From Gemmatimonadota bacterium (GTDB lineage Bacteria; Gemmatimonadota; Gemmatimonadetes; Gemmatimonadales; Gemmatimonadaceae), in the NCBI GenBank assembly GCA_028287235.1, contig JAQBQB010000015.1, positions 1 through 37,215 on the forward strand: a DNA stretch of 37,215 nucleotides, read 5' to 3'. The notes under the pieces were generated by a model. It was not told where the DNA came from. It did not search any database and saw nothing but the letters and a program-made list of their open reading frames with translations. The position numbers and the translations under genes are program-made. Below are positions 1 through 37,215 of the stretch, piece by piece. Numbering within the stretch: position 1 is the first letter of the stretch; each line of letters begins with the position of its first letter.

Positions 1-32
1 ATTTGCGGTCTGCACCGACACTTCAGAGGCCA

Positions 33-1280
33 ATGACGAAGTATAAGTTCGCCAAAGTCCCGCCGCGCGGCGAAGCAATCGAATTCACGAACGGCGCGCT
101 CAAGGTTCCCGATCGTCCAATCGTGCCGTTTGTGGAAGGCGACGGCACCGGACCGGACATCTGGCGCGCATCCGTGCGGGTGTTCGATGCTGCGGTTGAA
201 CGGGCTTACTCGGGGCAACGCGCTGTCGCCTGGATGGAAGTTTTCGCCGGCGAGAAGTCGTTCCAGCAGTATCAGGACTGGCTGCCACAGGAAACGGTCG
301 ACGCGATGCAGGAATTTCGCGTCTCGATCAAGGGACCGCTCACCACACCGGTTGGCGGCGGAATCCGCTCGCTCAATGTCACGCTCCGGCAGGTGCTCGA
401 TCTGTACGCGTGCATTCGTCCCGTCCGTTACTTCGAAGGCGTCGGTGCGCCGGTCAAGGAGCCCGAGAAGGTCAATATCGTGATCTTCCGCGAGAATACC
501 GAGGATGTGTACGCCGGCATCGAGTGGAAGGCGGGATCTCCCGAGGCGGAGAAGCTGGGCGCGTACCTTCGCAAGGAATTCAAGAGTCAGATTCGCGAAA
601 AGTCGGCGCTCGGTGTCAAGCCGATGTCCGAGTTCGGCTCGAAGCGCTTGGTGGAAATGGCCATCCGCTACGCCATCGAAAAATGCAAAGAGTCCGTGAC
701 GCTGGTGCACAAGGGCAACATCATGAAGTTCACCGAGGGCGCGTTCCGCGACTGGGGCTACGAGCTGGCGCGCGACAAGTTCGCCAACGAGCTGGTCTCG
801 GAAGCGGATCTCTCCAAGGGCGGCACGGGCGCGCGCGCCGACGCGGTCATCGTCAAGGACCGCATCGCCGACTCGATGTTCCAGCAGCTGCTGCTGCGCC
901 CTGATGAGTATTCCGTCATCGCCACGCCGAACCTGAACGGCGATTACGTGTCCGACGCCGCGGCCGCGCAAGTGGGCGGCCTCGGGATCGCGCCGGGCGG
1001 CAACGTCGGCGACGGCGTGGCCGTGTTCGAAGCGACGCACGGCACCGCGCCCAAGTACGCGAACCTCGACAAGATCAACCCGGGGAGCGTCATCCTCTCG
1101 GGCGTGATGATGCTCGAGTACCTCGGATGGAACGACGCGGGCAAGTTGATCGTGCGCGGGCTCGAGAACGCGATCAAGTCCCGCCGCGTGACCTATGACC
1201 TCGCACGCCAGATGTCCGGGGCCACTGAAGTGTCGACGTCGGCATTCGGTGACGAGATCATCAAGGGAATGATTGCCTGA
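33..1280 (+). CDS. icd: Isocitrate dehydrogenase, NADP-dependent
   Basis: Oxidative decarboxylation of isocitrate to 2-oxoglutarate in the cytoplasmic TCA cycle. I chose the ATG at 33, which has GAGG just upstream, over the in-frame TTG at 3 because it gives 415 residues, close to the E. coli enzyme (416). Substrate residues fall at E. coli numbering: S113, N115, R119, R129, R153 and Y160. The HGTAPKY motif near residue 336 carries the Lys-Tyr pair that binds the 2'-phosphate of NADP, and VTYD-x2-R follows in the C-terminal part, so NADP rather than NAD use is likely. S113 is the residue phosphorylated by AceK in enterics, but no AceK gene is in view. The upstream promoter lies outside the window. 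Confidence 0.97.
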
Positions 1281-1284
1281 CACT

Positions 1285-1300
1285 GTCGCCGACTGGCGAC
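1285..1300. other. Small hairpin between icd and pepA
   Basis: GTCGCC-GACT-GGCGAC, a 6 bp stem with a 4-base loop, lies in the 36 bp gap between icd and pepA. It has no T-run after it, so it is unlikely to be a full terminator. It could stabilise the upstream mRNA end or be chance in GC-rich DNA. Confidence 0.35.
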
Positions 1301-1316
1301 CGCACCCGTTGAGCTC

Positions 1317-2795
1317 ATGACGCTTTCGCTGACCGTCGCCGCGCCCGAATTTGGTGCGCTCGACACGCCGCTGCTCGTCGTCGCCCTGGCGAACAATCCG
1401 ACGCTGACGCCGGAGCTGCAACCGATCGACGGCCTCACGGGCGGCGCGCTCGGACGCGCCCTCGCGCGGCGTGACTTCCGGGGCGGGCGCGACGAGACCC
1501 TCCACCTGTCCGGCGGCGAGCGGGGCGTCCAGCGCGTGCTCCTGGTCGGCATGGGCGCGGCGTCCGATCGCGTGGCCGGCGTGCGCCGCGCCGGTGCGAT
1601 CGCGGCGCGGCAGGCGAACCGGTCTGGCGTGGGGCGGCTCGCGTTCTTTGCCGGCGCGCTGTCGGCCGACGAGGTCGAGGCGGCGGGGTTGGGACTCATC
1701 GCCGGCGCCTGGGACTTTAAAGAACTGAAATCACCGCCGCCGGCCGACGAAGAGCGGGCGCCGCTCACCGACGCCACGATTCTCGCCGCCGACGCCACCG
1801 CACGCGACATCGGCCTGCGCGCGGCACGCGCGATTGGCGAAGGCCACTCGCTGGCGCGGCGCCTCGGCATGCTGCCGGGCAACATCTGCACACCCGAGTA
1901 TCTCGCCGACACGGCACGCGACATCGCGAAGCGCTACGGCATGAAGATCACGGTGCTCGGACGCGCCGAGATGGAAAAGGAGAAGATGGGATCGTTCCTC
2001 TGCGTGGCGCAGGGCACGACCCAGGATCCCAAGCTCATCGCCATCGAGTACAACAAGGGACCGAAGGGCTCGAAGCCCATCGCCCTCGTGGGCAAGGGCC
2101 TCTGCTTCGACTCGGGCGGCATCTCCATCAAGCCGGCGCAGGGCATGGAGTGGATGAAGTTCGACATGTGCGGCGCGGCGGGCGTCCTCGGCGCCATGGA
2201 AGCCATCGGCCGGTTGGAACTTCCCATCAACGTCGTGGGTCTCATTGGCTCGACGACGAACATGCCGAGCGGCGAGGCGTTCAAGCCGGGCGACGTGGTG
2301 CAGGCGTCGAACGGCAAGTACATCGAGATCATCAACACCGACGCCGAAGGGCGCCTCGTGCTGGCCGACGTGCTGGTGTACGCCAAGCGGTTCGATCCGA
2401 GCGCGGTGATCGACGCCGCCACGCTCACCGGTGCCTGCGTCATCGCGCTAGGGCACACGGCGACCGGCGTGCTCGGAACCGACGATGCGCTGGTGCAGGA
2501 AGTGCTCGACGCGGGCAAGCGATCGGGGGAGCCCGGGTGGCCGCTGCCGCTCTGGGACGACTACAAGGAGTTAATCAAGTCGGACGTCGCGGACATCAAG
2601 AACTCCGGCGGACGGCCCGCCGGCACGATCACCGCCGCGATGTTTCTGCGCGAGTTCGCAGAAGGATATCCATGGGTGCACCTCGACGTCGCCGGCACGG
2701 CGTACACGGAGTCGGACCTCGGCACGATCCCGCGCGGTCCCACGGGCGTGCCCGTGGGGACGTTCGTGGAATTCGTGCGGGCGCGCGCGCGCTGA
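1317..2795 (+). CDS. pepA: Leucyl aminopeptidase (M17 family cytosol aminopeptidase)
   Basis: Cytoplasmic dinuclear-metal exopeptidase that removes N-terminal residues from peptides during protein turnover. It is 492 residues long, normal for the family. The N-terminal third is the variable macro-like domain and the C-terminal two thirds the M17 catalytic domain. The catalytic Lys and a metal Asp are in GKGLCFDSGG (K260, D265), and the family signature NTDAEGRL is at 340-347 with metal ligands D342 and E344 and catalytic R346. It follows icd by 36 bp on the same strand and is followed 8 bp later by the TonB-plug-like gene, so it may be co-transcribed with both. Some M17 enzymes also bind DNA (E. 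coli PepA/XerA), but nothing here shows that. Confidence 0.95.
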   Translation: MTLSLTVAAPEFGALDTPLLVVALANNPTLTPELQPIDGLTGGALGRALARRDFRGGRDETLHLSGGERGVQRVLLVGMGAASDRVAGVRRAGAIAARQANRSGVGRLAFFAGALSADEVEAAGLGLIAGAWDFKELKSPPPADEERAPLTDATILAADATARDIGLRAARAIGEGHSLARRLGMLPGNICTPEYLADTARDIAKRYGMKITVLGRAEMEKEKMGSFLCVAQGTTQDPKLIAIEYNKGPKGSKPIALVGKGLCFDSGGISIKPAQGMEWMKFDMCGAAGVLGAMEAIGRLELPINVVGLIGSTTNMPSGEAFKPGDVVQASNGKYIEIINTDAEGRLVLADVLVYAKRFDPSAVIDAATLTGACVIALGHTATGVLGTDDALVQEVLDAGKRSGEPGWPLPLWDDYKELIKSDVADIKNSGGRPAGTITAAMFLREFAEGYPWVHLDVAGTAYTESDLGTIPRGPTGVPVGTFVEFVRARAR

Positions 2796-2803
2796 CCGGT
2801 CGC

Positions 2804-4699
2804 ATGCGACGTGTGCTCCTGATGGTCGGCCTCGGCCTGCTGGCCGGGGCCGTTTTGCACCGGCCGCTGCAGGCGCAGGTGCGCGACACCATTCCCAAGC
2901 GGCGCGACACGACGATCGTCGTTCCGATCCCGCCGCACGCCGACTCGCTGCTGCGCGACACGCTGGCCAAGCGCGACTCGTTGAAGAAGTCCGTCGTGAA
3001 GCCCGACAGCATCAAGGCGCCGCTTGCGCACGCCGAGACGCCACCGGAGCTGAGCATCGGACGCCGGCTGTACTGGAGCCGCGATTCGTTGTTCGCGACG
3101 GGCGCGCTCACGGTGGCCGATCTGCTCGAGCGGGTCACGGGTATCACGACGCTGCACGCCGGCTGGCTCTCCGCTCCGGCGAACGCCGCCTACCTGGGCG
3201 ACGTGCACCGCGTGCGCGTGTTCTACGACGGCGTCGCGCTCGACGCGCTCGATCCGCGCGGCCAGGACGTGCTCGACCTCACCCAGATCAACCTCTGGGC
3301 CGCCGAAGACGCGATGATCGAGCAGGGCCCGGAGGAGATCCGCGTCTATCTCCGGAGCTGGCGCGTGCGCAACACCGATCCGTACACGCGCACGGACATC
3401 GGGACGGGCGACCAGCAGACCAACCTGTATCGCGGCTTCTTCGGCCGGCGCTTCGACAATGGCGCGGCACTGCAGTTCGGCGCGCAGCAGTATGGAACCA
3501 CTCCGCCCTCGATCTTCGGCGCGAGCAGCGACCAGCTCGCGTTGATCGCTCGTGTGGGCTGGGCGAAGAAGGACTGGAGCGTCGACGCGCACATCTCGCG
3601 TATCGGGCGACATCGCGGCAGCATCTTCGGCGACAACCCGAGCGACTCGATCCCCGCCGACTCGTCGACGCGGAACGACGCGTACTTCCGCGTCGGCTTC
3701 CGCGACCCGGACACGAGCCGGGTGTGGTGGCAGGCCATGGCGGTGGCGTCGAGCTACTCGTACACCGGCATTCGGACGCTCGTCATCACCGACCCGAAGA
3801 CCGCCGCCGACTCGGCGCTCGTCAACGCTTCGCTCGACACGAACACCTTTCAGTCGCAGTACATCCTGACCGGCGGCACCGTGCGCGGACCGCTTCGCGT
3901 CAGCGCCACCGAGCGGCTGTTCGGCCGGGGAGGACGACATCTCTCCACGCCGTCGCTGCGCGCGAGCTACACGCTCGACCGGCTCGCCATCTCGGCGTTC
4001 GTGGAAGGCAAAAGCTCCGACTCGATCGCGCGCAGCGACGTTACCGCGCGCTTTTCGCCGCTGCCTTTCATCTCGCTGCTCGGCGCGGTGGGACGGACGT
4101 CGGCCACACGCGTCAAGGACAGCAGCTTCACCTCGAGCTACGTGCGCGCCGAAGCAGGAATACGCCTGCGCGATCTCTGGCTCATCGGCGGGTTGATTCG
4201 GCGCGACAGCGTGAGACTGTCGCCGCCGCACGTCTTCGACACGACGTTCGCCGCCGCGTACGAGCCGGCGGCAACGGGCCTGACGCTGGCGGTTCGCGGA
4301 CGCCTGTGGCGGCTGTTGCACGCCGACGCATCGGCCGTGCGCTGGAACGACTCGACGGGATTCTATCGGCCGCGCTACCAGACGCGAACCGAGTTGTACG
4401 CGAAGACCAACCTGCTCAACAAAATCCCGTCGGGAAATCTCGGCCTGCTGGGATCGGTGGTCCACGAATATCGATCGAGCGTCAACTTTTCCGCGGTCTC
4501 GGGCGATCCGGCGGTGGCGAGCGTGCTCCGCGTTCCCGGCTACCGCACGATCTCGACGCTCATCGAGATCCGCATTCTGAGCGCCACGATCAGCTGGCAG
4601 TTCCGGAACATCCTCGGCGAGCGCTACTCGCAGGTTCCGACGTTCATCATGCCGCGGCAGACGAACTTCTACGGCGTGCGATGGGAGTTCTTTAATTGA
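2804..4699 (+). CDS. TonB-plug-domain outer-membrane protein, function unknown
   Basis: A 631-residue exported protein. The ATG at 2804 was chosen because it begins a clean signal peptide: basic MRR, a hydrophobic core over residues 4-18, and an LQA-Q cleavage site near residue 24. A 45-residue linker rich in Asp, Arg, Thr and Lys follows. A TonB-plug-like segment comes next (about 85-190, including VADLLERVTGITTL), and then a long region of alternating polar/aromatic strands ending in RWEFFN, typical of an outer-membrane beta-barrel signal. No clear TonB box is visible and the plug is short, so active transport is not assured. The substrate is unknown. Such Arg/Asp/Thr-rich linkers recur in Gemmatimonadota envelope proteins as I know them, which supports the taxonomic guess. 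Confidence 0.7.
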   Translation: MRRVLLMVGLGLLAGAVLHRPLQAQVRDTIPKRRDTTIVVPIPPHADSLLRDTLAKRDSLKKSVVKPDSIKAPLAHAETPPELSIGRRLYWSRDSLFATGALTVADLLERVTGITTLHAGWLSAPANAAYLGDVHRVRVFYDGVALDALDPRGQDVLDLTQINLWAAEDAMIEQGPEEIRVYLRSWRVRNTDPYTRTDIGTGDQQTNLYRGFFGRRFDNGAALQFGAQQYGTTPPSIFGASSDQLALIARVGWAKKDWSVDAHISRIGRHRGSIFGDNPSDSIPADSSTRNDAYFRVGFRDPDTSRVWWQAMAVASSYSYTGIRTLVITDPKTAADSALVNASLDTNTFQSQYILTGGTVRGPLRVSATERLFGRGGRHLSTPSLRASYTLDRLAISAFVEGKSSDSIARSDVTARFSPLPFISLLGAVGRTSATRVKDSSFTSSYVRAEAGIRLRDLWLIGGLIRRDSVRLSPPHVFDTTFAAAYEPAATGLTLAVRGRLWRLLHADASAVRWNDSTGFYRPRYQTRTELYAKTNLLNKIPSGNLGLLGSVVHEYRSSVNFSAVSGDPAVASVLRVPGYRTISTLIEIRILSATISWQFRNILGERYSQVPTFIMPRQTNFYGVRWEFFN

Positions 4700-4748
4700 A
4701 TGTCGTGCCTGTCGGCTCGAGCATACGTTGCGGGAAAGCAGATTCTTC

Positions 4749-4793
4749 GCCTTCGGCTCAGAATGACAACGAGCCTTCGGCTCAGAATGACAA
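4749..4793. repeat. Tandem 21-base repeat of a dispersed intergenic family
   Basis: In the 110 bp gap between the TonB-like gene and yicC, a 21-base unit ending CTCAGAATGACAA occurs twice, at 4749-4769 and 4773-4793, with a 3-base spacer (CGA). Upstream, GATTCTTCGC at 4741 continues the pattern of the AGATTCTTCG...TCAGAATGACA extragenic repeats seen in several bacterial phyla. A diverged relative is at 22148-22178. The rest of this gap shows nothing else. Confidence 0.75.
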
Positions 4794-4809
4794 TCACTGG
4801 AAATAGCGC

Positions 4810-5682
4810 ATGATCAAAAGCATGACCGGCTTCGGCTCGGCCGACGGAGAGGTTGGTGGCGCGCAGGTCTCGGTCGAGATCCGCTCGGTCAACCATCGCT
4901 ACTTCAACCCGTCGCTCAAGCTGCCCAGTGAGTTGAGCCGCTGGGAAGCCGAGGTGCGCGAAGCGCTGCGGAAGGGAATCGCGCGCGGCCACGTCACGCT
5001 CGTCGCGCGCGTCGAGCGCAAGGAGCTCGAAGGCGGACGGATCGACGAAGAGCGCTTCGCGGCGTACGTGGACCAGTTGCGGCGCCTCCAGGAGAAACAT
5101 GGACTGGGCGCCACCGTCGACGTCGGCGCGGTGCTCCGCATGCCGAACATCATCGCCACCACGGACGAGGAGGCGAGCGGCAGCGCGCCGGAGCTCGTCG
5201 CGATCGTCGACGCCGCCGTGCGCGCACTCGACCAGATGCGCTCCGCCGAGGGCGCACGCCTGGCGCAGTATCTGAGCGACAGGCTGGCGATCATCGAGCA
5301 AGCGGTGAACCGCATCGGCGAGCGCGCTCCGGGGCGGCTCGTCGAGCAGCGCGACCGGATGCGCACCGCGATCCGCGAGCTCGCCGACGGCGTGGCCATC
5401 GACGAGACGCGGCTCGCGCAGGAAGTCGCCATTCTCGCCGACCGCCTGGACGTCGCCGAAGAGATCAGCCGCTTCCACTCGCACTTCGCCGCGTTCCGGT
5501 CGACCATGGCGTCGCCGTCGGCCGATGGCGTGGGGAAGCGACTCGGGTTTCTGCTCCAGGAGCTGCTCCGCGAGGCGAACACCACGGGCAGCAAGGCGAA
5601 CGACGCCGCGATCCTCCAGGACGTGATCCTGATCAAGGAGGAGCTCGAGCGGATCCGCGAGCAGGTGGAGAACCTCGAGTGA
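4810..5682 (+). CDS. yicC: YicC/YloC-family endoribonuclease
   Basis: A 290-residue member of the YicC/YloC family, whose E. coli and B. subtilis members have been shown to be RNA-cleaving enzymes. The opening MIKSMTGFG and the following EIRSVNHRYF (about 25-38) are the family signature in the YicC-like N-terminal domain. The C-terminal DUF1732-type domain contains the conserved HFAAFR and GRKLDFLLQE-type segment (here GKRLGFLLQELLRE, about 238-251). The order yicC-gmk-rpoZ-coaBC is conserved in many bacteria. The stop overlaps the GTG start of gmk by 4 bases, so translation is probably coupled. Confidence 0.93.
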   Translation: MIKSMTGFGSADGEVGGAQVSVEIRSVNHRYFNPSLKLPSELSRWEAEVREALRKGIARGHVTLVARVERKELEGGRIDEERFAAYVDQLRRLQEKHGLGATVDVGAVLRMPNIIATTDEEASGSAPELVAIVDAAVRALDQMRSAEGARLAQYLSDRLAIIEQAVNRIGERAPGRLVEQRDRMRTAIRELADGVAIDETRLAQEVAILADRLDVAEEISRFHSHFAAFRSTMASPSADGVGKRLGFLLQELLREANTTGSKANDAAILQDVILIKEELERIREQVENLE

Positions 5683-6320
5683 ACCCCTTTCCGATCATCA
5701 TGTCCGCGCCCTCCGGGGGCGGCAAGACGACGATCGCCAAGGAGCTCCTGCGCAGGCGCTCGGACCTCGGCTACTCCGTCTCCTGCACCACCCGCGCACC
5801 GCGTCCGGGCGAGATCGACGGCAAGGACTACTACTTCCTGACCCGCGACGAATTCCTGCGACGGCGCCACGCGGGCGACTTCGCCGAGTCGGCGGAAGTC
5901 CATGGAAACCTCTACGGGACGCTGCGAAGCGAGATTTCGCGGGTCCTGGACACCGGAAAGCACGTCGTCATGGACATCGACGTCCAGGGAGCTCGGCAGT
6001 TCCGGGTGGCCTTTCCGGAGTCGGTGACCATTTTCGTCCTACCGCCCACCGGGGAGGTTCTCCTGGACCGGCTCCGGAACCGGAAAACTGAGTCCCCACA
6101 ACAGCTTGCCGCGCGATTAGATTCAGCGTTGGAGGAGTTGCGGGCGGTCGAGGAGTACGAGTACGTCGTCGTGAACGACGACCTCGAGCGGGCCGTGCAG
6201 AGCGTTGGGTCGATTCTGGACGCGGAAGTTTTCAGCCGGGAGCGGGTGTCCGGGCTGCGTCATCAGGTCGAAGCGTTGATTCAGCATCTGCAAGCTGAGA
6301 TCGATCACCATTCTTCGTGA
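5679..6320 (+). CDS. gmk: Guanylate kinase
   Basis: Phosphorylates GMP (and dGMP) to the diphosphate with ATP, feeding GTP and (p)ppGpp pools. It is 213 residues long from a GTG start that overlaps the yicC stop (GTGA). An internal ATG at 5700 would remove only seven residues and cannot be excluded. The P-loop is PSGGGKTT (11-18), where many homologues have GPSGAGKST. Further family marks are CTTRAPRPGEIDGKDY (GMP-binding region), the VHGNLYGT loop and DIDVQGA in the core. rpoZ follows 8 bp downstream. Confidence 0.96.
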   Translation: MNPFPIIMSAPSGGGKTTIAKELLRRRSDLGYSVSCTTRAPRPGEIDGKDYYFLTRDEFLRRRHAGDFAESAEVHGNLYGTLRSEISRVLDTGKHVVMDIDVQGARQFRVAFPESVTIFVLPPTGEVLLDRLRNRKTESPQQLAARLDSALEELRAVEEYEYVVVNDDLERAVQSVGSILDAEVFSRERVSGLRHQVEALIQHLQAEIDHHSS

Positions 6321-6328
6321 GTTGATAC

Positions 6329-6538
6329 ATGCGAGTTTTCACACCGGTCGAGATCGCCAATCACGCCGCGAACAAGTATCTCGGGGTCCTCGTGGCCGCG
6401 AAGTACGCGCGCGTGCTGAACGAGTTCCCGCGCGATCGTTCGTCGTCGCGTGAGAAGAAGCTGACGACGCGCTCGCTCGAAGAGCTGGCCAAGGGCGACA
6501 TCGTCTATCACGTCGTACCCCGTCGCCGCGTCGATTGA
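6329..6538 (+). CDS. rpoZ: RNA polymerase omega subunit
   Basis: A 69-residue small protein immediately downstream of gmk, the standard position of rpoZ. Omega wraps the C-terminal end of beta-prime and aids RNA polymerase assembly; in some bacteria it forms part of a ppGpp site. The N-terminal segment with NKYLGVLVAAKYAR matches the conserved helix of the family (the usual version reads like RFxLVLVAAxRAR), and ELAKGDIVYHV near the C-terminus matches the usual A-L-E-E-I pattern only loosely. Identification rests on size, the conserved helix and gene order together. Confidence 0.85.
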   Translation: MRVFTPVEIANHAANKYLGVLVAAKYARVLNEFPRDRSSSREKKLTTRSLEELAKGDIVYHVVPRRRVD

Positions 6539-6539
6539 G

Positions 6540-7760
6540 TTGAGCGCTCCCCCCGTCCGGCCTTACTCCGGAGCGCGGGTCCTCCTCGGCGTCACGGGAG
6601 GGATCGCGAGCTACAAAGCGGCCTGGTTGGCGCGGTTGCTGACCAAAGCCGGTGCCTCGGTCGACGTGGTGATGACACCCGCGGCGACCGAGTTCGTGGG
6701 GGCGATCACCTTCGAAGCCCTCACCGGACGCGCGGTGCACACGGGTCTGTTCCACCCCGGCCGCGCCCTCGATCACATCAAGCTCGCGCGTGAGGCGACC
6801 GCGATCGTCATCGCGCCGGCCACGGCCGATTTCATCGCGAGAGCCGCCGCGGGTCAGGCGAGCGATCTCCTCTCGGCCTGCCTGCTCGCCGCCACCTGCC
6901 CGGTGCTGCTCGTGCCCGCGATGAACGACCACATGTGGGCGCACGCGCAGACCCAGCGCAACGCGGCCCATCTGGGCGAGCTTGGCTACTCCGTGCTACA
7001 GCCCGACGAGGGGATGCTCGCCGCGGGGGAGGGAAGCGGCCCGGGCCGCATGCCAGAACCTGAATCAATCTTTGCTCATGTCGGCCGCCTGCTGGAACGA
7101 CCTGGCGCGCTGGCCGGCAAGCGCGTGCTGGTGACGGCCGGGCCCACGCAGGAAGCCGTCGACCCCGTGCGATTCATCTCGAATCACAGCAGCGGCAAGA
7201 TGGGCGTGGCCGTCGCCGCCGCGGCGTGGCGCCGCGGCGCGGCCGTCGACCTGATCGCCGGGCCGCTGAGTGTCGCCGCCCCAAATGGCGTGACCGTCCA
7301 CGCAGTGGAATCGACCGAAGACATGGCCGCGGCCGTGCAGCGGCTGCTACCCGACTCGGACGTGCTGGTGATGGCCGCCGCGCCGGCCGATTTCCGCCCG
7401 GCCGAACCGGCGCGGTCGAAGATCAAGAAGACGAACGCGCCGCTGACGCTGACGCTCGCGCCCACACCGGATATCCTTCAGACGACGAAGCAGGCCCGTC
7501 GCCCCGGCGCGGTGATCGTGGGCTTCGCGCTGGAGACGGACGACGCCGTGGCCAGCGGACGAAAGAAGCTCGCGGCGAAGGATCTCGACATGATCGTCGT
7601 CAACGATGCAACCGAGGCGGGCGCGGGCTTTGGCGTCGACACGAACCGCGTGACGCTGCTCAGCCGCACCGGCGGCGACGAACAGCTTCCATTGCTGCCC
7701 AAAACCGAAGTGGCCGATGCGATCCTCGATCGCGTGGAGAAGTTGATTGGCGGACGCTAG
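6540..7760 (+). CDS. coaBC: Bifunctional phosphopantothenoylcysteine decarboxylase / phosphopantothenate-cysteine ligase
   Basis: Catalyses two consecutive steps of coenzyme A synthesis. It is 406 residues long from a TTG start one base after the rpoZ stop. The N-terminal CoaC flavoprotein domain (about 1-185) has GVTGGIASYK (17-26), the catalytic His in DHIKLA (H79) and PAMNDHMW (126-133). The C-terminal CoaB ligase domain (about 190-406) has GPTQEAVDPVRFISN, the SNHSSGKMG loop and the KIKK lysine motif. In the CoaC loop that reads ACGD-x-GxGRM in E. coli, this protein has AAGEGSGPGRM, so the catalytic-type Cys is replaced by Ala162. It overlaps the next gene by 14 bases. Confidence 0.95.
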   Translation: MSAPPVRPYSGARVLLGVTGGIASYKAAWLARLLTKAGASVDVVMTPAATEFVGAITFEALTGRAVHTGLFHPGRALDHIKLAREATAIVIAPATADFIARAAAGQASDLLSACLLAATCPVLLVPAMNDHMWAHAQTQRNAAHLGELGYSVLQPDEGMLAAGEGSGPGRMPEPESIFAHVGRLLERPGALAGKRVLVTAGPTQEAVDPVRFISNHSSGKMGVAVAAAAWRRGAAVDLIAGPLSVAAPNGVTVHAVESTEDMAAAVQRLLPDSDVLVMAAAPADFRPAEPARSKIKKTNAPLTLTLAPTPDILQTTKQARRPGAVIVGFALETDDAVASGRKKLAAKDLDMIVVNDATEAGAGFGVDTNRVTLLSRTGGDEQLPLLPKTEVADAILDRVEKLIGGR

Positions 7761-8766
7761 AGATCAGTTACGGCGGTACCTCGAGCAGCGGCGCGAGATG
7801 GGCGAGTCGGAGCTGGTGCTCGACTCGCTCACCGTCGACGACGCGCTGCGCCTCCTCGGCGCGAAGAGCTTCGGTGGCCTGGCGCCTGCGACTGCGCCCG
7901 CCCAGGCGCGCGTCGAGGCGCGCGTCGATGTGCATCCGCCCGAGCGGATCTCGGAGAGCGCAGCCCCAGCAGCCCCCGCGGACCAAATGGGAGGAAGCGG
8001 CGACTGGCGCGAAGCGTTACGCGCGACCGGTGCGTCGCCCGGTGAGATGGCGAAAAAGAAAGTCGGACGATTTGAGTTTCCGGCGGACACGTCCGCGGCG
8101 AGCGAGCCTGTCGGTGGCACCCCCGCCGGATTGTCGGCCGGCACCGCCGTTGGCGGCTCGACGTCGAACATGGCGCCGACCAGCGGGCTGTGTGCGTCGC
8201 TCAACTCGCTCGAGGAGATCGCCGCCCACGTCGCGAGCTGCACGCGCTGCCCGCTGTACGCCACGGCGACGAACCCGGTGCCGGGCGAAGGCAATCCCAA
8301 CGCGGACTTGATGTGCGTGGGCGAGGCGCCAGGCGCGACAGAGGACGAGACGGGCCGTCCATTCATCGGCGCCGCCGGCCAGCTCCTCACAAAGATTCTC
8401 GAGGCGATCAAGTTGTCGCGCGACGAGGTCTACATCTGCAACGTGCTCAAGCACCGGCCGCCGGGTAACCGGAATCCGCTGCCGGAAGAGGTGACGGCGT
8501 GCAGTCCGTACCTCATTCGGCAAATTGAGCTTGTCAAGCCGAAAGTCATTATTGCATTGGGGACATTTGCGGCGCAGACTCTCTTAAATTCCCAACTCTC
8601 CTTGGGGAAGCTCCGTGGCCAGATCCACCGGTATCACGGCGTGCCGCTGATCGTCACGTACCACCCCGCTGCGCTTCTGCGCAATCCATCCTGGAAGCGC
8701 CCGACTTGGGAAGATGTCCAGCTCGCCCGTCGAATACTCGATAGCGCCACAATCCCTGGCGCGTGA
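7747..8766 (+). CDS. Family 4 uracil-DNA glycosylase, 4Fe-4S type, with long N-terminal extension
   Basis: Removes uracil from DNA in base-excision repair. The catalytic domain (about 155-335) shows the family 4 pattern: cluster cysteines C165 and C168 in CTRCPLY, motif GEAPGATED (192-200), GRPFIGAAGQLL, cysteines in YICN and TACS for the rest of the 4Fe-4S cluster, and the HPAALLR motif with H306. About 150 residues precede it: a helical opening with LRRYLEQRREMGESEL and an Ala/Pro-rich stretch, making 339 residues where compact members have about 200. The TTG at 7747 overlaps coaBC; the ATG at 7798 is an alternative. The 3' end overlaps dnaB by 53 bases. Confidence 0.92.
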   Translation: MADARDQLRRYLEQRREMGESELVLDSLTVDDALRLLGAKSFGGLAPATAPAQARVEARVDVHPPERISESAAPAAPADQMGGSGDWREALRATGASPGEMAKKKVGRFEFPADTSAASEPVGGTPAGLSAGTAVGGSTSNMAPTSGLCASLNSLEEIAAHVASCTRCPLYATATNPVPGEGNPNADLMCVGEAPGATEDETGRPFIGAAGQLLTKILEAIKLSRDEVYICNVLKHRPPGNRNPLPEEVTACSPYLIRQIELVKPKVIIALGTFAAQTLLNSQLSLGKLRGQIHRYHGVPLIVTYHPAALLRNPSWKRPTWEDVQLARRILDSATIPGA

Positions 8767-10120
8767 TCCCTACCGCGATCGGCGTCCTCCCTACTCGGAG
8801 GACGCCGAGCAAGCGGTGTTGTCGGCAATGTTGATCGACCAAGACGCGGTGCTCCGCGCGGCCGAACACGTCAACGACACGATGTTCTATGCCGAACGCC
8901 ATCGCCGGATTTACCGCGCGATGATGACGATCACGGAGCGCGGCGGTGTCGTCGATCCGCTCACGCTCTCCGAGGAGCTCAGCCGGCGCGGCGAGCTCGA
9001 CGCGTCGGGCGGCAAGGACTTCATCGGCTTCCTCGTCGACGCGGTGCCGACGGCGGCCAACATCGAGTATCACGCGCAGATCGTGCGCGAGAAGGCGATC
9101 CTCCGCCGGCTCATCGAAGTCTCGACGACCATCGTCGCCGAGGCGTTCGAGGGAAAGAGCACCGCCAACGAGCTGCTGGATGAAGCCGAGTCGAAGATCT
9201 TCCAGGTCAGCCAGCAGCAGACCAAGGACGGCTTCACGCGCATCAAGGAGCTGCTCTGGCCCACGATGGAGCGCATTGAAGCGCTGCAGCGCGGCGGGCA
9301 GACGATCACCGGCGTCGCGACCGGCTTCAAGGATCTCGACGAGATGACGTCGGGCTTCCAGCCGGCGGATCTCATCATCGTGGCGGCTCGACCGTCGATG
9401 GGGAAAACGGCGTTCACGCTGAACATCGCGCAACACGCGGCCATCGAGCACAATGTTCCGGTTGCGTTCTTCTCGCTGGAAATGAGTAAAGAGTCGCTCG
9501 TGCAACGCATGCTCACCTCCGAGGCGCGCATCGACGCGCAGCGACTTCGCAAAGGCATGCTGCGGGACGACGACTTCCCGCGGCTCGCCCGCGCCGCCGG
9601 CATCCTCAGCTCGGCGCCGGTCTGGATCGACGACACGCCGGGCATCTCGATCCTCGAGATGCGCTCGAAGGCCCGGCGCCTGAAGGCCGACGCGGGCGTG
9701 GGAATGGTCATCGTCGACTACCTGCAACTCATGTCGGGCCCGGCGAGCTCGGAGAACCGCCAGCAGGAAGTCAGTCAGATCTCCCGCGGGCTGAAAGCGC
9801 TCGCCAAGGAGCTCAGCGTTCCGGTGGTCGCGCTGTCGCAGCTCTCGCGCGCACCTGAGCAGCGCACCGGCGACAACAAGCGTCCGCAGCTCTCCGACCT
9901 TCGTGAATCGGGGGCCATCGAGCAGGACGCCGACTTGATCATGTTCCTCTACCGCCAGGAGTTCTACGACGGCCCGGTAGACAAAGATGGCAATTCGCTC
10001 GAAGGAAAAGCCGAGGTGATCGTCGGCAAGCAGCGAAATGGTCCGATCGGCATCGTGAATCTCCATTTCCATAAGCAATACACGCGGTTCGAGAGCTTCA
10101 GTCAGAGGCCGCAGGGCTGA
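8714..10120 (+). CDS. dnaB: Replicative DNA helicase DnaB
   Basis: Hexameric 5'-3' helicase that unwinds DNA at the replication fork, loaded at oriC and contacting primase. It is 468 residues long. The N-terminal primase-interacting domain opens with PPYSEDAEQAVLSAML. The RecA-like motor has Walker A ARPSMGKT (225-232), Walker B VIVDYLQLM (from about 332) and a downstream LSQLSRAPEQR arginine-rich motif. The first ATG in frame lies 53 bases inside the glycosylase gene, and there is no other start before the conserved N-terminus, so a real overlap is the simplest reading. No intein is present. A large palindromic element follows. Confidence 0.97.
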   Translation: MSSSPVEYSIAPQSLARDPYRDRRPPYSEDAEQAVLSAMLIDQDAVLRAAEHVNDTMFYAERHRRIYRAMMTITERGGVVDPLTLSEELSRRGELDASGGKDFIGFLVDAVPTAANIEYHAQIVREKAILRRLIEVSTTIVAEAFEGKSTANELLDEAESKIFQVSQQQTKDGFTRIKELLWPTMERIEALQRGGQTITGVATGFKDLDEMTSGFQPADLIIVAARPSMGKTAFTLNIAQHAAIEHNVPVAFFSLEMSKESLVQRMLTSEARIDAQRLRKGMLRDDDFPRLARAAGILSSAPVWIDDTPGISILEMRSKARRLKADAGVGMVIVDYLQLMSGPASSENRQQEVSQISRGLKALAKELSVPVVALSQLSRAPEQRTGDNKRPQLSDLRESGAIEQDADLIMFLYRQEFYDGPVDKDGNSLEGKAEVIVGKQRNGPIGIVNLHFHKQYTRFESFSQRPQG

Positions 10121-10129
10121 GAGCTCGAT

Positions 10130-10448
10130 GGCGACGGGCCGCTCTATCGGGACGACTCCGTCATTTTGCTCACGGATGACGCGGATGACGTCGATGACGC
10201 GGAAAAATCCGGATCGCTCCGTGTGGCGAGACAGCGCCATCGCGCAGCGCCGGGATATTTTTCTAGGAACGGACGCTCGGGACGCCGCCGGTAGCATCCC
10301 CGAGCGTCGGTTCCAAAGAAAAACGTGTTCGTCCGGGCTCGTTGCGTACGGAATCGTCAATGCGCACGGAGAGATCCGGCCCTTTCCGCACCATCCGCGT
10401 CATCCGTGTGAAAATGACGGAGTCGTCCCGGTAGAGCGGCCAGTCAAG
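10130..10448. repeat. Long imperfect palindrome (MITE-like) between dnaB and radA
   Basis: This gene-free stretch of about 350 bp is almost wholly one inverted repeat. The outer arms 10137-10167 and 10411-10441 are complementary at 30 of 31 positions, and the mismatch would be a U-G pair in RNA. The complementarity continues inward more weakly: CACGGATGACGCGGATG on the left pairs with the matching part of 10388-10407, and CTCCGTG with CACGGAG. The centre is a second hairpin, 10266-10281 with 10299-10314, 16 bp with one mismatch, flanked by TTTTTCT/AGAAAAA. The left arm also holds three 9-base units GATGACG-NN near 10174-10200. No transposase or clear target duplication is seen. Confidence 0.8.
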
Positions 10449-10474
10449 GTACCAACTCCAAGCCCCCATCTCTT

Positions 10475-11872
10475 TTGAAGACCAAGACCGTCTACCGCTG
10501 CACGGAATGCGGATCGGACTTTTCGAAATGGCAAGGCCGTTGCGACACCTGCGGCGAGTGGAACACGCTCGTCGAGGAGACGGTCGCGCCCAAGGTGAGC
10601 GTGGGCTCCGGCGGCGGTGCCGCGCGGCGCATCGGCGGCGCCCGCTCGTTGGCCGACGGTGGGAACGTCGTGGCCACGCCCAAGCTGCGCGACGTCAAAG
10701 GCTCCGACGCGAAACGCTGGAAGACCGGTCTCGACGAATTCGATTTCGTCCTCGGCGGCGGCATCGTGCCGGGCTCGATGATCCTCATCGGCGGTGAGCC
10801 GGGCATCGGCAAGTCGACGCTGCTGCTTCAGGTCGCCGCGCGCCTCGAAGCCGCCGGGTTCGCGACTCTCTACGCGTCGGGCGAAGAATCGCCGCTCCAG
10901 ATCAAGCTGCGCTCCGATCGCCTCGCGGCGAGCGCCGCCGAAGTGTCGCTGCTCAGCGAGACGAACCTCGAGACAATTCTCACGACGTCCGCGTCCGTGG
11001 CGCCATCGGTGTTGATCGTCGACTCGATTCAGACGGTGTACACGGGCGATCTCGAGGGCGCGCCCGGGAACGTGGGCCAGGTGCGCGAGTGCGCCGCGCG
11101 GCTGATGCGCTATGCGAAGGAGAGCGGCACCACGGTGTTCGTCGTCGGGCATGTGACCAAGGGCGGCGGCATCGCGGGACCGAAGACACTCGAGCACATC
11201 GTCGACACGGTGCTCTACTTCGAGGGCGAGAGCACGCTCGACCACCGCGTGCTGCGCGCGACGAAGAATCGCTTCGGCAGCGTCGACGAGATCGGCGTGT
11301 TCCGCATGTCGGAGCAGGGGCTCGAGCCGGTGGCGAATCCGTCCGAGCTGTTCATGGGCGATCGCGCGAGCCATGCGTCGGGCAGCGCGGTCACCGCGCT
11401 GCTCGAGGGCACGCGGCCGTTGCTCGTCGAGATCCAGGCGCTCGCGGCCAAGGCGGGGTTCGGGACGCCGCAGCGCGTGGCCACCGGGTTCGACGGCCGC
11501 CGCCTCGCGCTGCTGCTCGCGGTGCTCGACAAGCGCGCCGGATTGAACTTCAGCCAGCTCGACGTCTTTCTCAACGTGGTCGGCGGCATGCGGCTGCAAG
11601 AACCTGGCGGCGATCTCGCCGTCGCCGCGGCGCTCGCGTCGAGCGTCTACGATCGTGCGCTGCCGGCCGATGCGCTGTTCATCGGCGAGGTGGGCCTCGG
11701 CGGGGAAGTGCGCACCGTGTCGCAGGTCGAGCGGCGCGTCGCCGAGGCGGCGAACATGGGGATGAAGCGCGTCTACCTGGCCGAGCGCGGAGTGCCGAAG
11801 CGGAAGAGCCGCGACGTCGAGCTCGTGGGCGTGCGGACGATTCAAGATCTCTTACGCCGCATCTTCACGTGA
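10475..11872 (+). CDS. radA: DNA repair protein RadA (Sms)
   Basis: RecA-like branch-migration ATPase that promotes recombination-intermediate processing. It is 465 residues long. The N-terminal zinc finger has C9, C12, C23 and C26. Walker A is GGEPGIGKST (about 106-115), the RadA-specific KNRFGS motif is near 264-269, and the C-terminal Lon-like domain (about 285-465) holds the GGDLAVAAALASS stretch. The only start that keeps the zinc finger intact is TTG at 10475. It lacks a strong Shine-Dalgarno and sits 34 bases after the right arm of the palindromic element, so that element probably supplies the 5' leader. The gene overlaps ispD by 4 bases (GTGA). Confidence 0.96.
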   Translation: MKTKTVYRCTECGSDFSKWQGRCDTCGEWNTLVEETVAPKVSVGSGGGAARRIGGARSLADGGNVVATPKLRDVKGSDAKRWKTGLDEFDFVLGGGIVPGSMILIGGEPGIGKSTLLLQVAARLEAAGFATLYASGEESPLQIKLRSDRLAASAAEVSLLSETNLETILTTSASVAPSVLIVDSIQTVYTGDLEGAPGNVGQVRECAARLMRYAKESGTTVFVVGHVTKGGGIAGPKTLEHIVDTVLYFEGESTLDHRVLRATKNRFGSVDEIGVFRMSEQGLEPVANPSELFMGDRASHASGSAVTALLEGTRPLLVEIQALAAKAGFGTPQRVATGFDGRRLALLLAVLDKRAGLNFSQLDVFLNVVGGMRLQEPGGDLAVAAALASSVYDRALPADALFIGEVGLGGEVRTVSQVERRVAEAANMGMKRVYLAERGVPKRKSRDVELVGVRTIQDLLRRIFT

Positions 11873-12570
11873 GCGCCGGCCCGGTCGTGCGCGACGTCGG
11901 CGTCGTGATCGTGGCCGGCGGCAGCGGAACGCGCGCCGGCGGAGAGCTCAAGCAGTTCCGCTGGGTGGCCGGCAAGCCCGCGCTGCTGCACAGCCTCCAG
12001 ACGTTCATGTCGCGGCCCGACGTCGTCTCGGTGGTGTGCGTGCTGCCGCGCGAGTACGCCGCCGATCCGCCGCCCTGGATCTTCCAGTGCGACATCGATC
12101 GCCTCATGATCTCGACCGGCGGCCGCACGCGCACCGAGTCGGTGTACAACGGCCTCGAGGATCTGCCCGACGAGGCGAGCATCGTGCTCGTGCACGACGC
12201 GGCGCGTCCCTTCGTGGGCGACGCCACCATCGACCGCGTCGTCAGGCAGGTGCGCGCAGGGAGCTGCGCCATCGCCGCGCTGCCCGTCGTCGACACGCTC
12301 AAGGAAGTCGCGGAGAACGACGCGATCACGCGCACGATCGAGCGCGAGCGGCTGTGGCGGGCGCAGACGCCGCAGGGGTTTCCGCGCGAGGTGATCGTCC
12401 AGGCGCATCGCGACGGCAAGGCGAAGCACCTCTCCGCCACCGACGACGCGGCGTTGTGCGAGCGTCTCGGTATTCCGGTCGCCGTGGTGCGGGGGAGCGA
12501 GCGGGCGATGAAGATCACCGAGGACGCGGACTTTGCCCGGGCGGAAGCACTCTTTACGCTTCCGGAATGA
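11869..12570 (+). CDS. ispD: 2-C-methyl-D-erythritol 4-phosphate cytidylyltransferase
   Basis: Transfers CMP from CTP to MEP in the non-mevalonate isoprenoid pathway. The protein is 233 residues from a GTG start within the radA stop region. The nucleotide-binding opening is VAGGSGTRAGGELKQF (about 15-30), with the Gly-rich loop and Lys28. Other family marks are GGRTRTESVYNGL, VHDAARPFV and WRAQTPQGF, followed by TDDAALCERLG. IspF is not adjacent here, although the two are often fused or neighbours. An ATGA overlap links it to tsaC. Confidence 0.95.
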   Translation: MSAGPVVRDVGVVIVAGGSGTRAGGELKQFRWVAGKPALLHSLQTFMSRPDVVSVVCVLPREYAADPPPWIFQCDIDRLMISTGGRTRTESVYNGLEDLPDEASIVLVHDAARPFVGDATIDRVVRQVRAGSCAIAALPVVDTLKEVAENDAITRTIERERLWRAQTPQGFPREVIVQAHRDGKAKHLSATDDAALCERLGIPVAVVRGSERAMKITEDADFARAEALFTLPE

Positions 12571-13238
12571 AGGCCGACACACTCTCGATTCCGTTCTGGT
12601 CACCCGAAGAGGTGGAAGCGGCGCTGCGTCCCGCGCTGGCGCAGATCGAAGCGCGCCGCGTGCTCGCCTATCCCACGGAGACGGTGTACGGCTTCGGCGG
12701 CGGCATCGACCGCGATTCCGTCGACGCCCTGGTCGAGCTCAAGCATCGTCCGCCGGGGAAGCCATTTCTTTTGTTGATCAACGGGCCGGACATGATAGAC
12801 CGGCTCGATCTGCGTCTTCCGGCGTACGCGGCGAATCTCGTGGCGCACCATTGGCCGGGGCCGCTGACGCTGGTGTTGTCGGGCGGTGAGAACCGCGTGC
12901 CGACCCGATTGCGCGGACCGGAGGGCGGAGTCGCGGTGCGCTGGACGAGCAATCCGTCCATTGCGCGCCTCATCCGCGCGCACGGCGACGCGATCACCTC
13001 GACGAGCGCGAACCGCCCGGGGGTTCCGCCCGCCACGTCCGCCGGAGAGATTCTTACACAGTGGAGCGATGCCGTGGCGCGCGGACAGCTTCGCGTGCTC
13101 GACGGCGGGCGCCTGGCGCCCTCCGAGCCCTCGACGGTGCTCGACTGTACGGGCCGGATGCCGCGCGTGATTCGTCCGGGCGCCATCTCGGCGAGCAGGC
13201 TGCGCGAAACGGTTCCCAATCTGATCGGAGACGCGTAA
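12567..13238 (+). CDS. tsaC: L-threonylcarbamoyladenylate synthase (TsaC/YrdC/Sua5 family)
   Basis: Makes threonylcarbamoyl-AMP from threonine, bicarbonate and ATP, the first step of t6A tRNA modification at position 37. At 223 residues it has only the YrdC domain and not the extra Sua5 C-terminal domain (Sua5 proteins are about 340). Signature stretches are AYPTETVYGFG (34-44), the LKHRPPGKPF nucleotide site (59-67), HHWPGPLTLVL and STSANRPG. The ATG overlaps the ispD stop (ATGA). The next gene, a YwlE-like phosphatase, begins 25 bp later, echoing the ywlC-ywlE neighbourhood of Bacillus. Confidence 0.93.
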   Translation: MKADTLSIPFWSPEEVEAALRPALAQIEARRVLAYPTETVYGFGGGIDRDSVDALVELKHRPPGKPFLLLINGPDMIDRLDLRLPAYAANLVAHHWPGPLTLVLSGGENRVPTRLRGPEGGVAVRWTSNPSIARLIRAHGDAITSTSANRPGVPPATSAGEILTQWSDAVARGQLRVLDGGRLAPSEPSTVLDCTGRMPRVIRPGAISASRLRETVPNLIGDA

Positions 13239-13263
13239 GGGATGACGATCCTGTGAGGGGCCT

Positions 13264-13734
13264 GTGAAGATCCTGTTCGTGTGCACGGGCAATACGTGCA
13301 GGAGTCCGCTCGCCGAAGCACTCGCTCGGAAAGTGGCGATCGAGCGAGGCCTGCAGGACATCGAGGCCGTGAGCGCGGGAACGAGCGCGCGCGACGGCTC
13401 GCCGGCGAGCGACGGATCGCTGCTCGTGGGACTCGAGCGCAACATGGACTTGAGCCAGCATCGCGCGCAGCTGTTGACGCGCGAGCTCGTGCGCGACGCC
13501 GATCTCATTCTCGCCATGGGGCCAACGCATCTCGAGCGGATCGAAGCGTTGGGCGGCGCCGGGCGCGCGCATCTCTTGTCCGACTTCGCGTCGTACGGCG
13601 CCTCGGCGCGCGCGATCAGCGACCCGATCGGCGCGGAGCTCGACGTGTACCGCGCCACGGCCGACGAGCTCGAGGCCGAGATCCGGCGCGTGCTCGATCG
13701 GACCACGGCGGAGCGCGGCTCGGGGAAGAAGTGA
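13264..13734 (+). CDS. Low-molecular-weight phosphatase, protein-arginine-phosphatase (YwlE) type
   Basis: A 156-residue member of the LMW protein tyrosine phosphatase fold, from a GTG start. The P-loop is CTGNTCRS (7-14) with catalytic C7 and R13, and the general-acid Asp is in SDPIG (D120). Position 11 is Thr. In B. subtilis YwlE, Thr11 at the identical position favours phospho-arginine, while phosphotyrosine enzymes usually have Ile there (CLGNICRS). This points to protein-arginine phosphatase activity. The predicted partner kinase (McsB) is not in the window. It overlaps aroE by one base. Confidence 0.85.
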   Translation: MKILFVCTGNTCRSPLAEALARKVAIERGLQDIEAVSAGTSARDGSPASDGSLLVGLERNMDLSQHRAQLLTRELVRDADLILAMGPTHLERIEALGGAGRAHLLSDFASYGASARAISDPIGAELDVYRATADELEAEIRRVLDRTTAERGSGKK

Positions 13735-14543
13735 TGCGCCAGCCTGGGCGGTTGGTCCTGCTCGGGCATCCGGTCGGCCATTCGCTTTCTCCGCGCATTC
13801 ACAACGCCGCGCTCAGCGACGCCGGAATTCCGTTGCGTTACGAGGCACTCGACGTCGAGCCGCGACGCTTCGACGAGACGCTCGAGATGCTGCGCGCCGA
13901 GCGCGCCGCCGGCAACGTGACCGTGCCGCACAAGGAGCGCATGTTCGCCGCATGCGATGTGTTGACGCCGCTCGCCCGGCGCGTGGGGGCCGTCAACGTT
14001 TTCTGGACCGACGACGACGGCCGGCTGGTGGGTGACAACACCGACGTCGGCGGATTCGACGCAGCGGTGACGCAATTTCTCGGACAACGGCCCACGGATC
14101 TGTCGGTCGGCGTTCTCGGCGCGGGCGGTGCGGCCGCGGCGGTATTGGCCGCCGTTGAAGGGTGGGCGGGGTGCGTCGCGCACGTCTACAACCGCACGCC
14201 CGAGCGCGCGAGGCTGCTGTGTGAGCGATTCAGCGCCGTAGCGCATCCGGTCGATGACGTCGGCGTGATCGCGGGCGCGCAGCTTGTGGTCAATGCCACA
14301 TCGATCGGGCTCAAGGACGACGGCGTTCCCGTCGACCCGTTCCTCATTCCGCGCGACGCCGCGGTCATCGACTTGGTCTATCGGCCGGGTGAGACGAACT
14401 TCGTGCGCGCGCTCCGCGGGCGCGGCAACCGCGCCACCGATGGCATCGGGATGCTCGTGGAACAGGCGGCGCTCGCGTTCGAGACATGGTTCGGAATAGC
14501 GCCGAGCCGCGAGCTCATGCACGAGGCGCTTCTCGCCTCCTGA
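13734..14543 (+). CDS. aroE: Shikimate dehydrogenase
   Basis: NADPH-dependent reduction of 3-dehydroshikimate in aromatic amino acid synthesis. It is 269 residues long. Substrate-binding residues are in GHPVGHSLSP (S17, S19), the catalytic pair is K67 in NVTVPHK and D104 in DNTDVGGF, and the nucleotide-binding loop is GAGGAAAAV (about 127-135) followed by NRTPERA, the usual NADP-type NRT motif. ATG overlaps the upstream phosphatase stop by one base. The 3' end overlaps the longest form of comF. Confidence 0.95.
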   Translation: MRQPGRLVLLGHPVGHSLSPRIHNAALSDAGIPLRYEALDVEPRRFDETLEMLRAERAAGNVTVPHKERMFAACDVLTPLARRVGAVNVFWTDDDGRLVGDNTDVGGFDAAVTQFLGQRPTDLSVGVLGAGGAAAAVLAAVEGWAGCVAHVYNRTPERARLLCERFSAVAHPVDDVGVIAGAQLVVNATSIGLKDDGVPVDPFLIPRDAAVIDLVYRPGETNFVRALRGRGNRATDGIGMLVEQAALAFETWFGIAPSRELMHEALLAS

Positions 14544-15283
14544 GCGAGGCGGTGGTCGCGGGCGCGGCCCTCGCGGCGCTCTTGCTGCCGCGCAGCTGCG
14601 TGGTCTGCGAGCGCCTCCTCGATCGAAACGAGCGCGATCTCGTCTGTGGCCGATGCTGGGCCCGGTTGCCCTTGCTCGCCGCGCCGCGCTGCGATCGGTG
14701 CGGACATTCGACTTACGGTGAGGCGTGCCGGTGGTGCGCGCTGCTGCCCGCGTACGTCCGCGCAGCGCGCAGCGTGTGCTGGGCCGCCGGAGAGATCGGG
14801 CTGGGGATCGTCCACGCACTCAAGTACCAGGGCTGGTACCGCGTGGCGCCGGAGATGGCGGTGCGCATGTCGCGGCTCGCCTGGCCGGTCGACGTCGTCG
14901 AGGAGCGCGCGGCCGTCGTGCCGGTGCCGCTCTCGGCGAAGCGCGAGCGGCAGCGCGGGTTCAACCAGAGTCTCCAGCTGTGCGACGGGCTCGCGCAGCG
15001 CTGGAACGTGCCCATATGGGCGGACGCACTCATGCGCGTGCGCCACACAGAGACGCAGACGCGGTTGACACCAGGGGACCGTCTCCGCAACGTTTCGGGC
15101 GCGTTTTCTTCGCGTCCATCGGCGCGGAAGATGCTCCGCGGCGCGCATGTCGTCGTCGTCGACGACGTCGTGACGACCGCCGCGACCTTGAACGCGTGCG
15201 CTGCCGCGCTGTGCGATGGCGGTGCACGCATTGTTAGTTTCGTGACCTTCGGCCGGGCGCCGGCAGTAGGCGACCGGTGGTAA
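14486..15283 (+). CDS. comF: ComF-family protein with zinc ribbon and phosphoribosyltransferase fold
   Basis: A 265-residue protein of the ComF/GntX family, linked in some bacteria to DNA uptake and recombination of incoming DNA. The N-terminal zinc ribbon carries CVVC, then CGRCW and CDRCG. The C-terminal type I phosphoribosyltransferase-like domain has the PRPP loop VVVVDDVVTTAATLNAC (near 222-238). KRERQRGFNQS before it is also characteristic. The ATG at 14486 overlaps aroE by 58 bases; a GTG at 14552, 8 bases past the aroE stop, would give a more natural arrangement and still keep the zinc ribbon, so the start is uncertain. Competence is not implied by this gene alone. Confidence 0.85.
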   Translation: MVRNSAEPRAHARGASRLLSEAVVAGAALAALLLPRSCVVCERLLDRNERDLVCGRCWARLPLLAAPRCDRCGHSTYGEACRWCALLPAYVRAARSVCWAAGEIGLGIVHALKYQGWYRVAPEMAVRMSRLAWPVDVVEERAAVVPVPLSAKRERQRGFNQSLQLCDGLAQRWNVPIWADALMRVRHTETQTRLTPGDRLRNVSGAFSSRPSARKMLRGAHVVVVDDVVTTAATLNACAAALCDGGARIVSFVTFGRAPAVGDRW

Positions 15284-16312
<1,029 letters not shown>

Positions 16313-16316
16313 CGCG

Positions 16317-17510
16317 ATGAAAAAGAAAACCATCAAGGATCTCTCCGACGCGGACGTGCGCGGCAAGCGCGCACTCGTCCGCGTCGACTTCAACGTGCCG
16401 CTCGACAACGGTCGCGTGTCGGACGACACGCGCATCCGCGCCGCGCTGCCGACCATTCAGGCGCTGCTCGACCGGGGCGCCCGCGTGATCCTGCTGTCGC
16501 ACCTCGGCCGCCCGAAGGGCAAGCCTGAGGTGAAGTACTCGCTCGAGCCCGTGGCGCACCGGCTCACCGAGCTGCTCCCGGCCCAGAAGATCACCTTCAT
16601 CGAGACGACCGACACCGACGAGGCGATGAAGGCGACGCACGACCCTAATGCGCACGTCGTGCTGCTCGAGAATACTCGCTTCCTCGGCGGCGAAGAGACG
16701 AATGACGAACGGCTGGCGCGCGGGCTCTCGCAGCTCGGCGACTTCTACGTGAACGACGCCTTCGGCTCGGCGCACCGGGCGCACGCGTCGACCGAAGGAG
16801 TGGCGCACTATCTCAAGCCCGCCGTCGCCGGCCTGCTCATGGAGCGCGAGCTCGAGTACCTCGGCGGGGCATTAGAGAACCCTAAACAGCCGTTCGTCGC
16901 CGTGCTCGGCGGCGCGAAGGTGTCGGGGAAGGTCGACGTCATCGAGCGGCTGCTGCCCAAGGTCGACAAGCTGCTCATCGGCGGCGCCATGGCCTGCACG
17001 TTCTTCAAGGCGATGGGCCTCGAGACGGGCAAGTCGCTCGTCGAGGCGGACCGCGTCGCCATGGCGAAGGACCTGCTGGCCCGTGCGGGGGACAAGCTGC
17101 TGCTTCCCGTCGACGCCATGGTGAGCTCGGGTCTCGACGCCGCCCAGAGCGCGCACGCCGTGGCGCGCGACGCGATTCCTCCCCACGAGGCGATGTTCGA
17201 CATCGGCCCCAAGTCGGCGGCGGCCTTCGCCGAGGCGATCATGGGAGCGAAGACGGTGATTTGGAACGGTCCCATGGGCGTGTTCGAGACCAAACCGTTC
17301 GACGCCGGTACGCGCGCCGTGGCCGAAGCGATGGCCAAGGCAACCAAAACAGGCGCCACGACAATCGTGGGAGGCGGAGACTCCGCCGCGGCCGTGGCCG
17401 AGATGAAGCTCGAGGACGCAATGAGCCACGTGTCCACCGGCGGCGGTGCGTCACTCGAGTTCCTCGAGGGCAAAGTTCTGCCGGGTGTGGCCGCGTTGGA
17501 CGACCGCTGA
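16317..17510 (+). CDS. pgk: Phosphoglycerate kinase
   Basis: Transfers phosphate from 1,3-bisphosphoglycerate to ADP, one of the two ATP-yielding steps of glycolysis. It is 397 residues long, the normal bacterial size. Substrate-binding segments are VDFNVPLD (23-30) and SHLGRPKG (61-68), with a basic-patch Arg in LLENTRF. The nucleotide lobe has LGGAKVSGK and the GGGDSAAAV loop at about 352-360. The stop codon shares a base with the tpiA ATG, so the two are likely co-translated. Confidence 0.97.
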   Translation: MKKKTIKDLSDADVRGKRALVRVDFNVPLDNGRVSDDTRIRAALPTIQALLDRGARVILLSHLGRPKGKPEVKYSLEPVAHRLTELLPAQKITFIETTDTDEAMKATHDPNAHVVLLENTRFLGGEETNDERLARGLSQLGDFYVNDAFGSAHRAHASTEGVAHYLKPAVAGLLMERELEYLGGALENPKQPFVAVLGGAKVSGKVDVIERLLPKVDKLLIGGAMACTFFKAMGLETGKSLVEADRVAMAKDLLARAGDKLLLPVDAMVSSGLDAAQSAHAVARDAIPPHEAMFDIGPKSAAAFAEAIMGAKTVIWNGPMGVFETKPFDAGTRAVAEAMAKATKTGATTIVGGGDSAAAVAEMKLEDAMSHVSTGGGASLEFLEGKVLPGVAALDDR

Positions 17511-18259
17511 TGCGGCGCCCGATCTTCGCGGGCAACTGGAAGATGCACCACGGGCCCACCGAGGCCCGCGCATACATGGCGGCGTTCGCCGCGCGATGGA
17601 CGCCGCGCACCGATCGCACGATCATCTTCTTTCCGCCGGCCGTGTCGCTCGCCACTGTCGTGCACGCGCTCGGCGCGCGCACCGACCTGAGCGTCGGCGC
17701 GCAGAACATCTGGACCGAGGACAAGGGTGCGTTCACTGGCGAGACGTCGGCGCCCATGGTGAAGGACGCGGGCGGACGGTACGTGCTCGTGGGCCACTCC
17801 GAGCGCCGTCACGTATTCGGCGAGACCGACGCGCAGACCGCGCTCAAGTGCGTCGCCGCGATCCGAAACGGGCTCACCCCGATCCTCTGCGTCGGCGAGC
17901 TCTTGCTCGATCGCGAAGCAGGGCGAACGACTGACGTCGTACTGCGCCAGCTGCGCGCAGGGCTGGCCGAGCTGTCGGCCGAGGTGGTCGCGTCCATCGC
18001 GATCGCATACGAGCCTGTGTGGGCCATTGGGACCGGAAAGACCGCCACTCCTGAAGACGCATCCGTCGTGCACGCCGACATTCGGAAGGCGCTCCACCAT
18101 TCCATCGGCGATCGGGCCGCCGACGTGCCCGTGCTCTACGGCGGGAGCGTCAACACGGGGAACGCCAAGTCGCTGATGGCGGCCGAGGGCGTAGACGGGC
18201 TGCTCGTGGGCGGCGCTTGCCTCGACGTGGAGAGCTGGGCGCGCATCTGCGACACTTGA
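17510..18259 (+). CDS. tpiA: Triose-phosphate isomerase
   Basis: Interconverts dihydroxyacetone phosphate and glyceraldehyde 3-phosphate. It is 249 residues long. Catalytic residues are N9 and K11 in FAGNWKMH, H96 in VGHSERR and E168 in AYEPVWAIGTG. The phosphate loops LYGGSVNTGN and LVGGACL close the barrel. It overlaps pgk by one base (TGATG). The last codons overlap an inverted repeat and a candidate promoter for secG. Confidence 0.97.
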   Translation: MRRPIFAGNWKMHHGPTEARAYMAAFAARWTPRTDRTIIFFPPAVSLATVVHALGARTDLSVGAQNIWTEDKGAFTGETSAPMVKDAGGRYVLVGHSERRHVFGETDAQTALKCVAAIRNGLTPILCVGELLLDREAGRTTDVVLRQLRAGLAELSAEVVASIAIAYEPVWAIGTGKTATPEDASVVHADIRKALHHSIGDRAADVPVLYGGSVNTGNAKSLMAAEGVDGLLVGGACLDVESWARICDT

Positions 18260-18285
18260 CGCAATGCGCTAAGTGTCGTGATATT
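18251..18285 (+). promoter_or_regulatory. Candidate sigma-70-like promoter for secG with overlapping inverted repeat
   Basis: TTGACG (18256-18261) and GATATT (18280-18285) are separated by 18 bases and match consensus at 5 of 6 and 4 of 6 positions. An inverted repeat GACACTT (18251-18257) / AAGTGTC (18271-18277) covers the -35 box and part of the spacer, and also includes the tpiA stop codon. It could be an operator or a weak hairpin ending the glycolysis transcript. Inferred from sequence pattern only. Confidence 0.4.
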
Positions 18286-18319
18286 TAAGGCTTACATCCT
18301 GCCACACTGAGCCCGCCTC

Positions 18320-18733
18320 ATGCTGTATACCTTCCTTCTCGTTCTTCTCGTCATCGACAGTATCGTCCTGATCGTCGCCGTGTTGCTTCAGGCGGGACAG
18401 GGCGGCGGTATGGCCGCGTCGTTCGGTGGCGTCAGCAGCTCGGCGAGCTCTTTCCTCGGCACGCGCCAAACCGGTAATCTTCTCACGAAGGCGAGCTGGT
18501 GGTGCGGCGGGCTGTTCCTCGGGCTGTCGTTCCTGCTCGCGCTCGCGTCCACGCGCAGCCGCGCACCTAAGTCGGTGCTCGATCAGACCTTCCAGAACGC
18601 TCCGGCTCCCGTGAGCGCTCCGGCGAACACGGCGCCCGCCGGCGCGGCGAATCCCGCGATTCCGCTGAAGCCCGCGCCAACGGCGACGACGCCGGCACCG
18701 GCGCCCACCACGCCGCCGGCGAAAAAGCCATAG
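18320..18733 (+). CDS. secG: Protein-export membrane protein SecG
   Basis: Small subunit of the SecYEG translocon in the inner membrane. It is 137 residues long. Two transmembrane helices are visible at about 3-24 and 57-77, joined by the family loop with LLQAGQGGGMAASFGG and FLGTRQTGNLL. A Pro/Ala/Thr-rich tail of about 50 residues follows, so it is longer than the roughly 75-110 residues usual for SecG; tails of this kind are common and variable. Position after tpiA is typical for secG. No clear Shine-Dalgarno precedes the ATG. Confidence 0.93.
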   Translation: MLYTFLLVLLVIDSIVLIVAVLLQAGQGGGMAASFGGVSSSASSFLGTRQTGNLLTKASWWCGGLFLGLSFLLALASTRSRAPKSVLDQTFQNAPAPVSAPANTAPAGAANPAIPLKPAPTATTPAPAPTTPPAKKP

Positions 18734-18740
18734 CGCTCGC

Positions 18741-19874
18741 GTGACCCTTCGCCGCGGACGTCCAGGGTTCCTTCTCCTCGAGGATGGAACCCTGTTTGCT
18801 GGAAGCCTGTTCGGTGGTGATGCGCCCACCGTCGCCGAGGTCGTGTTCACGACGAACATGAGCGGCTACGAAGAGGTGTTCACCGATCCGTCCTATCGCG
18901 GCCAGGCCGTGGTGATGACCGCGCCGATGATCGGCAACTACGGCGTGAACACCGAGGACATGGAGTCGACGGGTGCGCAGGTCGCGGCCATCATCGCGCG
19001 CGAGCTTTCGCGCACGTACTCGAACTGGCGCGCCGACGGCGATCTGCTGACGTGGCTCGAGACCGCTCAAGTACCGGTGCTCGAAGAAGTTGATACGAGA
19101 CGCCTCACTCGCCACCTCAGGACCGTGGGCTCCATGCGCGGCGTCATCGCCGCGGGAACTACGCCCACACGCGAAGCGCTCCTCGCGCTCGACGCGTGTC
19201 CGCCCATGTCGGGGCTCGATCTCGCCTCCGTCGTATCGACGCCCGAGGCGTACAGCTGGGGCAATGCCGACGCACCGTATCACATCGTGGCGTATGACTT
19301 TGGCATCAAGCTCAATATTCTGCGCCTCTTCGCGGAGCACGACTGCCGAGTGACGGTGGTGCCTGCCGGAACGACGGCTGAAGCGACGCTCGCGCTCGAG
19401 CCGAACGGCGTCTTCCTGTCGAATGGTCCAGGTGATCCCGAAGCGGTGACGTACGCGCCGGCCACGGTGCGCGCAATCGCCGACCGCGGCGTGCCGATCT
19501 TCGGTATCTGCCTGGGACATCAGATCTTGGGACTCACGTACGGCGCGCACACGATCAAGATGTCGTACGGACATCGCGGCGGAAATCATCCGGTGAAAGA
19601 CCTCGCGACGGGACGCGTGTTGATCACGTCGCAGAATCACGGATTTGCCGTGGCCGGAGAGCGCGATTCGATTCCGGGCGCGCCGGAGTTGGAAGTCACG
19701 CACCTGAACTTGAACGACGGCACGATCGAAGGGCTGCGCCATCGCGACAAACCGATCTTCGCGGTGCAGTATCACCCCGAGGCCGCGCCGGGCCCGCACG
19801 ACGGTCGCCCGATGTTCGACGATTTCCTCAATACCGTCCGTTCCCACGCGTCCGAAAGTGAGTCAAACTCTTGA
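18741..19874 (+). CDS. carA: Carbamoyl-phosphate synthase small subunit (glutamine amidotransferase)
   Basis: Hydrolyses glutamine and passes ammonia to the CarB subunit for carbamoyl phosphate used in pyrimidine and arginine synthesis. It is 377 residues long from a GTG start 7 bp after secG. The N-terminal CarA domain includes FTTNMSGYEEVFTDPSY, a strong family signature. The C-terminal class I amidotransferase domain has the catalytic triad C257 (FGICLGHQ), H345 and E347 (QYHPEA). CarB is not adjacent in this window. The stop codon lies inside the -35 box of the candidate HU promoter. Confidence 0.96.
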   Translation: MTLRRGRPGFLLLEDGTLFAGSLFGGDAPTVAEVVFTTNMSGYEEVFTDPSYRGQAVVMTAPMIGNYGVNTEDMESTGAQVAAIIARELSRTYSNWRADGDLLTWLETAQVPVLEEVDTRRLTRHLRTVGSMRGVIAAGTTPTREALLALDACPPMSGLDLASVVSTPEAYSWGNADAPYHIVAYDFGIKLNILRLFAEHDCRVTVVPAGTTAEATLALEPNGVFLSNGPGDPEAVTYAPATVRAIADRGVPIFGICLGHQILGLTYGAHTIKMSYGHRGGNHPVKDLATGRVLITSQNHGFAVAGERDSIPGAPELEVTHLNLNDGTIEGLRHRDKPIFAVQYHPEAAPGPHDGRPMFDDFLNTVRSHASESESNS

Positions 19875-19900
19875 CACGTAAGAGTTAACGTCGCTAAGTT
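19871..19900 (+). promoter_or_regulatory. Candidate promoter for the HU-family gene
   Basis: A perfect -35 TTGACA at 19871-19876, overlapping the carA stop codon, is followed after 18 bases by TAAGTT at 19895-19900, which keeps the important TA-nnn-T positions of a -10 box. The predicted start of transcription leaves a leader of about 40 bases before the ATG at 19949. This is the best-looking promoter in the window. Confidence 0.5.
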
Positions 19901-19948
19901 CGGTATGCGTCTCCGGCTTTTCGGGCGCCTGAACACGAGGCATTTCGA

Positions 19949-20293
19949 ATGACCAAAGCTGACCTGGTCGAGAGAGTCACAGCCCAGATTTCGCGTACGG
20001 CTGGGCCGATGATCTCCAAAAAAGACTGCGCTCGCGTCGTCGACGCGTTCCTCGAGTCGATCAAGGAAGCGCTTCAAGGCCAGAAGAATATCGAAGTCCG
20101 CGGTTTCGGCACGTTCAAGATTCGCCACCGCAAGACGCGGATGGCCCGGAATCCACGGACGGGCTCGCCAGTCGAAGTCTCCGCTCGTCCCGTCCCCGTC
20201 TTCAAGCCGTCGAAGGAGCTGCGCGCCATGGTCGCCGGCGTCGACATCTCGGAGCTCGAGGATGACGACGTCGAGGAAATGACCGGGGCGTAA
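19949..20293 (+). CDS. HU/IHF-family DNA-binding protein with acidic tail
   Basis: A nucleoid protein that bends DNA as a dimer. It is 114 residues long. The helical base begins MTKADLVERV, the beta-arm signature is EVRGFGTFKIRHRKTRMARNPRTG (abridged here: GFGTF and ARNPRTG around 51-73), and the arm continues through PVPVFKPSKELRAMV. The usual HU/IHF body is about 90 residues; the last 20 here are acidic, with ELEDDDVEEM. HU and IHF subunits cannot be separated with confidence from sequence alone. It has its own promoter upstream and a terminator-like hairpin downstream, so it is probably a single-gene unit. Confidence 0.93.
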   Translation: MTKADLVERVTAQISRTAGPMISKKDCARVVDAFLESIKEALQGQKNIEVRGFGTFKIRHRKTRMARNPRTGSPVEVSARPVPVFKPSKELRAMVAGVDISELEDDDVEEMTGA

Positions 20294-20325
20294 GGACTTC
20301 CGGTGCGTCCGGCGCTTCAGTTGCG

Positions 20326-20358
20326 AACGGCTCGATGCCTCGGCGGCGTCGGGCCGTT
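20326..20358 (+). terminator. Terminator-like hairpin after the HU-family gene
   Basis: A 14 bp stem pairs 20326-20339 with 20345-20358 around a 5-base loop (TCGGC); 12 pairs are Watson-Crick and two are U-G in RNA. It is followed by GTCGTCTTCC, which is only moderately T-rich. It lies 33 bases after the HU stop and before moaD. The rest of the gap holds a short duplication of ATTCCGCC and nothing else recognised. Confidence 0.6.
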
Positions 20359-20409
20359 GTCGTCTTCCTACATTCCGCCATTCCGCCGCTCGCGGGTGCA
20401 TCTTTCGAC

Positions 20410-20652
20410 ATGACCGTCACCGTCCTGCTCTTCGCCTCCTACGCCGATGCGCTCGGAGCCGATTCGCTCGCGCTCGAGATGGCGTCCGGCTCGACGGTTG
20501 GCGACGTGCTCGGGCATGTGCGCGCGCTTCCCGGTGCCGGCCGCTTGCCGGCCGAGCCACTGATGGCGGTGAACGAGAGATACGCGAAGCGCGACCGCCT
20601 CCTGGCTCACGGCGACGAGGTGGCGATCATTCCTCCGGTTGCGGGCGGCTGA
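20410..20652 (+). CDS. moaD: Molybdopterin synthase sulfur-carrier subunit MoaD
   Basis: Ubiquitin-like carrier whose C-terminal Gly-Gly is thiocarboxylated and donates sulfur to make the molybdopterin dithiolene. It is 80 residues long. The beta-grasp opening is MTVTVLLFASYADALG and the protein ends PPVAGG as required. I took the ATG at 20410; an in-frame ATG at 20335 would add 25 basic and hydrophobic residues that do not resemble the family and would lie across the terminator-like hairpin. It overlaps moaE by one base. Confidence 0.93.
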   Translation: MTVTVLLFASYADALGADSLALEMASGSTVGDVLGHVRALPGAGRLPAEPLMAVNERYAKRDRLLAHGDEVAIIPPVAGG

Positions 20653-21098
20653 TGCGCACCGCGATCGTCGACGAGCCCATCGATACGGCGGCGCTGGTCG
20701 CTGAAGTGGGCCGGCACGCGAACGGTGCGACGCTGCTGTTCGTCGGCACGGTGCGCGAGGTGAACGACGGCCGGGCCGTGAGCGGCATGGAGTACAAGGC
20801 CTATCGGTCCATGGCGGAACGCGAGCTCGCGGACATCGCGCGCGAGGCGCGAGCCGAGTTCGGCACCGACGACGTCGTCGTGGAGCATCGCCTGGGAACG
20901 CTCGGGTTGGGAGAGGCGAGCGTGGCGATCGCCGTGGCCCATGCGCATCGCGGTGCCGCGTACGACGCGAGCCGCTACGTGATCGAGCAGCTCAAGAAGC
21001 GCGTGCCCATCTGGAAGCTCGAGCACTACGTCGACGGTTCGCGCGAATGGGTCGGCGCCGCGAGCGCTTCCGCCGCGTCGACGGCGAAAGAGCCATGA
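20652..21098 (+). CDS. moaE: Molybdopterin synthase catalytic subunit MoaE
   Basis: Large subunit of molybdopterin synthase, which converts precursor Z (cPMP) to molybdopterin using MoaD thiocarboxylate. It is 148 residues long. Family stretches are [12 protein letters not shown], the LEYKAY-type YKAYRSMAE, the [15 protein letters not shown] segment and [12 protein letters not shown] with the catalytic-type lysines. An ATGA overlap joins it to moaA. The tail after WVG is Ala/Ser-rich and may be unstructured. Confidence 0.95.
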
Positions 21099-22114
21099 CG
21101 CTCGACGCGCTCGGCCGGCCGCTCCGCAGCCTCCGCATCTCGGTGACCGATCGCTGCAACCTGCGGTGCCGCTACTGCATGCCCGAAGAGAGCTACGAGT
21201 GGCTCCCGCGCAACGACCTGCTCACCTTCGAGGAGACCGCGCGTCTCGCCGGTGTGTTCGCGTCACTTGGCGTCGATCGCGTGCGGCTCACGGGCGGCGA
21301 GCCACTGCTGCGCACCAACGTGTCGACGCTCGTGGAGCTGCTCGCCGCCGACGCGCGCGTGCGCGATCTGGCGATCACGACGAACGGCGTGCTCCTCGCC
21401 GAGAACGCCGCGGCGCTCCGCGCCGCGGGAATGCATCGCGTCACGGTCAGTCTCGATACGCTGCGCGCCGACCGGTTCGCCGAGCTCACGCGGCGCGACC
21501 TGCACGCGCGCGTGCTGCGCGGCATCGAGTCGCTCGCCGCCGCGGGGTTCACGGGCACCAAGCTCGACTCCGTCGTCATTCGCGGCCGCAACGAAGACGA
21601 GCTGGGCGATCTGATCGACTTCGGCCGCACGATGGGAGCGGAGGTTCGCTTCATCGAGTACATGGACGTGGGCGGCGCAACGCACTGGTCGCTCGAGCAG
21701 GTGGTGTCGCGCGCCGAGATCCTGTCGCGCATCGAGGAGCGGTTTGGCTGGATCGAGCCGATCGCCGAAACCAGCTCCGCGCCGGCGGAGCGCTTCCGGC
21801 TGGCCGACGGTACGACGTTCGGCATCATCGCCTCGACGACGACGCCGTTTTGCAGCACGTGCGACCGCAGCCGGCTCACCGCGGACGGCCTCTGGTATCT
21901 CTGCCTCTATGCGCCGCGCGGTGTGGACCTGCGCGGCCCGCTGCGCGCCGGAGCCACCGACGACGAAATCGCGCAGATCGTGCGCTCGGTGTGGAACGCG
22001 CGCCGCGACCGCGGAGCGGAGCAGCGCGCGGAGATGCCGGACCGTCAGGTGCTCGTGGGCATCGAGCGGCTGAAGCGCGATCCGCATCTGGAGATGCACA
22101 CGCGCGGGGGATGA
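21095..22114 (+). CDS. moaA: GTP 3',8-cyclase MoaA (radical SAM)
   Basis: First step of molybdenum cofactor synthesis: rearranges GTP to 3',8-cyclo-GTP using S-adenosylmethionine. It is 339 residues long. The radical SAM cluster is held by C21, C25 and C28 in CNLRCRYC, with LTGGEPLLR for SAM binding. The second, GTP-binding 4Fe-4S cluster is held by C253, C256 and C270 (C-x2-C-x13-C). The protein ends in Gly-Gly, as MoaA must for activity. moaC, needed for the next step, is not in the window. Confidence 0.96.
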
Positions 22115-22147
22115 CTCGGTCGTCGCGAGCGAGCGAAGCGAGTCGAG

Positions 22148-22178
22148 GAACGACAACCGCCTCGGTTCGGGATGACAA
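22148..22178. repeat. Diverged copy of the dispersed ATGACAA repeat
   Basis: In the 122 bp gap between moaA and mdh, a unit ending ACGACAA (22150-22156) is followed by one ending ATGACAA (22172-22178). The intervening CCGCCTCGGTTCGGG aligns with the CGAGCCTTCGGCTCAGA of the element at 4749-4793. The upstream stretch with CGAGCGAAGCGAGTCGAGG from 22128 probably belongs to the same element. Confidence 0.55.
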
Positions 22179-22197
22179 CTCGTCACCGCCTCCATTA

Positions 22198-22232
22198 GTT
22201 TTCGCTCCGTACTTCACCCTCCAAGCGAAAAC
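22198..22232 (+). promoter_or_regulatory. Stem-loop directly upstream of the mdh start codon
   Basis: A perfect 9 bp inverted repeat, GTTTTCGCT (22198-22206) and AGCGAAAAC (22224-22232), encloses a 17-base loop and ends only 4 bases before the mdh ATG. The loop contains CCCTCC, which resembles the anti-Shine-Dalgarno end of 16S rRNA rather than a ribosome site. No Shine-Dalgarno is visible between the stem and the ATG. It could control translation or the half-life of the mdh mRNA. Confidence 0.5.
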
Positions 22233-22236
22233 AATC

Positions 22237-23166
22237 ATGGTCAACAAAATCACGGTGGTCGGCGCGGGCAATGTCGGCGCGACGACCGCCCAGCGTGTGG
22301 CGGAAAAGGAACTCGCGCGGACCGTCGTGATGGTCGACGTCGTCGAGGGGATTCCGCAGGGCAAAGCCCTCGATCAATGGCAGTCGGCGCCGATCGAAGG
22401 CTTCGACTCGCGGGTCATCGGCACCAACGGCTACGACGAGACGGCCGGGTCCGACATCGTCATCATCACGGCCGGCATCGCGCGCAAACCCGGCATGTCG
22501 CGCGACGACCTGCTCAATACCAATGCCGGGATCGTCAAGTCGGTCGCCGAGCAGATCAAGCAGACGTCGCCCGACGCGATCCTCATCATCGTGTCGAACC
22601 CGCTCGACGTGATGTGCTACGTCGCGAAGCAGGTTTCCGGCTTCCCGCGCGAGCGCGTGCTCGGCATGGCCGGCGTGCTCGACACCGCGCGCTACCGCGC
22701 GTTCCTCGCCGAAGCGCTCGACGTCTCCGTGCGCGACATCCAGGCGATGGTGCTCGGCGGCCACGGCGACACGATGGTTCCGCTGATCTCCTACACGAGC
22801 GTGAGCGGCATTCCGATCACGCAGCTCATGGACAAGGCCAAGCTCGACGCGATCGTCGATCGCACCCGCAGCGGCGGCGCCGAGATCGTGAAGCATCTCA
22901 AGACCGGCTCGGCGTACTACGCGCCGTCGGCGGGCGCGGTGCAGATGGCGGAAGCGATCGTCAACGACCAGCGCCGCATTTTGCCGTGCGCGGCGTGGCT
23001 GCAGGGCGAGTACGGCATGAAGGATCTGTTCTTGGGCGTTCCGTGCAAGCTCGGGAAGGGTGGATTGCAGAAGGTGATTGAAGTCGAGCTGACGGCCGAC
23101 GAGCGCGCGGCACTCGCGAAGAGCGCCGAAGCGGTGCGCGAGCCGATGGCCGCGGTCAAACTGTAA
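22237..23166 (+). CDS. mdh: Malate dehydrogenase, LDH-like type
   Basis: Oxidises malate to oxaloacetate with NAD. It is 309 residues long. The Rossmann motif is [10 protein letters not shown] (7-16), with D34 at the end of the second strand, the usual NAD choice. Malate specificity is shown by R83 and R89 in ARKPGMSR; lactate dehydrogenases have Gln at the first. The catalytic pair is D149 and H176 (GGHGDTMVP), with R152 for substrate. The protein belongs to the lactate-dehydrogenase-like tetrameric MDH group rather than the E. coli dimeric type. The ATG was chosen because the conserved [11 protein letters not shown] begins there. Confidence 0.96.
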
Positions 23167-23170
23167 GCGC

Positions 23171-23293
23171 AGGGTTTAGGGTATGGGGTTCAGGGTCTAG
23201 GGAAGGAACGCGGCGTTTTCGCGCCGCTCATATGAGCGCGGGCTTCGCCCGCGCACACCTTCCCGAAACTCGATCCCCGAGACCCCAAGCCCT
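23171..23293. repeat. Structured intergenic element, copy 1: G-quadruplex-type arms around two hairpins
   Basis: Fills the 138 bp gap between mdh and sdhC. The left arm 23171-23206 has five runs of three or four G spaced by 3-4 bases (AGGGTTTAGGG type). The right arm 23258-23293 is its imperfect reverse complement, 25 of 36 positions, with four C runs. Between them: hairpin A 23210-23227 (GCGGCG/CGCCGC), the palindrome CTCATATGAG, and hairpin B 23236-23254 (GCGCGGGC-TTC-GCCCGCGC) followed by ACACC. Copy 2 at 27319-27498 has the same order of parts. Confidence 0.75.
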
Positions 23294-23304
23294 CCGATTT
23301 TTCA

Positions 23305-23988
23305 ATGAATTCTCTCGTCGCGTTCTACCGATCGACGATCGGCAAGAAGATCTTGATGGCGGTGTCGGGGCTGATCGGCATCGGCTTCGTGATCCTGCAC
23401 ATGGCCGGCAACCTCCAGGTGTTCATCGGCCAGAACAAGATCAACAGTTACGGCGCGATGTTGCATGGGCCGCTGGCCGAAGTAACCTGGCTGCTGCGCC
23501 TCGTGTTGATCGTCGCCGTGATCGTGCACGTGCTGATGGCGTACCAGTTGACGCAGCGATCGGCCGCCGCGCGCCCGATCGACTATCAGCACCGCAGCCC
23601 GCAGGTCTCGACGCTCGCGTCGCGGACGATGAAGTGGGGTGGAATCCTGCTGCTCGTCTTCATCGTCGTTCACATTCTGCACTTCACCACCGAAGCGATC
23701 GATCCAGCCGGTTGGCGCGGCATGACCGACTCGCAGGGACATCGCGACGTCTACGGCAACATCGTCGCGAGCTTCCGCATCTGGTGGGTCGCGCTCTTCT
23801 ACATCGTCGCCATGCTCGCCCTCGGGCTGCACCTGTACCACGGCGCCTGGGCGTCCGTGCGCACGCTCGGGTTCGCGAAACCCTCGCCCCATCCGCTGCA
23901 CCGCCGCATCGCGCTGGTCGTCGCCGCGATCGTCTGGCTCGGATTCACGCTCGTTCCTGTCGGCGTCATCGCCGGCATCATTCGATAG
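23305..23988 (+). CDS. sdhC: Succinate dehydrogenase cytochrome b subunit (b558 family)
   Basis: Single membrane anchor that holds heme b and connects SdhAB to the quinone pool in the inner membrane. It is 227 residues long with five predicted helices at about 13-33, 60-80, 111-130, 160-180 and 203-225, the pattern of the diheme b558 family (Bacillus, Bacteroides, Wolinella). Histidines in the helices at H32, H75, H123 and H176 fit axial ligands of two hemes. No separate sdhD exists here, as expected for this type. sdhA begins 3 bp after the stop. Confidence 0.9.
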   Translation: MNSLVAFYRSTIGKKILMAVSGLIGIGFVILHMAGNLQVFIGQNKINSYGAMLHGPLAEVTWLLRLVLIVAVIVHVLMAYQLTQRSAAARPIDYQHRSPQVSTLASRTMKWGGILLLVFIVVHILHFTTEAIDPAGWRGMTDSQGHRDVYGNIVASFRIWWVALFYIVAMLALGLHLYHGAWASVRTLGFAKPSPHPLHRRIALVVAAIVWLGFTLVPVGVIAGIIR

Positions 23989-23991
23989 GCC

Positions 23992-25908
23992 ATGGAGCTC
24001 CGTTCGAAGATCCCTTCGGGGCCGCTCGAGAAGAAGTGGGACAAGCACCGCTTCGAGATGAAGCTGGTGAATCCCGCCAACAAGCGGAAACACACCGTCA
24101 TCGTCGTGGGGTCGGGTCTCGCCGGCGGCGCGGCGGCAGCCACGTTGAGCGAGCTTGGCTACAACGTGAAGTGCTTCTGCTTTCAGGATTCGCCGCGGCG
24201 CGCGCACAGCATTGCCGCGCAGGGCGGCATCAACGCGGCCAAGAACTATCAGAACGACGGCGACAGCATCTTCCGCCTGTTCTACGACACGATCAAGGGC
24301 GGTGACTTCCGCGCGCGCGAGGGCAACGTGTACCGCCTGGCGCAAACGAGCGTGAACATCATCGACCAGTGCGTCGCGCAAGGCGTGCCGTTCGCGCGCG
24401 AGTACGGCGGTCTGCTGGCGAACCGATCGTTCGGCGGCGCGCAGGTGTCGCGCACGTTTTACGCGCGCGGACAAACGGGCCAGCAGCTCCTGCTCGGCGC
24501 CTACCAGGCGCTGGAGAAGGAAGTCTCGAAGGGCGGCGTCACGATGTATCCGCGCACCGAGATGCTCGACGTCGTGATCGTGAACGGCCGGGCGCGCGGG
24601 ATCGTGGTGCGCGACATGGTGTCGGGCGCGATCGAGACGCATCTTGCCGACGCGGTGATCCTCGGCACGGGCGGCTATGGCAACGTCTTCTTCCTGTCGA
24701 CGAACGCCAAGGGCTCGAACGCCACGGCGATCTGGCGCGCCTACAAGCGCGGCGCAGCGTTCGCGAATCCGTGCTTCACGCAGATCCACCCGACATGCAT
24801 TCCCGTCGCCGGCGAGCATCAGTCGAAGCTCACGCTGATGAGCGAGTCGCTGCGCAATGACGGCCGCGTGTGGGTGCCGAAGCGGAAGGAAGACTGTGCC
24901 AAGGCACCGAACGCGATCCCCGAAGCCGATCGCGACTACTACCTCGAGCGCAAATACCCGAGCTTCGGCAACCTCTCGCCGCGCGACATCGCGTCGCGCG
25001 CCGCGAAGGAAGTGTGCGACGAAGGGCGCGGCGTAGGGCCGGGCGGCCGCGGCGTCTACCTCGACTTCGGCGACGCGATCAAGCGCGTCGGCGTCGACAA
25101 GATCGCCGAGCGGTACGGCAACCTCTTCGAGATGTATCAGCGCATCACGGATGAGAATCCGTATGAAGTGCCGATGCGCATCTACCCGGCGGTCCATTAC
25201 ACCATGGGCGGGCTCTGGGTGGATTACAACCTGATGAGCACGATCCCCGGGTTGCACGTGACGGGCGAAGCGAACTTCTCCGACCACGGCGCGAACCGGC
25301 TCGGCGCCAGCGCGCTGATGCAGGGCTTGGCCGACGGCTACTTCATCGTGCCGCTGACGATCGGCGACTACATCGGATCGACGAAGCTCGAGCCGGTCGC
25401 GGCCGATCACCCCGACGTGCAGGCGACGGAAGCCGCCGTGCGCGACCGGGTGAACAAGCTGCTGGCGGTGAAGGGAACGCGCACGGTCACGTCGTTCCAT
25501 CGCGAGCTCGGGCGCACGATGTGGGAGTACTGCGGCATGGCGCGCAGCGCCGAGGGGCTCAGGAAAGCGCTCGAGATCATTCCGAAACTGCGCGACGAAT
25601 TCTGGCGAGACGTACGCATCCCGGGCACGGGCGCCGAGCTGAATCAGTCGCTCGAGCACGCGGGCCGCGTTGCCGATTTCTTCGAGCTGGCGGAGCTGAT
25701 GTGCCTGGATGCGCTGCATCGCGAGGAGTCGTGCGGCGGACACTTCCGCGTCGAGCATCAGACGCCCGACGGCGAAGCGCTGCGCGACGACGAGCATTTC
25801 ACGTACGTCGCAGCGTGGGAGTTCGCCGGCGAGGGAAAGCCGCCGGTGCTGAACAAGGAGCCACTCGTGTTCGAGAACGTGGCGCTGTCGCAGCGCTCGT
25901 ACAAATAG
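23992..25908 (+). CDS. sdhA: Succinate dehydrogenase / fumarate reductase flavoprotein subunit
   Basis: Catalytic subunit that oxidises succinate at FAD. It is 638 residues long. The FAD-binding loop is [12 protein letters not shown] (38-49), and H72 in [11 protein letters not shown] is the predicted covalent FAD attachment. Active-site landmarks include the HPTC stretch near 264 and the [12 protein letters not shown] region. With the b558-type SdhC next door, this is the SdhCAB arrangement. Direction (succinate oxidation or fumarate reduction) cannot be settled from sequence; the TCA and aerobic respiratory context favours oxidation. Confidence 0.96.
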
Positions 25909-25915
25909 GACGACG

Positions 25916-26689
25916 ATGAATCTCACGCTGCACGTCTGGCGACAGACCGGCCCCGATACGAACGGAACGATGGAGCGCTACGAAGCGCGCGACGTCAGCC
26001 CCGACATGTCATTTCTCGAGATGCTCGACGTCGTGAATGAAGGGCTCGTCGAAGCGGGACAGATGCCGATCGCCTTCGACCACGACTGCCGCGAAGGGAT
26101 CTGCGGCTCGTGCGGGATGATGATCAACGGCGTGGCGCACGGCCCGTCGAAGGGCACGGCGACGTGCCAGCTGCACATGCGCACCTTCGAGGACGGCGCG
26201 TCGGTCTACATCGAGCCGTGGCGTTCGCGGGCGTTCCCGGTGATCAAGGATCTGGTCGTGAATCGCGGGGCGCTCGACCGCATCATCGCCGCGGGCGGGT
26301 TCATCTCGGCGCAAACCGGCGGCGCGCAGGACGCGAACAACATTCCGGTGGCGAAGCAGGATTCCGACGACGCGATGGACGCGGCGGCGTGCATCGGCTG
26401 CGGCGCGTGCGTGGCCGCGTGTCCGAACGGCTCGGCGTCGCTGTTCACGGCGGCCAAGATCTCACACCTGGGCGCGCTGCCGCAGGGCCAGCCCGAGCGG
26501 AACCGCCGCGCGCAGCGGATGGTGCTGCAGATGGACTCGGAGGGCTTTGGGCACTGCACGCTGTACGGCGAGTGTCAGGAGGCGTGCCCGAAGGAGATCA
26601 GCATCGACACCATCGCGCGGATGAATCGCGATTTCGTGGGGTCGACGGTCGCGGCGAGGGAAGAGAAGGCGCTGGGCGGAACGGGGTGA
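25916..26689 (+). CDS. sdhB: Succinate dehydrogenase / fumarate reductase iron-sulfur subunit
   Basis: Carries electrons from FAD to heme b and quinone. It is 257 residues long. The 2Fe-2S site uses C58, C63, C66 and C84 ([11 protein letters not shown]). The other two clusters are held by C159, C162, C165 and C169 ([12 protein letters not shown]) and by C214, C220 and C224 ([12 protein letters not shown]). The sequence between them fits the b558-associated SdhB. The stop codon is part of the outer arm of a strong palindrome that follows, which probably ends the sdh transcript. Confidence 0.96.
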
Positions 26690-26740
26690 CAGATGGACTG
26701 CGACAGTTCGGCGCGCCGAACTGTCGAGGTTCATCTGTCA
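26687..26740. terminator. Nested palindrome between convergent sdhB and dcd
   Basis: A perfect 26-base palindrome (26701-26726, CGACAGTTCGGCG and its complement) is flanked by 9 bp arms TGACAGATG (26687-26695) and CATCTGTCA (26732-26740), separated by 5-base internal loops. It spans the sdhB stop and ends 14 bases before the dcd stop, in a tail-to-tail position. It is likely a two-way terminator or mRNA 3'-end stabiliser; no T-run is visible on the + strand. Confidence 0.7.
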
Positions 26741-26754
26741 CTCAACACCGGTTC

Positions 26755-27309
26755 CTAGAGCTTCGGCAGCGTGACGCCGACCTGCCCCTGATACTTGCCG
26801 GCTTTGTCCTTGTACGACACCTGCGGCTCCTCTTCGCCGCGGAAGAACAGCACCTGCGCGATTCCTTCATTCGCGTAGATCTTGGCGGGCAGCGGGGTGG
26901 TGTTCGAGATCTCGAGCGTCACGAACCCTTCCCACTCGGGCTCGAAGGGCGTGACGTTCGTGATGATGCCGCACCGGGCGTAGGTCGACTTGCCCACGGT
27001 CACCGTGAGCACATTGCGTGGAATTCGGAAATACTCCACCGAACGCGACAGTGCGAAGGAGTTCGGCGGCACGATGCAGACGTCGCCCTCGAACTCGACG
27101 AACGACTTGGGATCGAACTGTTTGGGATCGACGATCGAGCTGAGCACGTTGGTGAAGATGCGAAACTCGTTCGACACCCGCATGTCGTAGCCGTAGGAGC
27201 TCACCCCGTACGAGATCACGCCCTGGCGGACCTGCCGGCCCTCGAATGGTTCGATCATTCCATGCTCGGTAGCCATTTTGGTGATCCAGCGGTCGGACAT
27301 GATGGTCAT
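26755..27309 (-). CDS. dcd: dCTP deaminase
   Basis: Deaminates dCTP to dUTP, feeding dTMP synthesis. It is 184 residues long and the only minus-strand gene. Family stretches are [10 protein letters not shown] near the N-terminus, EHGMIEPF, the nucleotide loop GKSTYARCG (with the Ser-Arg pair), [20 protein letters not shown] with the catalytic Glu, and a C-terminal [11 protein letters not shown]. The start ATG at 27309 follows the common MTIMSD pattern; an internal ATG three codons later is possible. It converges on sdhB and diverges from nuoA. Confidence 0.95.
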
Positions 27310-27318
27310 AAGGCAGTT

Positions 27319-27498
27319 CTAGGGTGTAGGGTCGAGGGTATGGGGCAGGTACGTGGCGCTGCGCGCCACTTGGTCGAGCATCGGACTGGAGCGGCGGGAA
27401 GGTATCTGTTTCGCGGCCTTGGGCCAAGCATCACATCAGAGCGCGCGCGTCGCGCGCGCACACCTTCCCTCGACCCTCAACCCGAAACCCTGGACCCT
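27319..27498. repeat. Structured intergenic element, copy 2: G-quadruplex-type arms around two hairpins
   Basis: Occupies most of the 273 bp gap between divergent dcd and nuoA. The left arm 27319-27349 has four G runs with 3-4 base loops, and the right arm 27463-27498 has five C runs with 4-base loops, so each strand can in principle form a G-quadruplex. Hairpin A is 27353-27369 (GTGGCG/CGCCAC). Hairpin B is 27441-27459 (19 bases of alternating GC around a T), followed by CACACCTTCCC as in copy 1. About 60 extra bases lie between the hairpins (27370-27430). Confidence 0.7.
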
Positions 27499-27508
27499 GC
27501 TTTGTCAG

Positions 27509-27537
27509 TTGACCCATACATACAGCGTGGATAATTT
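27509..27537 (+). promoter_or_regulatory. Candidate nuo operon promoter
   Basis: TTGACC at 27509-27514 is followed after 17 bases by TAATTT (27532-27537), which keeps TA-nnn-T; the overlapping GATAAT (27530-27535) matches better but has a short spacing of 15. It lies just beyond the right arm of copy 2 of the G-rich element and reads toward nuoA. Confidence 0.4.
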
Positions 27538-27553
27538 TCGCCCGCTGGACTTA

Positions 27554-27567
27554 GTGAAAGTTTTCAC
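27554..27567 (+). promoter_or_regulatory. Perfect inverted repeat in the nuo leader
   Basis: GTGAAA-GT-TTTCAC lies between the candidate promoter and the nuoA ribosome site (GGGAG at 27574-27578). The symmetry suits a dimeric regulator, or a weak RNA hairpin beside the ribosome site. No regulator can be named. Confidence 0.45.
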
Positions 27568-27582
27568 GAAGTTGGGAGACTC

Positions 27583-27987
27583 ATGCTTCACACGTACTTC
27601 CCAGTCCTGCTCCTGCTCGGCTTCGTCGTCATGAACGCGGTGATGATGCTCGGGCTCTCCCACCTCACGCTTCGACCACGGCCGTCCCCTGTAAAACAGA
27701 CGCCCTACGAATCGGGGATTCCGCCTCTCGGTGACGCGCACGAGCGTTTCTCCGTGAAGTTCTACATGGTCGCGGTGCTATTCATCATCTTCGACATCGA
27801 GACCGTCTTCATGATCCCGTGGGGCGCCTACTACCGGCAGCTCTCGTGCGTCGTGCCGATGGTCAACGACGTGTGTCCGTCCGGACAGATGTCGCTTTTC
27901 GGTCTGATGGAAATGGTCGTCTTCATCATCATTCTGCTCGTCGGCTTCGTCTACGTGTGGAAGAAGGGAGCGTTGCAATGGGACTAA
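27583..27987 (+). CDS. nuoA: NADH-quinone oxidoreductase subunit A
   Basis: Membrane subunit near the quinone channel of complex I. It is 134 residues long with three transmembrane helices (about 2-24, 60-84, 100-124). The conserved [10 protein letters not shown] motif carries the acidic pair seen in all NuoA. A good ribosome site precedes the ATG. It opens the nuoA-L operon and overlaps nuoB by 10 bases. Confidence 0.96.
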
Positions 27988-28598
27988 GTCCACGTCCTGA
28001 GCCGAACTTCACCGAGCTCTCCGGCGACGAGCCGTGGATCACCACGAAGCTCGACGCCTTCGTGAACTGGGGCCGCAAGAACTCGCTCTGGCCCATGCCG
28101 TTCGGCACCGCCTGCTGTGCCATCGAGTTCATGGCCGCGGCGGCGAGCAAGTACGACATCGCGCGCTTCGGCATGGAGCGGCAGGCTTTCTCGCCGCGCC
28201 AGGCCGACCTGCTCATCTGCGCCGGCCGCGTGCCGTTCAAGCTGGCGCCGGTGCTGCGCCGCATCTGGCAGCAGATGCCGCAGCCCAAGTGGTGCATCTC
28301 GATGGGCGCGTGCGCCTCCACGGGCGGCATGTTCGACAACTACGCCGTGGTGCAGGGCATCGACAGCATCATTCCGGTCGACGTCTACGTGCCGGGCTGC
28401 CCCCCGCGCCCTGAGGGCTTGCTGTACGGGATCATGATGCTCCAGCGCAAAGTGGGCAACGAGCGCATGAGCGACAAATCGTTGCGCAACGAGATGGAGC
28501 CGGATCCCTCGAGCCAGCTGTACATCCCGCCGTCGGTGATCGACGAGATCTCGGAGCCGTTCGGCAACTCCGTTCATCAGACACGTTCCGGCCTGTGA
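27978..28598 (+). CDS. nuoB: NADH-quinone oxidoreductase subunit B
   Basis: Holds cluster N2, the last iron-sulfur centre before quinone. It is 206 residues long. Ligands C46, C47, C112 and C141 have the same spacing as the E. coli set (63, 64, 129, 158). The motifs [10 protein letters not shown] and [10 protein letters not shown] are clear. The ATG lies inside the nuoA 3' end, and its stop overlaps the nuoC GTG start. Confidence 0.97.
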
Positions 28599-29308
28599 GC
28601 AGCGACAGCACCAGCTTTTCACCGGTGATCGCCGGGAGCGCGCTCGGATCCAACGCCGCGGCGCCCGCGACGCCAAAGAACGTTGCCCATCGCGGCGGCG
28701 CGCTGAATCCCACCGTCGACGCGATCCGCGCCCAGTTCGCGGGCGCCGTGCTGCGCGCCGACGTGGTGTGGGGTGAAACCACCGTCGTCGTCGACCGCGC
28801 GCGCGTGCACGACGTCATTCGCTGGCTGCACGACGATCCGTCACAGGCGTACAACTATCTGTCCGACGTCACCGCGGTCGAGTTCCGCGATCTCGAGCAG
28901 CCGATCGAAGTGGTGTGGCACCTACGCTCGCTGCCGTACCGCCGCTTCATCCGCCTCAAGGTGCTGATCGAGAAGGGCACGCCGATGGACGTCCCGAGCG
29001 TGTGGGACATCTATAAGGGTGCTGACTGGTTGGAGCGCGAGTGTTACGACATGTTCGGCATCACCTTCCGCGGACACCCCGACCTGCGCCGGCTCCTCAT
29101 GTGGGAGCAGTACAAGGAGGGCTATCCGCTACGGAAGGATTTTCCGCTACGCGGCCGCTTCAGCCGCTCCGAGCAGTTGCGTCAGGCGCTCGCGGCCAAT
29201 CCCGAAGCGCGCTACTCCAAGGAAGAGCTCTCGATCGCGGACGCCTTCGAGGATCTGCCGGCCGACATGCGCCGGCGCCTGGACACCGGCGAACGGACGG
29301 GAGAATAG
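28595..29308 (+). CDS. nuoC: NADH-quinone oxidoreductase subunit C
   Basis: 30 kDa-type subunit of the peripheral arm. It is 237 residues long from a GTG start. The first 35 residues are Ser/Ala-rich and vary. The family hallmark [12 protein letters not shown] (near 146-157) and [28 protein letters not shown] follow in the C-terminal half (abridged: LRRLLMWE and PLRKDFP). NuoC is separate from NuoD here, unlike the E. coli fusion. Confidence 0.95.
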
Positions 29309-29311
29309 CCG

Positions 29312-30631
29312 ATGGCGACCACGAAACGAACGGTCGAAGTGTCGCTCTCGACCACCGGGTTGGATGCCCAGGGACGGCCGCAGCGCGTGCCCCTCGTCGT
29401 CGACGAGGCGGGCAACACCGTGGCGCTCGAGGCGCCGCCGGGCATGGAAGACGAGCCGGATCTGTCCGGCGACCACATGCTCATCAACATCGGGCCGCAG
29501 CATCCGGCGACGCACGGCGTGCTGCGCCTCGTGCTCGAGCTCGACGGCGAGACGGTGGTGCGGTGCATTCCGCACATCGGCTACCTGCACTGCGGCTTCG
29601 AGAAGATCGGCGAGTACCGGCAGTACAATCAGATCATCCCCTGGACCGACCGTGAGGATTATCTCAACTCGCCGGGCAACAACGTCGCCTTCGCGCTCGG
29701 CGCGGAGCGGCTGTTCGGCATCGAGATCACGGAGCGCTGCAAGGTGCTGCGGGTGATGGCGTGCGAGATGTCGCGCATCATCTCGCACTTGGTCTGGCTC
29801 GGCACGACCTGCATCGACATTGGCGCGTTCACGCCCTTCCTCTGGGCGTTCCAGCAGCGCGAGAAGATCTACGAGATGCTCGAGGCCTGGATCGGCGCGC
29901 GGCTCACGACGTCGCTCACGCGCGTGGGCGGCATGGGCGCCGACATCCCCGATGATTTCATCCCCAAGCTCTCGGCGTTCGTCAACACCTTCCCCAAGGT
30001 CGTCGACGAGATCGATCGCGTCATCACGCGCAACGGTATCTGGGTCGGCCGCACCGTCGGCCTCGGCGTGATGTCGCCGGACGAGGCGATCAACTACGGA
30101 CTGTCCGGCCCCATGGGCCGCGCGTCGGGCGTCGCGTTCGACGTGCGCAAGGACTTCCCGTATCTCGACTACGAGACCTACGACTTCGACGTGCCGGTCG
30201 GCACCAACGGCGACGTCTACGATCGCTTCCTCGTGCGCATGGAAGAGCTGCGCCAGTCGACGCGCATCCTCGAGCAGACGATCAAGCGTCTCCCCGACGG
30301 ACCGGTCAACGTCGACGATCACCGCGTCATCCTGCCGCCCAAAAGCCGGGCGACGAGCGATATGGAGTCGATGATTCACCACTTCAAGCAGGTCATGGAA
30401 GGCCCGCGCCCGCCGATCGGCGAAGCGTACCTCGCCGTCGAGAGCCCCAAGGGCGAGAAGGGCTACTACATGGTCTCCGACGGCTCGTCCAAGCCCGTGC
30501 GCTGGCGCATCCGCCCGCCCTCGTTCGTGAACCTTTCGGCAATTCCCGCCATGGTCGAAGGCCACCTTCTGTCCGACGTCATCGCGATCAACGCGTCGAT
30601 CGACATCGTGATGGGGGAGATCGATCGATGA
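29312..30631 (+). CDS. nuoD: NADH-quinone oxidoreductase subunit D
   Basis: 49 kDa-type subunit that forms the quinone head-group site with NuoB. It is 439 residues long. H68 in HPATHG and Y117 in the TDREDY segment align, by spacing of 49, with quinone-binding His38 and Tyr87 of Thermus Nqo4. The extra N-terminus of about 50 residues contains low-complexity acidic sequence. The C-terminus ends in the usual IVMGEIDR. It overlaps nuoE by 4 bases (ATGA). Confidence 0.97.
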   Translation: MATTKRTVEVSLSTTGLDAQGRPQRVPLVVDEAGNTVALEAPPGMEDEPDLSGDHMLINIGPQHPATHGVLRLVLELDGETVVRCIPHIGYLHCGFEKIGEYRQYNQIIPWTDREDYLNSPGNNVAFALGAERLFGIEITERCKVLRVMACEMSRIISHLVWLGTTCIDIGAFTPFLWAFQQREKIYEMLEAWIGARLTTSLTRVGGMGADIPDDFIPKLSAFVNTFPKVVDEIDRVITRNGIWVGRTVGLGVMSPDEAINYGLSGPMGRASGVAFDVRKDFPYLDYETYDFDVPVGTNGDVYDRFLVRMEELRQSTRILEQTIKRLPDGPVNVDDHRVILPPKSRATSDMESMIHHFKQVMEGPRPPIGEAYLAVESPKGEKGYYMVSDGSSKPVRWRIRPPSFVNLSAIPAMVEGHLLSDVIAINASIDIVMGEIDR

Positions 30632-31140
30632 GCGCAAGGGACGGGGGAAGAGAGCGGTATGTGCCCGTGTTTACCGCCGACAGTGCGCGCCGCAAAGAGC
30701 TCGACGACGTGCTGTCGCGCTATCCGACCAAAATGGCCGCGCTGCTTCCCGCGCTCTGGATGATCCAGCACGAGCACGGTTGGGTGAGCGAGGACGGCAT
30801 GGCCGAAGTCGCGCAGGTGCTCGAGCTCACGCCGGCCTACGTGAAGGGCGTGGTGACGTTCTACACCATGTACCACCAGCATCCGGTGGGAACGCACTTC
30901 ATCCAGGTCTGCACCACGTCGCCGTGCAACGTCTGTGGCGCGGAGGCGGTCGTGGACGCCTTTCTCAAGCACACCGGCTGTCAGGAGCTCGGGCAGACGT
31001 CGCCCGACGGCAAGTACACGGTGATCGAGGTCGAGTGTCTCGGCGCGTGCGGCTTCGCCACGCCGATCATGATCAATGAGGATTTCATCGAGTCGGTGAC
31101 GCCGGAAACGGTGCCCGACGTACTCGCGGGACTCAAGTAA
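30628..31140 (+). CDS. nuoE: NADH-quinone oxidoreductase subunit E
   Basis: 24 kDa-type subunit carrying 2Fe-2S cluster N1a in the NADH module. It is 170 residues long. Ligands are C95, C100, C137 and C141 (CTTSPC, then CLGAC). Two extra cysteines, C103 and C118, are not expected ligands. nuoF begins 2 bp after the stop. Confidence 0.96.
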   Translation: MSARDGGRERYVPVFTADSARRKELDDVLSRYPTKMAALLPALWMIQHEHGWVSEDGMAEVAQVLELTPAYVKGVVTFYTMYHQHPVGTHFIQVCTTSPCNVCGAEAVVDAFLKHTGCQELGQTSPDGKYTVIEVECLGACGFATPIMINEDFIESVTPETVPDVLAGLK

Positions 31141-31142
31141 CA

Positions 31143-32455
<1,313 letters not shown>

Positions 32456-32456
<1 letters not shown>

Positions 32457-34018
32457 TGGCTGACATGATCAATCTCACCATCGAAGGGCGCGCGGTCAGC
32501 GTGCCGGCAGGCACCTCGATCCTCGAGGCGGCCAAGTACGCCGGTGTGCTGGTGCCGCACTACTGCTACCATCCGGGGCTTCCCGTGGCGGGCCTCTGCC
32601 GCATGTGCCTCGTGGAAGTCGAGAAGATGCCGAAGCTCGCGCCGTCGTGCGCGACCGCGGTTTCCGAAGGCCAGGTGGTGCACGTCCACTCCGAGAAGGC
32701 GCTCGAGGCGCGCAAGGGCGTGCTCGAGATGCTGCTCATCAATCACCCGCTCGACTGCCCGATCTGCGATCAGGCCGGCGAGTGCGAGCTGCAGGACTAC
32801 ACGTATCAGGAAGGGCGCAGCGAGGGACGCTATCGCGACCCCAAGCGCTTCAACCCGGTCGAGGATTTCGGCGGCGATGTGATGTACACGCCGAACCGCT
32901 GCATCCTCTGCACGCGCTGCGTGCGCTTCATGGACGACGTGGCGCACGACCCGGTGCTCAACGTCAGCGAGCGTGGCGACCGCGCGGTGATCGGCAAGTT
33001 CGAGGGACAGGACTTGACCCACGCCTGGGCCGGCAACGTCATCGACCTCTGCCCGGTGGGCGCGCTCCTCTCCAAGGACTCGCTCAACAAGGCGCGCGCG
33101 TGGGAGCTCGACCGCACCGCGTCGGTGTGCCCAAACTGCTCGCAGGGCTGCAACATGATCGTCGAGACGCGCGACAACATGGTCGTCCGTCTCCGCCCGC
33201 GGCCGAATGACGACGTGAACAAGTACTTCATGTGCGACCACGGTCGCCTGAACTATCGCTGGATGAATCGCCAGGACCGCGTCGACGTGCCGATGATTCG
33301 CCACGGCTCTGCGCTCATGGGCACCGATTGGCAGATCGCCATCGACAACGCCGCGAGCATTCTCAAGGGCAAGAAGGCGTTCGTGCTCGCCTCGCCGATG
33401 TTGTCGAACGAAGCGCTCTACCTCTTGTCCGAGCTCGTCAAGAATAGTGGCGGCTCGGGCGCCTACCGGGTGGAGCAGGGGCCTGAAGCTCCGTTGCCCG
33501 GCGTCGAAGACCTCGCGCTGCGCAAGGATCGCGCGGCGAACGTGCGCGGCGCCGATCTGCTCGGCTTTGCGCGCAGCGACACGCCGCTCTCGAAGCTCGG
33601 CGCCGGCGACGTGCTCATCGTCGCCGACGAGGAGCTCGCCGGGATGGACGCGGTCGACGTGGCGAAAGCCGGGGCGATCATCGTCATCGGTACGACGCTG
33701 CCCGCCTGGGCGCGCCATGCCGCGGCCGTGGTCCTACCGATCGCCAACTTCGTCGAGGAAGAAGGCACCTTCACGAACATCCGCGGCCGTGTGCAGCGGT
33801 TCATGCAGGCCAAGGCCGCGCCGGGCTTCGCGCGTCCGAGCTGGTTCGTCCTGTCCGACCTGCTCACGGCCGTCGGCGTCCGCACGAAGCACATGCTGGC
33901 GAGCGACGTCTTCGGCGCGCTGGCAACGGCGCGGCCGGAATTCGCGGGCTTGAGCTACGACACGTTGGCGCTCAAGGGCAAAACCATCGCCGGCGCAACG
34001 GCGGGAGCGGCGTCATGA
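32456..34018 (+). CDS. nuoG: NADH-quinone oxidoreductase subunit G, compact form
   Basis: 75 kDa-type subunit relaying electrons from NuoEF. It is 520 residues long; E. coli and Thermus forms are about 780-910. The N-terminal 2Fe-2S cluster uses C37, C48, C51 and C65. Then follow His-Cys3 H97, C101, C104 and C110, and the 4Fe-4S set C149, C152, C155 and C199. The N7 set is intact: C225, C228, C232 and C260 (C-x2-C-x3-C-x27-C). The molybdopterin-oxidoreductase-like part is shortened to about 250 residues but ends in-frame and merges into nuoH by an ATGA overlap, so it is a natural short form, not a broken gene. Confidence 0.93.
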
Positions 34019-35346
34019 CACTCGTCGCACTCCTCCAGGCGGCAACCGGCTACACGACCACGCCGAACGGCCTGCAGCATCTGACGGTACCCGACAGCGG
34101 CTGGGCGTGGTTCATCGCCACCGTTGTGAAGATGCTGCTGACCTTCACGATCTACATGGTCGGCGTCATGATGGTGATCTGGGCCGAGCGGCGCATCTGC
34201 GCCTTCATCCAGGATCGCCGCGGTCCCAACCGCGTCGGCCCGCACGGGCTGTTGCAGTCCGTTGCCGACGGCGTGAAGAACATCATGAAGGAAGAGACCT
34301 ACCCGGGCGAGGCGTATCTGCCGCTGTTCATTCTCGCCCCGGTGATGTCGTTCATTCCCGCGCTCATCACCTGGTCGGTGATTCCGTACGGCGCGCCGTG
34401 GGATTCGAAGTGGGGCACGATCGATACGGCACTGGCGCCCATGCCGATCGGCTTCCTGTTCATCCTCGCGATCGGCTCGCTCGGCGTGTACGGCATCGTG
34501 CTCGCCGGCTGGTCGTCGAACAACAAGTACTCGCTGCTCGGCGGGCTTCGCTCGAGCGCGCAGATGATCTCGTACGAGATCGCGATGGGCATGGCGACCA
34601 TCCCGGTCCTGATCCTCGCCGGCAACGTCTCGCTGAACACGATCGTGAGCCGGCAGGCCGGGTGGGGCCTGCATTGGAACGTGATCAACGTGACGGTGGC
34701 GTTCTTCGTCTTCATGGTTGCCGCCTTCGCCGAAACGAACCGGACGCCGTTCGACTTGCCCGAAGCGGAAGCCGAGCTCGTGGCGGGGTATCACTCCGAG
34801 TACAGCGCGATGAAGTTCTCGATGTTCTTCATCGCCGAGTACGCCAACATGATGACCGTCAGCGCGCTGATGGCGACGCTCTTCTTCGGCGGATGGGACA
34901 TTCCATTCACGCTGTGGGACAACGTGGCGCCGCACACGCTGATCAAGACGCTCGTGACCTTCGCCTTCTTTTGGGTGAAGATCCTGTTCTTCGTGTTCGT
35001 GTTCATCTGGATCCGCTGGACGCTGCCGCGCTTCCGTTACGACCAGCTCATGGCGCTCGGCTGGAAGTTCATGCTGCCGACGTCGCTCGTGTACGTGGTG
35101 TTGATCGCCACGGCCACCTGGCTGCTGGAGTACATGGGCGTGCACCCGGCGTCCTGGCAGTTCGCGGTCGCCATGCTCGGCCTGAACGTCGTGGCGGTAG
35201 GGATCATCTTCGGCGTGATCGACCGCGGGCGGCTCATCAGTCCCGCGTACTCACGCCTCGACAAGCGACACATCGACAAGCTTCGGGAAGCGCGGTACGG
35301 CCGCGCACGCCTGACGCCTGCAACCAGTGAAGGGGGAGCGGACTGA
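34015..35346 (+). CDS. nuoH: NADH-quinone oxidoreductase subunit H
   Basis: Membrane subunit that links the peripheral arm to the proton-pumping arm and lines the quinone chamber. It is 443 residues long, with about eight helices. Conserved loops include RRICAFIQDRRGPNRVGPHG (abridged: QDRRGPNR) near residue 65 and the acidic NRTPFDLPEAEAELVAGYHSEY loop (abridged: FDLPEAEAE) near 245. The protein is longer than the E. coli form (about 325), with extra residues at the N-terminus and a basic C-terminal tail after the last helix. It overlaps nuoI by one base. Confidence 0.96.
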   Translation: MTLVALLQAATGYTTTPNGLQHLTVPDSGWAWFIATVVKMLLTFTIYMVGVMMVIWAERRICAFIQDRRGPNRVGPHGLLQSVADGVKNIMKEETYPGEAYLPLFILAPVMSFIPALITWSVIPYGAPWDSKWGTIDTALAPMPIGFLFILAIGSLGVYGIVLAGWSSNNKYSLLGGLRSSAQMISYEIAMGMATIPVLILAGNVSLNTIVSRQAGWGLHWNVINVTVAFFVFMVAAFAETNRTPFDLPEAEAELVAGYHSEYSAMKFSMFFIAEYANMMTVSALMATLFFGGWDIPFTLWDNVAPHTLIKTLVTFAFFWVKILFFVFVFIWIRWTLPRFRYDQLMALGWKFMLPTSLVYVVLIATATWLLEYMGVHPASWQFAVAMLGLNVVAVGIIFGVIDRGRLISPAYSRLDKRHIDKLREARYGRARLTPATSEGGAD

Positions 35347-35843
35347 TGGCCATCGGGGTGAAGGTGCTCGAGCGTCCGATCGAGCAGACGAGCTACGTGC
35401 GCGCCACGCTGAAAGGCATGGCGCTCACGCTCAAGCATCTCGTCAATCGCGATACGGTGACCATCCAGTATCCGGAGCAGAAGTGGGCGGTCTCGCCGCG
35501 CTGGCGCGGCACCCACCGCATGCTGACGACGGAAGACGGCAAGGCGAAGTGCGTGGCCTGCGGCCTCTGCCCCACGGTCTGTCCGGCGAACTGCATCAAG
35601 CTCGTGCCGGGCGAGGACGAGAACGGCAACCGCTACCCGCTCGTGTTCGAGATCGACGAGTTCCGCTGCATCTTCTGCGGCTACTGCCAGGAGGTGTGTC
35701 CGGAGGAGGCGATCCACGTCGGCCGGCACTACGAGAACGCGGAGTTCAGCCGCGACGGGTTCGTCTACGATCTCGAGCGGCTGATGGCGCAGACCCATCC
35801 GGTCAGTGAGCTTTGGGACCCCATGGATCCCAAGGGGGAGTGA
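35346..35843 (+). CDS. nuoI: NADH-quinone oxidoreductase subunit I
   Basis: Ferredoxin-like subunit with clusters N6a and N6b. It is 165 residues long. The first motif is C69, C72, C75 and C79 (CVACGLCPTVC), and the second is C108, C111, C114 and C118 (CIFCGYCQEVC). An extra C83 follows the first. The N-terminal part is an amphipathic membrane-anchoring segment. The stop overlaps the nuoJ ATG by one base. Confidence 0.97.
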   Translation: MAIGVKVLERPIEQTSYVRATLKGMALTLKHLVNRDTVTIQYPEQKWAVSPRWRGTHRMLTTEDGKAKCVACGLCPTVCPANCIKLVPGEDENGNRYPLVFEIDEFRCIFCGYCQEVCPEEAIHVGRHYENAEFSRDGFVYDLERLMAQTHPVSELWDPMDPKGE

Positions 35844-36400
35844 TGACGCACAACGAGCTCCCGCTCTTCTACGTCTTCCATTTCTACTTCTTCGGCATCG
35901 TCGGCATCGCGTCGGCGATCGCCTTCGTGACGCGCAAGAGCCCGGTGGCGGCGGCGCTCTGGCTGGTGAACACGATGTTCTGCCTCGCCGCCATGTACGT
36001 GCTCCTCGACGCGCAGTTCATCGGCGCGATACAGGTGCTCGTCTACGCGGGCGCGATCATGGTGGTGTTCCTGTTCGTCATCATGCTGCTCAATCTCGGC
36101 CATGCATCGGCCCTCTCCGACGCGCGCGGCATGTCGGGGAAGCTGATCGCGGGCCTGGTCGGTTTCGCCATCCTGGCGCAGGTGTTCGCGCTCACACGGG
36201 CGCACGTGCCGGAAGCGCTGACGCTGCCCGAGAATGCGCTGGCGAACCAGTTCGCGCGCAGCGGCGCGATCGCCCCGCTCGCCGGTCCCCTCTTCAAGGA
36301 GTACCTCCTGGCCTTCGAGGTGACGAGCGTGCTGCTCCTCGCCGCCGTCGTGGGCGCGGTGGTGCTCGGCAAGCGGAAGGAGCGTATTCGTGCTCACTGA
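35843..36400 (+). CDS. nuoJ: NADH-quinone oxidoreductase subunit J
   Basis: Membrane subunit of the proton-pumping arm. It is 185 residues long with five predicted helices. The conserved third helix with [14 protein letters not shown] is present. I took the ATG at 35843, just overlapping the nuoI stop, rather than one 30 bases earlier inside nuoI. It overlaps nuoK by 11 bases. Confidence 0.95.
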
Positions 36401-36683
36401 GTCCTTGTTCTTCAGCGCCGTCCTGTTCACGATCGGCGTCGTCGGCGTGCTGACGCGCCGGAACGCGATCATCATCTTCATGTGCGTGGAGCTGATGCTC
36501 AACGCCGTGAACCTGACGTTCGTGGCCTTTGCCCAGGTCTACGGCGTGGCCGGCCAGGTCTTCGTCTTCTTCGTGATGACGGTGGCGGCCGCGGAAGCGG
36601 CGGTCGGGCTCGCGATCATCATCGCGCTGTTTCGCCATCGCCAGACGGTCAACCTGTCGAACATCAATCTCCTCAAGGGCTGA
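36390..36683 (+). CDS. nuoK: NADH-quinone oxidoreductase subunit K
   Basis: Small antiporter-like subunit, 97 residues with three helices, from a GTG start. The two membrane glutamates needed for proton transfer, E34 ([11 protein letters not shown]) and E69 ([10 protein letters not shown]), align with E36 and E72 of E. coli. Its stop shares a base with the nuoL ATG. Confidence 0.96.
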
Positions 36684-37215
36684 TGATCCTCCAGCATGCA
36701 GCAGACGCGATGCAGGGGGGTGCCCATCCGCTCAGCGGGACGGTGGCGGAATACCTCTGGCTGTTGCCGCTGCTTCCGCTCCTCGGCTTCCTGCTCAACG
36801 GCCTCCTCTCGCTCGCGAGCGCGTACCACGCCGGCCCGTCCGACCCGGGGCTCGAGCATGGCGAGGGACACGTGGTCGAGCACGCACACGACGCGACCGG
36901 CGAGGACGCGCTCGGCGACGACCATCATCCCGTCGTCCGGCACCGCTTCGCGACGCTCACCAGCCTGATCGGGCCGGGCGTCCTCGCCCTCTCGTTCATC
37001 CTGGCCGTGGCGATCTTTTTCGCCATGCGCGCGGCGGGCGGCGGCGAGATGCACGCGCCCTTCGTGCAGCGCTACTTCAGTTGGATGCCGGTCGGCGAGC
37101 TCCAGATCGACGCCGCCTTCCACCTGGACCAGCTATCCATGGTGATGGTGCTCATCATCACGGGGGTCGGCACGCTGATCCACATCTTCAGCGTCGGCTA
37201 CATGCGCGACGACCC
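36683..37215 (+). CDS. nuoL: NADH-quinone oxidoreductase subunit L, 5' part (cut by window edge)
   Basis: Distal proton-pumping subunit of complex I; the first 177 residues are present and the gene runs off the window. Helix 1 is about 24-46 and helix 2 about 90-115, followed by conserved FHLDQLSMVMVLIITGVG and HIFSVGYM (about 147-174). Between the helices is an insertion rich in His, Asp and Glu: H49, H59, H63, H67, H69, H81, H82 and H87. E. coli NuoL has only about ten residues there. Confidence 0.93.
   Translation, partial: MILQHAADAMQGGAHPLSGTVAEYLWLLPLLPLLGFLLNGLLSLASAYHAGPSDPGLEHGEGHVVEHAHDATGEDALGDDHHPVVRHRFATLTSLIGPGVLALSFILAVAIFFAMRAAGGGEMHAPFVQRYFSWMPVGELQIDAAFHLDQLSMVMVLIITGVGTLIHIFSVGYMRDD

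Follow-up and report, generated by a model that had tools for sequence, protein, structure and literature searches.

A palindrome between dnaB and a radA-like gene

The window analysed here is a stretch of 37,215 nucleotides from a Gemmatimonadota soil bacterium of the family Gemmatimonadaceae (assembly GCA_028287235.1, contig JAQBQB010000015.1, positions 1 to 37,215 of the forward strand), in which an earlier note had pointed out a nearly self-complementary palindrome of about 310 bp between dnaB and radA. The palindrome is real: the element measures 313 bp (10133–10445), begins 12 bp past the dnaB stop codon and ends 29 bp before the radA-like ORF. The region is laid out as follows.

8714–10120, + strand: dnaB, replicative helicase, the upstream gene (PF03796, 4.5e-113; PF00772)
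10133–10248, no strand: left arm, type A, with a GACTGGCCGCT-like end and degenerate CACGGATGA / CGCGGATGA units
10249–10352, no strand: core hairpin of about 105 bp, which also occurs within unrelated arms elsewhere in this genome and in genus mates
10353–10445, no strand: right arm, the reverse complement of the left arm
10475–11872, + strand: radA-like gene, downstream (Zn ribbon, KaiC-type ATPase, Lon-like domain)

The inverted arms 10133–10167 and 10411–10445 match at 94%, and at the outer ends 30 of 31 positions pair (10137–10167 versus 10411–10441), the sole mismatch being a T-G pair as the earlier note had claimed. Further inverted arm pairs lie at 10165–10187/10392–10414 and 10179–10223/10365–10409, and the arms of the window copy pair over nearly their entire length around the nested central hairpin that had also been described (10258–10281/10299–10322). 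When folded as RNA, the segment 10120–10460 gave −209.3 kcal/mol (z = −13.8), a stability reached by 0 of 100 dinucleotide shuffles. The window copy contains neither an ORF nor a transposase.

A modular repeat family at intergenic sites

By searching the own genome with the window copy, 80 match rows were obtained and merged by hand into 37 places, all of which were retrieved with their flanks; the palindrome is therefore multi-copy, contrary to the single-copy case that the earlier note had named as a refutation. Twenty-one of these places are near full length (297–318 bp as cut) and 16 are partial or composite. Complete copies span approximately 300–315 bp and have no gene inside. The copies are roughly 70–81% identical to the window copy, lie on many contigs and each have their own flanks, which rules out an assembly artefact. 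The family consensus ends in TYGACTGGCCGCT, and conservation extends approximately 21 bp beyond the GGGACGATTCCGTC anchor before fading. In the family search of 59 relatives, matches were found in five rows of the tally, the own genome being one of the listed rows; 7 matching places were in genus mates (G001, G004 and G005), all in or around the core, and the match in G030 was a simple repeat outside the core. As a side observation, 400 kb of the own genome (L137–L156) contained some 20 non-coding palindromes that belong to several unrelated families, most of them 3' of genes, including types with GTCATCCTGAGCG(A)AGCGAAGGATC, AGGGTATAGGGTCC and CCGTTTTCCGTATTCTG.

The core of approximately 105 bp recurs within several kinds of arms of the same genome, the arms of the window copy being designated type A. 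It was found within a related arm type with GCCATTAGGTCGGGACGATCGCC ends (L031, L033, L035 and L036), within type C arms of GGCACGGACA units (L038, L041, L042 and L043), and, in genus mates, within arms of CGCAGAGG, CGCGGAATC or GCGGACT units; a similar core also occupies the L059 dnaB-radA gap, where it is enclosed by a further pair of arms. At L040 the reverse is seen: the type A arms lack the core and enclose an ORF of about 150 aa. The element is thus made of swappable modules, namely outer arms of short degenerate repeats and a core hairpin.

Empty sites, which the earlier note had proposed to look for, were found at three loci in members of the same genus or family. At the dnaB-radA site, the gap is only 12 bp in L058, whose DnaB is 90.6% identical to that of the window, and gaps of 5–17 bp were seen in 36 of the 75 loci counted, L058 among them. 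At the L015 site, the own genome (G000) has a type A palindrome, G005 has a gene of the GxxExxY family described below between CACGG-type arms (PF13366 match, C37:95356–95688), G002 has a GGAACGCT palindrome that is unrelated, and the insert is lacking in G003 and G004, whose stretches here measure 125 and 139 bp. At the L019 site, the element is present in G000 and missing from G001, G003 and G005, and G004 has another repeat. Since the insert is missing at homologous sites in relatives, it behaves like an insertion.

All scored copies lie between predicted protein genes. The gaps of the 35 scored copies, which leave out L040 and the L044 remnant, were 19 tandem, 15 convergent and 1 divergent versus a background of 127, 23 and 48, respectively, indicating depletion of divergent gaps (Fisher test, p = 0.0027) and enrichment of convergent ones (p = 3.7e-5). 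The median distance from a copy to the nearest stop codon was 28.5 bp, and 24 of the 34 copies with a neighbouring stop codon were within 50 bp of it. Flanking direct repeats were not in excess at any offset in the 18 copies whose ends could be read, and hence no target-site duplication was found (offsets 10–35, lengths 2–9; the best z, 2.8 of 182 combinations, was taken as noise).

In other Gemmatimonadota the dnaB-radA gap also holds palindromes, with different arms, six seen by scan (L059, L060, L067, L100, L105 and L118) and L061 by eye. We considered dnaB-radA as a special hot spot and rejected it, because 36 of the 75 gaps counted are only 5–17 bp long and other intergenic sites behave alike. 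The closest relative by DnaB (L057) has a dnaB-radA gap of 918 bp with an apparent reverse-strand gene (4080–4990) and no palindrome.

GxxExxY genes and their flanking inverted repeats

The ORF between the type A arms (L040/L158) matched PDDEXK_3 (PF13366, 4.7e-33) and TIGR04256 GxxExxY (7.2e-31), of the PD-(D/E)XK nuclease family. In this locus (L040:1977–2526) the element arms double as coding sequence, with candidate start codons in GGATGA-like units of the left arm and the last codons and the stop in the right arm. Four GxxExxY genes are present in the own genome, and their flanks, compared by aligning the left flank with the right flank in reverse complement, had inverted-repeat scores of 29, 32, 19 and 15 for L157, L158, L159 and L160 (p = 0.005, 0.005, 0.005 and 0.020, respectively), versus 10–12 for shuffles. 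The arms of L157 recur at 9 further places in the genome, and the three that were read (L038, L041 and L043) are all gene-less around the same core. The core is absent from the gene-bearing elements L157 and L158, so that core and GxxExxY gene may be alternative passengers.

The same arrangement was then found across the family, PF13366 being present in 42 of the 59 Gemmatimonadaceae genomes searched. The flank test was applied to 30 unselected loci (33 less 3 truncated ones; all four genes of the own genome and, for other genomes, mostly the best match) and to 354 control genes of 90–260 aa, called by an in-house codon model in RadA neighbourhoods and the 400 kb of the own genome. Scores of at least 25 were obtained for 16 of 30 GxxExxY loci versus 0 of 354 controls, and scores of at least 20 for 17 of 30 versus 16 of 354 (Mann-Whitney, p = 3e-10), a comparison in which the controls may lie in more conserved regions than the GxxExxY genes. 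Seventeen of the 30 loci also exceeded the 99th percentile set by the flanks of other GxxExxY loci; scores below 25 were seen at 14 of 30 and below 18 at 10 of 30. Layouts and shuffles refer to 24 chosen loci, mostly high scorers, in which the gene lies either in the loop of a single palindrome (L157, L158, L164, L177, L178, L180, L183 and L184) or between two palindromes (L165, L170, L171, L179 and L186).

G020 has a different palindrome at 40 places (78 rows, counted by hand), two of which flank a GxxExxY gene, and most of its copies are far from any such gene. In G069, the arms beside GxxExxY have few further copies. G065 has eight PF13366 matches, most of them fragmentary, as if its GxxExxY genes were decaying. 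The PD-(D/E)XK residues D77, E87, K89 and Q101 are invariant in 21 GxxExxY proteins from five phyla, a comparison made on plus-strand loci. We take RecB, Cas4 and Hjc to be fold relatives of this nuclease. Three scans of viral contigs found no GxxExxY relative, and solved structures gave no credible sequence match. In a literature search that had subscription papers outside its scope, the accessible parts of the sources yielded no link of GxxExxY to palindromes or mobility, and no mention of PDDEXK_3 or of six arm-like strings was found.

A second kind of gene shares this setting. PF05635, the four-helix-bundle 23S rRNA IVS protein, was found in 47 of 59 Gemmatimonadaceae genomes, and flank scores of at least 25 were obtained for 15 of 25 loci (30 minus 5 truncated, mostly the best match per genome). 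The PF05635 genes (L219–L248) lie between inverted arrays of 7-nt units, and six such genes are present in the own genome. The period of 7 in their arms gives identities that average 0.56 at lag 7 and 0.55 at lag 14, and the GxxExxY arms show only weak periods of 8–11.

Proposed mobility of the element and its relation to known systems

The family is multi-copy and intergenic, lies by stop codons and is absent from homologous sites in relatives; at one locus of this genome with these arms a GxxExxY gene replaces the core, and such genes are enriched between inverted repeats family-wide. From this we consider that the palindrome is probably the gene-less, MITE-like version of a mobile palindromic element that encodes GxxExxY in its gene-bearing form. 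We further infer that the GxxExxY nuclease moves the element. It would recognise the arms, perhaps as a cruciform or single-stranded hairpin, and cut, and repair would then copy the element into 3' intergenic sites; gene-less copies would be moved in trans by the same nuclease, and copying via a hairpin would render both arms identical, after which all arms would decay independently.

Like bacterial MITEs, the element is short, gene-less and multi-copy, has terminal inverted repeats and is absent from homologous sites; unlike them, it is palindromic as a whole, and neither a target-site duplication nor a transposase with matching ends was found. Its ends are instead shared with a locus encoding GxxExxY, which is no known transposase. 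If the nuclease does move the palindromes, they would represent mobile DNA needing neither a DDE nor an HUH transposase, and GxxExxY, a nuclease-like family of so far unassigned role, would gain a testable one.

Alternatively, the palindromes could be mobilised or copied by other machinery of the host or of other elements, with GxxExxY, the IVS protein and the core as mere passengers in the hairpin loop. The three loop contents are indeed unrelated, PF05635 being the third to lie between strong inverted repeats, and the loop ORF of the Coxiella IVS looks dispensable according to the available part of PMC4990558. We nevertheless regard this explanation as less likely, because the nuclease residues of GxxExxY are intact across five phyla, unlike those of a dispensable passenger, and because one gene-bearing locus exists for each of two arm types in the same genome.

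Much less probable is a structured RNA, transcription terminator or 3' UTR element kept by selection on the transcript, even though the fold is very stable and the copies adjoin stop codons. The earlier note had taken the U-G mismatch as a hint of such selection, and this was not supported: on the sense strand of 13 copies between co-directional genes, G.T and A.C mismatches were equally frequent (96 versus 93, p = 0.88). Over their full length the arms showed no co-evolution, their identity being 81.7% within the same copy and 81.2% between different copies (4061 of 10000 permutations reached the observed sum), although at 68 conserved consensus pairs a weak contrary sign was seen, own arms pairing slightly better than swapped ones (95.4% versus 93.9%, sd 0.2%). 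No Rfam family matches the palindrome, and the empty site in relatives also speaks against such an RNA. Of the two possibilities that had been raised, the transposase-free mobile repeat is thus supported by the 37 places, the empty sites and the lack of a transposase inside, and the structured RNA is unsupported. That two arms are not more similar for belonging to the same copy would fit a burst that started from a near-perfect palindrome, with all arms decaying independently afterwards.

A REP/BIME or TIRtron that relies on a RAYT/TIRYT-type Y1 (HUH) transposase can practically be dismissed, since the 100%-complete genome gave 0 matches to Y1_Tnp (PF01797) in a search that was positive in 5 of 14 controls, and since the gene between the arms is of another kind. 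As far as the available text of Di Nocera et al. 2013 (PMC3733652) describes them, TIRtrons and REPtrons resemble our element in having a small gene between palindromic or inverted repeats, gene-less spread of these repeats and a preference for gene 3' ends, and differ in encoding a Y1 HUH transposase instead of a PD-(D/E)XK protein (GxxExxY) and in having palindromes of 20–40 bp versus about 310 bp here.

For the element proposed to be moved by a nuclease, an architectural parallel is offered by the 23S rRNA IVS. In the accessible part of PMC4990558, the Coxiella IVS is called a selfish element; its terminal inverted repeats form a 28-bp stem, its loop holds an S23p ORF, and it contains GACAGAT heptamers. 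Both systems would combine a terminal inverted-repeat stem, short tandem arm units and, in the gene-bearing form of our element, one small loop ORF, and the IVS-protein family of Gemmatimonadaceae also has period-7 arms. The differences are that the window copy lies between the protein genes dnaB and radA rather than in helix 25 or 45 of 23S rRNA, that it has the stem and lacks the ORF, a GxxExxY ORF being present in the related L040/L158, and that its arm class goes with GxxExxY and not with S23p. The parallel between the Gemmatimonadaceae palindromic elements and the Coxiella IVS, drawn from such comparisons, may be one of architecture.

Tentatively, GxxExxY proteins could be the nucleases that mobilise a widespread and so far undescribed class of bacterial elements, characterized by large palindromes, arms of short repeats, insertion just after stop codons, a nuclease gene in the loop and gene-less palindromes spreading in trans, with an architecture shared with the 23S rRNA IVS, which might form one of its branches. 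Such a class would be a possible source for many unexplained intergenic palindromes and would link them architecturally to rRNA intervening sequences.

Outside the phylum, GxxExxY occurs on plasmid records of four other phyla, and the flanks were read on seven such records. Inverted repeats surround the gene in Bacteroides finegoldii and Bernardetia (p = 0.003) and in Sphingomonas and Prevotella (p = 0.005; in Prevotella at 350 bp, not at 100 bp). In Treponema the signal was marginal, with p = 0.037 for flanks of 100 bp and 0.37 for 350 bp. Persicobacter reached p = 0.055 at 350 bp and had no signal at 100 bp, and no inverted repeats were seen around GxxExxY in the Fusobacteria record. In Sphingomonas parapaucimobilis the GxxExxY unit lies between fabD and fabG, and S. 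paeninsulae has both genes without the unit.

Follow-up and report, generated by a model that had tools for sequence, protein, structure and literature searches.

An intergenic element with inverted heptad arrays in a Gemmatimonadaceae genome, and its association with an IVP gene

To our knowledge, heptamer tandem repeats in the gaps between bacterial genes and free-standing IVP genes have each gone unexplained for decades. Among the former, the G-quadruplex (G4) heptad repeats of Xanthomonas and Nostoc, with units GGGNATC and GGGGA(C/T)T, were described as having, in general, no tie to mobile elements, and a link to IVP was not reported (Rehm et al. 2015, PMC4692102). Lineage-specific intergenic heptamer arrays are also represented by the STRRs of cyanobacteria and the TAACTGA repeats of Beggiatoaceae; in those parts of PMC4679880 on which we draw, the origin of these arrays is unexplained and a repeat-binding protein is speculated to be the mobile part. 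IVP homologues, for their part, include the S23 proteins of 23S rRNA intervening sequences (IVSs) and Avd of DGRs, which works with a reverse transcriptase (PMC10053308). In the 23S rRNA IVS of Coxiella burnetii, tandem heptads (GACAGAT) lie upstream of the S23/IVP ORF, and RNase III cuts within the terminal stem (PMC4990558).

Here we describe an element that resembles each of these systems in part. It lies in a window of 37,215 nucleotides (the whole stretch of DNA that was analysed) from a Gemmatimonadaceae genome, G000, in the 138-bp gap between the TAA stop codon of mdh at 23164-23166 and the ATG of sdhC at 23305, both genes having been named in a preliminary description from sequence alone. 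The element, copy 1, spans 23171-23293 and reads as a G-rich array, a box, hairpin A, a centre, hairpin B, a second box and a C-rich array:

23171..23199, + strand: G-rich heptad arm AGGGTTTAGGGTATGGGGTTCAGGGTCTA, four units of GGGTNTA with four G tracts
23200..23206, + strand: GGGAAGG box, common to family members, pairing with CCTTCCC
23210..23227, + strand: hairpin A, from the RNA fold; equivalent stems elsewhere exchange T-A for C-G
23228..23235, no strand: palindromic centre TCATATGA
23236..23254, + strand: hairpin B, GCGCGGGC TTC GCCCGCGC, from sequence and fold
23258..23264, - strand: CCTTCCC box, which is GGGAAGG on the other strand
23265..23293, - strand: C-rich heptad arm, G-rich on the - strand

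Hairpin B is followed, ahead of the C-rich arm, by ACACCTTCCC. The sequence and coordinates are as the preliminary description gave them, and the arms that it took to be of G-quadruplex type score accordingly by a G4Hunter-type measure (+1.46 for the left arm, -1.37 for the right). The opposition of the arms that it noted is present, with the correction that they are inverted copies of each other. Copy 1 is a single long imperfect inverted repeat enclosing two hairpins, and its predicted RNA is Y-shaped, with an imperfect outer stem formed by the arms, a GGGAAGG/CCUUCCC stem and the two hairpins. An Rfam scan of the window returned 0 matches at the gathering score.

In several respects the arms are like those of the Xanthomonas and Nostoc G4 heptads: a G tract with one variable base, about four units, an intergenic position at gene ends, convergent inverted pairs, which are often seen there too, and G tracts that are intact in the G000 copies. 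They differ in their unit, GGGTNTA, and in the hairpins and GGGAAGG box that lie between the arms. As in the Coxiella IVS, the terminal inverted repeats hold tandem heptads. That no named repeat has this form, as was first thought, holds for the sequence and not for the shape, which the Xanthomonas GGGNATC repeats and the Coxiella IVS match.

The second copy reported nearby is real. It occupies 27314-27498, has the part order of copy 1 with an additional internal GGGAAGG segment, and shares the arms, hairpin B and ACACCTTCCC with it:

27321..27349, + strand: G-rich heptad arm
27353..27369, + strand: hairpin adjoining the left arm, from sequence and fold
27396..27469, no strand: inner segment from GGGAAGG to CCTTCCC, with hairpin B
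27470..27498, - strand: C-rich heptad arm

Neither copy contains an IVP ORF. In most other members of the family the centre is a longer, leader-like segment in place of the palindrome of copy 1. Elsewhere in the window, a strong palindrome, CAGATGGACTGCGACAGTTCGGCGCGCCGAACTGTCGAGGTTCATCTG, at 26690-26743, 3' of the sdh genes and ahead of the next, reverse gene, is perhaps a bidirectional terminator.

Both copies belong to a family dispersed through the source genome. The arm pattern AGGGTNTAGGGTNTNGGGTNTAGGG, searched over the 5.73-Mb genome with up to three mismatches, gave 90 + 84 matches and its reversed control gave 0, so copies are far above chance. A catalogue drawn from genome stretches holds at least 44 paired elements in addition to single-arm and degenerate ones, about 50 sites in all. 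On each strand the G-rich strand of paired elements sits 5', and the arms lie only 0-160 bp apart in the paired copies found, the single longer copy being one that holds an IVP gene. Of the 16 elements in a 714-kb sample, 15 overlap predicted genes by no more than 7%, though 90% of the DNA was called coding by a crude gene caller that placed sdhC on the wrong strand; most lie within about 13 nt of a predicted gene end. (An automatic inverted-array finder with strict thresholds returned two clear pairs in 277 kb and is not relied on.) Three types of element half, alpha, beta1 and beta2, can be told apart, and they are mostly joined as alpha plus beta, in a mosaic reminiscent of BIMEs. At one site (L020, G000:C23:502003-502213) a complete element runs straight into an additional arm that has a GGGAAGGTGTGCCC box of its own, which gives the look of two joined insertions.

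The family is lineage-specific. With up to two mismatches allowed, the arm pattern does not occur in two congeneric genomes, G003 and G004 (99% complete), and almost all of the 200 genomes searched in the phylum lack it as well, just four others having any. At the orthologous mdh-sdhC site G001 reads TAA-CGGCAC-ATG, and the gap is about 2 nt in G004 and about 29 nt in G005; these three have no element, and G003 has a different inverted array element, AGGTTGGAGGTTGGACGCTGGAGATTGG...CCAATCTCTAATTTCCATTCTCTAATCTCC. Since G003 and G004 lack the arm unit and the gaps of relatives are short or differently filled, copy 1 is a dispersed, lineage-specific insertion. The site of copy 2 likewise holds GGGCGAT arrays in G004, GAGAGGA arrays in G001 and other short repeats in G005. 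The same gaps hold different repeat families in different species; G001 and G005 seem to share some of the sequence between arrays, which leaves separate insertions and replacement of arms as alternatives. Aligned genes of the relatives are about 72-88% identical, too diverged for a target-site duplication to be read in the flanks. Of the three identities first proposed, the mobile palindromic repeat is supported by these data, with its roughly 50 dispersed intergenic sites, a burst at the level of the lineage, and sites that in relatives are empty or hold something else. Apart from this family, another long inverted structure at 10098-10477 of the window has GATGACGCG-type short repeats on both sides, and in G004 and G005 the inverted repeats of that gap are different ones.

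The element may also act as either of the other two proposed, an mRNA-end structure or a structured RNA, but neither is its primary identity, because copies sit by unrelated genes. Taken as a transcript-end element, that is, a bidirectional terminator or a BIME-like mRNA-stabilising hairpin between operon genes, copy 1 would offer strong hairpins (RNA fold energy -76.6 kcal/mol) and a run of five T 3' of its C-rich arm. Most copies, however, have no T run 3' of the stem, and the gap of copy 1, about 2-29 nt in three relatives, is likely internal to an operon in which termination would cut off sdh. We consider this explanation quite unlikely.

Variation among the source-genome copies indicates which parts are constrained. 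Positions in the G tracts have a pairwise identity of 0.90-0.92 and the hairpin stems are nearly invariant, whereas the spacer base of GGGTNTA, at 0.34-0.39, is near random. Of 16 distinct sequences of the alpha stem, 4 have C-G in place of a T-A pair, and 96% of cells are paired; this one covarying pair gives modest support to the idea that hairpin pairing is kept. Further support comes from paired changes of length in the beta stems and from a few copies whose stems are different throughout. The arms behave otherwise. In a test that permuted alpha arms only against beta arms, the two arms of an element agreed less than expected at variable positions (0.209 vs 0.327, p=0.0024); their duplex was also weaker than that of permuted partners (-35.7 vs -38.0 kcal/mol, p=0.0016), these tests having been picked after the data were viewed, which makes the p values indicative; at the base before the third G run the arms of one element agree in 0 of 23 cases. 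Compensatory change, proposed at the outset as one test, is found in the hairpin stem and not in the arms, which are less complementary within elements than between them. The outer arms as a compensating stem are contradicted by this lower agreement and weaker duplex, and the mismatches suggest either that perfect palindromes are removed or that the arms act singly.

The one long copy, C12:108082-108659, has between its arms a gene of PF05635 (23S_rRNA_IVP; TIGR02436, 'four helix bundle protein'), the best solved relative of which is Xcc0516 (PDB 2GSC). Its arm, GGGGAGG box, hairpin and leader CTTGATGGATGGACTGTGAAAG align with the short copies, the leader matching that of one short copy at 20/22 positions (score 34; maximum 22 in 5000 shuffles). 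The sequence of its hairpin and its left end differ from theirs, and its other end matches beta2 halves over 8 bases, a weak likeness (p=0.016 against shuffles) that we do not count as evidence. AGGG arms flank this IVP gene and no other in the source genome. With an IVP/S23 ORF within terminal inverted repeats and a predicted RNA stem, the full form is built like a 23S rRNA IVS; in contrast to one, the family numbers tens of copies, which lie between protein genes and for the most part lack the ORF. Arrays of another style, inverted short repeats of CTCGAGCC and GCTCGCTGC type, flank two further IVP genes of this genome (L131 and L132), and a separate IVP relative, SIRDLKVWQEAVALA... (L134, L154, L158), is kept in three same-genus genomes with most sides bare of clear arrays; it is perhaps a domesticated copy.

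The family also recalls REP/BIME sequences and their RAYT, with short dispersed intergenic hairpin units, inverted pairs, mosaic alpha, beta1 and beta2 halves, and a resident protein gene flanked by matching ends. Unlike them, it has IVP as its companion protein and heptad arrays as its ends, in a genome without a Y1 transposase: a PF01797 (Y1_Tnp) search of G000 gave 0 matches, with control matches in five genomes, which rules out a RAYT as partner. A reverse transcriptase was considered as well. IVP is of a family homologous to the DGR protein Avd (weak match to NF033474, E=4e-6, for the IVP of L142). Unlike the situation of Avd, neither a reverse transcriptase nor a template repeat was seen next to the gene here; the only RVT_1 gene of G000, of unassigned type and encoding 530 aa (L275, G000:C2:6203-6601), lies elsewhere and was not seen near any element.

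Inverted ends, small size, dispersal and end-adjoining hairpins as in REP/IS200-type elements would also suit MITEs derived from an ordinary DDE or HUH transposon, one copy of which carries the IVP gene as a passenger. Set against the full-length partner that a MITE has, the IVP copy has arms, box and leader in common with the short copies but departs from them in its hairpin and other end, and its protein is no known transposase. The missing Y1_Tnp (RAYT/IS200) gene, Y1_Tnp being the one transposase family searched for, counts against a passenger, as does the inter-arm span, which never exceeds 160 bp in the paired copies found save in the longer one that holds IVP, and the association of IVP with arrays recurs across phyla with different units, as would not be expected of a passenger. 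This account we judge very unlikely.

In the genus itself, the genomes have 4-9 IVP genes each, many of them with inverted short arrays of differing unit on their flanks. Scanning an IVP alignment against species genomes gave 80 loci, in many bacterial phyla and some archaea, of which 68 were usable. The best period is 7 in 96/136 of their flanks and in 35/276 distal windows; 73/136 flanks (54%) have a strong period-7/8 array, compared with 12/276 distal windows (Fisher p=2e-30) and 14/259 intergenic controls (5%), all of which are gaps from the source genome's own genus. Sharing of 8-mers between the two flanks is greater in inverted than in direct orientation at 48 loci and the reverse at 14, and in 83/92 cases the upstream array is G-rich or the downstream array C-rich (p=4e-16). 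The 78 arrays comprise at least 58 heptamer classes, and some loci of the survey, such as L134, L154 and L129, have no clear arrays. In Xanthomonas codiaei an IVP gene, with neighbours that by eye resemble accB upstream and accC downstream, is flanked by GGGAATC arrays, GGGATTAGGGAATC.../GAATCCCCAATCCC, which are the repeat of PMC4692102. Several IVP genes of Anabaena sp. UHCC 0204 are also flanked by heptamer arrays; the cyanobacterial STRRs and TAACTGA repeats are likewise lineage-specific intergenic heptamer arrays, and differ in being mostly reported, within the parts of PMC4679880 drawn on here, as direct arrays with no IVP link. In the open literature we found no paper linking IVP genes with intergenic heptad arrays, a scope that takes in few subscription journals and supports no claim to priority.

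Some IVP-flanking units are amplified. TGGGCGN arrays, which flank the IVP gene L142 of G004, number 106 + 135 (241) in that genome, 10 in G000 and 0 in the other four genomes; CGTGGNN arrays, which flank L138 of G003, number 78 + 98 (176) there, 45 + 74 in G000, where they are a second heptad family besides AGGGTNT, and 19 + 26 in G001. Heptad units are lineage-enriched rather than strictly private to a species. Both units were searched because they flank IVP genes, so the counts demonstrate amplification of IVP-flanking units, not an IVP for every amplified unit.

Arms that score as G4 and adjoin gene ends, with their G tracts kept and their spacer base free, are also what host-made regulatory G4 or i-motif sites would look like if selected for expression at gene borders, with IVP genes merely sharing the gaps; Xanthomonas heptads do form G4 in vitro (PMC4692102). 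But the unit differs between congeneric species at the same gap, the neighbour genes are unrelated, the arrays are strongly tied to IVP genes, and many IVP-flanking units, among them GTGGTTA, GTGACAA and GTTTCAA, have no GGG tract. A primarily regulatory origin is therefore unlikely in our judgment.

What we observe is an architecture: the anatomy of the copies, their dispersal in the source genome, the absence of the unit from same-genus genomes, the IVP copy, its shared leader and the pairing of IVP genes with arrays across phyla. We think it probable that the full form of this intergenic element has an IVP gene flanked by inverted arrays of 7-base units, and that copy 1 is one of its gene-less, MITE/REP-like copies. 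On the best reading, the IVP of the full form is a four-helix-bundle, Avd-like protein and the element is the intergenic counterpart of 23S rRNA IVSs. The most economical reading places intergenic IVP elements and 23S IVSs in one class, with copy 1 a gene-less member amplified in trans.

We envision a scenario in which IVP binds the heptad arrays or the hairpins, in the form of DNA or RNA, and works with host enzymes to spread both full and gene-less copies into gaps beside stop and start codons. Its mobilising role would be exerted in trans, much as RAYT acts for REPs; we know of no catalytic activity for IVP, nor of any instance in which transposition has been seen. Once transcribed, the element can fold into the predicted Y with its two hairpins, and in this it would parallel the 23S rRNA IVSs that RNase III cuts. 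The arm mismatches probably let copies persist in operons, either because no perfect palindrome is formed or through escape from RNase III.

More broadly, and more tentatively, IVP genes with inverted heptad arrays could make up a single class of mobile elements, widespread in bacteria and archaea, that spreads under the direction of IVP through its arrays, with the 23S IVSs as one niche and the orphan heptamers of Xanthomonas, cyanobacteria and others as gene-bearing or gene-less remains. The mismatched arms and the one free base per heptad are a direct clue to the features that the protein or the cell recognises. A regular association of IVP genes with lineage-enriched arrays and gene-less derivatives, if true, would give heptamer repeats an origin and IVP a testable function, and would extend the intervening sequences of 23S rRNA to a general class of elements.
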